From: an uncultured Opitutaceae bacterium
GTDB lineage: Bacteria; Verrucomicrobiota; Verrucomicrobiia; Opitutales; Opitutaceae
Reading direction: 5' to 3'
DNA: 64,000 nt
NCBI GenBank assembly: GCA_951813085.1
Contig: OX638348.1
Coordinates: 4,674,501-4,738,500 of the forward strand
Below the pieces are notes generated by a model, which had not been told where the DNA came from, did not search any database, and saw only the letters and a program-made list of their open reading frames with translations. Position numbers and translations under genes: made by a program. Of the stretch, positions 1 to 64,000 are shown in pieces. Positions within the stretch are counted from its first letter, which is position 1. Each line of letters opens with the position of its first letter.

Positions 1-2777
1 ACGATGGAGCTCGACGTATTCAACAATGGATTGGTGAATTCTTGGGGGCATCAATTCGACTATTGGGGGCAGTCATTCCAGTCGGACGGAGCAGGTTTCG
101 AGGGAATTAGCTATTCGTTTCCTGGATCGGCATTCGTGGCTTCTGTTGGCGTAGAAAGAAAACTGGGCGGACTAAATCCGGGACAGCCGAAGCTGAGCGG
201 ACTAGAGATTATCGCTTCCAGCCACTTCCCGGAAGAGTGGCAGGACTTGATTATCCGTGAATGATTTCCGTGGCAACCGGATCAGTGTGTTCAAGGTGGA
301 CGATTCGCAGAGCGGATTCGTTTCGGTGAAGCAGCCGGATCTACTGACGAGCACTCATGGGGCCTTTCGACCCATCGATGCGCAGCATGGCCCTGACGGA
401 GCCCTGTATTTTGCGGACTGGTACAATCCGATTATACAGCATGGCGAAGTCGACTTTCGCGATGAGCGTAGAGATCGCCAGCATGGACGCATTTGGCGAA
501 TCGCCGCTAAAGATCGGCCGCTGGTTGAGCCACCGCAAATCGTGGAGGCATCTGTCGAGCAGCTGCTCGATCGCTTGAAGTCGACCGAGTCCTGGACGCG
601 TTCTCAGGCAAAACTGTATTTGAAGCAGAAAGGAGAGGATGCAGTCATTCCAGCCCTGCAAAATTGGATCCGTGATTTGGATACATCGGATCCTGATTGG
701 AACCATCATCGACTAGAAGCGCTTTGGGTGATGCAGTTCTTGCGGAGCGTCGATAACGCGCTCGTGTCCTCCTTGCTCGAATCGGATGGCTTCCAAGCGC
801 GGGCGGCTACGATTCGCGTATTGGAGGAGAATCCGAAGCAGAACGAGCGCGCCTACGAATTCTTCGAAAAGGGGATCGCGGACCCGTACCCGTGCGTACG
901 GCTTGAAACGTTGCACGCGTTGCGAGCGCTGGGTGGGCCCCACGCCGCCAAGGTGGCGATGGGCGCGTTTTCTACCTCCATGGATGAGACGATGGAGTTC
1001 GCGTTGTGGCGAACCATGACCGTTCTCGGCGATGATTGGCTTCCTGCGGCAACCGAGGATCCTCTATTTTTTGGGGCCGATCCGAAGGCGCTGATTTATG
1101 CGGTTCGCAGTTTGGATCGAGCCGATGGGATCGCTCCGTTGGTATCCCTGTGGCGATCGGGCGACTTGAAGGATCCGGATGCGGTCGATGCGCTGGTTCT
1201 AATTGGCGAGTTAGGGCAATCCGAGATTTTGGGAGACGTCCTTAGAGCGGTTGCGGAACGAGAGAGAAACGGACATGGCGGGTCCCCGCGTATTCTTGGA
1301 GCCTTGGGAAACGCTGCCACGCAACGCAAGCAAGTGCCTAAAGTATCAGCGGAGGACGTCGCGTTATTGCTGCGTAGCGAATCGAATCAGACGCAGATTC
1401 AAATGGCGACGCTGGCTGGAGACTCGAACGCGGACGAGCTGGCGAGTCAGGCGGCAGTGGAAGGGATTGGCTCGAATGAAGGATACTGCGGCGAGCGCGG
1501 CATTGAGCCGACTTGGAAGCAAGGCGTATCCACGGTCGATTCGCTACCGAGCCCTCGCTGGTTATGCCCGATCAGACCCTAAGGCGGCGGCGCCTTTCGT
1601 TTCTGCCGCGCTATCTGAAGCGCAGGGAGGTGATGATGCGTTGCCGCTCGTAAGGCCGTACTTGGCTCGAAGTCGATTCGCCGCATGGCTTGCCGATGCG
1701 ATGCGTGCCAAGGAAATGGATACGCAAGTTGCGACCGAAGCCCTCCGGCTATTGAGCTCCGCTCTCATCGATGCGACCCAGCTGGAAAGCGCCTTGCAAG
1801 AAGCCGGAAGCATTGCGCCGTTGGATCCGCAAATGAGCGCCGAAGAAATGGCGGCTTTCGTAGAGTTCGTTGCAGAGAGCGGCAATCCACGGCAAGGGGA
1901 GCGTATCTATCGTCGGGAAGGGCTCTTATGTATGACCTGTCACGCGATCGGGGGTGCCGGGGGATCGCTGGGACCAGATCTTACGAGCTTGGGGGCTAGC
2001 GCTCCCATGGACTATATCGTGGACTCCTTGCTCTTGCCTCAGAAGAAGATCAAGGAAGGCTATCATGTCGTTAGCGTAGAAACGAAGGAAGGAACTAGTT
2101 TTGCCGGAACGCTGGAAAGTGAGGACGATAGAACGATTACCTTGCGCGATCCATCGGACCGCAAAGTGGTAATTGCGCAAGCCGATATCCGCTCGCAAAC
2201 GATCAGCCCGGTTTCACTCATGCCGCAGGGACTTACAGCTTCTTTGCGACGGGATGAGCTAGCGGACCTGGTTTCTTTTCTTTCGGTACTGGGCAAGGAA
2301 GGGGACTACAAAGTGAGCTCAAAAAATTGGGTGTGCCGGTTCCAGTATTTGGACAATCAAGGAGGCAGCAGTGGCTTTGCCGATATTTTGCGGCATAAGC
2401 CTTTTGGATACGTCACTTCGGAGGATCCGCGATTTGAATGGAAGCCGCTGTATGCCCAAGTGGATGGGTCTTTGCCGCTTGATGAAGTACCAGCGATGCG
2501 GCTTCATCGCACCGGTTATCACTACATGCGTTTCCATATCAATGTCGGGAAGGCGGGGTGCATAGCCTTGAAATGGAACGGTCCGTCCGGTCACTTATGG
2601 GTGGGTTCACGTGAAATTGAATCTGAGAGTGATCGGTTTGAGTTCGATGCGAAGGTCGGGTTGACGACTATTACATTGGGCATTCCCGAAAGTAAATCGA
2701 CCGGTCAGGAATTTAGTATGGAGATTGTGGATATAAAGGATTCAACGGCTCAGGTACAAGCAATCAATGGAAGGTAG
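1..2777 (+). pseudogene. PVC-type haem-binding dehydrogenase, 5'-partial, two frameshifts
   Basis: The window opens inside this gene, so its start is missing. Three frames join into one protein. Frame 1 (to about 255) and frame 2 (257 to about 1463) give the PVC dehydrogenase beta-propeller (ALYFADWYNPIIQH, GRIWRI) followed by HEAT-like helices. Frame 3 (about 1466-2777) continues the helices, then a c-type cytochrome with haem motif CMTCH near 1930, then a C-terminal beta-rich domain. Dropping one base from CC at 255-256 restores DLIIVNDFRGN; dropping one G from 1463-1465 restores VEGLARMKD. Such proteins are exported, are very common in Verrucomicrobia and Planctomycetes, and are presumed periplasmic sugar oxidoreductases. 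No other lesions are seen, so sequencing error is a real alternative to decay. Confidence 0.85.
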
Positions 2778-2867
2778 ATTGACTAGGCCTATAATCGTTG
2801 GGACCGCGTTTGCTTTTATTTATATATTGAATCCTGCCTCTACCTCGCGACTATAGCATTTGAACTT

Positions 2868-4085
2868 ATGAGAATATCAATAATACCCCTCTTCGTTTTT
2901 CTTGGGAGCGTTCTCTCCCTTTTCAGTACGGTTGTCTCTGCGGAGGAAAAAAAGGCCTCTTTTTCTGTGAAGCCGCTCGCGGTGGACGCCAACGAGGGTT
3001 GCGCGATTGCTGATGTCAACAACGACGGCGTATTGGACGTCGTGGCGGGTCGCAATTGGTATGCGGGTCCGGACTATGTTCCTCGAGCCTTGAGAGCCAT
3101 CGAGGATCGCAACGGATACATCCACTCCAACGGCGACTTTCCTTACGATGTGGACGCCGATGGGTGGGTCGATATCATCGCTCAATCATTTTTCGAAACC
3201 GAGATTAACTGGTTTCGCAATCCGGGTCCCGATGGGCTGAAGCTTGGCTTGCTCTGGGAGAAACGGCTGCTCGTCGATACGGAGGTGATGCGTAATGAGG
3301 CGGAGTTGCTACATGACATTGATGGTGATGGCGTGGCGGAGTTGATTGTCAATTCGTGGAACAAGGAAACCTCATTGCTCGCCTGGCGATTCGATACCGA
3401 GCTAAGGGAGATTACGGTTCGGGAGGGAAACAAGCGCGTGAAGAAGATGGAGGAGTTTCCGACGATGCGGAAGATCACAATTGGTTCGAGCATGAATGGG
3501 CACGGACTGGGTCTCGGGGACTTGAACGGCGATGGCCTAAAGGATGTTCTTTTCCAAGCGGGTTGGTATGAGCAACCGCAGGAAGACGCCTTCAATACGC
3601 CGTGGACCTATCACGATGGGTGGTACCTTCACGCCTCAATCCCCATGGTGGTGCGTGATCTGAACGGTGATGGCCGCAACGACTTCATTTATGGCATGGG
3701 ACACGATTATGGACTCTATTGGAGGGAGCAACTAGAGCCGGAAGCGGATGGGACGTTGCGATGGAGCGAACACTTGATCGACGATTCGTTCTCGCAGCCG
3801 CACGTACTTCACATGGCGGACATCGATGGAGATGGGGAAGAAGAGCTGATTACGGGCAAGCGCGTATTCGCCCACAACGGGAAAGATCCCGGTGGGATGG
3901 AGGACCCAGTTTTGTATTACTATAATTGGGACAAGGCCAATAATCGATTTGAAAGGGAAACGATCGCCCGAGGATCGGCGGGAACGGGACTTCAGATCGC
4001 AACCGGGGACCTGAACGACGATGGTCTCCTCGACATTGCGGTTGCGGGAAAGAGCGGCACCTACATTCTTTTTAACGAGGGATGA
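2868..4085 (+). CDS. Exported FG-GAP/VCBS repeat protein
   Basis: 405 aa with an N-terminal signal peptide (hydrophobic residues about 3-24, cut near VSA-EE). At least seven calcium-loop motifs of the D-x-D-x-D-G type are spread along the protein (DVNNDGVLD, DVDADGWVD, DIDGDGVAE, DLNGDGLKD, DLNGDGRND, DIDGDGEEE, DLNDDGLLD). This is the pattern of a seven-bladed integrin-alpha-like FG-GAP propeller. PVC bacteria encode many such proteins beside haem dehydrogenases and sulfatases. They are probably periplasmic or surface calcium-binding scaffolds or carbohydrate-binding proteins, but no catalytic function can be read from the sequence. It lies 90 bp after the haem dehydrogenase and may be co-transcribed with it. 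Confidence 0.85.
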   Translation: MRISIIPLFVFLGSVLSLFSTVVSAEEKKASFSVKPLAVDANEGCAIADVNNDGVLDVVAGRNWYAGPDYVPRALRAIEDRNGYIHSNGDFPYDVDADGWVDIIAQSFFETEINWFRNPGPDGLKLGLLWEKRLLVDTEVMRNEAELLHDIDGDGVAELIVNSWNKETSLLAWRFDTELREITVREGNKRVKKMEEFPTMRKITIGSSMNGHGLGLGDLNGDGLKDVLFQAGWYEQPQEDAFNTPWTYHDGWYLHASIPMVVRDLNGDGRNDFIYGMGHDYGLYWREQLEPEADGTLRWSEHLIDDSFSQPHVLHMADIDGDGEEELITGKRVFAHNGKDPGGMEDPVLYYYNWDKANNRFERETIARGSAGTGLQIATGDLNDDGLLDIAVAGKSGTYILFNEG

Positions 4086-4117
4086 TTGTGAGCATAAGTT
4101 TTTGAGAGCGTAGAATT

Positions 4118-4984
4118 ATGGAGATGAACTTTAAGCAGGAACTGGTGGGCTGCTACGGATATCCGGTTGCGGAGAATCCGACGCAAGCTATGATTGAGCC
4201 CGCGTTTCGGGCGATGGGGCTCGACTGGCGATACCTCACGCTCGAGGTGAAGCCGGAAGGTCTCAAGGAAGCCGTCGAAGCCGCTCGCGTATTCGGTTTT
4301 CAAGGATTCAACTGTACGATTCCGCATAAGGTAGAGGTCATACAGTACTTGGATGGCTTGGGCGAGTCTGCCGAGCTTATGGGCGCTGTAAATTGCGTCG
4401 TGAATCGCGAGGGAAAATTCATTGGGGAGAACACGGATGGGAAAGGCTTTGTTTCTTCTCTGAAGGAATTGGGTGACCCGAATGGCAAGTCAGTAGTGAT
4501 TTTTGGTGCCGGCGGCGCGGCGCGAGCGATTAGCGTTGAGATGGCGTTGGCGGGCGCAAGCGCGGTGACTATCGTGAATCGGAGCGAGACTCGAGGCCGT
4601 GAGCTCGAAGCGCTTCTGCAGGGACGCGTCAAAGAACGCTGCCCCACGCTCGAAGCCGGTTTTGTCCCATGGGAAGGCGACTACTCCATTCCTTCGGGCA
4701 CGGATATTGTGATCAATGCGACGTCCATTGGTCTTTATCCGGACGTAGACGCGCAGATAGCGCTCGATACCTCAACGTTGGATTCAAGGATGATCGTGGC
4801 GGACGTGATTCCCAACCCGCCGAAAACTCGTCTTGTAAAGGATGCGACTGCGGCGGGTTGCAGCGTGATCGATGGATTGAGCATGCTCGTCGGCCAGGGC
4901 GTTATCGGGATTGAATACTGGACGGGCAAAACGCCTGACGCTTCCGTCATGCGGGGCGGGCTGGAAGCGGTTTTCGGGGAATAG
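4118..4984 (+). CDS. aroE: Shikimate dehydrogenase
   Basis: 288 aa, close to the usual 270-290. It reduces 3-dehydroshikimate with NADPH in aromatic amino acid synthesis in the cytoplasm. Visible signatures are the substrate-domain motif NCTIPHK (normally NVTIPHK, with the catalytic Lys), GENTDGKGF with its conserved Asn-Thr-Asp, the nucleotide-binding loop GAGGAARA, the NRS segment after beta-2, and INATSIGL. The C-terminal DGLSMLVGQG is also typical. It starts 32 bp after the FG-GAP gene on the same strand. A quinate/shikimate dehydrogenase (YdiB-like) cannot be fully excluded, but the N-terminal substrate motifs favour AroE. Confidence 0.9.
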   Translation: MEMNFKQELVGCYGYPVAENPTQAMIEPAFRAMGLDWRYLTLEVKPEGLKEAVEAARVFGFQGFNCTIPHKVEVIQYLDGLGESAELMGAVNCVVNREGKFIGENTDGKGFVSSLKELGDPNGKSVVIFGAGGAARAISVEMALAGASAVTIVNRSETRGRELEALLQGRVKERCPTLEAGFVPWEGDYSIPSGTDIVINATSIGLYPDVDAQIALDTSTLDSRMIVADVIPNPPKTRLVKDATAAGCSVIDGLSMLVGQGVIGIEYWTGKTPDASVMRGGLEAVFGE

Positions 4985-4992
4985 CGAATCCC

Positions 4993-5949
4993 TTATCCCT
5001 GTCTTAGCTGATCAATGGATGCTTGCAGCTTGGCGACTTCTACCTCGATCTCTTCAATGCTGTCGGTCTTGACGACCTTGCCTCTATCGTAGCCGATATA
5101 GTCGAGCCATCCTTTGGATCGAATCTTGCGGCGTTTTTCGATTGCGGCGAATAGGGGATCTGCTGTGGCGGCTTCCAGTACAGAGGCGAGATCGTTATCC
5201 AGATGAATGCCTGCTTCCGCTAGTATCGTCTTCGCCATAAGCAAATGGCCGAGGTCGCCCGGGTGAACGCCATCTTTCGCCAGATGAAAATCGGGATCAT
5301 CAATCCGCCGGGCTCGATTGTACTCGAGCATTGGGGTATTCAGATCTATCTTTCCGATTGCGGATAGGTTCGATACGAGGATCCATTTTCCATAAGTACG
5401 AAGAACGTCATTATAATTCGAATACGGTATCTTGTAGCCATATTCAGTCGCCCCCGGCTCCGCGAGAGTTTTTTTGGCGTCCGGATCGAAGAGCGGCGGC
5501 GTCAGCAGGACGGTCTCGGCATTGGCAGCCTGGATTTTTTTAACGAGCGACTCAATTCCGTCCTGATAGTCGAAAAACCGCTCTGCGCTGAGCGGGTGAT
5601 AGATCCCGTCGTTCATTCCGTAGCAGGCGATTACAATATCAGGTTTGATTTCCGCCAGAGCGTCGTCGAGGCGACTGTGGATACAAGGTCGAGGGAACGG
5701 GTGGTCGGCTTCGCTGTTTCCGGACGCGGTTTCGCTACCTAGCCCGATGCTGATAATGTCGTAGCGAAGTTCCGGATTCTGCTTTTGCAGAAAGTAGGAG
5801 AGGAAACTGACGTACTTGCCATTCTGCGTGATTGAATCGCCGAGGATCAGGATGCGTTTGCCATGAAGCTCCAAAGCGGCCTGGGCGATGCTAGCTGAAA
5901 AACACAGGAGAGCCGCGAGGAGCGCGCGGTGAAGCTTAGGGAGGTTCAT
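4993..5949 (-). CDS. Exported SGNH/GDSL hydrolase
   Basis: 318 aa with a signal peptide (hydrophobic residues 8-24, ending QAA). The SGNH blocks are intact: GDSIT with the nucleophilic Ser near residue 39, a downstream Gly, the block III GMND, and the C-terminal DGVHPGDLGH carrying the catalytic Asp and His. It is probably a periplasmic esterase or acyl-hydrolase acting on decorated polysaccharide; the substrate is unknown. It is convergent with aroE (8 bp apart) and divergent from the large PVC dehydrogenase at 6157, whose own SGNH-like domain is degenerate. Family-level confidence is high; specificity cannot be called. Confidence 0.85.
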   Translation of the reverse strand: MNLPKLHRALLAALLCFSASIAQAALELHGKRILILGDSITQNGKYVSFLSYFLQKQNPELRYDIISIGLGSETASGNSEADHPFPRPCIHSRLDDALAEIKPDIVIACYGMNDGIYHPLSAERFFDYQDGIESLVKKIQAANAETVLLTPPLFDPDAKKTLAEPGATEYGYKIPYSNYNDVLRTYGKWILVSNLSAIGKIDLNTPMLEYNRARRIDDPDFHLAKDGVHPGDLGHLLMAKTILAEAGIHLDNDLASVLEAATADPLFAAIEKRRKIRSKGWLDYIGYDRGKVVKTDSIEEIEVEVAKLQASIDQLRQG

Positions 5950-5985
5950 TGGGATGGGGTGGCGGGTTGTTGTGTCTTGTAGAGG

Positions 5986-5997
5986 GGAATCGATTCC
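5986..5997. promoter_or_regulatory. Perfect 12-bp palindrome in a divergent promoter region
   Basis: GGAATCGATTCC is its own reverse complement. It sits in the 207-bp gap between the divergent SGNH hydrolase and the PVC/copper fusion gene. In the same gap TTGCCAA is repeated exactly 10 bp apart (6086-6092 and 6096-6102). Both could be operator half-sites. A 12-bp palindrome can also occur by chance. Confidence 0.3.
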
Positions 5998-6156
5998 AAC
6001 ACAATAGCCGAATCACGTCCTTGGCGACTCGTCTGCGCGTCCCGAATGGCGGAATGGAACGTAAAAGCGAACGTTATATAAGAATTTGCCAAACATTGCC
6101 AATACAGTGCTAGCGGGATGCTCTCGGAGATGCTAGGCTGATGGGAGCGTATTCTT

Positions 6157-9036
6157 ATGAAAACAAACCTCGATCGTTTTTTAGTCGCTGCAATTTCTTT
6201 GGTGGCAATCTGCTCCGCGAAGGCGGACTTCACTTTCGAGACTGGCGACAATGTGTGTCTCATTGGCGATGGTCTGGCGGATCGAATGCAGCACGATGGC
6301 TGGCTCGAGACCGTGCTCCAGAGCCGGATGCCCGAGAAACGCCTGGTTTTCCGCAACTTGGGCTTTACGGGCGACACCGTCGACAAGCAGCCTCGGAACC
6401 GCGGGTTCACGCCTTTGGATACGTATCTAACGCACTGCCAGGCGGACGCGCTGTTCGTCTTTTATGGGTACAACGATTCGTTTGGTGGAGGGAAGAACCT
6501 GCTCGCGTTCAAACGCCGTTACACGGAGATGCTGGATCGGCTGGTCGCATTGAAGCCCAATGGCGAGTCCGCTCCGCGTCTGGTTTTATTTTCACCGATC
6601 GCTCACGAGAATTTGGGCGATCCTAATTTGCCGGATGGTTCTGAGAATAACGCCCGCCTTGCGCAATATACTCGGGCGATTGGCGAGATTGCTGCGCAGC
6701 GGGGAGTGACCTTTGTGGATCTGTTTTCGGCGACGCGCGAATTATATGGGAAAAGCGAGGCGCCATTGACCATTAACGGGGTGCATTTAAACGAAGAGGG
6801 AAATCGCCAACTCGCGGAGGTCATCGGGAGCGAGCTCCTCGGCAAACGAGTGCGGGCGACTCCTTCGTTCGAGCCCTTGCGGGTCGCGGTGCAGGACAAA
6901 AACTGGCACTGGTTCAATCGCTACCGGGCCACCGACGGGAATGATGTGTGGGGCGGCCGGTCGACATTGACCTTCGTTAACGATCAGTCCAACGCGACGG
7001 TATTGCAGCACGAGCTGGAGATGCTGGATGTGATGACGGCGAATCGCGACCAGCACATTTGGGCGGTGGCCAAAGGGGATATCGAGCAATCGGTCGTCGA
7101 CGACAGCAATGTGCCGGATCCGATTCCAGTGATTTCCAACGTCGGGGGCGGCAGCAAGAGTTCGAATCCGGACAAGGAAGGTTCGATGGAGTATTTGAGT
7201 GGCGAGGAGGGGATTTCTCGAATGAACATCGCGGACGGATTTGAAGTGAACCTTTTCGCGGACGAATCTCGTTTCCCGGAGCTGGCAAATCCAGTGCAAA
7301 TGCAGGTCGACGCGAAAGGCCGCATTTGGGCGGCTGCTTGGCAAACGTATCCAAAATGGGAACCGCTCAAGGAGATGGGCGACCGCATTCTAATCCTGCC
7401 GGACGAGGACGGGGATGGCGTGGCGGACAAGGCGATTACGTTCGCGAAAGTGCACAATCCGATTGCGTTTGAGTTCTGGAATGGAGGGGTGATCGTGGCG
7501 AGCCAACCCGAGATCCTTTTTCTGAAGGATATGGACGGAGACGATGTGGCAGACGTGCGAATCGTGCTCCTGCAAGGTACCGGTTCTTCGGATACGCACC
7601 ACTCGGCCAACAATTTTATCTATGGTCCTGATGGCGCGATCTATTGGCAGAGTGGCATCTTTTTGCGAAACGCGTTCGAGCACCCCTGGGGGCCACCCCT
7701 GTCGACGGCGGCGTCGGGCATGTACCGTTTCGACCCACGTCGCTACGCAATCAGCTTCCACGCGGAGAATCGTCCTAATTCGCACGGGATCGCGTTCGAC
7801 TACTGGGGCTATCACTACGCGACCGACGGCACGTCAGGCCGTACCTACCAGGTGCGTCCAGAAGGGAATAGCTTTAAAATGTACGAGCTCTTCAAGAAGG
7901 AAGTGCGTCCTGTAGCTGCGAATGTAATTATTTCGAGCGCGAATTTCCCGGAATCGATGCAGGGAAATATTCTCGTGTGCAACACCATCGGCTACCTGGG
8001 TCTCAAGCAATACGAGCTGGCCCGCGACGCGCGCCGCGGAGAAGTTTGGGGTGAGCCGACGACGGATCTGCTGTACAGCGCGGATAAGAATTTCCGGCCC
8101 ACGGACGCGGTTTTCGGAGCGGAAGGAGCGTTGTACGTGGCCGATTGGCACAATGTGATCATCGGACATATGCAGCACAATATTCGCGACCCGAACCGCG
8201 ATCACACGCGCGGGCGAATTTACCGAATGGTGAATACGAAACGCCCGCTTCAGGAACCGGCGCGGATCGCGGGAGAGCCGCTCGCGCAATTGATGCGAAA
8301 CTTGGAAAGCCCGATTGACGGGGTGCGTCACCGTACCCGAGTGGAGTTGAGCGGTCGTGAAACGAAGTCTGTGATCGAGGCGGTTGACGCGTGGGTTGCC
8401 CAGTTCGATCCGAAGCGGGAAGCGCATGCCCACCATTTTCTGGAGGCGCTTTGGGTGCACCAGCAGCACAACGTGATCGACGATGATTTGTTGTCGGTCG
8501 TCCTGAACTCGCCGGAGCCGCATGCGCGAAACGCGGCGAAGACGGTCGAGCATTTGTGGTATGTCGTGGATACGACCGGCGGAGAAGGCCTGATTGGCCA
8601 GAAGGCTCCTCCGAAGGAGAAAAAAGATGCCCTCAAGTCTGGCGTGGTTGCGGACACCGACCTGCGAACCGATGTGCGGATTGGAACCATCGTGGAGAAG
8701 ATGCAATTCGACGTGAAGGAGTTCGCGGTGAAAGCAGGAAAGAACGTACGGCTGACGTTTTTCAATCCGGATTTCATGAACCACAATTTAGTTATGGTGA
8801 TGCCCGGCGCGGCGGATGAGATTGGCCTGGCTGCGATTGCCATGGGCGCCAAAGGCTTCGAGACCGGCTATGTGCCGGAGAGCGACAAGATCCTATTTGC
8901 GTCCAAGCTGCTGGAAAACAAGGAGGAGCAAGTGATTGACTTTGTCGCTCCGACTGAACCGGGCGACTATCAATATGTATGCACATTTCCAGGACATCAC
9001 GTGATCATGCGCGGGGTGATGAGGGTGATTGAGTAG
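6157..9036 (+). CDS. SGNH-like / PVC dehydrogenase propeller / blue-copper fusion protein
   Basis: 959 aa, exported (signal peptide residues 1-24). Domains in order: an SGNH-like domain (about 28-225); a PVC-type membrane-bound dehydrogenase beta-propeller (about 355-710; HSANNFIYGPDGAIYWQSG, ALYVADWHNVIIGHMQ); a short helical repeat region (about 710-810); and a plastocyanin/azurin-like domain (about 845-959). Block I of the SGNH domain reads GDGLAD, so the catalytic Ser is Gly and esterase activity is unlikely. The copper domain shows the ligand pattern His (MNHNL), Cys (YVCTF), His (PGHH) and a nearby Met (GVMRV). There is no CxxCH, so this copy probably passes electrons through type 1 copper where its paralogue at the left edge uses haem c. 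The substrate is unknown, probably a sugar or polyol. Confidence 0.85.
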   Translation: MKTNLDRFLVAAISLVAICSAKADFTFETGDNVCLIGDGLADRMQHDGWLETVLQSRMPEKRLVFRNLGFTGDTVDKQPRNRGFTPLDTYLTHCQADALFVFYGYNDSFGGGKNLLAFKRRYTEMLDRLVALKPNGESAPRLVLFSPIAHENLGDPNLPDGSENNARLAQYTRAIGEIAAQRGVTFVDLFSATRELYGKSEAPLTINGVHLNEEGNRQLAEVIGSELLGKRVRATPSFEPLRVAVQDKNWHWFNRYRATDGNDVWGGRSTLTFVNDQSNATVLQHELEMLDVMTANRDQHIWAVAKGDIEQSVVDDSNVPDPIPVISNVGGGSKSSNPDKEGSMEYLSGEEGISRMNIADGFEVNLFADESRFPELANPVQMQVDAKGRIWAAAWQTYPKWEPLKEMGDRILILPDEDGDGVADKAITFAKVHNPIAFEFWNGGVIVASQPEILFLKDMDGDDVADVRIVLLQGTGSSDTHHSANNFIYGPDGAIYWQSGIFLRNAFEHPWGPPLSTAASGMYRFDPRRYAISFHAENRPNSHGIAFDYWGYHYATDGTSGRTYQVRPEGNSFKMYELFKKEVRPVAANVIISSANFPESMQGNILVCNTIGYLGLKQYELARDARRGEVWGEPTTDLLYSADKNFRPTDAVFGAEGALYVADWHNVIIGHMQHNIRDPNRDHTRGRIYRMVNTKRPLQEPARIAGEPLAQLMRNLESPIDGVRHRTRVELSGRETKSVIEAVDAWVAQFDPKREAHAHHFLEALWVHQQHNVIDDDLLSVVLNSPEPHARNAAKTVEHLWYVVDTTGGEGLIGQKAPPKEKKDALKSGVVADTDLRTDVRIGTIVEKMQFDVKEFAVKAGKNVRLTFFNPDFMNHNLVMVMPGAADEIGLAAIAMGAKGFETGYVPESDKILFASKLLENKEEQVIDFVAPTEPGDYQYVCTFPGHHVIMRGVMRVIE

Positions 9037-9045
9037 AGGGTAGAC

Positions 9046-9142
9046 GTTTTTTGCAGGATACGCTCGTGCCTCGCTACAGGATGGTCCTCTAAATCGATCC
9101 AGTTCCCGCGTGCGGGATCATGCATCCAGTTAAACAAAAAAC
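9046..9142. repeat. Short inverted-repeat element, probably a gene-less copy
   Basis: This intergenic stretch between convergent genes begins GTTTTTTGCAGGATACGC (9046-9063) and ends GCATCCAGTTAAACAAAAAAC (9122-9142). The ends are imperfect inverted repeats of each other (core CAGGATRCGC / GCATCCWGTTAAAC). Just inside the right end is the hairpin CCCGC-GT-GCGGG followed by ATCATG. The same ends and the same CCCGC/GCGGG-ATCATG hairpin bracket the GxxExxY gene at 23.6-24.2 kb. This looks like a small non-coding copy of that element. Confidence 0.55.
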
Positions 9143-9144
9143 CT

Positions 9145-10047
9145 CTATCTAAGTGTTTGGGCGAAGAACGCATTCGTCCGTTCGAAAAGCGCTTCTGGGC
9201 TATCCACTGAGTTGCGAAATCCGTGGCCACCGTTCTTGACGCGGTAGAGTTCCGTGTCGACGCCTGCTTCCTGGAGGGCTGCGTGCAGCAGTTCACTTTG
9301 ATTGAAGGGAACCGATTGATCGTCGTCGCCATGCATATGCAGGATCGGTGGGTCCGAAGCAGTGACGTAGTTGATGGGATTCGCTTTTTGGGACTGTTCT
9401 GGATGGTCTTGAATGGGCGCTCCGATAAAGCGGGACTCAGGTGAGTCCGCCGCGTTGTGATCGATCTTTCCAGGGAAATCGTTCATGCGAAGAAAGTCGG
9501 ACGGACCGAACCAATTGCAAACGGCTTGGACTTTGGAAGACGCTTTCTGGGTTACCGGATGCGTGTCGAAAGTGGAATCGTCTCCGGTGACTCCAAGCAT
9601 GGAAACGAGATGCCCTCCAGCCGAAGAACCCCAGGCTCCAAACCGGTCGGGGTCGAGGCCGAATTTTTTGGCGTTGAGTCGCAGGAAGCTGACGGCCGCT
9701 TTGCAATCTTCCACGGCCGCTGGGAAAATTGCTTCACCACTTAGTCGGTATTCTACCGATGCGATGGCGTACCCATGTTCGAGCATTCCGACGCAGCGGT
9801 TGATTCGGTCCTTGGAACCGCCTTTCCAGCCGCCACCGTGGACCCAAATAATCAAAGGGAGAGGCGCATCGCCCGCATTGGCAGGTCGGTAGAGATCGAG
9901 GGGAAGCGCCCGTCCGTTTACGGTTTCGTAGACGATGTCCTTGTCGATTCGAGTCCCTTCCGGAATGCCGTTTTGATTCTGGCCGAAACTATTCGCTAGA
10001 GCGAACAATAAGGCGATTGAGAGGAGGGGGTAGGCGCGAGTTTTCAT
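9145..10047 (-). CDS. Exported alpha/beta-hydrolase (carbohydrate esterase-like)
   Basis: 300 aa with a signal peptide (MKTRAYPLLSIALLFALANS). The oxyanion-hole motif HGGGW, nucleophile elbow GSSAGG (Ser of G-x-S-x-G), acid HGDDDQSVP and catalytic His in GGHGF are all present. This is the hormone-sensitive-lipase/BD-FAE-like family, which de-acetylates or de-feruloylates polysaccharides or hydrolyses small esters. A paralogue lies at 32829-33770. The stop codon lies 3 bp from the inverted-repeat element at 9046-9142. The substrate cannot be inferred beyond an ester. Confidence 0.85.
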   Translation of the reverse strand: MKTRAYPLLSIALLFALANSFGQNQNGIPEGTRIDKDIVYETVNGRALPLDLYRPANAGDAPLPLIIWVHGGGWKGGSKDRINRCVGMLEHGYAIASVEYRLSGEAIFPAAVEDCKAAVSFLRLNAKKFGLDPDRFGAWGSSAGGHLVSMLGVTGDDSTFDTHPVTQKASSKVQAVCNWFGPSDFLRMNDFPGKIDHNAADSPESRFIGAPIQDHPEQSQKANPINYVTASDPPILHMHGDDDQSVPFNQSELLHAALQEAGVDTELYRVKNGGHGFRNSVDSPEALFERTNAFFAQTLR

Positions 10048-10193
10048 GGGAATGATGTCGAAGGGTAGACGAGTATCCTGAAGCCTGCGGGCTCGACTCG
10101 CAATAAAAATGGCTGCGACCCTGAAGGATCGTTGTTCTGGGACCTTGCAATCCGCTCGCGGAATGGCCGATTCACGATTGGCTGCGCGGGATT

Positions 10194-10223
10194 GGTAGGG
10201 CCGATCGGAGATCGACCACTACC
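10194..10223. repeat. Intergenic hairpin between two minus-strand genes
   Basis: Arms beginning GGTAG..CGATC and ending GATCG..CTACC fold around a GGA loop, with one bulge or mismatch. It lies in the 190-bp gap between purC (ends 10239) and the esterase (starts 10047). It could be a transcription terminator for purC, although no T-tract follows, or a dispersed REP-like unit. No other gene content is visible in this gap. Confidence 0.35.
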
Positions 10224-10238
10224 GAGAACCGTGTTCGG

Positions 10239-11345
10239 CTACCCTTCGATCAGGTCGAATTCGCTGCGCAGGATCTCAATGATTTCCGCTTTGGGATTGT
10301 CGGATAGGATGATTTTCTCGCCCGTTATCGTTTCCGCGATCTGGGTATAGGTTTCGGATGTACTCATGATGATATCGAGCGGCAATTCATTGTCCGCCGC
10401 CAAGGCGGTGCGTTCTTCCATGCGCGTTTTGTCCAGGAGGATATCTGGCTCTGGGAAATGCTTGAGCAGGGCTTGGCGGAAACCTTCCTTGGAGTTTTCG
10501 ACTACCTTGCCTTCTCGATAGTTGGGTCCGTCCCAGATTCGCGATGAATCGGGCGTTCCGACCTCGTCCATGTAGATCAGTTTCTCGTTGCCATCCATGT
10601 CGGTGACGTAGCCGAACTCGAACTTGGTATCGACGAACACTTGATCCAAGGCGGCGAGAGAATCGCTTATCAGGTCAAATCCTTCGGACAGCAGCTTCTC
10701 GTAGACGTCGACATCCTCTACGCTGCGAAATTGGAAGGCCTCGAAATTGTCTACAATATCCTTGCGGGTGATGTTGACATCGTCCTGTTCGGGCACGCCA
10801 AGGATGCCTGAAAGGATGCCCTTCGTGGATGGGGTGATGAGCAGCTCCGGCAGCTTCTGATCTCGCTGCAGCCCATCGCTAATGGCTATGCCGCAGAAGT
10901 CGCGTTCGCCCTTTGCGTAGGCCCGCCACATGGAGCCGGTTATATACTGGCGAGCGATCGCCTCGATCATTACAGGTCGCGCTTTCTGCACGATCCAAAC
11001 GAATGGATGGGGAATCTCCAGAATGTGGCTATCGGCCAGTCCTTGCTCTCTAAATAGCTTGAACCAATGATTGGATATAGCGTTCAGGGCGGCTCCCTTG
11101 CCGGGCACGCCCCGCATGCCGCCTTTTCCCTGCCAGATGCACTCGAAGGCCGAGATGCGATCGCTGATGACCATTATGGCTAGAGGCGCATCCGCTGCGA
11201 CGGGGTAGTTTCGATCGGCAATCAGGCGAGCGCTGTCTTCTTTTGTCAGCCAGTACACGGAGCGTACTTTGCCGCTATGCACGGGCTCGTCGGTGCGTAT
11301 TGGGAGGTCGTTGTTTACCGCTAGTACTTTGTCAGCAAGACTCAT
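10239..11345 (-). CDS. purC: Phosphoribosylaminoimidazole-succinocarboxamide synthase
   Basis: 368 aa. SAICAR synthetase ligates aspartate to CAIR with ATP in purine biosynthesis in the cytoplasm. Visible signatures are GKVRSVYWL near the N-terminus, ISDRISAFE (substrate/ATP site), [14 protein letters not shown], and the FVDTKFEFG / [13 protein letters not shown] block. At 368 residues it belongs to the longer class of SAICAR synthetases, as in Vibrio (about 367 aa), rather than the 237-aa E. coli form. It is divergent from the sulfatase at 11640. The other purine gene here, purL, is 24 kb away, so there is no pur operon in view. Confidence 0.95.
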
Positions 11346-11639
11346 AATCTGTGATAATTTTCGATAGGGGGATTCAATGGTTCAATTCGATTGGGAAATT
11401 GAAGCGTCCGTTTCAGCTTGGCAATAGAGGAAAGGGGGCGGGACAAAAATTTGCTTGGCGACGGCCAAAAAACAGGTTCAATCCAACGCTCAACCCGTCC
11501 AAGAGGAGTCTTTACTCAGTAAACTTCGCGTGTCCTAATGGACTCCTTTCATTCTAGACCAACTGAAGTTCAATATGCCTCATCGAATCGTTTACCCAAT
11601 TCGGGATTCCGCATCCCGTCGTCTCTATTTTGCAAGCAA

Positions 11640-13391
11640 ATGAAGATCTGCCTAGCTGCCCTGCTATTGCCCCTATTGAGTTCCCTCCTGTTCTCAGCGG
11701 AGAGACCTAACGTCGTCGTCATCTTGACAGATGACCAGGGTTGGGGGGACTTGAGCATCAACGGGAACAAGAACCTGAGCACGCCTCATATCGACTCCCT
11801 GGCCAAGGAAGGCGTTCAATTCGATCGCTTCTACGTTTGCGCCGTTTGTTCGCCGACGCGAGCGGAGTTCCTAACGGGACGTTATCATGCTCGTAGTGGC
11901 GTTTACAGTACATCCGCTGGCGGTGAGCGAATGGATTTGGACGAGGTGACGATTGCAGACACGTTCAAGGCCGCTGGTTATGCTACAGGAGCGTTTGGCA
12001 AATGGCACAACGGCATGCAGTATCCCTATCATCCCAACGGCCGCGGATTCGAGGAGTACTACGGATTCGCTTCGGGGCATTGGGGCGACTACTTCTCACC
12101 CCCGCTCGAGCGCAATGGCAAGATCGTGCAAGGGGAAGGGTTTATCGTGGATGACCTGACCAGTAAAGCCATGGAGTTCATCGAGGAGAACAAGGACAAG
12201 CCCTTCTTTGCCTATCTGCCCTACAATACTCCTCACTCGCCGATGCAGGTGCCGGACGTATTCTGGGATCGATTCAAGGACAAGGAGCTGGTCATGCATA
12301 ATCGCGAACGGGAGAAGGAAAACTATACGCACCTCCGCTCCGCGCTAGCTATGTGCGAAAATATCGATTGGAATGTAGGCCGATTGCTGGGTAAGCTCGA
12401 TGAGCTTGGGATCGCCGACAATACGATCGTTGTCTATTTCCATGACAACGGTCCTAACGGCGTACGCTGGAACGGGGACATGAAGGGCCGCAAGGGATCG
12501 ACCGATGAAGGCGGGCTCCGAACGGCGATGCACATCCGCTGGCCGGACCAGATCGAGGCGGGGAAGGTGATTGAGCCAATCGGAGCAGCCATCGATTTGC
12601 ATCCCACGCTTGCCGATCTAGCAGGGATCCCCACCGTCAATAAGATGCAACTGGACGGCCGCAGCTTAAAGCCGCTGCTGCTGGAAGACGATCCCGAATG
12701 GAATAACCGGATCCTGATCAATAACTGGCGGGACAAGATCAGCGCTCGCAATCAACGCTACCGCTTGGGGAATGATGGCAATCTCTACGATATCAAGCGA
12801 GACCCAGGCCAACGTAGGGATGTCTCCGAAGAGAGACCGAATATTAAGAAGCGATTGCAGGCGGCGATCGATCGCTTCAAGGAAAACGCTATGAAGGGAT
12901 ATGGAGAGGACGATCGTCCCTTTGTTATCGCGCATCCAGATTATAAGTACACGCAGATTCCTGCCCGGGATGGCGTTGGGCATGGCGCAATTCTACGTTC
13001 CAACCGCTACCCGAACTGTTCCTATTTCCTGAATTGGGTGAATGAGAAGGATACGATCACCTGGGATGCCGAAGTCGGCGCTTCGGGGAAGTACAAGGTT
13101 GAAATCGAGTACGCTTGCCCCGAGGCGGATGTCGGCTCGTCGATAGAGCTCAGCTTTAACGGCGCCTCGTTGAAGGGAAAGGTCACCGAAGCCCATGATC
13201 CTCCCGCGCGCGGGGGCGAAAATGACCGTCACCCGAGGCAAGAGTCCTACGTAAAGGATTTCAAGACGATGGAGCTAGGCGTCATCGAGCTGGAGAAGGG
13301 TGAAGGCCAATTGACCCTTTCCGCCCTCGACATGCCAGGATCCCAGGTCATGGAATTCCGCCTCATCATGCTAACCCGCGTGGAAGGGTAA
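11640..13391 (+). CDS. Exported arylsulfatase with C-terminal beta domain
   Basis: 583 aa from the ATG at 11640, chosen because a clean signal peptide ([20 protein letters not shown]) follows directly; the in-frame ATG at 11538 adds an unlikely 34-residue leader. The type I sulfatase core (about 23-430) has the metal-binding [10 protein letters not shown] and the formylglycine signature [11 protein letters not shown] (Cys is the modified residue), plus GKWH and DNGPNG. Residues from about 445 to the end form a beta-rich module that may bind carbohydrate. It probably acts in the periplasm on sulfated polysaccharide and needs a formylglycine-generating enzyme, not seen here. It is first of three consecutive sulfatases. 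Confidence 0.9.
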
Positions 13392-13448
13392 ACTTGCGTC
13401 AGAAATTGAATGCTTTGCGGGAGAGCGCACCCTGTTGCGACTAGTATT

Positions 13449-14924
13449 ATGACAGCGAAAAAGACAATTTTCATAGTGGCGACGATGGCGTTGGTTTCTT
13501 TGTCCACCTACTCGGAATCGGAGCGCCCGCCGAATATTGTACTGATATTCATCGATGATATGGGCTATGCGGATATAGGGCCCTTTGGAGCTCGCGACTA
13601 TCCGACTCCGAATCTCGACCGGCTTGCGGTCGAAGGCCGTCGCTTTACCGATTTCGTGGTCAGCGCTCCTGTGTGCTCGGCCTCCCGAGCCGCCTTGATG
13701 ACTGGCGTTCTTCATGTTCGAATGGGAATCAATGGAGCCTACAGTCCCAAGTCTAGGTTCGGTATCCATCCGGACGAGATGACGATCGCGGAGCTGTGTA
13801 AGCAAAAGGACTACGCTACTGCGATCTACGGGAAATGGCATTTGGGGCACCATCCTAAGTTCCTCCCCTTGAATCATGGATTCGACGAGTATCACGGCAT
13901 CCCTTATTCCAACGACATGTGGCCCTGGCATCCACGCTACCACGGGCTGGCTCCAGACGATCCCAAGCGGCGCGAGGTGTACCCTGACTTGCCGCTCGTG
14001 GAAGGCGATCGGGTTATCGATGCAAACGTAACCGGGGAGGACCAGGAGAATCTTACTCGATGGGCCTCTGAACGAGGCGTTGAATTTATACATCGCAACA
14101 AGGACAATCCGTTCTTTCTCTACCTGCCGTATTCAATGGTGCATGTTCCGATCTACGCGAGCGATGCCTTCAAGGGAAAAAGCGGCGCTGGCTTGTATGG
14201 TGACGTCGTCATGGAGCTCGATCATGGAATTGGGACGGTGGTTGACGCGCTTCGCGACAACGGTATCGCGGAAAATACGCTCGTCATATTTACGTCGGAC
14301 AATGGTCCTTGGGTAGGCTATGGGGATCACGCTGGATCAGCCGGTCCGTATCGTGAATCAAAGCAAACCTCGTTCGATGGGGGCGTTCGCGTTCCCACAT
14401 TGTTTTGGTGGCCTGGCAAAATTCCGGCAAATACCAATTGCGATGAGCTAGCGTCGACGATCGATATCCTACCAACTGTGGCAACGCTGATCGGCGGCGA
14501 GCTGCCGGATCACGCGATTGATGGGAAGGATATCAGCGCTCTCATGCTCGGCGCTCGCGATGCGCGCTCTCCTCACGAGTACTTTCCCCACTATCATCAT
14601 GGCGAGTTGCAAGCCATTCGAAACGATCGGTGGAAATTGGTTTTCCCGCATGGTTACCGTTCTCTCAATGGTCGGCCGGGAGGTACCGGGGGATTGCCCG
14701 TACCCTACGATGCGAATACGGCTGAGCTTGCCTTGTACGATCGGGCCAACGATCCCGGCGAAGCAAATAATGTGATCGAGCATTATCCGGAAATATACGC
14801 TGAGCTATCTAGAGCAGCGGAATCGTTCCGGGCGGATTTGGGAGATAAATTGACCAAAGCTGCAGGGAGTGGAGTCCGGCAACCAGGGGAATTGGGACCG
14901 AACGATAGGGAGCTTGTATGGTAA
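13449..14924 (+). CDS. Exported sulfatase
   Basis: 491 aa from the ATG at 13449, which begins a signal peptide (TAKKTIFIVATMALVSLSTYS); the upstream in-frame ATG at 13410 would bury it. The sulfatase core shows IFIDDMGYADIG (metal Asp pair), the formylglycine motif CSASRAALMTG, GKWHLGHH, and TSDNGPW. The Ala at the third position (C-x-A-x-R) is an accepted variant. The ending matches the arylsulfatase A / N-acetylgalactosamine-6-sulfatase-like group. It follows the preceding sulfatase by 57 bp on the same strand and is probably in one transcript with it and the DUF1080 gene. Sulfated glycan specificity is unknown. Confidence 0.9.
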   Translation: MTAKKTIFIVATMALVSLSTYSESERPPNIVLIFIDDMGYADIGPFGARDYPTPNLDRLAVEGRRFTDFVVSAPVCSASRAALMTGVLHVRMGINGAYSPKSRFGIHPDEMTIAELCKQKDYATAIYGKWHLGHHPKFLPLNHGFDEYHGIPYSNDMWPWHPRYHGLAPDDPKRREVYPDLPLVEGDRVIDANVTGEDQENLTRWASERGVEFIHRNKDNPFFLYLPYSMVHVPIYASDAFKGKSGAGLYGDVVMELDHGIGTVVDALRDNGIAENTLVIFTSDNGPWVGYGDHAGSAGPYRESKQTSFDGGVRVPTLFWWPGKIPANTNCDELASTIDILPTVATLIGGELPDHAIDGKDISALMLGARDARSPHEYFPHYHHGELQAIRNDRWKLVFPHGYRSLNGRPGGTGGLPVPYDANTAELALYDRANDPGEANNVIEHYPEIYAELSRAAESFRADLGDKLTKAAGSGVRQPGELGPNDRELVW

Positions 14925-14963
14925 GCGTTTTAGAAGAGCACTTAAATAAACTGTATCGAAATA

Positions 14964-15635
14964 ATGAATATAAAAAAATCAATCGTATGCATTAGCGTCC
15001 TCTTGGCCGCTTCAATATCTACTACGGCCGCTCCGCCTAAGGGCGATGGCTGGGTTGCCTTGTTCGATGGTGAGACGCTCACCGGATTCGAATGCAAGAA
15101 CGGCTACGCGACCTATCAAGTCGAGGATGGCGCCATCGTTGGTCGGACTGCAATTGGGAGCGAGAATACCTTCCTGGTAACTCGTAAGGAGTATTCCGAT
15201 TTCGAAATCGTGTTTCAAGTGAAGGTCGACGACGGGCTCAACTCGGGTATACAAGTGCGCTCAAAGGGCCGCAATTGGGGTCACAATCACTTCATCGGTC
15301 CGCAAATCGAAATCGAAAGCGGCCCGGGTCAGTCCGGATTCGTTTACGGAGAGGGAATGGATACCGGTTGGATTTCCAAGGAGCCGATGTCGGATGACAA
15401 GAAGGTGAATACGCACGATTATATGAAGAATGGGAAGTGGAACGACTTTCGCATCGTGGCCAACGGGCCCAATATAAAGACTTATATTAATGGCAATTTA
15501 GTAGTGGATCAGAATATGCGGCAATTCCATCGCAACTACGCTTCGGGACACTTCGGGTTCCAAGTGCACAAGATCCCTAATGACAAAGGTCCCTTCGAAG
15601 TGCGCTGGCGGAATATTTACGTCAAAGAACTGTAG
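14964..15635 (+). CDS. Exported DUF1080 (3-keto-disaccharide hydrolase domain) protein
   Basis: 223 aa with a signal peptide ending near TTA-AP. The DUF1080 fold is recognisable from WVALFDGETLTGFE at the start, the middle FEIVFQVKVDDGLNSGIQVRS, the acidic/aromatic IGPQIEIE segment and the final GHFGFQVH...WRNIYVKEL. These are concanavalin-like beta-sandwiches, some now known as 3-keto-glucoside hydrolases or lyases that act after Gfo/Idh/MocA oxidoreductases. A Gfo/Idh/MocA gene is present at 33.9 kb but is not adjacent. The gene sits between two sulfatases, consistent with a role in sulfated glycan breakdown. Catalytic residues are not assigned. Confidence 0.85.
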   Translation: MNIKKSIVCISVLLAASISTTAAPPKGDGWVALFDGETLTGFECKNGYATYQVEDGAIVGRTAIGSENTFLVTRKEYSDFEIVFQVKVDDGLNSGIQVRSKGRNWGHNHFIGPQIEIESGPGQSGFVYGEGMDTGWISKEPMSDDKKVNTHDYMKNGKWNDFRIVANGPNIKTYINGNLVVDQNMRQFHRNYASGHFGFQVHKIPNDKGPFEVRWRNIYVKEL

Positions 15636-15668
15636 GAAGAATTTAATTATACGTCAATTCGCGCCTAT

Positions 15669-15685
15669 TTCTGGCGAAGCCAGAA
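15669..15685. promoter_or_regulatory. 7-bp perfect-stem hairpin upstream of a sulfatase
   Basis: TTCTGGC, loop GAA, GCCAGAA. It lies in the 134-bp gap between the DUF1080 stop and the next sulfatase start. No T-tract follows, so it is not a convincing intrinsic terminator; it may be an operator or an mRNA-processing hairpin. Confidence 0.3.
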
Positions 15686-15769
15686 CCCATTGGCTTGCCT
15701 AGCGAGACACGAGCGACTGACAAGGAGCGATGTTATAAAATCCGCTACCCTTTTCTTAATGCGACTTCT

Positions 15770-17239
15770 ATGATTTTCAGATCCCTTCTCTCGAGTTGCT
15801 TTCTTCTACTCTCAGCAATTGGACTGATCGCTGCGCAGCCGAACATCGTCTTCATCATGGCGGACGATATGGGCTACGGCGATATCCAGGCGCTGAATCC
15901 GAAGTCGACGATTCCCACACCGAATCTCGACTGGCTCGCGCGCGAGGGAATGACTTTTACGGATGCCCATTCGCCTTCGTCCGTTTGCACGCCGACCCGC
16001 TATGGCGTTCTCACAGGACGCTATTGCTGGAGGAGCGAGATGAAACGGGGCGTCCTCAATGGATATGGGGCGCCCTTGATCGAGACGGATCGACCGACAG
16101 TTGCCACTGCTTTGAGAGACGAAGGATACCGAACCGCGATAATCGGGAAGTGGCATTTGGGTCTCGGGTTTCAGAAGACTGGAGGCGAATGGGATTGGTC
16201 GAAGCAGCTGGACTACTCTCCAGTCGACGGTGGATTCGACTATTCGTACGTTATTCCTGCATCGCTGGATTTCCCGCCCTACGTCTATGTTGAAGGCCAT
16301 TCGATTACGGGCCTGCCCGACCGAATCCAGCCTAGGCAGTCGTTTCCAGCGTATTTACGGGAAGGTGAGCTGGGCTCCGATTTCTCGATCGTCGATTGCC
16401 TAGATCAGCTTGCGGATAAAGCTGCAGATTATGTTGCTGACAACGCCAACGCGGAGAACCCGTTCTTCCTCTATTTTCCGCTGACGGCGCCGCATAAGCC
16501 GACTTTGCCGCATCCTCGTTTCGAGGGGAAGAGTGGCTTGGGGCCTTACGGAGATTTCATTATTCAAACGGATGAAACCGTGGGCGTAGTCCTGGACGCA
16601 ATCGATGACGCAGGTGTAGCGGATAACACGTTAGTGATCTATACGAGCGACAATGGCTCCTATATGTACCGCTATCAGGACCCTGATAGAGACGACCATG
16701 TAAAGGATTCCTCGATACAAGGTTACTACGAAGGCCACCATACAGCCAATGGCGTTCTTCGCGGGACCAAGGCGGATATATGGGAGGCGGGTCACAGGGT
16801 TCCGTTTCTCGCGCGTTGGCCCGAAACGGTGGAAGCGGGAAACGTGAGTAATCGGACCATTACGCATACTGATTTTTTTGCGACTGCGGTATCCATTGCA
16901 GGAGGACAGATTCCGAGTCCACGTGTCGCTGCCCAAGACAGTTTCGACTTTTCGCCGCTATTGATGGGACACGAAAAAGGCTGGAAACGCGCGCCAGTGA
17001 TTCATCACTCTGGCGGTGCGATGTTCGCTATCCGCGATGGCGACTGGAAACTTATTCTAGGCAACGGATCGGGCGGTCGCGAGAAACCCTCCGGCAAACG
17101 CTTCGACCGTCCTTGGCAGCTCTTCAATTTGCGGAAGGACTTGAGCGAGACGACAGATGTCTTTCGCGAGTACCCTGAGATCGCTCAGGACCTAGAAAAG
17201 AAGGCCCTAGAGATCATGAGCAACGGCAGGAGCCGATGA
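15770..17239 (+). CDS. Exported arylsulfatase
   Basis: 489 aa from the ATG at 15770, which begins a signal peptide (MIFRSLLSSCFLLLSAIGLIAA); the earlier ATG at 15695 adds 25 residues without support. Motifs: IMADDMGYGDIQ (metal ligands), formylglycine signature CTPTRYGVLTGRY, GKWHLGLG, TSDNGSYM and the late HTDFFAT segment. This subgroup, with an RYCWR block after the signature, is typical of PVC sulfatases; the enzyme at 31228-32775 has a matching RYAWR and is its closest relative in the window. It is third in a row of sulfatases. The sulfated substrate is unknown. Confidence 0.9.
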   Translation: MIFRSLLSSCFLLLSAIGLIAAQPNIVFIMADDMGYGDIQALNPKSTIPTPNLDWLAREGMTFTDAHSPSSVCTPTRYGVLTGRYCWRSEMKRGVLNGYGAPLIETDRPTVATALRDEGYRTAIIGKWHLGLGFQKTGGEWDWSKQLDYSPVDGGFDYSYVIPASLDFPPYVYVEGHSITGLPDRIQPRQSFPAYLREGELGSDFSIVDCLDQLADKAADYVADNANAENPFFLYFPLTAPHKPTLPHPRFEGKSGLGPYGDFIIQTDETVGVVLDAIDDAGVADNTLVIYTSDNGSYMYRYQDPDRDDHVKDSSIQGYYEGHHTANGVLRGTKADIWEAGHRVPFLARWPETVEAGNVSNRTITHTDFFATAVSIAGGQIPSPRVAAQDSFDFSPLLMGHEKGWKRAPVIHHSGGAMFAIRDGDWKLILGNGSGGREKPSGKRFDRPWQLFNLRKDLSETTDVFREYPEIAQDLEKKALEIMSNGRSR

Positions 17240-17281
17240 ACGGTAGGTCCTGCTGGCGGTATAGGAACAATTCCATTTCTC

Positions 17282-17398
17282 CTATTCTTGAGTGAACTTG
17301 TGCGCTTCCACTACCTGATCGTTGCGAATCAGCAAGGTTTCGCCCACGATCGCCGGATAATTCCAGGTCTTGCCTTCGATCGCAGGGATTCGCCAAGA
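17282..17398 (-). pseudogene. Remnant of a PQQ-like beta-propeller protein (last blade)
   Basis: Read on the minus strand in the same frame as the lipoprotein gene, directly after that gene's TGA, this stretch encodes about 38 residues. They include IPAIEGKTWNYPAI, VGETLLIRND and a terminal VVEAHKF. This is the closing blade pattern of PQQ-binding-like (BamB-type) propellers, which end in a similar RN..E..A..L segment. No other part of such a gene is present, so a deletion probably removed the rest, with the lipoprotein gene now lying upstream. It is not a gene on its own. Confidence 0.5.
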
Positions 17399-17983
17399 TC
17401 ACTTTCTAGATTTAGGCTTTAGAACTCGTCCATCGACAAAATAGCCGAACTCGCCGTTATGGGAATCGCTCCAAGTGCGATCGTCATATCCCCATTTCGG
17501 CAATCCGTATAGACTTGAACTCCTGTTACTATCCAGAGTGTTCACCCCTTCGTATGCTATCATTTCAAATAGTTCGGAGGTCTTGATGGGATCCACTTTA
17601 AGGTTTCCCCATTGAAATAAAACGATAGCGGTTAGTAGACCTTCGTGGGTAATTTGAACCTCTTTGGGTATGCTGACTGTTTCAATAATTGAAATAGGAA
17701 TACTAATGACGTCGCTGTTTCTGGCGGTATTCAAATTTCCAGGTACTATCAAGATACTTAAATCCGTCATTCCAACTATTCCTATTCTCTGACTGACATG
17801 ATCGTGAGATCCTTCAGGGATAGTCGTAAAATAGCAAAAGCTAAGAATTCGAAAGCTGGATGTATCAGCCTTGAATATAGCCTTAATGCGATCGTTGTTT
17901 GACTGGATATTCAACGCGGGGGTTGCGCAGCCAAACATCAACATCGACAAAGCAGCAAGAGTGGCGCTCGCAGTGGGTGTCAC
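17399..17983 (-). CDS. Hypothetical lipoprotein
   Basis: 194 aa. The N-terminus MTPTASATLAALSMLMFGCAT is a lipoprotein signal with Cys near residue 19, so the product is probably anchored in a membrane facing the periplasm. I do not recognise the remainder. It is rich in beta-forming segments, has a hydrophobic stretch LLTAIVLFQW near residue 117, and ends in a basic tail KPKSRK. It does not look like the sulfatase or cytochrome families around it. Its TGA is followed in the same frame by the PQQ-propeller remnant. It lies between the sulfatase cluster and the dha cluster and probably belongs to neither. Confidence 0.6.
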   Translation of the reverse strand: MTPTASATLAALSMLMFGCATPALNIQSNNDRIKAIFKADTSSFRILSFCYFTTIPEGSHDHVSQRIGIVGMTDLSILIVPGNLNTARNSDVISIPISIIETVSIPKEVQITHEGLLTAIVLFQWGNLKVDPIKTSELFEMIAYEGVNTLDSNRSSSLYGLPKWGYDDRTWSDSHNGEFGYFVDGRVLKPKSRK

Positions 17984-18090
17984 GGTTTCAAACAGAGAGT
18001 TGGATTGTTTGTAGGGGTTTCGGTATGGAGTGTCAATTCATACGCAACTACTCGCTAGCTTGGAGATTCGCTGCTCGACAAGCATACTAT

Positions 18091-18118
18091 AAGGGCCGGA
18101 CCTACTGGCCCGACCCTT
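18091..18118 (-). terminator. Hairpin downstream of the dha/aldolase operon
   Basis: A 28-base imperfect inverted repeat opens AAGGGCCGG and closes GACCCTT with G-U-tolerant pairing. It begins 27 bases after the stop of the LsrF-like gene. On the minus strand it is followed by a weak A/T-rich run rather than a clean T-tract, so the terminator call is moderate. Confidence 0.45.
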
Positions 18119-18144
18119 GATCAATTCGAAAGCTAGAATTGTGA

Positions 18145-19020
18145 CTACGCATTTTTGAGCTCATTAAAAAGCTCGAGCGCCTCGTTCGGTTTCAGACCAT
18201 CGTGCACGATGCCGGCGACTGCCTTGATCATGGCTAGCGGTGCCTCCGACTGGAAAACGTTTCGGCCCATGTCGACGCCTGCGGCCCCGCATTGGATAGC
18301 GTTGTAGGCCAGTTCCAGGGCTTCGATTTCGGGAAGCTTCTTGCCACCTGCGATCACGACGGGAACAGGAGTGCAAGCGACTACGTTCTCGAAACCTTCG
18401 GTGTAGTAGGTCTTGACGATGCTGGCTCCATTTTCGGCGCAGACGCGGGCTGCGAGACTAAAGTAGCGGGAGTGGCGTACCATATCCTTGCCCACGGCGG
18501 TCACGCCCATGACAGGGATGCTGTACTTCTGGCCGATATCGACCAGCCGGCTGATGTTAGCAATCGTTGAGGCCTCCGTGGCGGCATCCCCTACAGCAAT
18601 CATGGCAGCCATGGCGGAAGCATTCATGCTGATGGCTTCCGCTTCATCGAGGAGGACGTTGTGGTTCATATCGGTAAGAATGGTGGTCCCGGTGTCGGTG
18701 CGGAGACAAATAGGCTTTGTATTGTCTGCAGGGATACAGGACCGAATCATTCCACGCGTTCCCATAAGGCAGTCCGCATGTTCCGCTAGGGGCGCGATAC
18801 TGAGGTCGATGCGTTCTAGACCGGATGTCGGTCCCATGAGGAAGCCATGGTCGAAGGCAAGCATCACTGTGCGTCCTGATTTTCGATTGAATATGCGGGA
18901 CATGCGATTTTTGATTCCCCAATCGGTGCTATTGAGTCCTTTGAGGTAAAAGGAGTCCGTATCGGCGGGTGTGTTGAGCCCGAAGTTATCGCCGTCTCTA
19001 ATGTCGTCTAGATCTGCCAT
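18145..19020 (-). CDS. LsrF-like class I aldolase (DhnA/DeoC superfamily)
   Basis: 291 aa, matching E. coli LsrF over its whole length: MADLDDI at the start, DWGIKNRMSRIFN, TVMLAFDHGF, LERIDLSIAPL, GVTAVGKDMVRHSRYFSLAARV, IVKTYYTEGFE (its Lys is the Schiff-base candidate), VVIAGGKKLPE and GVDMGRNVFQSE. LsrF is the thiolase of autoinducer-2 breakdown that yields dihydroxyacetone phosphate. There is no lsrK, lsrG, lsrR or Lsr transporter nearby. Instead the gene is last in an SDR-dhaK-dhaL-aldolase operon, so it more likely cleaves a phosphorylated ketose. It is spaced 53 bp after dhaL. The family call is strong; the substrate is inferred. Confidence 0.85.
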   Translation of the reverse strand: MADLDDIRDGDNFGLNTPADTDSFYLKGLNSTDWGIKNRMSRIFNRKSGRTVMLAFDHGFLMGPTSGLERIDLSIAPLAEHADCLMGTRGMIRSCIPADNTKPICLRTDTGTTILTDMNHNVLLDEAEAISMNASAMAAMIAVGDAATEASTIANISRLVDIGQKYSIPVMGVTAVGKDMVRHSRYFSLAARVCAENGASIVKTYYTEGFENVVACTPVPVVIAGGKKLPEIEALELAYNAIQCGAAGVDMGRNVFQSEAPLAMIKAVAGIVHDGLKPNEALELFNELKNA

Positions 19021-19073
19021 TTTCTGAAGGTAGTTAGGTGTTCAATTATATGCTGTTTTTAAATTCCGACTCG

Positions 19074-19712
19074 CTATCGCTGATTGACGTAGTCGCTCAT
19101 TGTTTGGAAAATTATGGATACGGATACCGCTCCGGGATCTGGATGCCCGATCGACTTTTCACCGAGCGTCTTGGCTCGCCCCATCGTTGCGATCATGGCC
19201 TTCGTTTTCTCCATGCCATCAGTCGCGCCAGCCGCAACGGCTGCGAACGCTTCGGAAGTTGAGCCGTCTATGGCGGCTTGCCCGGATTCCTGAGCGCCTG
19301 CCAAGGCATCGACCATGGTCTTGTCGCCGGGCTTGGCCCCACCTAGATTGCAGACGCCTTCCCGGGCGGCATCCAGAAATTGGGACAGTCCTGAGGCGTC
19401 AAGAGAGGCTGCATTGGCGAGCGCCATGCCACCGCTTTGGAAGAGCATGCCCATAACGGCGCCGGACGCTCCCCCCATGGATGCCATGAGGGCCATGCCG
19501 ATAGTGGTAAGCACGTCTCCCGCCGTTTTTGGCTCCAGAGCTTCGAGCTGGGACTTCGCTGCGGTGAAACCGCGCTGCATGCCGAGACCGTGGTCACCGT
19601 CCCCGAGTTTGCGGTCCGCCTCTGAAAGGAGCGCTTCGCTTTCTATGATTTTATCGGAGACTGCGATAAGCATGTCCCTGATTTCGACGGGGCTGAGGGC
19701 TTGATTGTCCAT
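19074..19712 (-). CDS. dhaL: Dihydroxyacetone kinase-type DhaL subunit
   Basis: 212 aa, the normal DhaL length. This all-helical nucleotide-binding subunit phosphorylates the substrate held by DhaK. The Mg-binding aspartates fit the family pattern D-x4-D-x-D in DRKLGDGDHG (about D33, D38, D40). The GASGAVMG and GDKTMVDAL loops and the C-terminal HPDPGAVSVS are also present. The gene sits 43 bp downstream of dhaK. No DhaM or other PTS phosphodonor is visible, so whether it uses ATP or a PTS donor is unknown. With an aldolase next door, the substrate may be a C4-C6 ketose rather than dihydroxyacetone. Confidence 0.9.
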   Translation of the reverse strand: MDNQALSPVEIRDMLIAVSDKIIESEALLSEADRKLGDGDHGLGMQRGFTAAKSQLEALEPKTAGDVLTTIGMALMASMGGASGAVMGMLFQSGGMALANAASLDASGLSQFLDAAREGVCNLGGAKPGDKTMVDALAGAQESGQAAIDGSTSEAFAAVAAGATDGMEKTKAMIATMGRAKTLGEKSIGHPDPGAVSVSIIFQTMSDYVNQR

Positions 19713-19755
19713 TTCGAGATTGGTTTGGAAGATGGCGGCGTTCGATTGGGAAACC

Positions 19756-20757
19756 TTATTTGCCGAGCTTGGTATAGCCTAGCGAGGAGCATGGCTTGTC
19801 CCAGAGCGTCTTGAGGGTGTCGTCTAGCTTGGTGAAACTAATAGAGAGCCCCGCCATCTCCTGGCAGGTTACGAGTGGGCCGAGCATGATGTCGTAGATG
19901 CCGATGCCCTTGTCCACTAGGATGGCTTTTACCTTCTTGAGGACTATGAGGCATTCCATCATGGTTGTAGAGCCCAGGCTGTTGATCAGGACAAGAACCT
20001 CGTCCCCAGAACCGATGGGCAGATCATCCGCAAGGATGAGGTCAACCAATTTTTCAGCTAGAGCATCCGCAGTCATCATTTTTTCGATACCCACTCCTTG
20101 CTCGCCGTGGATGCCCATGCCTACTCCGATGGAATCATCGTCGAGCTCGAAGGTAGGCTTGCCGGTAGCGGGGATCGATCCAGGAGCTAGGGCGACACCG
20201 ACCGAACGCGTATTGTCGCGGGCATTGGTGACGAGGCTGACGAGCTCATCCAGATCCTTAGCCGAATCGGCGGCAGCTCCAGCGAGCTTGACGATCGGTA
20301 TCAGGCCGGCAATGCCTCGACGATTTTCTTTCTCGCTTGGCGGCGCGGAGGCGACGTCGTCCCAAATTAGGACGGTTTCCACTTTAATGCCTTCTGCCGC
20401 AGCCAGCTGAGCCGCGATCTTGAAATTCATAACGTCCCCTGCGTAGTTACCGTATAAGTACAGGACGCCGTTACCCTTATTCACAGCTCTTGTCGCATCT
20501 AGGATGACGTTGGGAGGAGGGGCTGCGAATATGTCGCCGCAGGCGGCGCCATCCGCCATTCCAGGACCGATGAGACCGTGGTAAATGGGCTCGTGCCCAG
20601 TACCGCCCCCAACGAGTAATGCGACCTTGTCGTCTGCGATATCAGCGAGAGCGATCGCTCCCGGGCCCACTTTGTCGACGGCGCCATTGTAGTAGTCCAC
20701 GAGTCCGTCTACCAGTTCAGGAGCGGCTTGATTGGGGTCGTTGAGTATCTTTTTCAT
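19756..20757 (-). CDS. dhaK: Dihydroxyacetone kinase-type DhaK subunit
   Basis: 333 aa, the normal DhaK length. The substrate-binding subunit holds a short ketose through a hemiaminal to His. Visible are the GGGTGHEP loop (about 50-57), GNYAGDVMNF, and GMGIHGEQG, whose His217 aligns with the substrate-binding His218 of E. coli DhaK. DhaK proteins are known to act on dihydroxyacetone and, in some catabolic clusters, on erythrulose-type substrates. Here dhaK lies between an SDR gene (135 bp upstream) and dhaL. An enzyme specific for another ketose is likely but unproven. Confidence 0.9.
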   Translation of the reverse strand: MKKILNDPNQAAPELVDGLVDYYNGAVDKVGPGAIALADIADDKVALLVGGGTGHEPIYHGLIGPGMADGAACGDIFAAPPPNVILDATRAVNKGNGVLYLYGNYAGDVMNFKIAAQLAAAEGIKVETVLIWDDVASAPPSEKENRRGIAGLIPIVKLAGAAADSAKDLDELVSLVTNARDNTRSVGVALAPGSIPATGKPTFELDDDSIGVGMGIHGEQGVGIEKMMTADALAEKLVDLILADDLPIGSGDEVLVLINSLGSTTMMECLIVLKKVKAILVDKGIGIYDIMLGPLVTCQEMAGLSISFTKLDDTLKTLWDKPCSSLGYTKLGK

Positions 20758-20774
20758 TTGGGATAATTTTATTG

Positions 20775-20804
20775 TTCGCGAATTTCACGAATAGTCACGA
20801 ATGG
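20775..20804. repeat. Dispersed CACGAAT-type repeat unit
   Basis: The core TTCACGAATAGTCACGAAT sits in the gap between the SDR gene and dhaK. An opposite-oriented partner (GTGAAGATTCGTGGGTT) lies at 20874-20890, so the gap is bounded by inverted copies. A very similar unit occurs at 39784-39813 and a weaker one near 48187. Short repeats of this type are widespread between genes in environmental bacteria. Confidence 0.45.
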
Positions 20805-20892
20805 GCGTTTTGAATTGGGTTTGCAGAGTATCTTGGAGCTTTAGGAACGAGTAGTATTGCGCGGTGAGAGATTTGTGAAGATTCGTGGGTTA

Positions 20893-22653
20893 TTATATAA
20901 TTCTATCGTTGCCTCCGTCGACGGGAATCTGAGCTCCGGTGGTTTTTGCGAAGGCGTCCGACGCGAGAGCTACGACCGTGTTTCCAACGCTGCGCGAGGT
21001 GATCTCGGTTTTCATGAGATTGCGTTTCTTGTATTGCTCGACTGTGATTCCATAGCGTTCAGCGGAACGTTCGAGGGCTTCTTTGGTCCAGAGCTTGGTA
21101 TCGAATACGGCGTCGGGATGGATGATATTCACGCGTACGCCATCGGGGGCGAGTTCTAGCGCAGCAACGCGGCAGAGCTGCGTGAGGGCGGCTTTGGCGC
21201 AGGAGTAGCTCGCAGCTCCGGCTCCGGGAGCGTTAACGTTTCGAGAGCCGATGATGATTATGGTCGGATCGATCCCGATCTTCACGAAGGGGATCGCGCG
21301 CTTGAGGAGAACTTGGTGACTGGTGAGATTGACTGCTAGGCTTCGATCCCAATTCTTGGGATCCATATCCTCGATATAAGCGCCAGCGGTGAAAATGCCT
21401 GCGTTGGAAACTACGATGTCGAGTCCGCCATAGGAGCGAACGATGCGCTCGATGAGCCCTTCGATCTGCGATTCCTCGGTGAGGTCGACCGTGACGCCGA
21501 GGGCTCCGATCTCCTCCATGATGGCTTCGATTTCCGGATTGATATCCGCCCCGATGACGCAGGCGCCCGCCTCGGCGAGGGTGGTAGCGGTCGCGAGTCC
21601 AATTCCCGCCGCTGACCCTGATACGAGAGCAATCTTGCCTTGAAGCGGTCGGTCCGTTGTCCCGCATTCGGCCGGTGTCGCGCTGGTTGCCCCATTCCAC
21701 GCGCCAGTCGCGTCGGCTAAATGAGCGGCTTCGCTCGCGTGTGTCGCAAAACGAGCAATTGCGCTAGCGGTGTACGGGCTCCTGCCAAAACTGAATAGGC
21801 CTCGGTCAGGCCAGGACACGATGTGGGTCGATGGCTTGTCCGATAGGGATTGCTCATGGTTGCCGTCCGTTACGGCGCCCAAGGAAGCTGCAGATGGGTT
21901 TCGTGAAAACTGGCGCGCGATGGGAGAATCGTCGTGAATCGCAATGGTTGCATGACCTTGGATATTGGATACCGATTGTCGCAAAGTGGCGATGTCTATC
22001 GTCGGAACGATTTCATCGCTAGCCGATGGGCCTGGAATTGACTTTGACTCGAAATATTCAGACGCGGCCGAATTGAGAGCAATCGTTCGCTGGTAGCAGG
22101 TTTCGGCTTTATCGCTAAACGTAATGAGTCCCTTGTCCGGAACGAGGATGCCGTCTAAAGCGTTGTTTCCGACCGTCTCGGCAATTGCCAATGCGTCTCC
22201 TGATTCAACAACTGCGACGCGGTTGCCGAATAGTTCACCGGCGAGCTCAACGGACTTGGAATTGTTCGCTAAAGCCAGCGTGGCTGCAGTCCGCGTTTGG
22301 TCAACGAATCGGGCAGGGATCGATGCATGCAAGATCGAGTCCGGGGTAGGCGCCTGCGTCATGGGAAGCTCGCCGCAAAGTGCGAGTTGCGCTTCAAGCT
22401 CCTCGGGAGCAAGGGAGCCGAGCTTTCCCAGGCGAGTGAGACGATCGTTCTCCAGCGCGATTAGCTTAGAGCCGTGAGCGAGGAATAGGAGGGTTCGTTC
22501 CGTTCCGAAGATGTCCGGCAAGTCCGACTTGACGGTAGCGAATACCTCTAGATCCGGCGCATTGACGTTCAAAAGAGAAGTCGCATAGACCCTCAAGGGC
22601 AGGGGGTCGCCTTTAGCTTTGGCGGCGTCCTCGCTATTCCATGTGTTTTGCAT
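20893..22653 (-). CDS. SDR dehydrogenase with degenerate class II aldolase-like N-domain
   Basis: 586 aa, with the architecture of the bifunctional rhamnulose-phosphate aldolase/alcohol dehydrogenase (RhaD-ADH, YuxG) family. The C-terminal SDR is complete: SGSAAGIG (345-352), SNAG (416-419), catalytic Tyr483 and Lys487 in YSCAK. The N-terminal aldolase/adducin-like part (about 1-205) keeps the family start (TWNSEDAAKAKGDPLPLRVY) but lacks the GGGNTS loop. It also replaces the zinc-binding HTH with QTR (119-121) and the K-H-G-L histidine with Lys (PDKGL, 172-176). It should therefore be a dehydrogenase without aldolase activity. It is first in the operon with dhaK, dhaL and an LsrF-like aldolase that could supply the missing reaction. 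Confidence 0.8.
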   Translation of the reverse strand: MQNTWNSEDAAKAKGDPLPLRVYATSLLNVNAPDLEVFATVKSDLPDIFGTERTLLFLAHGSKLIALENDRLTRLGKLGSLAPEELEAQLALCGELPMTQAPTPDSILHASIPARFVDQTRTAATLALANNSKSVELAGELFGNRVAVVESGDALAIAETVGNNALDGILVPDKGLITFSDKAETCYQRTIALNSAASEYFESKSIPGPSASDEIVPTIDIATLRQSVSNIQGHATIAIHDDSPIARQFSRNPSAASLGAVTDGNHEQSLSDKPSTHIVSWPDRGLFSFGRSPYTASAIARFATHASEAAHLADATGAWNGATSATPAECGTTDRPLQGKIALVSGSAAGIGLATATTLAEAGACVIGADINPEIEAIMEEIGALGVTVDLTEESQIEGLIERIVRSYGGLDIVVSNAGIFTAGAYIEDMDPKNWDRSLAVNLTSHQVLLKRAIPFVKIGIDPTIIIIGSRNVNAPGAGAASYSCAKAALTQLCRVAALELAPDGVRVNIIHPDAVFDTKLWTKEALERSAERYGITVEQYKKRNLMKTEITSRSVGNTVVALASDAFAKTTGAQIPVDGGNDRII

Positions 22654-22818
22654 ATTCTGAACGTTTACGTAATTTCTCGCGCCTTCGCGGAAAAAGGGAA
22701 TTTCAATGTCTACATTATGGGGAATGCAGCTGTTTCAAGCTAGGACTATTTCTGCAATGATATGTACAAAATCAGCAATCGAGGTCGAGGCGAAAAGGGG
22801 AAGCCTCGGGGTCGGTCG

Positions 22819-23538
22819 TTAGGTATACCGCCTTCGATAGGCAGCGGGCGTTGTGTGGAGGACGTGGAGAAAGGATCGCGTAAAGTGGCTTTGGTCGTAA
22901 AAGCCGCAATCCATAGCGATCGCGGAAATGGGAACATCGCTTTGGCTAAGGGCGGCGCACGATTGCTGGATGCGGTAGCGATTGAGGTATTGGATCGGGG
23001 TTAGATGGAAGCTCTTCTTGAAATGGCGTTCGAAGGCGCTGAGCGAAAGTCCGCAGACTTGGGCAAGGTCCTTGAGCTTAATCTCTTTGGAATAGTTGGC
23101 GGCGATATACTCGATCGACTTATCCAGGGCCGATCGATGCAAGGCGTTCGTGTTCCCTTCGAATTTACGAGTCACCCCGGCGAGGCCGCAGACTTTCCCT
23201 TCACTATCGAATAAAGGAACCTTGTTGGTGATGTGCCATTGAATCAGGCGCTGCGAAGTGGTGATTAGCTCCACCTTGTTTCTTACGACAATCCCCTCAT
23301 CGATGACCTGCTTGTCGTCAGCCGCATAGCTTTTTTCAATATCGTCAGCAAAGAAGTCCGAATCGGGCCGACCGACAATGTCTTCCTTGTTTTCCAAGCC
23401 CATGAAATCCGCCAGCTCTTGATTGATGTAAACGAAGTGGCGATTTGCGTCCTTGACGAAAAACAGAAGCCCGGGAATCACAATCCCATTGTCCTTTATG
23501 AACTGGGAAAGGGAATCAGTGGTGTAGGTCGAGGACAT
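22819..23538 (-). CDS. PAS-domain AraC-family transcriptional regulator
   Basis: 239 aa from the ATG at 23538; an in-frame TTG at 23568 would add ten residues, and neither has a clear ribosome site. Residues about 8-120 form a PAS-like sensor (VIPGLLFFVKDANRHFVYINQELADFMG, then FFADD and AGVTRKFEG). Residues about 135-239 are a double-helix-turn-helix AraC domain (IKLKDLAQVCGLSLSAFERHFKKSF; GFYDQSHFTRSFLHVLHTTPAAYR). PAS-AraC proteins are common in Verrucomicrobia beside carbohydrate genes. It lies 165 bp upstream of the SDR-dhaKL-aldolase genes on the same strand and is the likely local activator. The direct repeats at 26171-26229 are candidate sites. Confidence 0.9.
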   Translation of the reverse strand: MSSTYTTDSLSQFIKDNGIVIPGLLFFVKDANRHFVYINQELADFMGLENKEDIVGRPDSDFFADDIEKSYAADDKQVIDEGIVVRNKVELITTSQRLIQWHITNKVPLFDSEGKVCGLAGVTRKFEGNTNALHRSALDKSIEYIAANYSKEIKLKDLAQVCGLSLSAFERHFKKSFHLTPIQYLNRYRIQQSCAALSQSDVPISAIAMDCGFYDQSHFTRSFLHVLHTTPAAYRRRYT

Positions 23539-23594
23539 TTTCAGGATCGAGAAGTGTGAGGAAATCAAGATCTTGGAATATCGGCAAGGGATTT

Positions 23595-24159
23595 GTTTTT
23601 AACAGGATACGCCCTGCTTTGCAGGGCTACTTGATAGTCACGCTGTATGCGTGACTTACTTGATTGTATTGTAGTTGCTACTGCTGATTCGGGTTGCATC
23701 CTAGGTCTATGGAAAACGATTCACTAACAGAAAAAATAATTGGGGTGTGCTTTGAGGTTCATAATGAACTGGGCAATGGGTTTGTTGAGAAAGTATATGA
23801 GAATGCTCTGAGGGTGGCGCTTTGTCAGGCAGGATTTCGTGTTGATCAGCAAGTTTCGGTAGATGTTCAATTTCGAGGGGTGACGGTGGGTGAGCACTAT
23901 GCCGACCTAATTGTGAATGAGTCGATAGTGATAGAATTGAAGGCGGTAAGACGATTGCAGCCTGAGCATCAAGCTCAGCTAATAAACTATCTCAAAGCGA
24001 CAGGTATCAGCAGAGGGTTGCTGGTGAACTTCGCTACGACTCGACTGGAGGTTAAACGTGGCGATCTCAGCATAGGGTAGGCGATTCATCAAGTTCCCGC
24101 GTCAGCGGGATCATGTGAGCGAACGTAGAGAGCGCATCCTGTTAAACTAAAACAAAAAA
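23595..24159. mobile_element. Inverted-repeat cassette carrying a GxxExxY gene
   Basis: The left end is GTTTTTAACAGGATACGC (23595-23612). The right end is GCGCATCCTGTTAAAC (24132-24147) followed by AAAACAAAAAA-type sequence to 24159. These are imperfect terminal inverted repeats (shared core TTTAACAGGATRCGC). Inside the left end are two perfect hairpins, CCCTGC-TTT-GCAGGG (23612-23626) and AGTCACGC-TGTAT-GCGTGACT (23636-23656). Inside the right end is CCCGC-GTCA-GCGGG-ATCATG (24096-24114). The only gene inside is the GxxExxY gene. A matching gene-less copy is at 9046-9142. No transposase is present, so any movement would have to be in trans. Confidence 0.55.
23709..24080 (+). CDS. GxxExxY family protein
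   Basis: 123 aa from the ATG at 23709; the in-frame TTG five codons upstream is less likely. The family signature is GNGFVEKVYENAL near residue 23, and the later HYADLIVNESIVIELKAV carries the D...E-x-K pattern of a PD-(D/E)xK nuclease-like fold (about 80-95). The C-terminus (LLVNFATTRLEVKR) is also typical. Members are small, numerous in Verrucomicrobia and related genomes, and of unproven function; nuclease activity is only predicted. This copy is the sole plus-strand gene inside a minus-strand region and is enclosed by inverted repeats and hairpins, suggesting recent insertion. Confidence 0.9.
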   Translation: MENDSLTEKIIGVCFEVHNELGNGFVEKVYENALRVALCQAGFRVDQQVSVDVQFRGVTVGEHYADLIVNESIVIELKAVRRLQPEHQAQLINYLKATGISRGLLVNFATTRLEVKRGDLSIG

Positions 24160-24184
24160 GCCCTACCGCGAATCGCAGCAGGGT
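24154..24184 (-). terminator. Intrinsic terminator of the TIM-barrel gene pair
   Basis: Read on the minus strand, a stem CCCTGCTGCG/CGCGGTAGGG with an ATT-type loop is followed directly by C and TTTTTT. It lies 29 bp after the stop of the IolE-like gene. The T-run is also the outermost part of the right inverted repeat of the GxxExxY cassette, so the cassette abuts or reuses a terminator. Confidence 0.75.
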
Positions 24185-24212
24185 TCGTTTGCAAAGTTCT
24201 GAAAAAATAGCT

Positions 24213-25034
24213 TTATCCGTTGATGATGGGGACGAGCTTTTCTTGGCAGTATTCGCCGTCGTGAAGGGTGACGCCGTCAGGATCTTCGATCGCCTTGTCC
24301 GCTTCGTCTTCGCAAATGATCCAACCGTCAAGGTCTTGATCGACGAGCCACTGCGTAATGCCAACGAAATCGACTTCGCCTTCACCCATGAGCGCCCATT
24401 CTGGATTGCCGTCCCAGTCCTTGTAGTGGACGTGGTTTATAAGCGAGCTGAACTCCTTCATTTTGGTGAGCGGATCCATTCCGCCATTGATAATGTGGCC
24501 TACGTCAGGGGTCCAACCCGTGACGCTCGTGTCGAGCCCGTTTAGGATAACGGCGTAGTCTTCCTCAGTTCGATTGATCGAGGTTTCAGGGGAATTCGGA
24601 TGGAATGAGCACTTAAGCCCGGCATCGGTGGCGCGACGCGATACGGCGTTCACGTTTGCGACCAAATTCAGGCGGCGTTGCTCGAGGTCGTGGCGCCCGT
24701 TGGGCATTTGGACCGTGCAAAGAGGCGCTCCTGGGAACTGCTTCAAGGTTTCGATGACCTCATCGGCCTGGCGACGCTCATCCTCCGTTTCTTCGGGATT
24801 ATTCCAGTCGCAAACGAGGGCGATGCCAGCGAGCTTGACGTTGTGCTGGGCAAGCTTTTCGCCGAGCTTTACGGGATCGGTAAGGTCTCCCATCCAGAAG
24901 TGCATCGGTTCGATACCTTCAAAACCTGCCTTTTCGACCATCTCGATCATATGCTCGAGCTTGTTGTCGTAGGCGGCGCCGGTTTCACGCATGAACCAGG
25001 TGTATACTTCTGCTCCTAGTGATATATTAGCCAT
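24213..25034 (-). CDS. Sugar isomerase/epimerase TIM barrel (IolE-like)
   Basis: 273 aa, a xylose-isomerase-like TIM barrel. The metal and substrate residues run in the usual order: Glu in GFEGIEPMHF (about 37-46), SFHPN (about 142), PDVGH (D-x-x-H), HVHYKDWDG, and a late Glu in IICEDE. No signal peptide. Relatives include inosose dehydratase, 2-keto-myo-inositol isomerase and ketose 3-epimerases, and the sequence alone does not separate these. It is the second gene of a pair, 57 bp after the larger TIM barrel, and ends at a clear terminator. It may feed the neighbouring kinase/aldolase operon. Confidence 0.8.
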   Translation of the reverse strand: MANISLGAEVYTWFMRETGAAYDNKLEHMIEMVEKAGFEGIEPMHFWMGDLTDPVKLGEKLAQHNVKLAGIALVCDWNNPEETEDERRQADEVIETLKQFPGAPLCTVQMPNGRHDLEQRRLNLVANVNAVSRRATDAGLKCSFHPNSPETSINRTEEDYAVILNGLDTSVTGWTPDVGHIINGGMDPLTKMKEFSSLINHVHYKDWDGNPEWALMGEGEVDFVGITQWLVDQDLDGWIICEDEADKAIEDPDGVTLHDGEYCQEKLVPIING

Positions 25035-25091
25035 GTTCCTTAAATGTGATTTGGGGTGATTGGTGTGTTATTAGAAAATTGGATACGAGCT

Positions 25092-26123
25092 CTAGGCATT
25101 CCAGCCATGAGCGTCGCGTACGTCTATCATTGAGCTTAGAATGGTATTCCAAGTTTCCGGGTTCTCCAGCATCGCGTTGGGGAACATGCATCCATCCCAG
25201 CAAATATGCTCGATTCCTCTGTCCGCAGCTCCTTCCAGCCAATAGCCGGAGCACTTGACGATATCGACTTTTCCATTCGGATCATCCGCAGGGCAGTGCT
25301 TTCCTGTCTTGTCGTGCGAGCCTGAGCCGTGCACGTTTCCGTCGTTCTGGGCGACGTGAAAATCGATGGTCCAGGGACGCAGGGCATCGGTCATCGTCTT
25401 ATAGGCAGCATCGAACTCTTCCACGCTATAGCCTTCTTGGAGTAGGGCGTGTTCGGGCGCGTTGTAGCCCATGAGATAGAGGTAGGAATGGGCGAGGTCG
25501 CATTGGAATCCGAGCGTCTCGGGCATGCCAACTTCCTCTAGGAGATTGAGCATATCCTTCCAGGAGTGCATGCCCGCCCAGCAGATTTCACCTTCGGCTG
25601 CGAGTCGCTCGCCATTGTCGGCCGCAATCTTGGCCGCTTGCTTGAATGTATCCGCGATACGTTTCGTATTGGTATCTGGGTCCTCTCGCCACTTCTCGAC
25701 GCCGAATTCGGCGGAGTCGATGCGAATGACGCCGTATTGACGCACGCCGTGCTCATTGAAGATCTTTGCGATGCGGCAGGCCTTCTCCACTGCGTCCAAG
25801 AACTTCTGCTGCTGAGCGTCGTCGCCCATGGCCGAATCGCCCACGGTGCCGGGCCAGACGGGAGCGACCAGCGAGCCGACGGCGAACCCGTGATTGGCGA
25901 TCTTGTCTACGATTGCCTTGAGCTCGTCCTCGCTCGCGTCGGGATTCGTGTGCGGCTCGAACAGGAAGTAGTCGATGCCTTCGAACGTCTGTCCGTTGAC
26001 TTCCGCGCCGGCGGTAAGCTCGAGCATGCGATCGAGGCTGATGGGAGGTTCGGCTCCGGGTTCATCTCCGCCTTTTCCGACGAGACCGGGCCACATTGCA
26101 TTATGGAGTTTGGGATAATTCAT
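25092..26123 (-). CDS. Sugar isomerase/epimerase-like TIM barrel protein
   Basis: 343 aa, cytoplasmic. The fold is indicated by [15 protein letters not shown] near residue 50, a Glu in [26 protein letters not shown] (D-x-x-H), [12 protein letters not shown] (H-x-A), and a late [10 protein letters not shown]. These are spaced as in xylose-isomerase-like metal sites but with a longer C-terminal half that includes a His/Asp-rich loop ([13 protein letters not shown]). I cannot name its substrate. It is the first gene of the pair with the IolE-like enzyme and is preceded by three direct repeats likely to be activator sites. Confidence 0.75.
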
Positions 26124-26154
26124 TTGTGGTAAGGAATACTGATGCCAACAATTG

Positions 26155-26169
26155 AGAATAATCTATTCT
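26155..26169. promoter_or_regulatory. AGAATA-ATC-TATTCT inverted repeat
   Basis: Perfect 6-bp arms around a 3-bp spacer, 31 bp upstream of the minus-strand TIM-barrel start and just downstream (in transcription sense) of the direct repeats. It could be an operator or overlap the promoter. Confidence 0.35.
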
Positions 26170-26170
26170 G

Positions 26171-26229
26171 GGCAATCCATATTGTAGTCAATTGGCAATC
26201 CATTGTACAATTTAACCACGTCCATTGTA
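26171..26229 (-). promoter_or_regulatory. Three tandem direct repeats, putative AraC-type operator
   Basis: GGCAATCCAT occurs at 26171-26180 and again at 26194-26203 (23-bp period). CCATTGTA occurs at 26200-26207 and 26222-26229 (22-bp period). Together they form three tandem elements about two helical turns apart, the arrangement favoured by AraC-family activators. They lie 48-106 bp upstream of the TIM-barrel pair. A partly similar TACATATCATTGC (minus-strand sense) lies upstream of the SDR gene near 22740-22755. Confidence 0.5.
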
Positions 26230-26337
26230 AAAATCCGCTTTTTAGAGGCGCGAGCGTTATCCCGATTTCTCCGATTGTGGGCAGTCTCTCTCAGGGAACA
26301 TGATGAGATTCGAATCCTGCCAAATATTGCATTCCCT

Positions 26338-27648
26338 CTATTTCCAGTAGCGTTTCGCAGAGGGATGCGTTTCTAGCAGGATTTCCTTGATCGCAATTTT
26401 GTCTCTTCGGGAAATGTGGGAGTAGCCTTCGGGTCGCGTGGCAGGATCTAGAATGCGTTCGATCTCAGGCCAAAGGTAGTCGAGGGCTTCTCGGGGAAGA
26501 TCGTTGAATGTATCCGTGTAGACGATATAGCTGAATGGGTAGCGAAACATGCGCCGGTTCATCCTCAATTGATAGAGCGACCGTCCTTTCGAGTCCTTGG
26601 GCCCGCGTTCCTGGAATTCTGCTGCCATCTCGGATTGGCTTAGGTCGACTTTTGGCAGATCTGCCTCATCGGCAAAGAACATGTATTTCAATACCTTGTC
26701 GCTCGCGTGCTTGATGCGGCGTTTCGTCGAATCGGAAATGGGTTCCTCACGCTTCAAGAGCGCATCCATGACGTGTTGATCGTGAAAGGCGCGTCGCGTC
26801 GCTATCGTCAGGTCGGCGAGGAGCGTGTGCAATTGAGCCTGATGATTGAGGATCAAGTGCGAGACGATATCGCTTCCTAGGGAGGGATATCCTCTTGAGG
26901 GCACGTCTGCGGAGGAGAAGTATGAATTGAATGCGGCTCCATCGGACGTTTCTCGGTAGAGCGCATTCCCCTTGTGAGCGGCCTCCGTATCGGACACGAG
27001 CCATCCGCCCCAACGTTCCGAGAGAGGAGTCGTTTGATCGACGACGCGGGTACCCGCTTTAAAGATGGGCTGACCTGATAGATCCGGGTATACTGATCGA
27101 ACGAGATGGCCGGGGACATCGCGCGTAAATGAGCCACCATGGCATTGCAGGCAGTTATGCGTTTCCCGTATCAGCTTCGGGGGTACGCTATTCATCTCGA
27201 CCGTGTAGAAATTGGTTCCCGTTTCGGGGCTTGGGGCTGAAATTTCGAGAACCTTGGTTCCGGGGACCCAGCCGACGTAGATCTCCTCGTTAAAGTAAAT
27301 GGCCCTGGGATTTTGGGGCCGGATACGGCTTGCTTGCAGGCTCGTTTTTGAAAAGACCAGAGTTTGGGAGGCTGCCGGTATGTCGAACGCCTCTAGAAAC
27401 GGTTCGAGATAGCCGTTGGAGTCAGAGCGCTCCCAGTCCTCCAGATTCTCTGCGTCCGAAAAATAGGCAGCGATCTTGTCGACCGCTTCGCTGTCGTAGT
27501 AGTTGATGGGCTCAGTCTCGTAGAATTTTTGGCTGTACATTGAAGGAGCGATCGCCAAGAGAGCGAAAAGGGCGAGGCCAGGCTTCCAAATTTTTTTTGT
27601 GAGGCGTCCGGCCTGAGACGCCGATTTTGGTGGGTCGCACGCTTGCAT
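26338..27648 (-). CDS. Exported c-type haem protein coupled to the SLOG-SLATT gene
   Basis: 436 aa. A basic N-terminus precedes a hydrophobic export segment (about 23-38). One haem c motif, CLQCH (166-170), follows a THN; no second CxxCH is seen. The rest is helical and soluble, including HLILNHQAQLHTLLADLTIA (possible second haem ligands) and a conserved-looking RMFRYPFSYIVYTDTFNDLP near the C-terminus. I recognise it only as an uncharacterised cytochrome-like protein of the kind found in PVC bacteria. Its ATG begins one base after the TGA of the SLOG-SLATT gene, so the two are translationally coupled. A periplasmic redox protein is an unusual partner for a conflict-system membrane protein. 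Confidence 0.7.
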   Translation of the reverse strand: MQACDPPKSASQAGRLTKKIWKPGLALFALLAIAPSMYSQKFYETEPINYYDSEAVDKIAAYFSDAENLEDWERSDSNGYLEPFLEAFDIPAASQTLVFSKTSLQASRIRPQNPRAIYFNEEIYVGWVPGTKVLEISAPSPETGTNFYTVEMNSVPPKLIRETHNCLQCHGGSFTRDVPGHLVRSVYPDLSGQPIFKAGTRVVDQTTPLSERWGGWLVSDTEAAHKGNALYRETSDGAAFNSYFSSADVPSRGYPSLGSDIVSHLILNHQAQLHTLLADLTIATRRAFHDQHVMDALLKREEPISDSTKRRIKHASDKVLKYMFFADEADLPKVDLSQSEMAAEFQERGPKDSKGRSLYQLRMNRRMFRYPFSYIVYTDTFNDLPREALDYLWPEIERILDPATRPEGYSHISRRDKIAIKEILLETHPSAKRYWK

Positions 27649-27649
27649 C

Positions 27650-29179
27650 TCAGTGTATGTGCAGGTGCCTGACGTTTTGGTACCATTCGGAAACCTCTTG
27701 CAGGAGTCGCCGTTCTACGCCGACAACGGCTTCATAGAAGGAGCTCGGCACGATTAAGATGCTCATCGATTCGCGGCTCCGCTCGAACGCGCTCTTCATT
27801 TCCGAAAACCGCGCTAAGCGCCGATCGATATCAAGCGCGCTCTTGATGGATATCATCAGCATTGAGAGAATCGGAAGTATTATGGTGGATTTGCCCAGCC
27901 AGTCGTTTTTGGTATAATCTGATTCCTGTAGTTGGTCAGTAACGACGGTATGAGCGTGATCGACGTGAGCCTCGCCATGTCCAAAGGAATGCTCTGCCGC
28001 GTAGATGCACGCGGCCACGATGGCGGCGCCGAGGAATACCCAGAAGAGTCGATTTAGCCAGGATTGCGTTGGTCGGAGCGCGTTCACCCGCCGGGTATAG
28101 TACTCGATCTGGTCGTCCACGCGCTGACTCAGGTAGTTGGCTCGGTTCTGCTCCCAATCTATCTCCGGGTCCAATCTGCTGTGAACCAGATTGTACAAGG
28201 GCCGGGCGATTTGGCCAAATTGATAGAAGCTTTCCCAAAGCTGGTCCATTGCGCTTCGGGGGAGGAAGGCTCCGCAAGATTTAAGGCTACGAATCACTTC
28301 GCTCAGTCCTCTCAGCATGAACCATCGTTCGTGAAGCCGCTGGCGTTGAGCGAAAAAGAATACGCAGAGAGCGATGAGCAATAGAATTACTTTTGCAATG
28401 CCCCAGCCAGGGAAGGCGAATCCCAATCCAATGGTTGCGATGATTGTTGCAACCGCGTGAATGGATAAATTGGATACAGATAGGAATCGATGTTGAGGCG
28501 CCGCCTTGCTCGCCTCTCGATCTACGGTTTCCAGAATTTCATCGATTGCGGATTGAGCGTTCGCACGAGCGTCGGCATCTATTGAAACGGAGGCGAACCG
28601 TTCGACTTCCTCTGCGGTTGGATCGGTAAAGGTCGTTTCGAATCGCTCCCAGGCAAGTTCACCGGAATGCGCATGTATCCAACCGAAGGGCAATTTCTTT
28701 GCCTTAGCTGCTTGCACGATTTGAGCAGTGCCTCCGAGACCTCTTTCTTCGCCCCCATCCCAGCAAAAGAGCATCATGTCGGATGCGTTCAAAATATCTA
28801 TGCCGCATTTATAGAAAGCCGCTTCGCGACTGCGCGATCCCTTCAACGACTCGACTGAGATCGCTCCGTCGAGGGCACTATCGAAGCGTTCTCTCCATTC
28901 GGCGGCGATTGCCTCGCGAAACTGATCCACTTCGAAGGGAAGCAAAACATGATAAGGTACGTTCGTTTGAAGGCAGGCTTCCGCCATGAGGATATCCGCG
29001 CCTTTAGCTAGGGAGAGGAAGCACTCAATCGTGCCCTCAACCTTCTTCCCGGCCTCTCCGATGCTGAGCGCGAAGGAGGAGGCGAGCAGCGCTTCGTCCG
29101 CCAGCTCGCGATGGCCAGAGAACCCGATCCTCCATACGGGATGGGGAAAAACGAAGCTGTTGGCGGCGCGCGTACTCAT
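27650..29179 (-). CDS. SLOG-domain protein with SLATT-like four-helix membrane region
   Basis: 509 aa. Residues about 15-170 match a SLOG (LOG/DprA-like nucleotide-binding) domain: IGFSGHREL, AKGADILMAEACL, VPYHVLLPF, and a later LFCWDGGEERGLGGT. Four hydrophobic helices follow in two pairs (about 238-258, 261-278; 376-396, 430-447). After each pair comes a helical stretch typical of SLATT domains (RLHERWFMLRGLSEVIRSL; ERRLLQEVSEWYQN). SLOG-SLATT proteins were proposed to sense a nucleotide signal and perforate the inner membrane in counter-invader systems (Burroughs and co-workers). It is divergent, 95 bp apart, from a channel/TrkA-N/RyR gene, a combination expected for such systems. The function is inferred. 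Confidence 0.75.
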   Translation of the reverse strand: MSTRAANSFVFPHPVWRIGFSGHRELADEALLASSFALSIGEAGKKVEGTIECFLSLAKGADILMAEACLQTNVPYHVLLPFEVDQFREAIAAEWRERFDSALDGAISVESLKGSRSREAAFYKCGIDILNASDMMLFCWDGGEERGLGGTAQIVQAAKAKKLPFGWIHAHSGELAWERFETTFTDPTAEEVERFASVSIDADARANAQSAIDEILETVDREASKAAPQHRFLSVSNLSIHAVATIIATIGLGFAFPGWGIAKVILLLIALCVFFFAQRQRLHERWFMLRGLSEVIRSLKSCGAFLPRSAMDQLWESFYQFGQIARPLYNLVHSRLDPEIDWEQNRANYLSQRVDDQIEYYTRRVNALRPTQSWLNRLFWVFLGAAIVAACIYAAEHSFGHGEAHVDHAHTVVTDQLQESDYTKNDWLGKSTIILPILSMLMISIKSALDIDRRLARFSEMKSAFERSRESMSILIVPSSFYEAVVGVERRLLQEVSEWYQNVRHLHIH

Positions 29180-29274
29180 TCAACGGCACTATTGGGAATT
29201 TTTCGTGAGCTAGAAGCAAAAAAACCGCATAGCGGAGGGTTGACCCGAAGCGGTTGCCTCGCAGTCTGGCAGTG

Positions 29275-31167
29275 ATGGGACTGAGACTCAGGATTTTGGT
29301 GGCGACGATTGGGTTGGCCGCTGCGATTTTGGGCATGACCGGTGTATTCGAGCTACTCGATCCCTCCCTCTCTTTCAAAGCGCGGCTTCTCGAATCAATC
29401 TACCTTTCGCTGCATCTATTCACGATTTCCTATCCGGACTATCTCGTTTATGCGACATCGGATGAAGGGCTAGGATACTCGATCAGCTGGCAATTGCAGA
29501 TTGCCCGATTTATCGCTCCCATCGTTACCGTTACGGCAGCGGTTAGCTTGTTTTCGGCAGTTCTCGAAAAGGGGGTCAAGCGGTTGAAGGTAGCGCTCTT
29601 CTATCGGCAGCATGCGGTTGTATACGGATTCAACCTTCGTTCGAAGTTGATGTGCGAGGATCTTCTCTCGAATGGAAAGAAGGTGATTGTCATTGATCTT
29701 GGCCTGGACGAGCAGGAGCTGGATTGGGCGCGTAAAAAAGGAATCGTTGCTTTTCAGCGTTCTGGAACGGATTCGGAGGCGCCTCGATTGTGCAAGGCGG
29801 AAAAGGCCAAGTATTTGTTCGCTGCCTACGACGACGATGCTTTGAATTTGAAGATCCTCGTCCGCGCCTATCAACGAAATCGCGAAATCTACGAGTCGTT
29901 GTTGGACGATCGGAAAAATTAGCAGCTGATAAATTTTCGACTCATTTTTATGCCCATTTTTCTGAAGCGTCCTTCAAGCGGCTGAAGTTTGGAGGGCAAT
30001 TCTCCAACCTGGACGGTTATTTCAAGCTGTACATTTTCAATGTGTACGATCAATCCGCCAAACGGCTCGTCAAGAAGATCTACCAAGGGTATTCGCAGCG
30101 CGTCCTTTCGGGCGAGCCGATCCACGTCTACTTGTTCGGGCTCGGCGCTTCGGGAGCGGCAATGCTGGAGCAGCTGGTTCGAATGGCTTACTTCAAGAAG
30201 GGGTCTCAGGTGAGAATATCAGTATTCGATGACAAGGTCGAAGACTGGAATCGACTCGTATCGACTTTTCCAATATTGGAGCCATCGTCCGATTCTATAG
30301 CGAACGAAGGCAATGCGCGACTCGCACGGTTGAGAGCTGAAACCTGTTTCCCGGAGATCTCGTTTTATGAGCTCGATCTCGATAGCGAGTCGCTGGTTTC
30401 GGGAAGTGCGCTGGGAGACGATGCGGATGAGACCGAGATTCGCATCGCGGTTCTGTGCCGGAGCGAATCAACGCGCAATTTAGCCCTAGCTGACAGCTTG
30501 GTGCAGCAGCGCCGCTACCCGATCGAGGAGATCTTTGTTCGTTCTGACGAACCCGAATCGGAAATTAGAAAATACGTTCGATCGAAAATGGCGCGCAAGC
30601 GCTTGAGCAGCTTCCCCCCCTCAAGACGAAATTTGCCGATTGGATGCTTTGAGAGAGAATCGGACCGAGCGTCTCGCTCGTGTGATGCACGAGGCCTATT
30701 TGTCGGAGATCCGCGAAAAATCGCCTACGCGGCCTTCCAATGCGTCCTAGGAAAGACTCGATGAATCCTTCAAGGAATCGAATAGAAGAGCTGCGGCGCA
30801 TATCGAGATCAAGTGCGCTCTTCTGGGTTTGAAGGAGTTTGATCTCGAATCGTCCAGGGACCTCAACGAAACGGCGGAAGAGCTGCGGCGAACGCTCAAT
30901 CGTCCTGAGCAGCGCGACGAATTGGAAATGCTCTCTGAATGCGAGCACAATCAATGGTGCGCGGAAAAGCTCCTCGATGGCTGGATTCCTTGTCCCGATC
31001 GGAACGATGCCTTGAAGCATCACCCAAATCTGGTGCCTTGGGACCTCTATGAATTGACGATGAACGATGTCTTTTCGGGATTTGCTTCTTTGACCGAAGA
31101 GGACAAATCCAAAGACCGCCACAACATAACGAAGATTCCGGACTACTTGGAGGAAATCGCAAATTAG
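29275..31167 (+). pseudogene. Channel-like / TrkA-N / RyR-domain protein, interrupted
   Basis: The start is the ATG at 29275; an in-frame TTG at 29254 is less likely. Part 1 (to about 29914) has two membrane helices around a pore-like segment (residues 5-28 and 79-96), then a TrkA-N/RCK nucleotide-binding fold (VVYGFNLRSKL, KVIVIDLG). Part 2 (about 29917-30614) has a second Rossmann-like fold (HVYLFGLGASGAAML). Part 3 (about 30621-31167) is a ryanodine-receptor (RyR) domain (ESNRRAAAHI, EHNQWCAEKLLDGW, HPNLVPWDLYEL, DRHNITKIP). Lesions: A5 for A6 at 29914-29918, C7 for C6 at 30614-30620, and a TAG at 30748-30750 where Trp is expected (S-[W]-E-R-L). Restored, it would be about 630 aa. It is probably a recently disabled partner of the SLOG-SLATT gene. 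Confidence 0.75.
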
Positions 31168-31227
31168 GGTGAGATCCGGGAGCTCTAGTCGGGACTGGAC
31201 TATTGGTGATCCTGAGGGACACGATAG

Positions 31228-32775
31228 CTAGAGAGCGGGTCCCCAGCGAAGCGTTTGCGTGCGATCGATGACGATTTCCGTATCGTTGGATTGAGCAGGT
31301 CCGGTTCGGCTCGTGCCGCGGGCGATTACCCACGTTAGTCTTTGAGTGAGATGTTCGACGATTTCCGGATATTGGCTGGCAACATCGGTGGTCTCGGCGA
31401 CGTCTCGATCCAAATTGTAAAGCTCTACTCGTCGGGGCTTGCCTCGGTCGTTGTTCAAGTTGCCGGTAGCATTGAGAAAAACGATTTTCCAGAGGCCTTC
31501 TTGATAGGCGAATTCACCGTGAGTGGATTGGCTAATTACGTGATCGCGCATGGGTGGCTCTGATTCGCCCAAAAGCTGGGGAAGAAAGCTGAGACTGTCT
31601 TCGGCCGCGTTTTGCGGGAGGGATTCGCCAAGCAGCTCAGCTACGGTGGCGAAGGTGTCATTCAGGCTCAGGATTTGGTCGCTTTGCGAACCAGCGTCTA
31701 CTTTCCCCGGCCAGCGCGCCAGATAAGGAACGCGGTGCCCGCCCTCCCAAACATTGCTCTTGTGCCCTCGAAATTCCCCGCTGGGCTTGTGGCCCGCGTC
31801 GAGCAGTTCCTCAAGACCGGTGTAGTGGGAGTGCCCGTTGTCGGCGGTGAAGATGACGAGTGTTTCGTCCGCTATTCCGGCGTCGTCCACCGCCTTGATG
31901 ACCTGACCTGCGGACCAATCGGTTTCCATTACGAAATCAGCGATCGGGGCAATGCCGCTCTTCCCCTTGAATTGGGCTGACGGCACCACCGGCTCGTGCG
32001 GCGAGGTCATGGAGAAGAATAGGAAGAAGGGATCATTTTCTTTAGATTTCTCATGTACGTAGTCCACGGCTCGTCGAGTGATTTCAGGAAGGATTTCGTC
32101 GAATTTCCATTCGGGAGCGATAGGCGATCCTGCGAATCCCTGTGGCATGACCGTTCCTTCATTGGGATCGTATTCGTATTTTTCGGACGGCTGAATCGTT
32201 ACACGGTCGTTTTCGATGTAGGTGAAAGGAGCGAAATTGGGGACGTGCGTCCCGAAGTAGTAGTCGAACCCACGCGTAATGGGTCCATCCTCTATAGGCT
32301 TCGTGAAATCCCAATTCAATTTCATGAGGCCATTGCGCTTCTCGACCATTTGGCTAGGTTGGTCCCCCGCCCAATTCCAACCGAGATGCCATTTCCCGAT
32401 ACATGCGGTATCGTATCCACTTTCTTGTAGAAATCCGGGTAGGGTGAGTCGATCCTTCGCGATAAGGGGTGGCTCGTAGCAGGCGATGACCCATTCCTGC
32501 AGGCGCGTTCTCCAAGCGTAGCGTCCCGTGAGCAAGCCATAGCGGGAAGGCGTACAGCAGGCGGTGTTGGCATGGGCATTGGTAAATCGCTTGGATTCCG
32601 AGCTGAACTTATCCAAGTACGGAGTCGCAATTTTGTTGTCAGGATAGTGAGCCTGAATATCGCCGACCCCGAAATCGTCAGCCAAAATGATGACGACATT
32701 GGGTCGCTCGGCCTGGGCGGAGACAGCTAAGCCAAACAGAAGAGAACAGAGGATAATAAAGGATTTGGATATCAC
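31228..32775 (-). CDS. Exported arylsulfatase
   Basis: 515 aa with a signal peptide ending VSAQA-ER. Motifs: IILADDFGVGDIQ (metal Asp pair), formylglycine signature CTPSRYGLLTGRYAWR, GKWHLGWN, FTADNGHSH and WEGGHRVPYLARWPG. It is closest in type to the sulfatase at 15770-17239, sharing the TGRY-x-WR segment and the RVPFLARW-like block. It is followed on the same strand by the end of no other gene; the upstream esterase at 32829 is 53 bp away and may share a transcript. A sulfated glycan is the likely substrate, cleaved outside the cytoplasm. Confidence 0.9.
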   Translation of the reverse strand: MISKSFIILCSLLFGLAVSAQAERPNVVIILADDFGVGDIQAHYPDNKIATPYLDKFSSESKRFTNAHANTACCTPSRYGLLTGRYAWRTRLQEWVIACYEPPLIAKDRLTLPGFLQESGYDTACIGKWHLGWNWAGDQPSQMVEKRNGLMKLNWDFTKPIEDGPITRGFDYYFGTHVPNFAPFTYIENDRVTIQPSEKYEYDPNEGTVMPQGFAGSPIAPEWKFDEILPEITRRAVDYVHEKSKENDPFFLFFSMTSPHEPVVPSAQFKGKSGIAPIADFVMETDWSAGQVIKAVDDAGIADETLVIFTADNGHSHYTGLEELLDAGHKPSGEFRGHKSNVWEGGHRVPYLARWPGKVDAGSQSDQILSLNDTFATVAELLGESLPQNAAEDSLSFLPQLLGESEPPMRDHVISQSTHGEFAYQEGLWKIVFLNATGNLNNDRGKPRRVELYNLDRDVAETTDVASQYPEIVEHLTQRLTWVIARGTSRTGPAQSNDTEIVIDRTQTLRWGPAL

Positions 32776-32828
32776 TTGTTTTGGGTGTCAAAGGGTAGGG
32801 ACTGTCTGGCAGTCGGGCGCCGCCTTTC

Positions 32829-33770
32829 TTATTCAATAGATTTCAGGAATTTCTCCACACGTGGCTGCCCCTTCAGGTATCCAAGCGAGTTTAAAAACGT
32901 GTCCATCTCGGTTACAGTGGCGACGAACATCGCATTCTCCGCACGACCGTAGTTGAAAAACCCATGCGGCTGCCCTTCGTAGGTTAAGAGCTCGCATCGA
33001 TTTCCTTTGGCTTTGGATTTTTCGGCAAATAGTTTGGCGGATTCGATGGGAACGGTGGTATCCGCGTTTCCATGAAAAATAATCGCCGGAGGCTGATTCG
33101 CGCTAATGTTGTGGTAAGGCGATAGGGATTCAGGAGATACGCCCATTCGATCTTTGATAGAGGCGACTCGTTCACTAGGAATGGGGTACTTCTTTTCGAC
33201 CGGAGCTACGACGAGGGCTGGGTTGAACAAGCAAAGAGCATTAGGAACGGCGCTAACCGAATGGTCGTCTTGCGGATCGTCAAGTCCATCAATCGTCCCA
33301 AGAGCTCCCGCGAGGTGGCCGCCCGCCGATCCACCCCCAGCGGCGATTCGGTCAGGATCGATCCCAAGTCGTTTGGCGTTGGAACGCACGTAGCGCATGG
33401 CCGATTTCGCATCTTGGAAACAGGAGATTGCTTTAGTGCCATGCCGTCCTGAAACGCGATACTCCACCGTGATCGCGACCATTCCGCGCGATGCGAGATA
33501 CTTGCATTGATTGATAAATTGCTCCGGTGTACCACTCCTCCAGCCGCCGCCGAAATAGAAGACGATGGCGGGTCGGGACTGATTTTCGCGGTGATCCTCG
33601 GGCGTGAAAATATGCAAAGGCAAAGAGACATCCCCAACGGTCTTGTAGATTTCTGTCGACGCGCCGGGTAAGGTCTCGGGCGCGGGCGTAACCTGTTGCT
33701 GATTTTGCCCGTGGGCGAGGGACGCTGCCACGATCGCGCCGATCGTAAGGATCAAGGGGTAGAGTTTCAT
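32829..33770 (-). CDS. Exported alpha/beta-hydrolase (esterase)
   Basis: 313 aa with a signal peptide (MKLYPLILTIGAIVAASLAHG). The catalytic features are FGGGWRSG (oxyanion hole, with Phe in place of the usual His), GGGSAGG (nucleophile Ser), HGNADTTVP (Asp) and GQPHGFF (His). It is a paralogue of the enzyme at 9145-10047. The pairing with a downstream sulfatase suggests removal of acyl groups from a sulfated polysaccharide. It is divergent from the Gfo/Idh/MocA gene. Confidence 0.85.
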   Translation of the reverse strand: MKLYPLILTIGAIVAASLAHGQNQQQVTPAPETLPGASTEIYKTVGDVSLPLHIFTPEDHRENQSRPAIVFYFGGGWRSGTPEQFINQCKYLASRGMVAITVEYRVSGRHGTKAISCFQDAKSAMRYVRSNAKRLGIDPDRIAAGGGSAGGHLAGALGTIDGLDDPQDDHSVSAVPNALCLFNPALVVAPVEKKYPIPSERVASIKDRMGVSPESLSPYHNISANQPPAIIFHGNADTTVPIESAKLFAEKSKAKGNRCELLTYEGQPHGFFNYGRAENAMFVATVTEMDTFLNSLGYLKGQPRVEKFLKSIE

Positions 33771-33893
33771 AGCTGCACGCTACGGGGGCGCTCTCGTGAA
33801 TGGAAGCAAATTTGAGGGCGCGAATATTGGCCATCGTCGCGACCGCAGATTATTTGAGTTGTACGATTCGAGCGATTGGATCATTGGATAGAG

Positions 33894-34922
33894 ATGAGCG
33901 AGAAATTGAGAGTAGGCGCATTGGGAATGACCCATGACCATATTTGGACGGAAGCCGATGCTGCAGCGCAATGTGGAGAAATCGAATGGGTAGCTGGGGC
34001 GGATCCCAATGAACCCTTGGCCAAGCGATTCGCTGAAACCTATAGGTGCCCCGTCTACGCGTCCGCGTCCGAGCTGCTAGCTAAGGAGTCGTTAGATGCG
34101 GTTTACGTCTTTGGCAGCAATCAAGAGGGCGCGGCTCTCGCGCTCGAAGCGATGGAGCGGGGATTGCACGTGTTGATCGAAAAGCCGCTGGCAGCGAATC
34201 TCGCCGACGCCAACCGCATGGTCGAGTCGGCGCGGAAGAATGGGGTTCATCTCGTAGTGAACTGGCCCTTCAATTGGTGGCCCCAGTTGCAGCGGGCGCT
34301 AGAAATCGCCGATGCCGGAGAGTTAGGCGAGATGCGAAGCGCAACCTATCGATCCGCTCATTGCGGTCCAGAAGAGCTGGGCTGCTCGCAGTATTTTTGC
34401 GATTGGCTCTTCGATGCGGAGCAGAATGGGGGTGGAGCTATGATGGACTATTGCTGCTATGGATCGGTTCTGGCAGCGGCTCTGATGGGAATGCCTGAAT
34501 CGGTAACGGGAATGGCTGGTGGTCAGGCGAAGGATTTTCTTTCAGTAGAAGACAGCGGTATCATGGCGATGAAGTATCCTAGTGGAATGGCGGTCGCCAC
34601 CGCCTCGTGGACGCAGATCGGAAATTTAACCAGCTACGTAACCGCAATCTATGGTTCGCAGGGCACGTTGCTTGTGGAACCTTATGACAAGGGGAAGCTG
34701 TATTGGGCAACCAAGGACAATCCCGAAGGATCGGAGATTGACATCCCCGAACCGGAGCCCAGGTTGCGCGATTCCGCGCGTCATTTCGTCGACGTTGTCA
34801 AGCGGGGCGGGGAGGTCTTTCTTCTTTGCCGGGCGGACTATTCGCGAGATGCCCAAGAGATCCTGGAAGCAGGGATGCGTTCAGCGGCATCTGGTCAAAG
34901 CGTGTCCTTGCCCATCGCCTAG
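33894..34922 (+). CDS. Gfo/Idh/MocA family oxidoreductase
   Basis: 342 aa from the ATG at 33894 (GGATAGAG just upstream); an in-frame TTG at 33876 is possible. The N-terminal nucleotide fold starts [10 protein letters not shown], a relaxed G-x-G-x-x-G, followed by [13 protein letters not shown]. The family EKPLAAN motif is near residue 103. The C-terminal sheet domain carries a tyrosine/cysteine-rich [16 protein letters not shown]. There is no signal peptide, so it is cytoplasmic and presumably NAD(P)-dependent on a sugar or sugar derivative. Members can work with DUF1080-type keto-glycoside hydrolases; one is encoded at 14964 but not adjacent. Substrate unknown. Confidence 0.85.
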
Positions 34923-35044
34923 GAGAAAGCCGCTCTCAAAGGTGGCGCTCAAAGATGGACTGCATCTCGAAACCTAGGCTGGCGTTCGTTTTCCTGATTC
35001 CGCGCTTGCCCGGTCCGTGGGAAGTTCTCAACTTGCCTTGCGTA

Positions 35045-38000
35045 ATGATCATTCTTCGAGGCGCTCCGTCCCACTCAGAATTTAGGCTCCAGAAATTGCT
35101 AGCCGAACTGTCCGCCGCGGGAGTCCCGATCAATGGGGTCTATGCGGAATTCGTACATGTAGCGGAGACGAAGGCGTCGCTTACCGATGAAGAGCAATCG
35201 ATTTTGGAGAAGCTTCTCACCTATGGGCCTTCTTTAAAGGAACACAATGCTTCAGGTCTTTGCCGAGTCGTTGCCCCGCGCCCAGGAACGCTCTCGCCGT
35301 GGTCATCCAAGGCGACGGACATCGCTCACATTTGTGGCTTGTCGAGCCTGGTCCGCGTAGAGCGAGCGATCGCTTATTGGGTAGACTTGAGCGTGGAAGC
35401 TCTCTCCGAGACGCAGATGGCTACGCTTGATCGGCAATTGCTTGATCGAATGACGCAGGCCGTATTCGGAAGCCCTGATGAATTGGATGCGCTTTTCCGG
35501 CATGAGGCGCCGGTGACGTTCAATTCCATCCCGGTTTTGTCGCAAGGGAAGCAAGCGATCGTCGATGCGGACGAAGCCCTTGGCCTGGCGCTCGCGAATG
35601 ACGAGGTAGACTACTTAGTAGAGAATTTCCAGAATTTGGGCCGCGATCCCAACGATATCGAGCTCATGATGTTCGCCCAAGCGAATTCCGAGCATTGCCG
35701 GCACAAGATCTTCAATGCGAGCTGGGATATCGATGGGGAGGCTCAGGAATTGTCGCTCTTCAAGATGATTCAGAATACTTTCGAGATGCGGAGCGAAGGA
35801 ATTCTCTCTGCATACAAGGATAACGCGGCTGTATTCGAAGGGAGCCGGGCAAATCGCTTCTTTGCGGATCCTAATAGCCATGCGTACGTATCCAGCGAAG
35901 AGGAGATCGATATCCTCTGCAAAGTTGAGACGCACAACCATCCGACCGCGATCGCTCCGTTTCCGGGAGCTTCAACGGGTTCGGGTGGCGAGATACGCGA
36001 CGAAGGGGCGACCGGCGTCGGGTCGAAGCCGAAGGCAGGCTTGACCGGTTTTACCGTATCGAATTTGAAAATACCCGGCGCGATTCGCCAATGGGAACAG
36101 GATTTTGGAAAGCCCAATCGTATCGTTTCCGCCTTGGATATCATGATCGAAGGACCGCTTGGAGGAGCGGCCTTCAACAACGAGTTTGGCCGACCCAATA
36201 TACTCGGCTATTTCCGGACATTCGAGCAGGCAGTGCCCGCGAAGCAAATTAAGAGTGTAGAGCTAGGAACGAAAAATGAAGAAGAGAATTTAAAGGAAGA
36301 ATTAAGAGTTAAGAATGAAGAAGTAGGGGATGACTCAGAAAGAACTGAATCCGTAGATAGCGAATCTGTCCCTGCTTCTGAATTCAGCCCTGCAACGGAG
36401 ATTCGTGGCTACCACAAGCCTATCATGCTCGCTGGTGGCCTAGGAAATATCCGTCGCGAGCACATCGAAAAGGGAGAGGTCGCTCACGGCGACAAGCTGG
36501 TAGTGCTCGGAGGGCCCGCGATGTTGATTGGACTCGGCGGAGGCGCTGCGAGCTCTATGGATAGCGGCTCGGGTGAGGAGGATCTCGATTTCGCGAGCGT
36601 GCAACGGGACAATCCAGAGATGGAGCGGCGCTGCCAGGAGGTGATCGATCGTTGCTGGGCCCTTGGCTCGGAAAATCCGATCGTATTCATTCACGATGTC
36701 GGAGCCGGTGGACTATCGAACGCGATGCCGGAGCTCGTAAATGATGCCGGTAAAGGTGGCCGCTTCGATCTGCGTAAGATCAATAGCGATGAACCTGGAA
36801 TGAGCCCTTTGGAAATTTGGTGCAACGAATCCCAGGAGCGCTACGTGATGGCGATTCCGGCGAGTCGCATAGATACGTTCACTTCGATTTGCGATCGAGA
36901 GCGTTGTCCTTTTGCGATCATTGGGGATGCGACCGATGAGCGGCAACTGGTTCTAGAAGATCCGCATTTTGAAAATCGACCCATTGATATGCCGCTCAAT
37001 GCGCTTCTTGGTAAGCCACCCCGTATGCATCGGAACGAGAAGCGGCTTCGGCGGGACCTTATCCCACTCAGCCTTGAGGGGATCTCGCTCGAGGAAGCGG
37101 CCCGCCGCGTACTCTCGCACCCTACCGTGGCGGATAAGACATTCTTGATTACGATTGGCGATCGGACAGTTACCGGGCTCATCCATCGCGATCAAATGGT
37201 GGGTCCGTGGCAAGTCCCAGTAGCGGATTGCGCGGTAACCGCGTCATCTTTTGACGGATACGCTGGCGAGGCGATGTCGATCGGGGAACGCACTTCGACA
37301 GCGGTCAATAGCGCGGCTGCCTCAGCCCGTTTGGCCGTAGGCGAAGCCCTGACTAATCTCGCCGCAGCCCAAATAGGGCCGCTAACAAGGGTGAATCTGT
37401 CAGCCAATTGGATGGCGGCTCCATCCGTTGAGGGCGATGGCGCTGATCTTTACGATGCCGTTAAAGCTGTCGGAATGGAGCTCTGCCCAGAGCTAGGCGT
37501 GACTATTCCTGTGGGCAAGGACTCCATGAGCATGAGCACGAAGTGGGAGGACGAAACCGGCAAGAAGCGTGTCACGGCTCCAACATCGCTCATCGTTAGC
37601 GCGTTCGCTCGATGCGATGATATTCGACTCTCCCTAACGGCTCAGCTTGACCAGAATTTGGATACAAGCCTGATTCTAATTGATCTAGGGCGTGGGCAGA
37701 ACCGCTTGGGGAGTTCCATTCTCGGACAGACATTGTCGCAAATGGGAAAAATCACTCCCGATGTAGATAGTCCCGAGGATCTCAAGAATTTCTGGAACGC
37801 GATTCAGCAGTTAGGGAAAGAAGAGAAGATCCTCGCATATCATGATCGGTCAGATGGCGGATTGTTTGCAGCAGCGGTCGAGATGGCGTTCGCTGGAAAC
37901 GTAGGAATCAATCTTGAGGCGCTGAGCGAAGGCGACCCTTTTGGGCCCCTGTTTGCGGAAGAGCTGGGAGCATTGATACAGGTTAGCGGAAGCGACCTTG

Positions 38001-39082
38001 GCAGCGTATTCGAGATTTTGAAACAGCATGGATTGGATTCCTGTTCGAATATCGTAGGTCGCTTGAATACCCGAAACGAAATCAGTATCGTCCAAGCCGG
38101 CGAAACGATCTATGAAGAGTCGCTCTCTGTACTGCGGGCGGTGTGGTCGGATGTCACATTTCGAATGCAGAGCCTGCGGGACAATCCCGAGTCGGCTGCA
38201 TCAGAGCACGCGATCCGGCAGGACCTAGACAATCCGGGACTCAGCCCTAAAGTCGATTTCGATTTAACCCCCTCGAGATTCTCCGAGATCTCAGGGTCCT
38301 CTACGGTTAAACCCAAAATCGCGATACTGCGGGAGCAGGGCGTCAATGGAGAAGTCGAAATGGCCGGAGCGTTCGATCGGGCAGGTTTTTCCTGTATCGA
38401 CGTACATATGACGGATGTCTTAAGTGGACGGGTCTCGCTAAGCGATTTCCGTGGCCTAGCAGCTTGCGGAGGATTTAGCTATGGCGATGTACTCGGCGCG
38501 GGCGAAGGGTGGGCGAAGAGCATCTTGTTCAATGAAAGGGCCCGGGATGCGTTCGAGGAATTCTTTGCCCGAGAAAATTCGTTTTCTTTAGGTGTTTGCA
38601 ATGGCTGCCAGATGCTCAGCAATCTTAGGAGCTTGATTCCGGGAACGGATCATTGGCCGCACTTCGTGCAGAACCGTAGCGAGCGCTACGAAGGCCGGTT
38701 TGTTTCCGTGAAAATAGAAGAAGCTCCCAGCATTCTTTTCGATGGAATGGAAGGCAGCGTATTGCCGATCGCTGTGGCGCACGGCGAAGGGCGAGCGGAA
38801 TTCAAGAGTCCGGAGGCAGCAGCGGCTTGCAATGAATCCGGTTTGGTCTCGGCGCGATTCGTCGACAATCGACACGAGGTAACAGAGGCGTATCCATTGA
38901 ATCCGAACGGCTCCCCTTTCGGGATCACAAGCCTGACGAGCGAGGACGGCCGCTCGACGATTCTGATGCCCCATCCTGAACGTGTCTTTAGGACGACTCA
39001 ATTAAGCTGGGCCCCGAATGATTGGGGCGAGGATAGCCCATGGATGCGCTTGTTTCGAAACGCCCGCGCTTGGGTGGGTTGA
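35045..39082 (+). CDS. purL: Phosphoribosylformylglycinamidine synthase, large single-chain form
   Basis: 1345 aa from the ATG at 35045 (MIILRGAPS); the open frame upstream to 34826 overlaps the previous gene and lacks family sequence. It converts FGAR to FGAM with ATP and glutamine. It has the one-chain architecture known in proteobacteria: the N-terminal domain, FGAM synthase halves ([31 protein letters not shown]) and a C-terminal glutaminase with the nucleophile in VCNGCQML and the HGEGR/HPERV residues. Between about residues 402 and 450 there is an extra charged, A-rich insert (36246-36400) placed between AVPAKQ and RGYHKPIM. The reading frame is otherwise intact, so the enzyme is probably functional. 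Confidence 0.95.
36246..36400 (+). repeat. A-rich in-frame insertion within purL
   Basis: This stretch inside purL is visibly AT-rich and repetitive (AATTAAGAG, GAATGAAGAA, AAGGAAGAATTAAGAG). It encodes a run of Glu, Lys, Asn and Ser in a place where homologues are compact. The wording resembles small intergenic repeats that have inserted in frame. It adds about 45-50 residues. Confidence 0.5.
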
Positions 39083-39124
39083 GTTGAGACTAGCGCCGCG
39101 GTGTTCGCAACATCGGCCTTCGGC

Positions 39125-39769
39125 CTATTCTGGTCGCTGGAAGCAGACGATTTCGTGGTTCTCGCGGTCGTTGGTCCAGAGGTTCTGACCGTCGAAAGCG
39201 AGGGCGCGGGCGCCAAAAGAAATCGTAGCGATGTCTGTGGCTGCTTGGGTATCGCGGTCGATTCGCGTTAAAAAATATTCGTCGGTCTCTTCGGCGTCGG
39301 TGGTGGTCAGGTAGATCTGGTTGTCGATGATCGCTTGGCCGCAGATCCCATGCGGGGAATCAACGGATTGGATGACTTGATCGTCTTCGCCCAGCGTGAG
39401 CACTTTTTTGTTGTACCATTGGCTGACATGGAGGTTGGATCCATCGAAGCCGAGCTGGGAGCCGGTGTCGTCGGGGCAGGGAAGCTTGAATACGGTGTCG
39501 AATCCGCGGTCGGGGATAAGCCGGCGAATGATCCTGAAGTCCTCGTCGGTTTCGCCGCACAGGACGCGGAGCTCTTCTCCGATGGAAACCATACCGAAGG
39601 GGACGCCTGGCGCTTTGACTTCCCAGGGCACGGTCCAGTTTTCGGGATCGATCTGGTAGATGGTCTCGGTATCCATGGAGCCCATCCAGAGATGGCCATG
39701 ATGCCAGGCGAGGCTTTGAGGGCGGGTAGCCGGCGAGGCGAGGCGTTTGATTTCTTGGATAGTGTTCAT
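39125..39769 (-). CDS. Small cytoplasmic beta-propeller-like protein
   Basis: 214 aa without a signal peptide. Repeated segments LAWHHGHLWMGSM, IYQIDPENW, LGFDGSNLHVSQWYNKKVLTLG, QAIIDNQIYLTT and LAFDGQNLWTNDRENHEI are blade-like and resemble SMP-30/NHL or glutamine-cyclotransferase-like propellers. The length would allow only about four or five blades, so it may be a half-propeller or may dimerise. Function is unknown. It is convergent with purL; a small GGCC-TTC-GGCC hairpin at 39115-39125 lies between the two stops. Upstream lies a CACGAAT-type repeat. Confidence 0.65.
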   Translation of the reverse strand: MNTIQEIKRLASPATRPQSLAWHHGHLWMGSMDTETIYQIDPENWTVPWEVKAPGVPFGMVSIGEELRVLCGETDEDFRIIRRLIPDRGFDTVFKLPCPDDTGSQLGFDGSNLHVSQWYNKKVLTLGEDDQVIQSVDSPHGICGQAIIDNQIYLTTTDAEETDEYFLTRIDRDTQAATDIATISFGARALAFDGQNLWTNDRENHEIVCFQRPE

Positions 39770-39783
39770 TGGTTGAATTTTTC

Positions 39784-39813
39784 TTCCACGAATGTCACGA
39801 ATCTATACGAATA
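39784..39813. repeat. Dispersed CACGAAT-type repeat unit
   Basis: TCCACGAATGTCACGAATCT with a following ACGAAT. It lies between the minus-strand propeller gene and glcF and matches the unit at 20775-20804. Confidence 0.45.
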
Positions 39814-39828
39814 AACCAACTCGTTTAT

Positions 39829-39840
39829 CTCAAATTTGAG
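39829..39840. promoter_or_regulatory. Perfect 12-bp palindrome downstream of glcF
   Basis: CTCAAATTTGAG is fully self-complementary. It lies in the 93-bp gap between the end of glcF and the start of the propeller gene, so it may be an operator for the latter. It uses the same CTCAA/TTGAG letters as the palindrome upstream of glcD, in inverted order. Confidence 0.35.
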
Positions 39841-39862
39841 GGGGTTTTTCGGGGCGATTAAT

Positions 39863-41128
39863 TCATTCCTCGAACTGTTGGTCGAGGAGTTCAACGGTGT
39901 GGACAACACGCAGGGGCTTCGGCTGCTCTTTTGAGTGAAACTCGATTTGGGTGAGGCAACCGATATTTCCGGTAGCGACGATATCGGCTCCGGTGGCGAC
40001 GAGATTTTTCACTTTTCGCTGGCCAAGTTCTTTGGCCGTATCCGGATGTTCGATATTGTAGCTGCCTGCCGATCCACAGCAGATTTCCCATTCGGCGGGT
40101 TCGAGAAGGGTGAGTCCCGGAATGGATTGGAGAAGCTTGCGAGGAGAGGAGCGGATTTTCTGGGCGTGGGCCAAGTGGCAGGCGTCGTGGTACGCGACGG
40201 TTATGGGAGTCGCGTTTTCCTTCTCGGGTGGAACGAAGCCGATTTGGTCGAGGTACTCGCAGATGTCGATGACCTTGGAGGCGTAGTTCTGGGCTTGTTC
40301 GAGGATTTCCGGATCCTCGCCGGCGAAGAGCGTTCCATACTCTTTCATCCCTGAGCCGCATCCGGCTGCGGTTGAGATGATGGCATCAATGTCATCCGGA
40401 AAAGCGTCAAAATTGTTTAGCGCGGCCTTGCGGGCGTCGTGAGCTGCGCCGATGTGCATCGCAAGGGAACCGCAGCATCCTTGATTTTTGGGTACAACGA
40501 CTTCGATTCCATTGCGCGTGAGCACGCGAATGGCGGCCAGATTGATTCGAGGGGCCAGGGCTTGCTGGGCGCAACCAGCTAGAAGGGCCACGCGCCCGCG
40601 TCGTTCACCCCTAGCGGGATGAAGCTCCTCGAGAGGCTGTTCTGTAGGAAGCGTATGGGGGGCCAGTTCGAGCATGGCGCCCATGCCTTTGGGTAAAAAG
40701 CGTCCTATAGGTTTGAAGAGGGTGGCGAGTTTCGAAGCCTTACGAAATCGGTCGGGATAGGGAATGGTCTTAAGCATCGCGAATCGCTGGACTTTCTCGG
40801 TCAAGCTCCGTTCGCGTGTCCGCTCGGACCAGGCGCGGTAAGGCGAGATCAGCTCTCCATATTCGACTCCGGAAGGGCAGGAGGTAACGCAGGCCAGGCA
40901 ACCCAGGCAGTTGTCAATGTAGGGATCGACATCCTCAGGTTCCAGTTTCCCTTCGAGCGTTTCCTTCATGAGAAAAATGCGCCCACGTGGGGAGTTCATC
41001 TCGTCTCCCATCGTTGAATACGTTGGACAGGTCGGAAGGCAAAAACCGCAGTGCACGCACGCTTCGATTGGATCTTTCATCGAGGCGAATTCGGGGCCGA
41101 GTTTCTCTTTTGAGATTTGACTGATCAT
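39863..41128 (-). CDS. glcF: Glycolate oxidase iron-sulfur subunit
   Basis: 421 aa from the ATG at 41128, chosen because it lies 20 bp after the glcE stop and places the first cluster Cys at residue 25, as in E. coli GlcF (Cys about 26). An ATG at 41197 would overlap glcE by 50 bp. Two 4Fe-4S motifs are present, CVHCGFCLPTCP and CLGCLACVTSCP. Two CCG-type domains follow (GCCGSLAMH; CCGSAGSYN, with HDACHLAHAQ). It is the electron-transfer subunit of membrane-associated glycolate dehydrogenase, made with GlcD and GlcE from the same operon. Glycolate is a common product of marine phototrophs. Confidence 0.9.
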   Translation of the reverse strand: MISQISKEKLGPEFASMKDPIEACVHCGFCLPTCPTYSTMGDEMNSPRGRIFLMKETLEGKLEPEDVDPYIDNCLGCLACVTSCPSGVEYGELISPYRAWSERTRERSLTEKVQRFAMLKTIPYPDRFRKASKLATLFKPIGRFLPKGMGAMLELAPHTLPTEQPLEELHPARGERRGRVALLAGCAQQALAPRINLAAIRVLTRNGIEVVVPKNQGCCGSLAMHIGAAHDARKAALNNFDAFPDDIDAIISTAAGCGSGMKEYGTLFAGEDPEILEQAQNYASKVIDICEYLDQIGFVPPEKENATPITVAYHDACHLAHAQKIRSSPRKLLQSIPGLTLLEPAEWEICCGSAGSYNIEHPDTAKELGQRKVKNLVATGADIVATGNIGCLTQIEFHSKEQPKPLRVVHTVELLDQQFEE

Positions 41129-41147
41129 GCGCGAAAAGAATTCGGGC

Positions 41148-42236
41148 TCAGAGGTGAGCGCTCGCGGTTGGAGCGTATAGGTCTCCGAATTTTCCATCGG
41201 GATCGAGCGCTGACTTGATCCGGTTGTAGAAGGGACGTTGACCTGTATCGCCGATGATTATTGCTGGCGCCCCTCCTGAGACTACCTGTCCCGATAGATT
41301 GAGTTTCGCGAGTAGGCTAGAGACCGCTTCAACACTCTCGGACCAGTGAACCCAAGCGACGTATCCGCCGATGCTATACCTTCGAGGGGCATTGCTTCCT
41401 GTCAGCGCGCTTTCAAGCGCCATGACACTGCTTGGGTTGGTCGGGACTTTGAGGAGCGTGCCCGTGGCAGGGCGATTGTGAAGCTGCACGGTCTCTGGCC
41501 ATATCGAGTCATTGTTTTCCTCGGTGTTCGCATCTGCTCTGGACTCGAGGAATGACTCAATGGCGCTGATGCGTTCATCGGTCGACCCGGGTTGGCCTGC
41601 AAGCTTGATGACTAGGCTCCCCTCTGAGCTGAGATCCAGGGCATCGAGGGTGAATGGGGATTTTCCCAACTTGACGAGCGCTTCGTGGCCTTTGTCAAAG
41701 TGGGAATAATTGAATACAAGCGTACGCGTTTCAGGGGCGACAGGGAATACCTTGAAAGACGCTTCGGCGATGATGCCGAAGGAACCGCAACTTCCAGACA
41801 TGAGTTTGGGGATGTCGAATCCAGCAGCGTTCTTGACCACTTTGCCACCGGCGCGGATCAGATTGCCGTGGCCATCGATGAATGTTACTCCGAGTATAAA
41901 ATCGCGTAGAATTCCATACCGGAAGCTTTCGGGCCCAGACAGGCCACGAGCGATGGTAGCTCCAATTGTGGTGCCCTCGCTTGCGAATGGAGGGTCGAAT
42001 GGAAGGTATTGGCCTTTTGCTGCTAAGGTTGACTGAACTTCGGAAGTAGCCATCCCCGCCTCGACAGAAATGGTGTATTCATCAGGCAAGTACTCTTTTA
42101 TACGATTGAGGGCGGATAGACTGATTACGTTTGCAGACGATTGCGTGGATGTATTTTCGCTTCCCCTTACCTTAATGGATGAGGCGTTCTTGACGAGCGA
42201 TACCAGGGCGTCGATTGACTGAGGATTGCTATCCAT
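41148..42236 (-). CDS. glcE: Glycolate oxidase FAD-binding subunit
   Basis: 362 aa. The FAD-binding type 4 fold is truncated relative to GlcD, as usual for GlcE: KVRGSENTSTQSS near residue 18, the pyrophosphate-loop block PFDPPFASEGTTIGATIARGLSGPESFRYG, and GGKVVKNAAGFDIPKLMSGSCGSFGIIAE. It forms the glycolate dehydrogenase complex with GlcD and GlcF and lies between them (5 bp after glcD). All three genes are intact, so the organism can probably oxidise glycolate (or D-lactate) to feed the respiratory chain. Confidence 0.9.
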   Translation of the reverse strand: MDSNPQSIDALVSLVKNASSIKVRGSENTSTQSSANVISLSALNRIKEYLPDEYTISVEAGMATSEVQSTLAAKGQYLPFDPPFASEGTTIGATIARGLSGPESFRYGILRDFILGVTFIDGHGNLIRAGGKVVKNAAGFDIPKLMSGSCGSFGIIAEASFKVFPVAPETRTLVFNYSHFDKGHEALVKLGKSPFTLDALDLSSEGSLVIKLAGQPGSTDERISAIESFLESRADANTEENNDSIWPETVQLHNRPATGTLLKVPTNPSSVMALESALTGSNAPRRYSIGGYVAWVHWSESVEAVSSLLAKLNLSGQVVSGGAPAIIIGDTGQRPFYNRIKSALDPDGKFGDLYAPTASAHL

Positions 42237-42241
42237 TGAAT

Positions 42242-43684
42242 CTACATTCGCGAAATGATGCCCGCTTTCTCTAGAGGATGCGGTCCCAGATCGGAAAGCG
42301 CGGGAGCTTCTTTGCCTGGAAGCATCTTACCTCTGTTTGAGATCTCCTTGGTGTCAATTGACCGTCGAATGCGTCGAAAGGCCTCGAGGTCCGTATCCGA
42401 AAACATATCGGGCATGTATTTAAGTTTCTCTACTCCAACTCCGTGCTCCCCGGTGATGGATCCGCCGAGCCGTAGGCACAATCGCAGTATTTTTCCTGCG
42501 AGCGCCTCCGCTTTTTCGAGTCCGTCGGGCTGCTTGGCATCGAATAGGATCAGCGGATGAAGATTGCCATCGCCTGCGTGAAAGACGTTGGCGACCCGGA
42601 GGCCAGCGTCAGCGCTGAGTTCGGAAATCGCCTTGAGCGCTTCTCCCAGCTTGGAACGCGGCACCACCCCATCCTGCACGATGTAGTCCGGAGAGAGCCT
42701 ACCCACTGCCGAGAAGGCGGACTTGCGTCCTTTCCAGATGAGCATCCGTTCATTCTCGTCCTGGGCGGCTCGAACCTCTTTGGCCCCCGTGGTTTCAATG
42801 GCTGACGTGAGCGCGGCGAATTCCGCTTCGACTGCAGCAGCTTCTCCATCGAGTTCTACGAGGAGCAGCGCTGCGGCATCATCGGGATAGCCTGCGCTTA
42901 CGGCGGCTTCGGCCGCTTCTATCGCCAATGCGTCCATAATCTCCATGGCTCCAGGAAGTATTCCCGATGCCACTACAGTAGCGACCGCATCACCTGCGGT
43001 TTCAAGGCTGTCGTAGCTTGCGAGTATCGTGCGATAGGATTCCGGCTTGGGCAGTAGCCTGACTTGAATTTCCAGAGCGATTCCCATCAATCCTTCGCTT
43101 CCCACAAAAAGCCCCACGCAGTCAGGACCCGTGTTTTCCAGGCTGTCGTTGCCGAGCTCGACGACTTCGCCATCGGGTAAGGCGACCTTGATACCGAGAA
43201 TGTGATTGGAGGTCATCCCGTATTTTAGGCAATGGGCGCCGCCAGAATTGAAGGCGAGGTTTCCGCCGATCGTGCAGACAGTCTGGCTCGAGGGATCGGG
43301 AGCGAAATAGAGGCCATGCGAGGCAGCGGCAACAGAGATGCCGGTGTTTATAACGCCGGGCTGTACGCGCGCGGTCCGATTGTCTGGATCGAGCTCTAGA
43401 ATCTGGTTGAGCTGATTCAGGCTAATTACGAGACCTTCCTCGATGGGCATGGATCCCCCAGAAAGGCTGGTCCCGCTCCCGCGGGCGACGAACGGGATGT
43501 CGTGGGCGTGGCACAGCGCGAGCGTTTTGACCACTTCATCGTTGCATACCGGCATTACCACGGCCGCGGGCTTGGCCCGAAACACCGTCAGTCCATCGGA
43601 AACGTAGGGCGTGATACGGGCGTCATCTTCGTACAGCCTCTCTGACGGGTAGATTTCTCTTAGCTGGGCGATGAAATCGGACAT
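42242..43684 (-). CDS. glcD: Glycolate oxidase subunit, FAD-linked
   Basis: 480 aa, the usual GlcD length. Motifs: [34 protein letters not shown] for FAD pyrophosphate binding, a [25 protein letters not shown] block, and the C-terminal [12 protein letters not shown] and [10 protein letters not shown] (catalytic/FAD His region). It is the catalytic flavin subunit and first gene of glcDEF. Alternatives in the same family are D-lactate dehydrogenases, but the adjacent GlcE and GlcF favour glycolate. A perfect palindrome lies 118 bp upstream in the region shared with the divergent sulfatase gene. Confidence 0.9.
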
Positions 43685-43801
43685 GGGGGAATGACAGCTA
43701 AGGAAGGCGCGTTTTGAGGAAGAGTAAAGCCTGATGGAGAGCAGTTGACGGAATTAGGTCGTTCACAACCAGATTTTTGCGATAGGAGCACGGACAGCGT
43801 A

Positions 43802-43815
43802 TTGAGATATCTCAA
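43802..43815. promoter_or_regulatory. Perfect 14-bp palindrome between glcD and a sulfatase
   Basis: TTGAGATATCTCAA is fully self-complementary and is centred in the 210-bp divergent region. The form and position suit a dimeric repressor or activator (GntR- or LacI-like) for glcDEF, the sulfatase or both. No regulator gene is adjacent. Confidence 0.5.
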
Positions 43816-43894
43816 CCGTTCACTATCAGGTAGTTTGATAAAAGCGTTGTGGTTGCGGGCGCGCCCCAGATAATACGCCCTTCATTTTCTTATC

Positions 43895-45340
43895 ATGCTC
43901 TCGAAACTACCCTTTCTCCCATTAATTTTGGTATGCTTTGGAATCGCCAGCCTACAAGGCAGCGATCGCCCCAATATTCTGTTCATCGCTACCGACGATA
44001 TGAATTGCGACCTGGGGTCGTACGGCCACCCGATGGTGAAGTCGCCCAATATCGATCGCCTGGCCGCTCGAGGCGTTCGTTTCGAGCATACTTATTCGCA
44101 GAACCCTGTCTGCAATCCGAGCCGTACATCATTCATGACAGGGCTTTATCCGGAGCAGACCAACATCAATACGAATGCGGGGCATTTCCGTGAGTTCATC
44201 CCAGAGGTGACGACGATGGCTCAGCATTTTCGAAACAACGGATACTACGTTGGCCGCATTGGAAAAATATATCACTACGGAGTCCCCACCAACATAGGCG
44301 AGAATGGCAACGATGACGCGCCTTCTTGGGAGGAAGTCCGAAATCCCATCGGCATCGACAAGGTGGTCGAACCGGATATAAATATCATCGTCCCTGGAGC
44401 GCATTCGGGTGGAGTGCTCAGTTGGCTGAAAGTGGACAGTGAGGACGAAGAGCACACCGATGGTATAGGCGCGAGCTACGCCATTGAGATGTTGGAAGCG
44501 AATCACCCGGATAAAACGGGTCGTCCCTTCTTTTTAGCGATGGGATTTTACCGGCCACACACCCCTTACGTTGCCCCGTCCCATTATTTTGACCTTTATC
44601 CCACGGAAGCCATCGATCCGGTTATGCTTCATCCGAACGACCGAGACGACATTCCGAAGGCGGCCTTGCCCGACCGAACCAATCAGCTCGACCTAACAAT
44701 TGAACAGCGGAAGGACATCATCCAGGCCTACTATGCTTCCATTTCGCTCGTGGACACCCAAGTCGGGCGCTTGTTGGATGCCTTGGACCGCCTGGAGCTT
44801 GCGGAGAACACCGTGGTCGTATTCGTGTCGGATCATGGCTACCATCTGGGTGCTCACGGATTGTGGCAAAAAAGCGACCTGTTCGAAGGATCCGCCCGTG
44901 TACCACTGATCATAGCAACTCCAGAAGCAGGTCATGCCAAAGGCAAGACCACGATGTCTTTGACAGAGTTGGTGGACCTTTATCCTACTCTAAGCGAATT
45001 GTGCGGCATCGAGCCGCCGGCTCATGTTGCCGGTCAAAGTCTCGTACCGGTACTGCAAAATCCGAGCCTAGGTTTGCGCGACGAAGCCTATAGCGTGACT
45101 GACTGCCGAACCGTGAGACGCTGGGACAATTCGAAGTTTTTGGGACGTTCGATCAGAACAGATCGGTACCGCTACACAGAGTGGGACGAAGGCTCGTATG
45201 GCGTGGAACTCTATGACTACGAGCGAGATCCGGAGGAATTCACCAATCTCGCCTATGATCCGGAGCATGCGGATCTAATGGAGTCGCTGAGACGCCGGCT
45301 CCACCAGCGCAGCAAAGAGGCTCAGGTCGATCGTTTGTAG
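43895..45340 (+). CDS. Exported sulfatase (iduronate-2-sulfatase-like)
   Basis: 481 aa with a signal peptide (MLSKLPFLPLILVCFGIASLQG). The order of motifs resembles iduronate-2-sulfatases: IATDDMNCDLGSYG, formylglycine signature CNPSRTSFMTGLYP, GKIYHYG, MGFYRPHTPYVAP, SDHGYHLGAHGLWQKSDLFEGSARVPLI and a C-terminal TDRYRYTEW. It is probably periplasmic and acts on sulfated uronate- or hexose-containing glycans. It is divergent from glcD and 86 bp upstream of a DUF1549/DUF1553 gene on the same strand. Confidence 0.9.
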   Translation: MLSKLPFLPLILVCFGIASLQGSDRPNILFIATDDMNCDLGSYGHPMVKSPNIDRLAARGVRFEHTYSQNPVCNPSRTSFMTGLYPEQTNINTNAGHFREFIPEVTTMAQHFRNNGYYVGRIGKIYHYGVPTNIGENGNDDAPSWEEVRNPIGIDKVVEPDINIIVPGAHSGGVLSWLKVDSEDEEHTDGIGASYAIEMLEANHPDKTGRPFFLAMGFYRPHTPYVAPSHYFDLYPTEAIDPVMLHPNDRDDIPKAALPDRTNQLDLTIEQRKDIIQAYYASISLVDTQVGRLLDALDRLELAENTVVVFVSDHGYHLGAHGLWQKSDLFEGSARVPLIIATPEAGHAKGKTTMSLTELVDLYPTLSELCGIEPPAHVAGQSLVPVLQNPSLGLRDEAYSVTDCRTVRRWDNSKFLGRSIRTDRYRYTEWDEGSYGVELYDYERDPEEFTNLAYDPEHADLMESLRRRLHQRSKEAQVDRL

Positions 45341-45426
45341 CGAACGGATTGCTGCTATAATAATTCTGCCAAAACCTTTGATTTGGTCGTTAGTTTTCAT
45401 AGGACAGGGCAATACTATTTAAGTTA

Positions 45427-48174
45427 ATGCGATATTTATCCCTTATTTTAGCATTGGTAGCGGTACCGCACGTGGCGGCCGTCGATTTCGAACAGGATAT
45501 TCTTCCGATATTTGAGGAGAACTGCTTCTCCTGCCATGGGCCTAGAAAGCAAAAGGGAGAGCTTCGGGTAGATAGCCGAGCCCACCTTCTGCGTGGGGGC
45601 GATAGCGGGATCCCGAGCCTTATTCCAGGCAATCCCACCGAAAGCTACCTAGTCGAACTGCTCAAGGATTCGGACCCGGACTTTCGCATGCCGTTCGAGG
45701 AAGCTCCATTGGCCAGCGCCCAGATCGCCTTGATAGAGGAGTGGATCGCTGAAGGAGGAGAGATGCCGGGCCAGATGGACGCCGTGCTGGAGGAAGAGGA
45801 GACGTCCGATCATTGGTCGTTTCAGCCTGTGGAGCGCCCTGAGGTTCCTAAGATCGATGGCGCGGGCCCGATCGACGCGTTTCTGTTGGAGGCGATGAGC
45901 GATAAAGGTCTGACCCCAAATCCAGCAGCGGATGCGCGGTCATTGATCCGGAGAGCATCGATCGTTTTGACCGGCCTGCCTCCCGTTCCGGAGCGAGTGG
46001 CCGCGTTTGAACGCGACTTTGGCGCGAATCCAGAATCTGCATACGAATCGCTCGTAGACGAGCTTATGTCATCCCCTCACTTTGGCGAGCGCTGGGCTCA
46101 GCACTGGCTGGATGTAATCCGCTGGGCGGAAACCAACGGATCCGAATCTAACCTTTATCGGAAGAACGCCTGGGTATACCGAGACTACGTGACGCAAGCC
46201 TTCAATGAGGACAAGCCGTACGATCAATTCGTCAGGGAGCAGATAGCGGGCGATTCCTTGAATGAAGGCGAAGCGATGGGGTTTCTCGTTTCAGGTTCCC
46301 ACGTGCCCCCTCAATCCGTTGGTCGGGAACCCACCGCGATTCGGCAGGCGCGGGCGGATCGTATGGACGAGATCATGCAAACCGTGGGCGCGTCTATGAT
46401 GGGTATGACCATGGGATGCGCTCGTTGCCATAATCATAAGTTCGATCCGATTACGATCACCGATTATTACTCGATGACAGGCGTATTTCAGGACATCGAA
46501 TTCGGAGGTCGACGTCCTGAGCTCGCAGAGGAACATCCTAAGCGGAAAGCGGCCCAGCCCCTGTGGCGAGCGATTGCCGATCAACGTCGTATATTGGAAA
46601 CCACTGGAGGGCCATGGGAAGAAGACTGGGGTGGATACAAGGAGCTGCTATTCGATGCGGTGACCACGAAAAAGGTCAGGGTCTCCTTTCTCACACGCAA
46701 TATGAAGCTCGATGAGATTGAGATTTTCGGAACGGAAGAACGACAAAAGAACTTGGCGGCGGCCTCGAATGGCGCGGTTGCCAGCGGGCCAGAGGAGATG
46801 TTTGGCGACGTGCGGACTCGATTCTGGTACGTGAACGATGGAGAGTATGGCGCTTTTGGGCTCCAGCTAAAGGCTCAGGAAGAGAGCGAGGAGAAACCTT
46901 GGTTTGAAATCGCCTTCGATCAGCCGGAAGAGATAAACCGGATTCGACTCAGTTCGAATCGTGAATATTATTTCGAAACAGACTATCAGACCATTAATAT
47001 CGACTTCGCGTTTTCTAGCTATCGGGTCGAGGTCGAAAATGAAAATGGGGAGTGGATCGAAATCGCGTCGATACCGAAAATTGAGAAAGCGAACGAGAAT
47101 CAGCCCGGTCGGGCTGCCGCGATCGCTGAAATTGCCAAGGCCACGGAAACGTTGTCTACGGTGGGACCTCAAGTCAGTTTCATTGGCAGGTTTGTGGAAC
47201 CGGTCGTAACCCGTGTCTTGAGTCGAGGCAGTCCCGAGAATCCTCGCAATGAAGTGCCTCCCGCAGCTCCTCTAATCTTAAATGGCGACCTGGGCCTGGA
47301 TTCCCGCGCTCCCGGTCCCGCTCGACGTCTAAAATTCGCGCACTGGATCGCAAGCGAACACAATCCGCTTACGTCGCGTGTAATGGTAAACCGAATATGG
47401 CACCACATATTTGGTATGGGAATCGTCCCTACGACGAGCGATTTTGGGGAAGCGGGCGCTTTGCCGAGCCATCCTGAGCTCCTCGATTGGCTGGCAGCGG
47501 AATTCGTCGATCCCACCGTAATGGGTGATCGCGCATGGTCGATGAAATCTATGATCCGAATGATTGTTTTGTCGGATGCCTTTAAGAGATCTAGTAGCCC
47601 AAGCAAGGAAGGTCTGCTCGCAGATGCCGGCGCTTCGCTCCTGTGGCGTTTCCCTCCACGGCGAGTCGAGGCTGAAGTTATTCGCGATGGCATATTGCTG
47701 GCGTCGGGATCAATGGACCCCTCGATTGGTGGCAAGGGCTACCGTATCCATAATGTGAAGAAAACTTACGCCCAATGGGAAGTGGTTGATAATCATGGAC
47801 CGCACACTTGGCGCCGCATGCTGTATCAAGAACGGATGCGCCGGGTGGATGACAAGATGTTTACGGCCTTCGACTTTCCGGATTGCGGACAGGTTCGCGC
47901 GAAGCGACCCGTATCGACGACGCCGCTACAAGCGCTCAATCTGCTCAATAGCCCATTTGTACGGGAACAGGCGGAGCAACTGGCAAATCGAGTTGTTCAG
48001 GAGTCGTCCCCAAGCGATATGAAACAGCAAATCAGACGGAGCTTTCAATTGATTCTCAATCGAGAGCCAGATGCGGACGAGCTCGCCGCTTGCCAAGAGG
48101 TCGCTAAAGAGACCAGCCTAGCACAGGTCTGCCGATCACTCATCAACTCCAACGAATTCGCCTTCTTGCCTTAG
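45427..48174 (+). CDS. Exported PSCyt1-DUF1549-DUF1553 protein with discoidin-like insert
   Basis: 915 aa with a signal peptide (MRYLSLILALVAVPHVAA). Domains: planctomycete cytochrome c (PSCyt1) with CFSCHG near residue 36; DUF1549 (about 145-370) ending CARCHNHKFDPIT; a beta-rich insert at about 405-560 resembling an F5/8-type-C (discoidin) module (FGTEERQKNL, FEIAFDQPEEINRIRLSSNREYYFE); then DUF1553 (about 630-900; [31 protein letters not shown]). This is the standard PVC pair with the DUF1501 gene 52 bp downstream. Such pairs are presumed to oxidise or process carbohydrates outside the cytoplasm, but no reaction is established. Confidence 0.88.
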   Translation: MRYLSLILALVAVPHVAAVDFEQDILPIFEENCFSCHGPRKQKGELRVDSRAHLLRGGDSGIPSLIPGNPTESYLVELLKDSDPDFRMPFEEAPLASAQIALIEEWIAEGGEMPGQMDAVLEEEETSDHWSFQPVERPEVPKIDGAGPIDAFLLEAMSDKGLTPNPAADARSLIRRASIVLTGLPPVPERVAAFERDFGANPESAYESLVDELMSSPHFGERWAQHWLDVIRWAETNGSESNLYRKNAWVYRDYVTQAFNEDKPYDQFVREQIAGDSLNEGEAMGFLVSGSHVPPQSVGREPTAIRQARADRMDEIMQTVGASMMGMTMGCARCHNHKFDPITITDYYSMTGVFQDIEFGGRRPELAEEHPKRKAAQPLWRAIADQRRILETTGGPWEEDWGGYKELLFDAVTTKKVRVSFLTRNMKLDEIEIFGTEERQKNLAAASNGAVASGPEEMFGDVRTRFWYVNDGEYGAFGLQLKAQEESEEKPWFEIAFDQPEEINRIRLSSNREYYFETDYQTINIDFAFSSYRVEVENENGEWIEIASIPKIEKANENQPGRAAAIAEIAKATETLSTVGPQVSFIGRFVEPVVTRVLSRGSPENPRNEVPPAAPLILNGDLGLDSRAPGPARRLKFAHWIASEHNPLTSRVMVNRIWHHIFGMGIVPTTSDFGEAGALPSHPELLDWLAAEFVDPTVMGDRAWSMKSMIRMIVLSDAFKRSSSPSKEGLLADAGASLLWRFPPRRVEAEVIRDGILLASGSMDPSIGGKGYRIHNVKKTYAQWEVVDNHGPHTWRRMLYQERMRRVDDKMFTAFDFPDCGQVRAKRPVSTTPLQALNLLNSPFVREQAEQLANRVVQESSPSDMKQQIRRSFQLILNREPDADELAACQEVAKETSLAQVCRSLINSNEFAFLP

Positions 48175-48226
48175 ATTTTCTCGAACCCACGAATGCTGAA
48201 CGATTCGCACGTGACACTTTTAGCGC

Positions 48227-49732
48227 ATGGACAACAAAGCTGAATACCTTTCATCGCAAGGCCGAGCCCTTCTCAATCGGCGCGACTTCCTCCGGCAGAG
48301 CGGTATGACTCTCGGGGGTATCGCCCTGACGCAATTGCTCGCTCAGGACGGATTGCTGGCGGCCGACGAGATTACCGTTAGCGGCAAGACTCCGATTCGC
48401 CCGCATATCGATCCAGACAATCCCTACCTGCCACGAGGCTCCCATTTCCCCTCCGAGGCGAAGCAAGTTCTGGTTATCTACTGTCCAGGCGCGGTCAGCC
48501 ATGTCGATACCTTCGACTACAAACCGGAACTCGCCAAGTTTCATGGCCAGAAGCCGCCGGGAATTCCCGAGGTGACCTTTGAAGGGCCGACTGGAAATAT
48601 TGCGAAGCCGTTCTGGGACTTCAAGCCGCGAGGCAAGAGCGGTAAAATGGTTTCCGATCTGCTGCCCAATCTGGGAGGCATGGTCGACGAGTTCAGTTTC
48701 TTCCATTCGCTCCATACGCAAACGAGCGCCCATCCTCAAGGTGAGAACTTTTTCAATACAGGCTTCACCATGGAAGGCTTTCCGTCCTTCGGCGGTTGGG
48801 TAACCTACGCCCTCGGTACGGAAAACCAGGATCTTCCTGCCTTCGTGGCGATTAACGATCCGCGTGGACTAGCGCGTTCCGGGAAAAACAATTTCGGCAA
48901 TGGATTCCTTCCCGCGGCGTATCAGGGAACCGACTTCAACGCGAAGAATCCTCCGGCGAATCTTGCCCGTCCGGACAAGTATACCGATCGGGATGACAAA
49001 GCCGCGGTTGACCTGCTCAATCGATTGAATTCGAAGCACCTCGAGCTATTTCCAGGCGACGCTGATCTTGCCGCTAGAATCGCCAGCTACGAGCTGGCGG
49101 GCAAAATGCAGGTCTCCGTTCCGGATGTTATGGATCTGGCTGGCGTACCGGAGAGCATTCACAAGGAGTACGGAACGGACACGGGCACGGATCTGAAGCG
49201 CGAGTATGCCAAGAACTGCATTCTCGCCCGCCGACTGGTTGAGAAAGGCGTGCGCGTCGTGCAGCTTTTCAATGGAAGCGATCCATCCGGAGGAAACGGA
49301 ATTACGAACTGGGACTCGCACAGCGACATTCTAAAGACCCACGCCATGCAGGCGGAGATCATGGACCAGCCGACGGCGGCGTTGATCGCCGACTTGAAGC
49401 GACGTGGCTTGCTGGATCATACGCTCGTCGTTTGGGCGACAGAATTTGGACGCATGCCATTCCTCCAAGCCAACGGCACGGGACGGGATCACAATCCGGA
49501 TGCCTTTACCTGCTTCCTCGCAGGTGCGGGGGTCAAGAAGGGCTTTAGCTACGGCGAAAGCGACGAATTTGGATTCAAGGCCGCGGTTGATCCGGTGAGC
49601 GTTTACGATTTCAATGCGACGATTCTGCACCTCATGGGGCTAGACCACGAGCGGCTCACCTACTATCACAACGGATTGGAACGTCGCTTGACCAACGTTC
49701 ACGGTCACGTGGTCAATCAGGTGCTTGCCTAG
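48227..49732 (+). CDS. DUF1501 family protein, Tat-exported
   Basis: 501 aa. The N-terminus has a twin-arginine signal (NRRDFLRQSGMTLGGIALTQLL, RR near residue 19). The DUF1501 body belongs to the alkaline-phosphatase/sulfatase fold: an early IYCPGAVSHVDTFDYKPEL, NLGGMVDEFSFFHSLHTQT, CILARRLVEKGVRVVQLF, VVWATEFGRMPF and a closing LGLDHERLTYYHNGLERRLTNVHG. It is the partner of the DUF1549/DUF1553 protein just upstream. A second DUF1501 gene is at 61208. Its last 20 bases overlap the tail of the converging sulfatase pseudogene. The reaction is not known. Confidence 0.88.
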   Translation: MDNKAEYLSSQGRALLNRRDFLRQSGMTLGGIALTQLLAQDGLLAADEITVSGKTPIRPHIDPDNPYLPRGSHFPSEAKQVLVIYCPGAVSHVDTFDYKPELAKFHGQKPPGIPEVTFEGPTGNIAKPFWDFKPRGKSGKMVSDLLPNLGGMVDEFSFFHSLHTQTSAHPQGENFFNTGFTMEGFPSFGGWVTYALGTENQDLPAFVAINDPRGLARSGKNNFGNGFLPAAYQGTDFNAKNPPANLARPDKYTDRDDKAAVDLLNRLNSKHLELFPGDADLAARIASYELAGKMQVSVPDVMDLAGVPESIHKEYGTDTGTDLKREYAKNCILARRLVEKGVRVVQLFNGSDPSGGNGITNWDSHSDILKTHAMQAEIMDQPTAALIADLKRRGLLDHTLVVWATEFGRMPFLQANGTGRDHNPDAFTCFLAGAGVKKGFSYGESDEFGFKAAVDPVSVYDFNATILHLMGLDHERLTYYHNGLERRLTNVHGHVVNQVLA

Positions 49733-51219
49733 TTCGGGAACGCTCGGTGGCGGGAAGTCGCCTTCCGCCTTTGGTGATGGGGTCCAGGCCCCTATCCAGT
49801 TTTGAGTCGTAGTCCAAATTCTTGGTGGGGATCTTGGCGCCTACGGAGGCGAGATGATCGTTTAGCCGCTGATGAATCTCTTCTGTCAGCTCCGGATACG
49901 TAGCGCTGAGATCGTTGGACTCGCCGATGTCGTTCTCGAGATCGAATAGCTAGAGCGTTTCGGTATCGTACTCCTTACGGAGCTTGTATTTTCCGAGTCG
50001 AATGGAGGCTTGCGGATACACGCCCTTGAAATCCCTGTAGCGAGGATAGTACCACACGAATTCCTCGGTGGGTCGATTTATAGACCCGGTCCCGGAATTC
50101 TTAAGCACGTTTTCGAGGCTACCTCCATCCTGATTGTCGGGAGGCGTCTCGTCTATTTCCAGCAAGTCTGCGATGGTCGCGAAAAAGTCGGATCCGTTGA
50201 CGGGGGCATCGCATTGCGTGTCCGCTGCGATGCCAAGTCCGTGAACGATGAGAGGAACGCGAATCCCGCCTTCCCAGGTATGCGTTTTCCCCTTCCTCAG
50301 TGGAGCATTGCTAGTTGGCGTACCCGATTGCTGGAACTCGCCCCCGTTATCGGACGTGTAGATGAAGTAGGTGCTGTCGTCTAGCTCGAGATTCTCCAGG
50401 GTATCGAGCAAGGCAGAAAGCGATTGGTCCAGGTTCTCGGTCATTGCAGCGTATGCCGCGTCTTTATGGCGTGTACCCGGCTCCAGATTGGCGTATTTCT
50501 CATTATAGGCGGCTCCTGCGTACACAGGCGTGTGTACCGCATAGTGCGAGACGATGAGCAGAAACGGTTTTTCGGTTTCCGCCTGGTCTTTGAGAAAGTC
50601 CACCGACTTGCGCGTTACCTCCTGAATTCTCTTGGGATCGGGATCGTTTTGGCGTCCCTCGGTATTCGTGGTGGGCCCGTCGTGAATGTCGTACCCGTGA
50701 ACCGATGGGTTCTTCGGCCCCATATGCCATTTGCCAAAATGGGCCGTAGCGTAGTCAGGCCGATGCTCCTTTATGAACTCGCCAATGGTGATTTCCTCCT
50801 CGGGCAATCCGACGATTGGCAGGTGAACGTTCAATGGCTTGTTCAGGTAGAAGTAATTGTAGAAAGGTTCGATGAACCCCCGGCGTGCCCGGGTTCACAT
50901 CGTAGATATCGGTCGTTCCCAAGCGGGCAGGGCTCTTGCCTGTCTGAATGCTCATTCGGGTTGAAGAGCAGTTGGGGTGGGGCGAATAAGCCTGGGAAAA
51001 GCGCATGCTTTGGCGGGCCAGTCGCTCCAAAGCAGGCGTTTGGTAGAAATCGCTTCTTGAATCGCTCCGATTCTTGTCCATAAGAACCGAAGTGCCGTTC
51101 CATCCTTGATCGTCCGCGAGAAAGAGAATGACATTTGGGCCCTTGGCCGCGCTCAACGAGAGAGAGGACAGCGCGATGAACAAAAGCCACAACCGGGTTT
51201 TCGTAAGTTTACGAGACAT
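49713..51219 (-). pseudogene. Sulfatase pseudogene (frameshift plus nonsense codon)
   Basis: The ATG at 51219 starts a signal peptide (LWLLFIALSSLSLSAA) and an N-terminal sulfatase core with LFLADDQGWNG and the formylglycine motif CSSTRMSIQTG. One extra base in a C5 run (50877-50881, plus-strand view) breaks the frame just after NPGTPG. Removing it joins smoothly to FIEPFYNYFYLNKPLNVHLP and the rest of the core (GKWHMGP, YTSDNGGEF, WEGGIRVPLI). A TAG at 49950-49952 then interrupts an otherwise normal C-terminus (ETL-stop-LFDLENDIGE...). Two independent lesions suggest a genuine pseudogene, although the indel alone could be a sequencing error. The intact form would be about 500 aa. Confidence 0.85.
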
Positions 51220-51600
51220 GGGGGAGATTTATGAGGATGCTCGTACGAGAGCAAGGATTCCTGAATTGGCGCCGCTTCTAGCTGATTTCCTGCCCCCCTC
51301 ATTCCATTTGACAAAGAATTCAATCTTGTCCAAGCTGTACGATAAGCGGACGAGTGTGCGATTATCAAACTTTAGATGTCGTTGCTACCCCCTCGCGCCG
51401 CTTGATTTTCTCCCAACTGATGCTGCGGTGAGAATCGCAGTTATTATAGTGACACTACTTCTCGGCGAGACCTTCCAAAGGTCTCGTCGAAATGGTTTTG
51501 GGAGGCTTATGCAGAGCGGATTAATCGCTTAGTGGGGATCGATTGTTGTGTTTTGCGAATAGCGCGCTTCATCTTGGAAGGGTCCGAATACCCATGACCT
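51220..51600. other. 381-bp intergenic region with one strong hairpin
   Basis: No open frame of convincing content was found here. The only clear structure is the perfect 9-bp stem CGAGACCTT-CCA-AAGGTCTCG at 51466-51486. The sequence separates the start of the sulfatase pseudogene from the aldo/keto reductase, so it should contain both promoters; none could be assigned. Confidence 0.5.
51466..51486. promoter_or_regulatory. 9-bp perfect-stem hairpin upstream of the aldo/keto reductase
   Basis: CGAGACCTT, loop CCA, AAGGTCTCG, about 115 bp before the reductase start. There is no T-tract on either side, so an operator or regulatory hairpin fits better than a terminator. Confidence 0.35.
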
Positions 51601-52515
51601 ATGAGCGCAAATAACAGCAATAGCTCCCTTCGATATGATATCAGCGATTTCGCCTATGGAACCTGGCGGATCCTTGACGAAGAAACGCCTCCGGCTCAAG
51701 ATGAACTGACGCAACGCTTCCATCGATGCTTGGATAGTGGTATCGATACGATCGATACAGCAGAAATTTATGGGAGCTATCGCGTGGAGGAAGCAGTGGG
51801 CGCTTCCTTGAAGTCGGATGATCGACTACGTTCCGGATTCAAGGTAGTGACGAAGGCAGGAATAGATGTGACGTCGGACGAGAAAAACCACGCCCGATTG
51901 CCGCACTACAATGCGACGGGCGAGAACCTTGTCCGTTGCGCGGAAAAATCGCTTCGCTTGCTGGGGGTCGATGCGATTGACCTTTTCCTGGTTCACAGGC
52001 CAGATTGGTTAACGCATCCTGAGGAGACAGCCCGCGGATTGAGTCAATTGCTTGAAGATGGGAAGGCGAAGCAGGTGGGTGTATCCAATTATACGATTCA
52101 TCAATTCGAAACATTGGACCAGCTTCTCGATGGCCGTTTGGCGACGAATCAGGTTGAATTCAGCCCCTTATGCATGGATCCCTTGTACGATGGAACCTTC
52201 GATCAGTGCATTCAGAAACGGGTACGGCCGATGGCGTGGTCACCCTTAGCGGGCGGATCCTTGTTTCGCGATCAGGACGAGGCGGGCAAGCGTGTGAGGG
52301 ACAAGATCATCGAGCTGTTACCTAAGTACGATGATGCTCCTATCGATGCCATGGTTTACGCATGGATTTTAGCGGTGCCCGCCAATCCGACCGTAATTCT
52401 CGGTACCAATAAACTCGAGCGGATCGAGAGCGGAATCAAAGGGCGGTCAATCGCGCTTGAACGTCAGGACTGGTATGCCATTTGGGAAGCTGCGAAGGGA
52501 TATTCAGTACCCTAG
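51601..52515 (+). CDS. Aldo/keto reductase
   Basis: 304 aa, the usual family length, cytoplasmic. The catalytic tetrad is visible: Asp and Tyr in IDTIDTAEIYGSYRVEEAVG (about D51 and Y58), Lys in VVTKAG (about 84) and His in LFLVHRPDW (about 126). GVSNYTIHQFE and a final VILGTNKLERIES (NADPH site) complete the fold. It resembles the YdhF-like oxidoreductase group. The substrate is unknown; the exported galactonate-dehydratase-like gene 212 bp downstream on the same strand hints at sugar metabolism, but the gap argues against a tight operon. Confidence 0.88.
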   Translation: MSANNSNSSLRYDISDFAYGTWRILDEETPPAQDELTQRFHRCLDSGIDTIDTAEIYGSYRVEEAVGASLKSDDRLRSGFKVVTKAGIDVTSDEKNHARLPHYNATGENLVRCAEKSLRLLGVDAIDLFLVHRPDWLTHPEETARGLSQLLEDGKAKQVGVSNYTIHQFETLDQLLDGRLATNQVEFSPLCMDPLYDGTFDQCIQKRVRPMAWSPLAGGSLFRDQDEAGKRVRDKIIELLPKYDDAPIDAMVYAWILAVPANPTVILGTNKLERIESGIKGRSIALERQDWYAIWEAAKGYSVP

Positions 52516-52727
52516 GAGCCGATTGATTGGGACGCGTTGGCGCTTGAGCGGCGCGGGGCGCTGGGATGATCGAGCTGACCCGTATGGAGCGCGAGCGTTG
52601 CGCTTCATTGAACATCCTCGATGCCCCGTGAGAATTTAGTCGAAAAGCGTCCTGATTTCAGGAACACTCGTACGCGTCTTAACCAAAAGGCCCCTCAATC
52701 TTCAATCCCCATAGAAAGGAAATACCC

Positions 52728-53936
52728 ATGGCCCCAACGAATCCGAGTCGCCGCTCTTGGCTGCAGAATATGCTTTATGGAACCGGAGCCCTCTTTGGGC
52801 TCAGCGCTGCGAGCCCGATCGCTCGAGCCGCTCCGATCAGTCCTAATGACAAAATCAAGGTAACCAAGCTGGAGACCTTCGTTCTCAAGAATTCCTGGGT
52901 TTTCGTGAAAATCTCGACCGATGCTGGTATAATCGGTTGGGGCGAGATGCTGAAGGATGACGCTAAGGCCTGCGCCGCAGGCGCCTTGGAAGTGGGCGAC
53001 TACCTGATCGGCAAGGACCCGCGTCCGGTCGTCCACCATTGGCAGGCCATTCATCGGGGCGCCTTTTATCGGGGCGGTCCGATCAAGTCGGCGATCTCGT
53101 CAGGGATCGACCAAGCGCTTTGGGATATCACGGGCAAGTGCTATGGCGTCCCGGTTTACAAGCTGCTGGGAGGCCCCACTCGAGACAAGGCATTCGTCTA
53201 TGGCGTACCGGATAAGAAGACGGGTGTGCGGGCGATGAAGGTCGGCCCCGTTGCGGCGCGGAAAGCGTTCAAATATACGGAGGGTAACAAGTTTATCGGA
53301 GAGGTCGTAGAGCGATTCGCGGCTTTGCGCGAGAAGCATGGAGACGGGGTCGATATTGGACTCGATTTTCATGGGGCGGTGCAACCGACCACAGCCAGCT
53401 TGCTGATCAAGGCGCTGGAACCCTACAATCCCTGGTTCTTCGAAGAAGTGGTCCAAGCCCTCAACGTGGATGTGATGGCGGACCTGGCTAAGAAAACGCA
53501 CATTCCCTTCGCTACGGGAGAGCGGGTTTTCTTAAAGTGGGGATTTAGGGAGATTCTTGAAAAGGGAGCGGCAATGATTCTGCAACCAGATGTCAACTAC
53601 GCGGGAGGCATCACGGAGCTCAAGGTAATCGCAGGCATGGCCGAAGCCTACTACGCGCCTCTGGCCCCTCACAATCCGAATGGCCCATGCTCGCTGGCAG
53701 CGAGTCTCCAGATTGCGGCTTGTATCCCGAATTTCATGGTTCAGGAACGAGGCGATCGCGAGCACGACCTGCTCGCGGAACCTTTGCCACCGGTTCGAGA
53801 TGGGTATCGCCCCATTCCCACCGGTCCTGGACTGGGAATTACGATTGACGAGAACCGAATCGACGAGGAAGTCGGCGAACCGCGCGAGTATCTTCCGCAG
53901 TACGACGAGGATGACGGATCCGTGGTCGATTGGTAG
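52728..53936 (+). CDS. Tat-exported mandelate racemase/galactonate dehydratase-like enzyme
   Basis: 402 aa, start supported by AAAGGAAA 6-13 bases upstream. The first 35 residues are a twin-arginine signal (PSRRSWLQN, then a hydrophobic run to ARAAP). The enolase-superfamily fold follows: an N-terminal capping domain (VTKLETFVLKN, GIIGWGEM), a barrel with AMKVGP, metal ligands DFHG (about 206), FFEEVV (about 232) and TGERVF (about 258), and APHNPNGPC. These residues match the D-galactonate dehydratase (DgoD) group. DgoD enzymes are normally cytoplasmic, so an exported copy is unusual, though PVC bacteria do export such proteins. True substrate unknown. Confidence 0.85.
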   Translation: MAPTNPSRRSWLQNMLYGTGALFGLSAASPIARAAPISPNDKIKVTKLETFVLKNSWVFVKISTDAGIIGWGEMLKDDAKACAAGALEVGDYLIGKDPRPVVHHWQAIHRGAFYRGGPIKSAISSGIDQALWDITGKCYGVPVYKLLGGPTRDKAFVYGVPDKKTGVRAMKVGPVAARKAFKYTEGNKFIGEVVERFAALREKHGDGVDIGLDFHGAVQPTTASLLIKALEPYNPWFFEEVVQALNVDVMADLAKKTHIPFATGERVFLKWGFREILEKGAAMILQPDVNYAGGITELKVIAGMAEAYYAPLAPHNPNGPCSLAASLQIAACIPNFMVQERGDREHDLLAEPLPPVRDGYRPIPTGPGLGITIDENRIDEEVGEPREYLPQYDEDDGSVVDW

Positions 53937-54092
53937 GCTGTTCTGATCGGAGCCCGCTGTCCAGGGAGCCTTGAAAAAGCGGTAATATCAACGTCAGCGG
54001 CTCGTTTTTGTAACCATCCCCGAGGCGAGCGGAGTAACCCCATGCACCCTCGCTCCTAACCATTCATAGACTGACGCAAAGGAAGACCTGTT

Positions 54093-55352
54093 ATGAAACT
54101 AGATAGACGCTCGTTTTTAAAAGGCATCGGAGGTGCCTTGGCTCTCCCCATGCTGGAATCGTTCGCCGTGGGAAACGCGGCTTCCCAAAGTCCGACGCGC
54201 TTCCTGGTAGTGGGCAATCCATTGGGAATGCATCCAGAGCACTTCTTCCCGACTGAGTTCGGCAAGGACATCACGCTCCCGAAGACCCTGCAATCCCTCG
54301 ATTGGCTCAAGCGCCGGATGTCTATACTCTCGCGCACGGACCACCGCATGGTGAGCGGCCACGGGCGCGAGGTGTCGTTCTTGAATGGCATTCTGCCGCA
54401 GAATAGCGGGGCCTTTCCCGAGAAGAATATTTCAATCGATCAAATCGTCGCGCGGCATACAGGCAATCAAGTGCGATTCCCTTCGATCCACGCGGCCTTG
54501 GAGCGCGGTATACGGATGAGCTGGAATGCCAATGGCGTTGAGCTGAAACCCTACACGGATCCTCAGAAACTATTTGATCACTTGTTCCTCAATCTGACCG
54601 CGAAAGAGCGCAAGGTCCGTCGAGAACTCATCGAGCGCAACGGAAGCATCCTGGATGCAGTGGGCGGTCAGCTTTCAGGATTAAAACGAAATGGCAGCGC
54701 GGCAGATCGTGATCGACTCGATCAGTACGAGACGTCGGTCCGCGAGCTGGAAGGCGCGTTTTCCGATCGCAAGAATTGGATCGATCGCGACAAGCCCACC
54801 TACGATATATCCGATCACTTCAACGCCTACGAAGTGACCGTAGAAAATCGCTACAATGCGATTTTCGACATGGTGGCATATGCCTTCCAAACGGACCTGA
54901 CGCGCGTGGCGACGATCGCTTTCCCCAATCAGCTCAGCTATACAGATGTCGATGGAGTCACGCGCGGGTATCATGCCTGTACGCACAACGGCAAGAAGCC
55001 GGAAGTGATCGCGGAACTGGTCGCGATCGAATCTTTCCAGATCGCTCAGCTTTCACGCTGTCTCCAGAAATTGGATTCAATCAAGGAACCAAATGCGGAG
55101 GGTAGCATGCTCGACAATACCGTGGTGCTGTTCGGAAGCGGGATGGGTTATGGAGGAACGCACTCCAATCGAAACTTGCCTATTCTCGTCGCAGGCGGCG
55201 GTTTCAAGCATCATGGCCATATCGATACACGCAACAATGCCGGCAATAACATGCCCTTGTGCAACCTTTACGCGAGCATTCAGCATCGATTCGGCATTGA
55301 GCGCGACTCATTCAATACGAGCACGGGAACCTTTGACCTGAACCATGCGTAA
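54093..55352 (+). CDS. DUF1552 family protein, Tat-exported
   Basis: 419 aa, preceded by AAGGAAG. The N-terminus DRRSFLKGIGGALALPMLESF is a twin-arginine signal. DUF1552 is recognised from the early FLVVGNPLGMHPEHFFP, the middle GSILDAVGGQLSGLKR and YETSVRELEGAF, and the late VVLFGSGMGYGGTHSNRNLPILVAGGGFKHHGHI. DUF1552 proteins are nearly always encoded beside DUF1592-type cytochromes, as here, where the stop overlaps the next gene's start by eight bases. The fold is related to DUF1501 and alkaline phosphatase; the reaction is unknown. Confidence 0.9.
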   Translation: MKLDRRSFLKGIGGALALPMLESFAVGNAASQSPTRFLVVGNPLGMHPEHFFPTEFGKDITLPKTLQSLDWLKRRMSILSRTDHRMVSGHGREVSFLNGILPQNSGAFPEKNISIDQIVARHTGNQVRFPSIHAALERGIRMSWNANGVELKPYTDPQKLFDHLFLNLTAKERKVRRELIERNGSILDAVGGQLSGLKRNGSAADRDRLDQYETSVRELEGAFSDRKNWIDRDKPTYDISDHFNAYEVTVENRYNAIFDMVAYAFQTDLTRVATIAFPNQLSYTDVDGVTRGYHACTHNGKKPEVIAELVAIESFQIAQLSRCLQKLDSIKEPNAEGSMLDNTVVLFGSGMGYGGTHSNRNLPILVAGGGFKHHGHIDTRNNAGNNMPLCNLYASIQHRFGIERDSFNTSTGTFDLNHA

Positions 55353-57933
55353 GCATCAATCAATCAAACGTCCCGCGGTCCAATTTAGCCATGACCGTGA
55401 GGTCGTGAATTTCTCGCAGTCAGCCGTCGCCTCGATTGGGATCCTTGCAGCCGTCTTCTTTGCGCCGTCCCTGCGTGCGGATGTGGATCTGATGGAGCAG
55501 CACTGTGGGAAGTGCCACAACGACGAGGACTTGAAAGGGGACTTCAGCTTGAGCCATCTCGGCGGAGGATTGAGCGACGAGAACTATTTTCTTTGGGAAG
55601 ACAGTCTAGAATTCGTGACCGCCGAGGATATGCCGCCTCCTGAAAAGAGCGAATTATCCGACTACGATCGCGGCCGCATCGTTGACTACCTGACTCAAAA
55701 AGTGAGCGCTTATCACGAGAGCGAAAAAGGGCCTGCGAAGGTCATGCCTCGTCGCCTCAACAACCGCGAACTCGCCAATAGCGTCCGTGACGTTCTACTG
55801 ATCGAGGACCCGGGTACGCACCAGCCCATGGCGAACCTGCTGGGCGACACTCTCGAAGATGGGTTCGATACCAATGGCGAGGCCCTGGGGATGAGCCAGT
55901 TTCATTTAGAGCAGTACATTGCTGCCTTGAGAAAAGTCGTTGACGCCACGATCTTTTCTGGCGAGCAGCCGAAGTCGAAGCGCTATGTCGTGAACACGGA
56001 AAATTTGCGCGTCACCAGTCGCGCTCAAAGCCAGCGGGAAGAGCGCGCGAATCGAACTCCTGAGAGTATCGAGATCCTGGATGTTCGATTGCATGCTTTT
56101 TTCGACAACTTTCAAACGGTTCCAGAGTCAGGAAACTACCGTATCAAGATCCGCGCTACAGGCGTAGATCGCAATGTTTACGACTCGGAACGAACGGGCG
56201 TGTACGAGGGCGATCCGATTCGTCTCCGGGCCCACATGGGCGATCGCATGCGTGATTTCGACTTGCCTGATGGGGAGATCATGGAGATCGAGCTCAATGA
56301 ATGGCTGGCGGCAGGTACGCGCTTCCAGCTATCATACCCAACGGACGGATTGCGCCTGATCGGAAACGGAAATTTCAAATTTCAGTATCGAATCGCTCAT
56401 GACTACATAAAGGTGAACGACCGGGAACTATACGAACGCGTCGTGCGCGACGAAGTCCCGAAGTCGAAGTTTCGTTCTAGTGCGCCGAACCATTGGAGTC
56501 ATTGGACTGGCTATTGGCAGGGTCCGAGGCCGCGGTTGTTCAATGCAGAGGTCGAAGGGCCGTTCTTTGACAGTTGGCCGCCGCCGCGTCAAGTGGCGCT
56601 GATTGGACGGAATCCCAAGGTCGCCGATGCGGAAGCGATCCTACGACCGATTGCCGAACGCGCTTGGCGACGTGACGTGGGTGATGGCGAGCTCGATTCG
56701 ATCGTGGCCCTCGTTCGACGGAATGCCCGGGAGCTTGGCGATATCGAGGCGCTGAAGGAAGGGATCGTTGCCCTCATGATTTCGCCGTCGTTTTTGCTGA
56801 TCAATCCAGTGGATGGCGCTCCCGCGGATCGATTCGCCACCAAGTTCAGCTATTTTATGAAAAGCGCTCCTCCAACGGCGGAATTCCGGAAATCTATCCA
56901 TAAGGGTGCCATGAAGGAATTTGGAGCAATTCGCTCGGATGTGGAGCGCCGCATCGAAACGGGAAAAGCGGATCCGTTCCTCAAGGAGTTTCCGCATGCT
57001 TGGCTCCAATTGGATCGCATCAATTTCATGTCGCCCGACCCGGAGCATTACCCGCTCTACGACAAGAAGCGGCTCAATGAAGACATGGTGAACGAAGCCT
57101 TGGCCTTCTTCCGCCATGCCGTTGAGAACAACCTGCCGTTGACTGAATTTATCGCGGCGGACTATTCCTTTGTCAATGCCGACCTAGCCAACGTCTACGG
57201 CGCCCGTAACGTGCCCCGCGACTCGATCTTGCGTAAATACACCTTCAAGGATGGACGTCGCGGCGGCCTGTTGGGAATGGGCGCTTTCTTGACGCTGACC
57301 GCGGACAGCTTGGGTACGTCACCGATTCATCGAGCGGTGTATGTTATGGAGAATCTGCTGGGCATCCACCCGAATCCGCCACCTGCGGATGTGGAGATAC
57401 AGGAACCGGACGTGAGGCAGGCCAAGACAATCAAGGAGATTCTCGCTGCCCATACCGAAAGCGAAACCTGCGCGTCCTGCCATAAGAGTATTGATCCCTA
57501 TGGATACGCGTTCGAGAACTTCGATCCCGTCGGCGCTTGGCGCGAAGCGTATACGATGCAGATTGAAGATCGCCCCTCGAAGGCGCGGCTTCAGGAGATC
57601 CAAGCGGAGGATTTGCTCCGCGCGGCTCAAGGACTGCCGCCGTTGCCCAAGCCTTGGCTCAATGAGCCGATTCCCGTCGATGCAACAGCGGAATTCAGGA
57701 ACGGGACCCGCTATGAGGATATCATCGAGTACCGCCAGCATATGTTGTCGGATACGAACCGCGACCGATTCGTGCGTTGTTTCATTTCCAAGCTGCTGAC
57801 CTATGCCAATGGCGCCGAGCCGAAGAGCTATTGGGAGGTGGATAAAATCCTGAAGCGATCGGCTGAGCACGACTATCGTATCGTGGAAACCATTGCGGCG
57901 GTTGTTGACAGCCCGCTCTTTCGAGAGGAGTAA
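55345..57933 (+). CDS. Exported DUF1587/1592/1588/1585 cytochrome protein
   Basis: 862 aa. An export segment (about 25-46) precedes a planctomycete cytochrome motif CGKCHN (about 54-58). The order of the usual domains can be followed: DUF1587-like RRLNNRELANSVRDVLL, a carbohydrate-binding-like beta region (about 235-350), DUF1592 (WRRDVGDGELDSIVALVRR), DUF1588 (NVPRDSILRKYTFKDGRRGGLLGMGAFLTLTA), a second haem-like CASCHKSIDPYGYAFENFDPVG, and DUF1585 at the C-terminus. It is translationally coupled to the DUF1552 gene. The two form a widespread PVC pair, suspected of extracytoplasmic oxidation of polymers or sugars, without a proven substrate. Confidence 0.9.
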   Translation: MRKHQSIKRPAVQFSHDREVVNFSQSAVASIGILAAVFFAPSLRADVDLMEQHCGKCHNDEDLKGDFSLSHLGGGLSDENYFLWEDSLEFVTAEDMPPPEKSELSDYDRGRIVDYLTQKVSAYHESEKGPAKVMPRRLNNRELANSVRDVLLIEDPGTHQPMANLLGDTLEDGFDTNGEALGMSQFHLEQYIAALRKVVDATIFSGEQPKSKRYVVNTENLRVTSRAQSQREERANRTPESIEILDVRLHAFFDNFQTVPESGNYRIKIRATGVDRNVYDSERTGVYEGDPIRLRAHMGDRMRDFDLPDGEIMEIELNEWLAAGTRFQLSYPTDGLRLIGNGNFKFQYRIAHDYIKVNDRELYERVVRDEVPKSKFRSSAPNHWSHWTGYWQGPRPRLFNAEVEGPFFDSWPPPRQVALIGRNPKVADAEAILRPIAERAWRRDVGDGELDSIVALVRRNARELGDIEALKEGIVALMISPSFLLINPVDGAPADRFATKFSYFMKSAPPTAEFRKSIHKGAMKEFGAIRSDVERRIETGKADPFLKEFPHAWLQLDRINFMSPDPEHYPLYDKKRLNEDMVNEALAFFRHAVENNLPLTEFIAADYSFVNADLANVYGARNVPRDSILRKYTFKDGRRGGLLGMGAFLTLTADSLGTSPIHRAVYVMENLLGIHPNPPPADVEIQEPDVRQAKTIKEILAAHTESETCASCHKSIDPYGYAFENFDPVGAWREAYTMQIEDRPSKARLQEIQAEDLLRAAQGLPPLPKPWLNEPIPVDATAEFRNGTRYEDIIEYRQHMLSDTNRDRFVRCFISKLLTYANGAEPKSYWEVDKILKRSAEHDYRIVETIAAVVDSPLFREE

Positions 57934-57940
57934 AGTCTCC

Positions 57941-60900
57941 ATGACCCCCTGTGAAATGCGCCCCCCGATGCCTCGTTTAGCGAGTCTATGGAACGCATTC
58001 GCTAGCGCGGCGCTTTTAGGAGCGAGCTTCGTTTCCGCAGTTGAAGAACGCGTCGATTTCAATCGAGATATTCGACCCATCATTTCGGACAAGTGCTTTC
58101 ATTGCCACGGTCCAGATGCAGACAACCAGAAGTCGGATTTCCGGTTGGATACGCGAGAAAACGCCATTGCCGATCTCGGGGGCGTATTTGGGATCGTTCC
58201 GGGAAACCTGGAAGAGAGCGATTTGCATTGGCGTATCTGGGAGGACTTCGAGGAAGACCTGATGCCTCCGATTCGCTCGAAACTGTCGCTGTCGGACGAG
58301 GAGAAGAAGATGCTGGACCGTTGGATCGAGCAGGGCGCTCCCTACGACACCCATTGGTCGTTCAAGCCGATCGAATCTCCCGAATTGCCCACATTGTCCT
58401 CCCAGAACAAGGCCTGGGCTGCGAACGAAATCGATCACTTCGTCGCCGCTCGGCTAGAGCAGGAAGGACTGGCTCCTTCCAAAATCGCTAACAAGGAAAC
58501 GCTCATTCGGCGCGCTACCTTGGATCTTACCGGATTGCCTCCGACGATCGAGGAAGTGGACTCCTTTTTGGCGGACGAGGGTCCGGGCGCCTGGGAGCGC
58601 GTGGTCGATCGCTTGCTACGTTCGCCTCGGTACGGAGAGCGCATGGCATTGGTTTGGCTTGATGCAGCCCGCTACGCCGATTCCGGCGGCTACCAGAACG
58701 ACATCCTGCGAAGCCAGTGGCCTTGGCGGGATTGGGTGATCGATGCGTATAACGCCAACATGCCCTTCGATCAATTCACTCTAGAGCAGCTTGCGGGCGA
58801 CCTGTTGGATGCACCCACCGAATCGCAAATTTTGGCGACGGCGTTCAATCGGAATCACCGAATAAACAACGAAGGCGGAATCATTCCGGAAGAGTACCTT
58901 GCGGAATACGTCGCTGACCGAGTGGAGACGACGTCGACTGTCTGGCTGGGATTGACTATGGGGTGCGCGCGGTGCCACGACCACAAGTACGATCCGCTCT
59001 CGCAGAAGGATTTCTATCGGATGTTCGCCTTCTTCAACAATATCCCCGAGAAGGGAAAGGACGGAAACATCGCTCCGCAGCCGAATATGGCGGTATATCA
59101 CGGCGCGGCTCAGTCGGAGCACGATGCGTTGAAAGAACGGGTCGCCGCGGTGACTGCGGAAACGAATGCCCTACGAAGCCAAAGCGAAGGGGAGTTCGCC
59201 GTGTGGTTGCAAGGGGAGCGAGCGGACCAAAAGGAACGACTGAAAGCCCTAGAGGAAATCGGTCCTGCAGCAATTCACGTTCCGTTCGATTCGCAAGATA
59301 AGAGCGCGGCTCCAGATTTGAGAAAGCCAGGACGAAAGGCGGACCTGAACGATCGGAGCAAACGCTACAAGTTTTTGGCAGACTCGAAGTATGGGAAGGG
59401 TCTTAAAATCAACCTATCGACCTACGGCCGAATCCTGAGGCCTCATGGCGGAGAATTTCGGTCCGACCAGGCGCGTTCCTGGATCGTTAATCTGCGCACG
59501 CCTAGGAGCTTTGCGGGATCTGAAGGTCCAATCCTATCTCTCGTAGAACCCGATTCCGTCTACGGTTATCGATTGATGCTCGAAGAAACGGGTGATTCCG
59601 ACGCCTTTCGCGTTTCCTTTCAAATGATCAATGACGGGGGAGAAAAAAGTGGAATTGAAGTGGTATCGGGCACGGTCGTTCCAAAAAATGATTGGGTGAG
59701 ACTGGGCGTTACCTGGGACGGAAGCGGAAATGCGGCGGGTATAAGGCTCTATATGGATGGTCGTATCCTAGATATCGATACGCTTCTTGACAACTTGGGT
59801 GACACCATCCGTTCATCGGTTGGGCTCATTGTAGGAGTGCGCAACGTTAAAGATGCCGAAGAGCAATTGCGGGACGCCACGCTCCGGAACGGAATCATTG
59901 ACGATCTTCAGGTATTCGATAAGGAGCTCGGTCCGACCGAAGTCGCTCTGATTAGCCAGACGGATCCTCTATATGCGTCGCTGATTGAATTGAATGAATC
60001 CGCTCGGGATTCGTTGATGGGGATTTGGCTCGAAAATACGCCTCAAGCGAAGTCGCTGGCAAAGCGTCAAAAGGACAGGGAAGCGGAGTTGGCCGCATTT
60101 GAGCGCGAGCATGTCATCCGGGTGAGCATTATGGAGGAAATGGATACGCCACGCGATACCTATCTCCTCAGTCGTGGCGCCTATGACCAGCCCGATATGA
60201 GCGAAACGCTGGATCCCGATGTACCGGGAGCGCTTCCTGCGATGGATGACAACTATCCGAAAAACAGGCTCGGGCTGGCCCAGTGGATCGTGTCTCCCAG
60301 CAACCCGCTAACCGCCCGAGTGGCCGTTAATCGGTATTGGCAAATGTACTTCGGGAATGGCTTGGTAAAGACGCCCGAAGATTTTGGATCGCAAGGAGCA
60401 AACCCGAGCCACCCGCAATTGCTCGATTGGCTCGCAAGCGCTTTCCAAGAGAGTGGATGGGATGTCAAAGGAATGCAGAAACGTATCCTGATGAGCGCTA
60501 CCTACCGTCAATCATCCCGTGTGACACCTGATGCGCTCGAAGTGGATCCAGAGAATCGACTGCTCGCCCGAGGTCCTCGAATTCGGCTCTATGGGCATGC
60601 CTTGAGGGATCAAGCCTTGGCGGTATCTGGGCTGATGGCGGAGAGGCGAGGGGGTCCTTCCGTGATGCCCTACCAGCCTGAAGGACTTTGGGAAGAAGTG
60701 AGCGCCAAAGGCTATAAGTACGTCGTTGGCTCTGGCTCGGACCTTTACCGTCGCAGCCTGTATACCTTCTGGAGACGTACCGTGCCGCCGCCTTCGATGA
60801 TGAACTTCGACAGCTCCGCCCGCGAAGTTTGCTCGGTCTCCTTCAATGCGACCAATACGCCGCTGCAAGCCCTGAACTTGATGAACGATCCCCAGTTTAT

Positions 60901-61204
60901 TGAAGCCGCTCGAATGCTGGGGCAGCGCATGATTCTGGAGGGAGGGGACTCGCCCATGGATAGAATTCGCTTCGGACATCGCCTCGTTCTCGCTCGTTCA
61001 CCTGGAAAGGAGACGCTCGATAGGTTGGAGTCCAGTTATTCTGAATACCTGGAATACTATCGAAAAGCGTCGCAGGACGCAGTGGACCTCATCTCAATGG
61101 GCGCCTCGAATCCAGATCCCGAGATCGAGCCCTCTGAACTGGCGGCCATGACAATGATCGCTAACGTATTCCTAAACCTCGACGAAACCGTAACCAAGCA
61201 ATAG
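57941..61204 (+). CDS. Exported PSCyt1-DUF1549-LamG-DUF1553 protein
   Basis: 1087 aa from the ATG at 57941, which has GAGGAG ten bases upstream; an ATG at 57893 overlaps the previous gene. Export segment, then cytochrome motif CFHCHG (residues about 47-51), DUF1549 (ending [21 protein letters not shown]), a LamG/concanavalin-like insert (about 440-650; [24 protein letters not shown]), and DUF1553 (about 775-1075; [38 protein letters not shown]). It is eight bases from the end of the DUF1592-type gene and three from the next DUF1501 gene, so all belong to one operon. LamG suggests glycan binding; catalysis is unknown. Confidence 0.88.
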
Positions 61205-61207
61205 GCC

Positions 61208-62653
61208 ATGAATCCGCTACTTGAATCGCAGCTTTTGATGAATCGCCGGCAGTTCTTTGGCCGCGCGGCGACCGGGATTGGCTCGGCAGCGTTAGCATCG
61301 GTTCTGGGCAAAGACCTCTTGGGGGCCAGCGGAGGCGTGTCGGGCTCATTCCCGAATTTCCCGCCCAAGGCGCAACGTATCATCTATCTTTTTCAGTCAG
61401 GAGCGCCCTCTCAAATGGATCTCTTCGACTGGAAGCCCAAGATGGCCCAGCAATTCGATGTAGACCTGCCCGATTCCATCCGCCAGGGACAGCGCTTGAC
61501 CGGCATGACCTCGGGTCAGAAGCGATTTCCCGTCGCGCCGACGATCTTCGATTTCAAGCAACATGGAGCGAGCGGAGCATGGGTGAGCGATCTGCTGCCT
61601 AATATCGCCCGCATTTCCGACAAGCTTTGCTTCATCAAGTCGATGTATACCGAAGCGATCAACCACGATCCCGCCATCACGTTTTTCCAGACCGGATCCC
61701 AGATAGCCGGTCGGCCATCGATCGGGGCCTGGCTATCATATGGCCTAGGGAGCATGAATAAGGATCTACCCGATTTCGTGGCTATGCTGTCTTTAGGAAG
61801 CGGTCGACCGGGTGGACAGCCGCTATACGATCGCCTCTGGGGTAGTGGATTTTTGCCTACAGTACATCAAGGGGTGAAATTCAGAGGAGTCGGCGATCCG
61901 GTCTTGTACATCAACGATCCGAAAGGAATGGATCGCTCAATGCGTCGGCGCATGCTCGATGATGTCAACGCGTTGAACCAGCAGCAATTCGAGGAATTTG
62001 GGGATCCCGAGATAGCTACGCGAATCGTCCAGTATGAGCTCGCTTATCGCATGCAGTCATCCGTGCCGGAATTGACCCAGCTTGACGACGAGCCGGAGCA
62101 GACCTTTGAGGCCTATGGTCCGGATTCCAGACGCAAAGGAAGCTATGCCCAGAATTGCATCCTTGCCCGGCGATTGATTGAGCGCGACGTGAGATTTGTA
62201 CAGCTATTTCACATGGGCTGGGACCAGCACAAGACGTTGCCCAAGCAAATAAAGGGGCAGTGCTACGATACGGATCAACCTACCGCTGCGTTGATCGAGG
62301 ATTTGGAGCAACGCGGCCTGCTGGAGGACACGCTCGTAATTTGGGGCGGAGAATTCGGTCGGACAATCTATAGCCAAGGGACCCTGACGGAGACCAACTA
62401 CGGGCGCGATCATCATCCGCGCTGCTTTACGATCTTCATGGCCGGAGCGGGTGTAAAGCCGGGGATGACCTATGGGGCGACAGATGACTTTTGCTATAAT
62501 ATCACCGAGAACCCCGTCCATGTGCACGATCTGCATGCGACCATCCTACATATGCTTGGCATTGATCACGAACGGCTCACTTACAAATTCCAAGGGCGAC
62601 GCTTTCGCCTAACGGATGTGCATGGCCACGTGGTGAAAGGCATTCTTTCCTAG
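61208..62653 (+). CDS. DUF1501 family protein, Tat-exported
   Basis: 481 aa. A twin-arginine signal (NRRQFFGRAATGIGSAALASVLG) is followed by the DUF1501 core: IYLFQSGAPSQMDLFDWKPKM, LPNIARISDKLCFIKSMYTEAINHDPAITFFQTGSQ, CILARRLIERDVRFVQLFHMGWDQH, VIWGGEFGRTIYSQG, GRDHHPRCFTIFMAGAGVKPG and LGIDHERLTYKFQGRRFRLTDVHGHVVKGIL. It is the partner of the preceding DUF1549-LamG-DUF1553 protein (3 bp gap), repeating the pair at 45.4-49.7 kb. The start of the next gene lies at its stop. Confidence 0.88.
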   Translation: MNPLLESQLLMNRRQFFGRAATGIGSAALASVLGKDLLGASGGVSGSFPNFPPKAQRIIYLFQSGAPSQMDLFDWKPKMAQQFDVDLPDSIRQGQRLTGMTSGQKRFPVAPTIFDFKQHGASGAWVSDLLPNIARISDKLCFIKSMYTEAINHDPAITFFQTGSQIAGRPSIGAWLSYGLGSMNKDLPDFVAMLSLGSGRPGGQPLYDRLWGSGFLPTVHQGVKFRGVGDPVLYINDPKGMDRSMRRRMLDDVNALNQQQFEEFGDPEIATRIVQYELAYRMQSSVPELTQLDDEPEQTFEAYGPDSRRKGSYAQNCILARRLIERDVRFVQLFHMGWDQHKTLPKQIKGQCYDTDQPTAALIEDLEQRGLLEDTLVIWGGEFGRTIYSQGTLTETNYGRDHHPRCFTIFMAGAGVKPGMTYGATDDFCYNITENPVHVHDLHATILHMLGIDHERLTYKFQGRRFRLTDVHGHVVKGILS

Positions 62654-62667
62654 TGAACTATCAAGCT

Positions 62668-63753
62668 ATGAATATCGTATACAAAATTTGGGTATTTACT
62701 GGCGCCCTGACCTGCCTAATTGGGCTAGGCGCGCTTGAAGCAGCGAACGATTTTCTATACGTGGCGCTGTCCGGCGAGAATCGCATTGCGGTCTATCGAC
62801 AAGACGAAAGAGACGGTTCACTAGAGCGCGCTTCCGACATTGAAACAAGCGCCTCTCCTAAGTCGCTGGGTATCGCTCCGAACAAAGACTACCTGTTCGT
62901 CTCGTTGGCGGGCGATGGAGAGATCGCGGGATTCCGGATCGATCCTGAAACCGGTGAGGGCTCCCTAACTAGCCAAGTGAGTACAGGGTCGCATGCGTCC
63001 TTTATTGAAATGGATGCATCGGGATCGTATTTGCTTTCTTCTTACTATTCGTTGGGGAAAATACAGATCCATCGATTTGATGGGGGCAGGCTTTCTGAAT
63101 CTCCTTTGCAAGACGTTGCGACTGACGAGCGTACGCATTCAATCATTCTCGATCCTTCCAATCGATATGCGTTCGTTTCCCATACGAGACCGGACGCGAT
63201 TCATCAATTCTTGTTCGATTCCCGTTTGGGACACGTAAAAGAAAATCCGATTCCCTTGCTTCAACGAGCGAATGAAACGGGGCCACGACACTTGCGATTT
63301 GATACGAACGGAAAATATGGTTACGGAAGCGATGAGCAGGGCAGCGCCATAACCGTTTATCGCTTAAACTCTGCGAATGGGCAGTTGTCGAATATTCAGG
63401 CGCTCTCGTCCTTGCCCGATGGGTATGACGCCAGCAATTCGACATCCGATGTTCGGATTCATCCTAGCGGTCGATACGTCTACATCGTCAATCGAGGGCA
63501 CGACACCATCGCGGCCTACGCGATCGACCCGGATAGTGGTCGCGTGAGTTTCATCGATTGGGTTCACTGCGAAGCGAATACGCGGTCCATCGACTTCTCG
63601 GATGATGGAAAATTCCTCTACGGCGCCGGTAGCCGATCGCACAAGCTTGCGATCTATAGCGTCGATGCGGAGAATGGGAGCTTGAGGCAGATTGAGACAC
63701 TCGATGTGGGGAAGACGCCGTGGTGGACTCTGTTCGTATCTCACGATAACTGA
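62668..63753 (+). CDS. Exported lactonase-family beta-propeller (6-phosphogluconolactonase-like)
   Basis: 361 aa from the ATG at 62668; a GTG at 62653 overlapping the previous stop is possible. A signal segment (about 3-22) precedes a seven-blade propeller of the Pgl/YbhE type: FLYVALSGENRIAVYRQDE, YLFVSLAGDGEIAGFRIDPETGEG, SNRYAFVSHTRPDAIHQFLFDS, GPRHLRFDTNGKYGYGSDEQGSAITVYRL and SGRYVYIVNRGHDTIAAYAIDPDSG. Cytoplasmic members hydrolyse 6-phosphogluconolactone; an exported one more likely acts on another lactone, for example one released by periplasmic sugar oxidation. Downstream of the DUF1501 gene in the same operon. Confidence 0.8.
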   Translation: MNIVYKIWVFTGALTCLIGLGALEAANDFLYVALSGENRIAVYRQDERDGSLERASDIETSASPKSLGIAPNKDYLFVSLAGDGEIAGFRIDPETGEGSLTSQVSTGSHASFIEMDASGSYLLSSYYSLGKIQIHRFDGGRLSESPLQDVATDERTHSIILDPSNRYAFVSHTRPDAIHQFLFDSRLGHVKENPIPLLQRANETGPRHLRFDTNGKYGYGSDEQGSAITVYRLNSANGQLSNIQALSSLPDGYDASNSTSDVRIHPSGRYVYIVNRGHDTIAAYAIDPDSGRVSFIDWVHCEANTRSIDFSDDGKFLYGAGSRSHKLAIYSVDAENGSLRQIETLDVGKTPWWTLFVSHDN

Positions 63754-63794
63754 TGTAACTATCGCAAGGAGCTATGGAGTAATGCTAACAAGAA

Positions 63795-64000
63795 ATGCCT
63801 GAAAACTCCAAAGAGCCCCGCTTGCCTGATGATCGATTCATCACCGCATTCACCGAGTCGCAATCTGCCTTGCGTGGGTTTTGCGCGGCATCGATCGGGA
63901 ACTCAGAAGATAGCCGGGACGTATTTCAGAAAGTGTGCCTGGCGCTATGGAAGAAGGTTGGTGATTGGGATCCAGATACCTCCTTCTTGAAATGGCCTTC
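63795..64000 (+). CDS. ECF-type sigma-70 factor, 3'-partial
   Basis: Only the first 68 or so residues are inside the window. They include DDRFITAFTESQSALRGFCAASIGNSEDSRDVFQKVCLALWKKVGDWDP, the region 2 pattern of ECF sigma factors found in Rhodopirellula-like and verrucomicrobial genomes. The start is the ATG at 63795; an ATG at 63782 stops after six codons. It probably heads a new operon with an anti-sigma factor beyond the edge and may control DUF1549/DUF1501 genes, as is usual in PVC bacteria, but that is not visible here. Confidence 0.85.
   Translation, partial: MPENSKEPRLPDDRFITAFTESQSALRGFCAASIGNSEDSRDVFQKVCLALWKKVGDWDPDTSFLKWP

Follow-up and report, generated by a model that had tools for sequence, protein, structure and literature searches.

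A two-gene cassette of an intact SLOG-SLATT gene and an interrupted RyR-domain channel gene beside a resident haem protein gene in an Opitutaceae genome

At the locus described here, two genes for membrane effectors form a cassette that lies beside a resident haem protein gene. The locus is in a 64-kb stretch of DNA from an uncultured Opitutaceae bacterium, the whole of which is called the window below. The cassette consists of an intact SLOG-SLATT gene and a divergent gene for a 2TM-RCK-RCK-RyR channel (Table 1). On balance, we favor the reading that both genes encode stranded effectors of immune signalling of the TIR type, and that these would be gated by NAD-derived nucleotides. The haem gene is a bystander and not part of the cassette. 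An initial annotation of this DNA had placed all three genes in one module. The spacing it described was confirmed, with 1 bp between the haem and SLOG-SLATT ORFs, both on the minus strand, and 95 bp between the SLOG-SLATT gene and the divergent ATG at 29275. The single module had to be given up, as the three genes are not conserved neighbors.

Table 1. Features of the locus, in window coordinates
Feature	Position	Strand	Basis or remark
Resident single-haem protein gene	26338..27648	-	436 aa with a single CXXCH (residues 166-170); bystander outside the cassette
Stretch without counterpart in same-genus genome G481 (two-gene cassette)	27523..31226	.	blastn of the window against L220 breaks after 27522 and picks up at 31227
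SLOG-SLATT gene	27650..29179	-	One open frame, 509 aa
TM pair 2, residues 378-445, second SLATT-like unit	27845..28048	-	His-rich insert between both helices
TM pair 1, residues 232-277, first SLATT-like unit	28349..28486	-	Hydropathy and profile
SLOG-superfamily-like domain, about residues 15-175	28655..29137	-	GFSGHR, AKGAD and RGLGGTA motifs; conserved columns; weak Pfam matches of relatives
Divergent intergenic stretch, 95 bp	29180..29274	.	Between the SLOG-SLATT gene and the ATG at 29275
2TM-RCK-RCK-RyR channel gene, interrupted	29275..31167	+	Frame changed twice, plus one in-frame stop
Piece 1: two TM helices and first Rossmann (RCK/TrkA-N) domain	29275..29898	+	52% identical to residues 1-208 of the L269 channel; TrkA_N 3e-8
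Piece 2: second Rossmann-like domain	29925..30617	+	46% identical to residues 218-448 of the L269 channel
Piece 3: linker and RyR domain	30607..31161	+	47% identical to residues 445-629 of the L269 channel; RyR PF02026 5.6e-9

The SLOG-SLATT protein showed four TM segments by hydropathy (residues 232-250, 259-277, 378-396 and 427-445), as did its relative L115. Pfam SLATT_1 matched residues 349-395 narrowly (26.6 bits against a cut-off of 26.3) and in part (profile positions 1-47 of 122), while SLATT_3 at residues 226-299 and NCBIfam SLATT_1 (37.2, cut-off 41) stayed below threshold. SLATT_1 was matched in 13 of the 14 rows of alignment A1, one row of which (L006) is in the wrong frame. For the N-terminal domain, the window protein itself gave no SLOG-type Pfam match. 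Among 27 family members scanned with Pfam, Nuc_deoxyrib_tr was matched in 11 (best 2.3e-5), cpYpsA in 8 and YAcAr in 2, all weakly; we take these families to group with the SLOG fold. The best PDB match was a nucleoside deoxyribosyltransferase (0.051). Of the SLOG domain fused to a four-helix SLATT region in the initial annotation, the SLATT part stood, and the SLOG assignment is weak and comes through the matches of relatives. An enzymatic SLOG domain with a catalytic Glu after GGT was also considered and found unsupported: this position is E in 17, D in 13 and Q in 2 of 32 sequences, with Q in the window protein.

A profile of the channel family matched RyR1 (2e-29), TrkA, the 'TrkA domain protein' 4gx0 (presumably GsuK) and, over residues 12-188, MthK 3rbz. 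The N-terminal part encoded in the window contains two TM segments and a TrkA_N domain, as in RCK-gated channels, in a comparison that covered the TM segments and the RCK domain. The potassium filter T-x-G-Y/F-G was found in none of the nine sequences with an N-terminus, the window sequence included; two further sequences are cut at a contig end. Because this filter is missing, an open pore is something that we infer. The RyR domain of the window scored 36.6 bits against a PF02026 cut-off of 27.4, and both the TrkA-N and the RyR domain noticed earlier are real. In the phage protein RyDEP, four residues contact the ligand (H75, W78, H100 and D117), according to excerpts of PMC13232231. Equivalents of these, recognized by pattern and spacing with RyDEP itself left unaligned, were present in 12, 12, 10 and 12 of 12 sequences, respectively. 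Piece 3 of the window gene kept all four (H, W, H and D), with an insertion ahead of the D.

What had been described as one gene joining the two helices, the Rossmann folds and the RyR domain falls into three ORFs that occupy two frames (29254-29922, 29790-30764 and 30829-31167), and its last part contains an in-frame TAG. An intact relative of 636 aa aligned collinearly over its residues 1-629 in frames 3, 2 and 3. From its reading frames, the channel gene looks broken and probably no longer works. It could be argued that the breaks are assembly errors in a working gene, as a sulfatase gene at 49950-51219 likewise reads as two frames and piece 3 retains its ligand-contact residues. We consider this unlikely: within 1.9 kb there are three distinct lesions, including a stop codon, and six nearby window genes with orthologues in G223 are single open frames.

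Within the genus, the SLOG-SLATT gene was present in 1 of 11 genomes. G481 and G568 have the haem gene at the same place with the cassette missing, and at the cassette position G481 has a different sulfatase gene instead. G223 and G489 also lack the cassette and keep the haem gene as a remnant at the same place; in G223 its 5' part was lost along with whatever lay beyond, and G489 looks alike. This difference may be an insertion in the genome of the window (G000) or a loss in the relatives. A mobile-element origin was considered and found no support in searches of tRNA genes, plasmids and viruses, border repeats or G+C. The 64-kb window contains no tRNA, the cassette borders carry no long repeat (best direct 8 bp, best inverted 10 bp), there is no marked shift in G+C, and the channel protein had no match in phages. 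In the plasmid collection, two records matched SLOG-SLATT at ~30% coverage, over the SLOG part only.

The two effectors might instead form a dedicated pair, with one signal opening two pores. Their divergent arrangement 95 bp apart would fit such a pair, as would the association of both families with TIR-type genes and the fact that the stretch missing from G481 spans both genes. However, no RyR-channel match was found in 76 SLOG-SLATT loci, SLOG-SLATT adjoining a RyR channel was seen only in this genome, and the channel partner is interrupted. We therefore give this possibility rather little weight, about as much as we give to assembly errors.

The neighborhoods of relatives point to immune signalling for each family. 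TIR, nSTAND1, DUF4062 or patatin genes were near SLOG-SLATT in 40 of 65 loci but in none of the 29 haem control loci (Fisher p 1.5e-9), as scored with neighbor profiles that were seeded partly from the same loci and whose DUF4062 and patatin seeds Pfam confirmed only in part. A TIR-type neighbor lay within 1 kb in 26 of the 65 loci, and 7 of 10 SLOG-SLATT groups at 60% identity included one. Around the RyR channel, a TIR gene was in the region in 8 of 11 loci; by our grouping these loci represent eight lineages, five with TIR. L270 (G879), fetched for the RyR profile, had no one-frame channel and no other profile match, and was left out of the 11. A convergent TIR-TM gene is directly next to the channel gene in L237, L238 and L269 (gap of 4 bp in L269). 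L236 has the row TIR(-DUF4062), nSTAND1 and channel, its sister L095 is alike by gene order, and in L093 and L098 a TIR gene lies ~3-4 kb from the channel with other ORFs in between. By Pfam, the channel relatives in L236 and L274 have a DUF4062 gene as neighbor, and an Arcobacter plasmid has TrkA_N and RyR ORFs immediately before a DUF4062 gene. The link to conflict systems proposed in the initial annotation is supported for both families.

It is quite improbable, in our estimate, that both genes encode ordinary ion-homeostasis channels with RCK-type regulation and no immune role, the TIR and STAND neighbors marking accessory islands. The RCK/TrkA domains and the matches to MthK and 4gx0 would be expected of such channels, and a neighbor of the TIR type was missing from 25 of the 65 SLOG-SLATT loci and from 3 of the 11 RyR loci. 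On the other hand, the potassium filter is missing in 9/9 sequences, the distribution is patchy (RyR domain in 15 and SLOG-SLATT in 20 of 288 genomes), and several lineages, as well as another phylum, have TIR, nSTAND1 or DUF4062 genes as direct neighbors.

That the haem protein is the periplasmic component of a single conflict module with the other two genes is almost certainly wrong: the same strand and the 1-bp gap speak for it, but there were no haem-profile matches in 76 SLOG-SLATT loci, no TIR, STAND or patatin genes near any of 29 haem loci, and SLOG-SLATT occurs in just one of 11 genomes of a genus in which other genomes keep the haem gene in place, in one case in unchanged gene order, with neither cassette gene. 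In seven other genomes of the phylum with both haem and SLOG-SLATT genes, the two are on different contigs or >1 Mb apart, though draft contigs could hide adjacency. The haem protein was accordingly dropped as a conflict-system component; its homologues were never beside SLOG-SLATT in all loci examined. A single CXXCH was present in 26/26 aligned members of the haem family, as the initial annotation implied, and the predicted export is a judgement by eye, the hydropathy scan having flagged no segment. The 26 members had no credible Pfam or NCBIfam match by which to name the family (best Pfam 0.011, with unrelated names), the family profile had no credible match in the PDB, the protein had no plasmid match, and no relatives were found in viral contigs. 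The bystander looked like a member of an immune operon because of close spacing alone. This correction also matters, as spacing alone misled.

Returning to the favored reading, stranded effectors of TIR-type signalling, the mechanism that best fits is a membrane channel opened by a nucleotide, which we retain from the initial annotation. In a working system, an invader would switch on a TIR protein that acts as an NADase (perhaps the TIR-like DUF4062), which would turn NAD into ADPR or a cADPR isomer. The nucleotide would bind either SLOG-SLATT at its SLOG domain or the 2TM-RCK channel at its RyR domain, and the bound effector would open an inner-membrane pore, stopping the infected cell. The 64-kb window gave no profile match for TIR, nSTAND1, DUF4062 or patatin, and TIR genes, including a TIR-4TM gene at 2.276 Mb, are found elsewhere in this genome. 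SLOG-SLATT would be left here as a single effector and could at most answer a signal produced at another locus, such as the TIR-4TM gene. In the available parts of the literature, the SLOG domain of ThsA binds 3'cADPR (PMC11204291, PMC10022894), SLATT is predicted as a nucleotide-responsive pore (PMC7159879), and DUF4062 is a TIR-like NADase (PMC13174449). Excerpts of the same sources also hold counter-points: DUF4062 is described as acting through NAD depletion and not signalling (PMC13174449), and a membrane ThsA is reported to read ADPR and IAD, not cADPR isomers (PMC11204291).

Several known systems resemble parts of the cassette. As in SLATT effectors of nucleotide-signalled conflict systems (Pfam SLATT families; DUF4231), 2TM SLATT units are fused to a SLOG-like domain, and relatives adjoin TIR, STAND and patatin genes. 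Unlike in those effectors, two SLATT-like TM pairs lie in one chain, a His-rich insert separates TM3 and TM4 of the window protein, and the window yielded no signal-making gene. Thoeris (TIR ThsB with a SIR2-SLOG or TM-macro ThsA, the latter type proposed to act on the membrane in excerpts of PMC11204291) shares with the relatives a TIR gene beside an effector with a nucleotide-sensing domain, and the TIR proteins of L269 and L237 matched ThsB models weakly (1e-5). Here, however, the sensor is either the RyR domain of a 2TM-RCK channel or the SLOG part of SLOG-SLATT, without a SIR2 or macro domain; Pfam and PADLOC revealed no SIR2-SLOG or TM-macro ThsA among the window proteins, and the window lacks a TIR-profile match. 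PADLOC had no match for the window proteins, one intact RyR channel or two SLOG-SLATT relatives. RCK-gated 2TM channels (MthK; 4gx0) have the same order of TM1, linker, TM2 and two Rossmann/RCK-like domains, but the window family lacks their T-x-G-Y/F-G filter and has an extra C-terminal RyR domain. Swarozyc / DUF4062 TIR-like NADases, as excerpted from PMC13174449, have a parallel in the DUF4062 genes next to the L236 and L274 channels, whereas the window has no DUF4062 match; the terms SLATT and SLOG are absent from the available text of that paper. Phage RyDEP and RyR-domain sponges share PF02026, with the contact residues kept in most members; according to excerpts of PMC13232231, the phage domain degrades or soaks up the signal, whereas the bacterial one sits on a channel and would read it.

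The kinds of parts are already known; the pairing of TIR with RyR channels is the interesting part, because the RyR domains keep most of the residues by which the phage RyR protein contacts a cADPR isomer. More tentatively than the reading as stranded effectors, we suggest that bacteria may possess an immune unit of two genes: a TIR protein anchored in the membrane would produce a cADPR-type signal, and this signal would directly open a channel by way of the channel's RyR domain. The window would then hold a decayed copy of the channel beside a SLOG-SLATT protein that reads signals of the same class. If this is true, such a channel, gated in bacteria by a TIR product, would be a counterpart of the proposed animal link from cADPR to the RyR channel, a simple system for asking whether RyR domains on a channel read cADPR isomers, and an additional sensor type (RyR on an RCK channel) among TIR-linked immune effectors. 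For the animal channels, data in excerpts of PMC13232231 are said to support future studies of the interaction between the RyR domain and cADPR isomers. The TIR protein of the two-gene unit comprises a TIR domain, one TM helix and a repeated C-terminal segment, which we place outside the cytoplasm.

The initial annotation had joined an exported haem protein, a SLOG-SLATT protein and a divergent RyR-domain channel in one conflict module. The spacing it described was confirmed from the ORF coordinates, with 1 bp between the two minus-strand genes and 95 bp from SLOG-SLATT to the divergent plus-strand start at 29275. Membership of the haem gene did not hold up. A haem-family profile gave no match in 76 SLOG-SLATT loci, and the same-genus genome G481 has the haem gene without the cassette. 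Gene order in G481 is that of the window on both sides (genes at 24213 and 25092, haem (71%), sulfatase 31228 (81%), esterase 32829 (70%), 33876 and 34826), with a different sulfatase gene between haem and sulfatase 31228 and no counterpart of window 27523-31226. A second genome of the genus, G568, retains haem-25092-24213 but differs in the genes beyond haem, and in G223 and G489 the haem gene is reduced, in the same place, to a C-terminal remnant with stops. Among 11 genomes of the genus, only that of the window has SLOG-SLATT. Across a phylum sample of 288 genomes, SLOG-SLATT matched in 20 (partial matches counted) and haem in 24; eight genomes including the window's had both, and in the other seven the two were separated by over 1 Mb or lay on separate contigs. 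In the order sample, 77 of 372 genomes had a haem match. The haem gene is a bystander. Its product, which by eye appears to be exported, contains exactly one CXXCH, as do all 26 aligned family members; this single-haem family of ~430 aa had no credible Pfam, NCBIfam or PDB match. Nearby, a small gene that we take to be GxxExxY-like is 72% conserved and inverted between the window and G481.

Coordinates of the window, its genes and features of related loci
Feature	Location	Strand	Remark
Window	4674501-4738500		single-contig genome, 4.85 Mb
Small gene (GxxExxY-like, presumed)	23694-24080	+	
Same, G481 region	L220:6827-7198	-	
Haem gene	26338-27648	-	encodes 436 aa
SLOG-SLATT gene	27650-29179	-	encodes 509 aa
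Split sulfatase	49950-51219	-	
Haem remnants, G223 and G489	L089:9783-10226, L225:9629-9877		
TIR genes convergent with RyR channel	L269:11256-12926, L237:2215-3900, L238:1832-3517		
SLOG-SLATT/patatin/nSTAND1 rows	L120:9116-18099, L122:1796-10671		
RyR-ended proteins without channel part	L099:7309-10119, L100:8088-10901, L101:1631-4489		

The SLATT assignment of the 509-aa protein stood in two places, with Pfam SLATT_1 at residues 349-395 and a sub-threshold SLATT_3 match at 226-299; NCBIfam SLATT_1 matched two stretches with scores under the cut-off. The four TM segments were also found, arranged as two pairs. The N-terminal part of the window protein, annotated as SLOG, matched no Pfam family on its own. 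This part carries GFxGHR, AxGxD and GxGGT motifs common to the family, and a Pfam scan of 27 SLOG-SLATT relatives returned Nuc_deoxyrib_tr in 11 (best 2.3e-5), cpYpsA in 8, YAcAr in 2, and DprA and YpsA in 1 each. The relatives' matches point to, without proving, membership of the SLOG superfamily.

SLOG-SLATT genes frequently neighbour other conflict-type genes. Of the 76 regions, 20 came from the phylum sample; a scan of named genomes supplied the other 56, which by title are mostly Opitutae or Opitutaceae and include four Proteobacteria (L134, L143, L147, L178); removal of three duplicates and of eight without a match above 180 bits left 65 loci. Profiles for TIR, nSTAND1, DUF4062 and patatin matched in 40 of these (TIR 36, nSTAND1 17, patatin 4, DUF4062 3), a count made on some short contigs and with profiles seeded partly from the same loci. 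TIR and nSTAND1 seeds were above Pfam cut-offs; one DUF4062 seed was slightly below and two were unconfirmed, and one of two patatin seeds had no Pfam scan. The match was at most 1 kb away in 26 of 65 loci and at most 5 kb away in 39, and 7 of 10 groups formed at 60% identity had such a neighbour. The same four profiles gave no match in 29 haem control loci (30 regions minus L105, where no haem ORF was called). An RyR-channel profile matched none of the 76 SLOG-SLATT loci. Two genomes have a tight row of SLOG-SLATT, patatin and a ~2100-aa nSTAND1 gene, which in L120 starts with a DUF4062 match slightly below cut-off.

The plus-strand gene does carry the annotated TrkA-N and RyR domains (TrkA_N at 3e-8 in the first ORF, RyR at 5.6e-9 in the third), but it reads as three ORFs rather than one. 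The intact 636-aa channel of the same family in L269 is collinear with it across residues 1-629, at 52% (1-208), 46% (218-448) and 47% (445-629) identity in window frames 3, 2 and 3, and a family-profile search of the genome showed that the last part contains a single in-frame TAG; the gene thus has two frame changes and one stop. Related genomes have intact copies. Assembly error is a less probable cause of the interruption. A further gene of the window that looks interrupted, a sulfatase, is split across overlapping frames of 294 and 154 aa, whereas six window genes with G223 orthologues are each one open frame. SLATT, SLOG and RyR are already known as conflict-domain parts, reportedly from Burroughs and co-workers in 2015.

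Uninterrupted RyR channel genes were compared at 11 loci of the phylum (L093-L098, L236, L237, L238, L269, L279), of which L098 is a remote member of the family and L237 and L238 are truncated at the N-terminus by a contig end. A TIR gene was present in the region at 8 of 11, ~3-4 kb off in L093 and L098; none was found in the regions of L094, L097 and L279, the first and last of which are near a contig end. Since L237, L238 and L269 group closely, as do L095 and L236, TIR is counted in 5 of 8 lineages. The window gene is most closely related to the channels of L237, L238 and L269, and in each of these loci a TIR gene (556-561 aa) is convergent with the channel gene, with a 4-bp gap in L269. 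Its product matches Pfam TIR_2 at 1.7e-23 or better and PADLOC ThsB models weakly (1e-5), and has one TM segment (167-185, measured in L269) followed by a C-terminal repeat region that in L237 and L238 matches PPC weakly. This TIR-TM-repeat order resembles a mirror image of Toll-like receptors. In G489 the row is TIR-DUF4062, nSTAND1 and channel, and by gene order the same holds for its sister G223. Outside the phylum, on Arcobacter plasmid CP146529.1, a TrkA_N ORF and an RyR ORF lie side by side and align collinearly to the channel profile (96-368, 388-562); a DUF4062 gene follows directly, and a SLATT gene lies ~9 kb off among restriction genes. The family is rare: at 1e-40 it was found in 8 of 337 genomes of the phylum with the interrupted copy counted, and six of these eight had contributed query rows. 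Among the literature matches listed, at the level of titles, abstract openings and term counts and with most subscription journals outside, we found no report of a bacterial RyR-domain channel with a TIR gene as its partner.

Profiles for TIR, nSTAND1, DUF4062 and patatin had no match in the 64-kb window. Elsewhere in its genome TIR_2 was above cut-off at 2.276, 3.751 and 1.890 Mb, with no nSTAND1 match above cut-off. Over 133-143 residues, the 2.276-Mb TIR domain shares 47-50% identity with the channel-paired TIRs of L237, L238 and L269; four TM segments come after it, and the channel profile had no match in the 20 kb around the gene. This gene is a candidate partner in trans and no more.

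The channel-family profile matched animal RyR repeats (2e-29), TrkA, 4gx0 and MthK, the MthK match covering the TM and first RCK part. The K+ filter T-x-G-Y/F-G was absent from all nine channel N-termini examined; K+ selectivity thus cannot be taken for granted. A 2026 preprint (PMC13232231) describes binding of 2'cADPR and 3'cADPR by phage RyR-domain proteins (6 of 8 homologues tested), with contact residues H75, W78, H100 and D117 in the phage protein RyDEP that are retained across the whole RyR domain family. By pattern match, with RyDEP itself not aligned, the channel family has the H and W of H-x-x-W in 12/12, the second H in 10/12 and the D in 12/12. Spacing equals that of RyDEP (3, 25, 17) in L095, L236, L094, L096 and the Arcobacter protein; in the clade of the window gene an insertion precedes the D, and the third piece of the window gene has all four residues. 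Because the preprint places these residues across the entire domain family, their retention does not single out the channel. Other papers describe a 3'cADPR pocket in the SLOG of the Thoeris effector ThsA (PMC11204291, PMC10022894), SLATT as a predicted nucleotide-responsive pore (PMC7159879) and DUF4062 as a TIR-like NADase acting via NAD depletion (PMC13174449). The thread common to the SLOG, SLATT, RyR and DUF4062 parts would be the opening of a membrane pore by an NAD-derived signal, and we infer both the signal chemistry and the pore. RyR domains also end ~900-aa proteins that have no channel part (L099, L100, L101), and by eye DUF4062-like or TIR-like genes adjoin those of L099 and L100.
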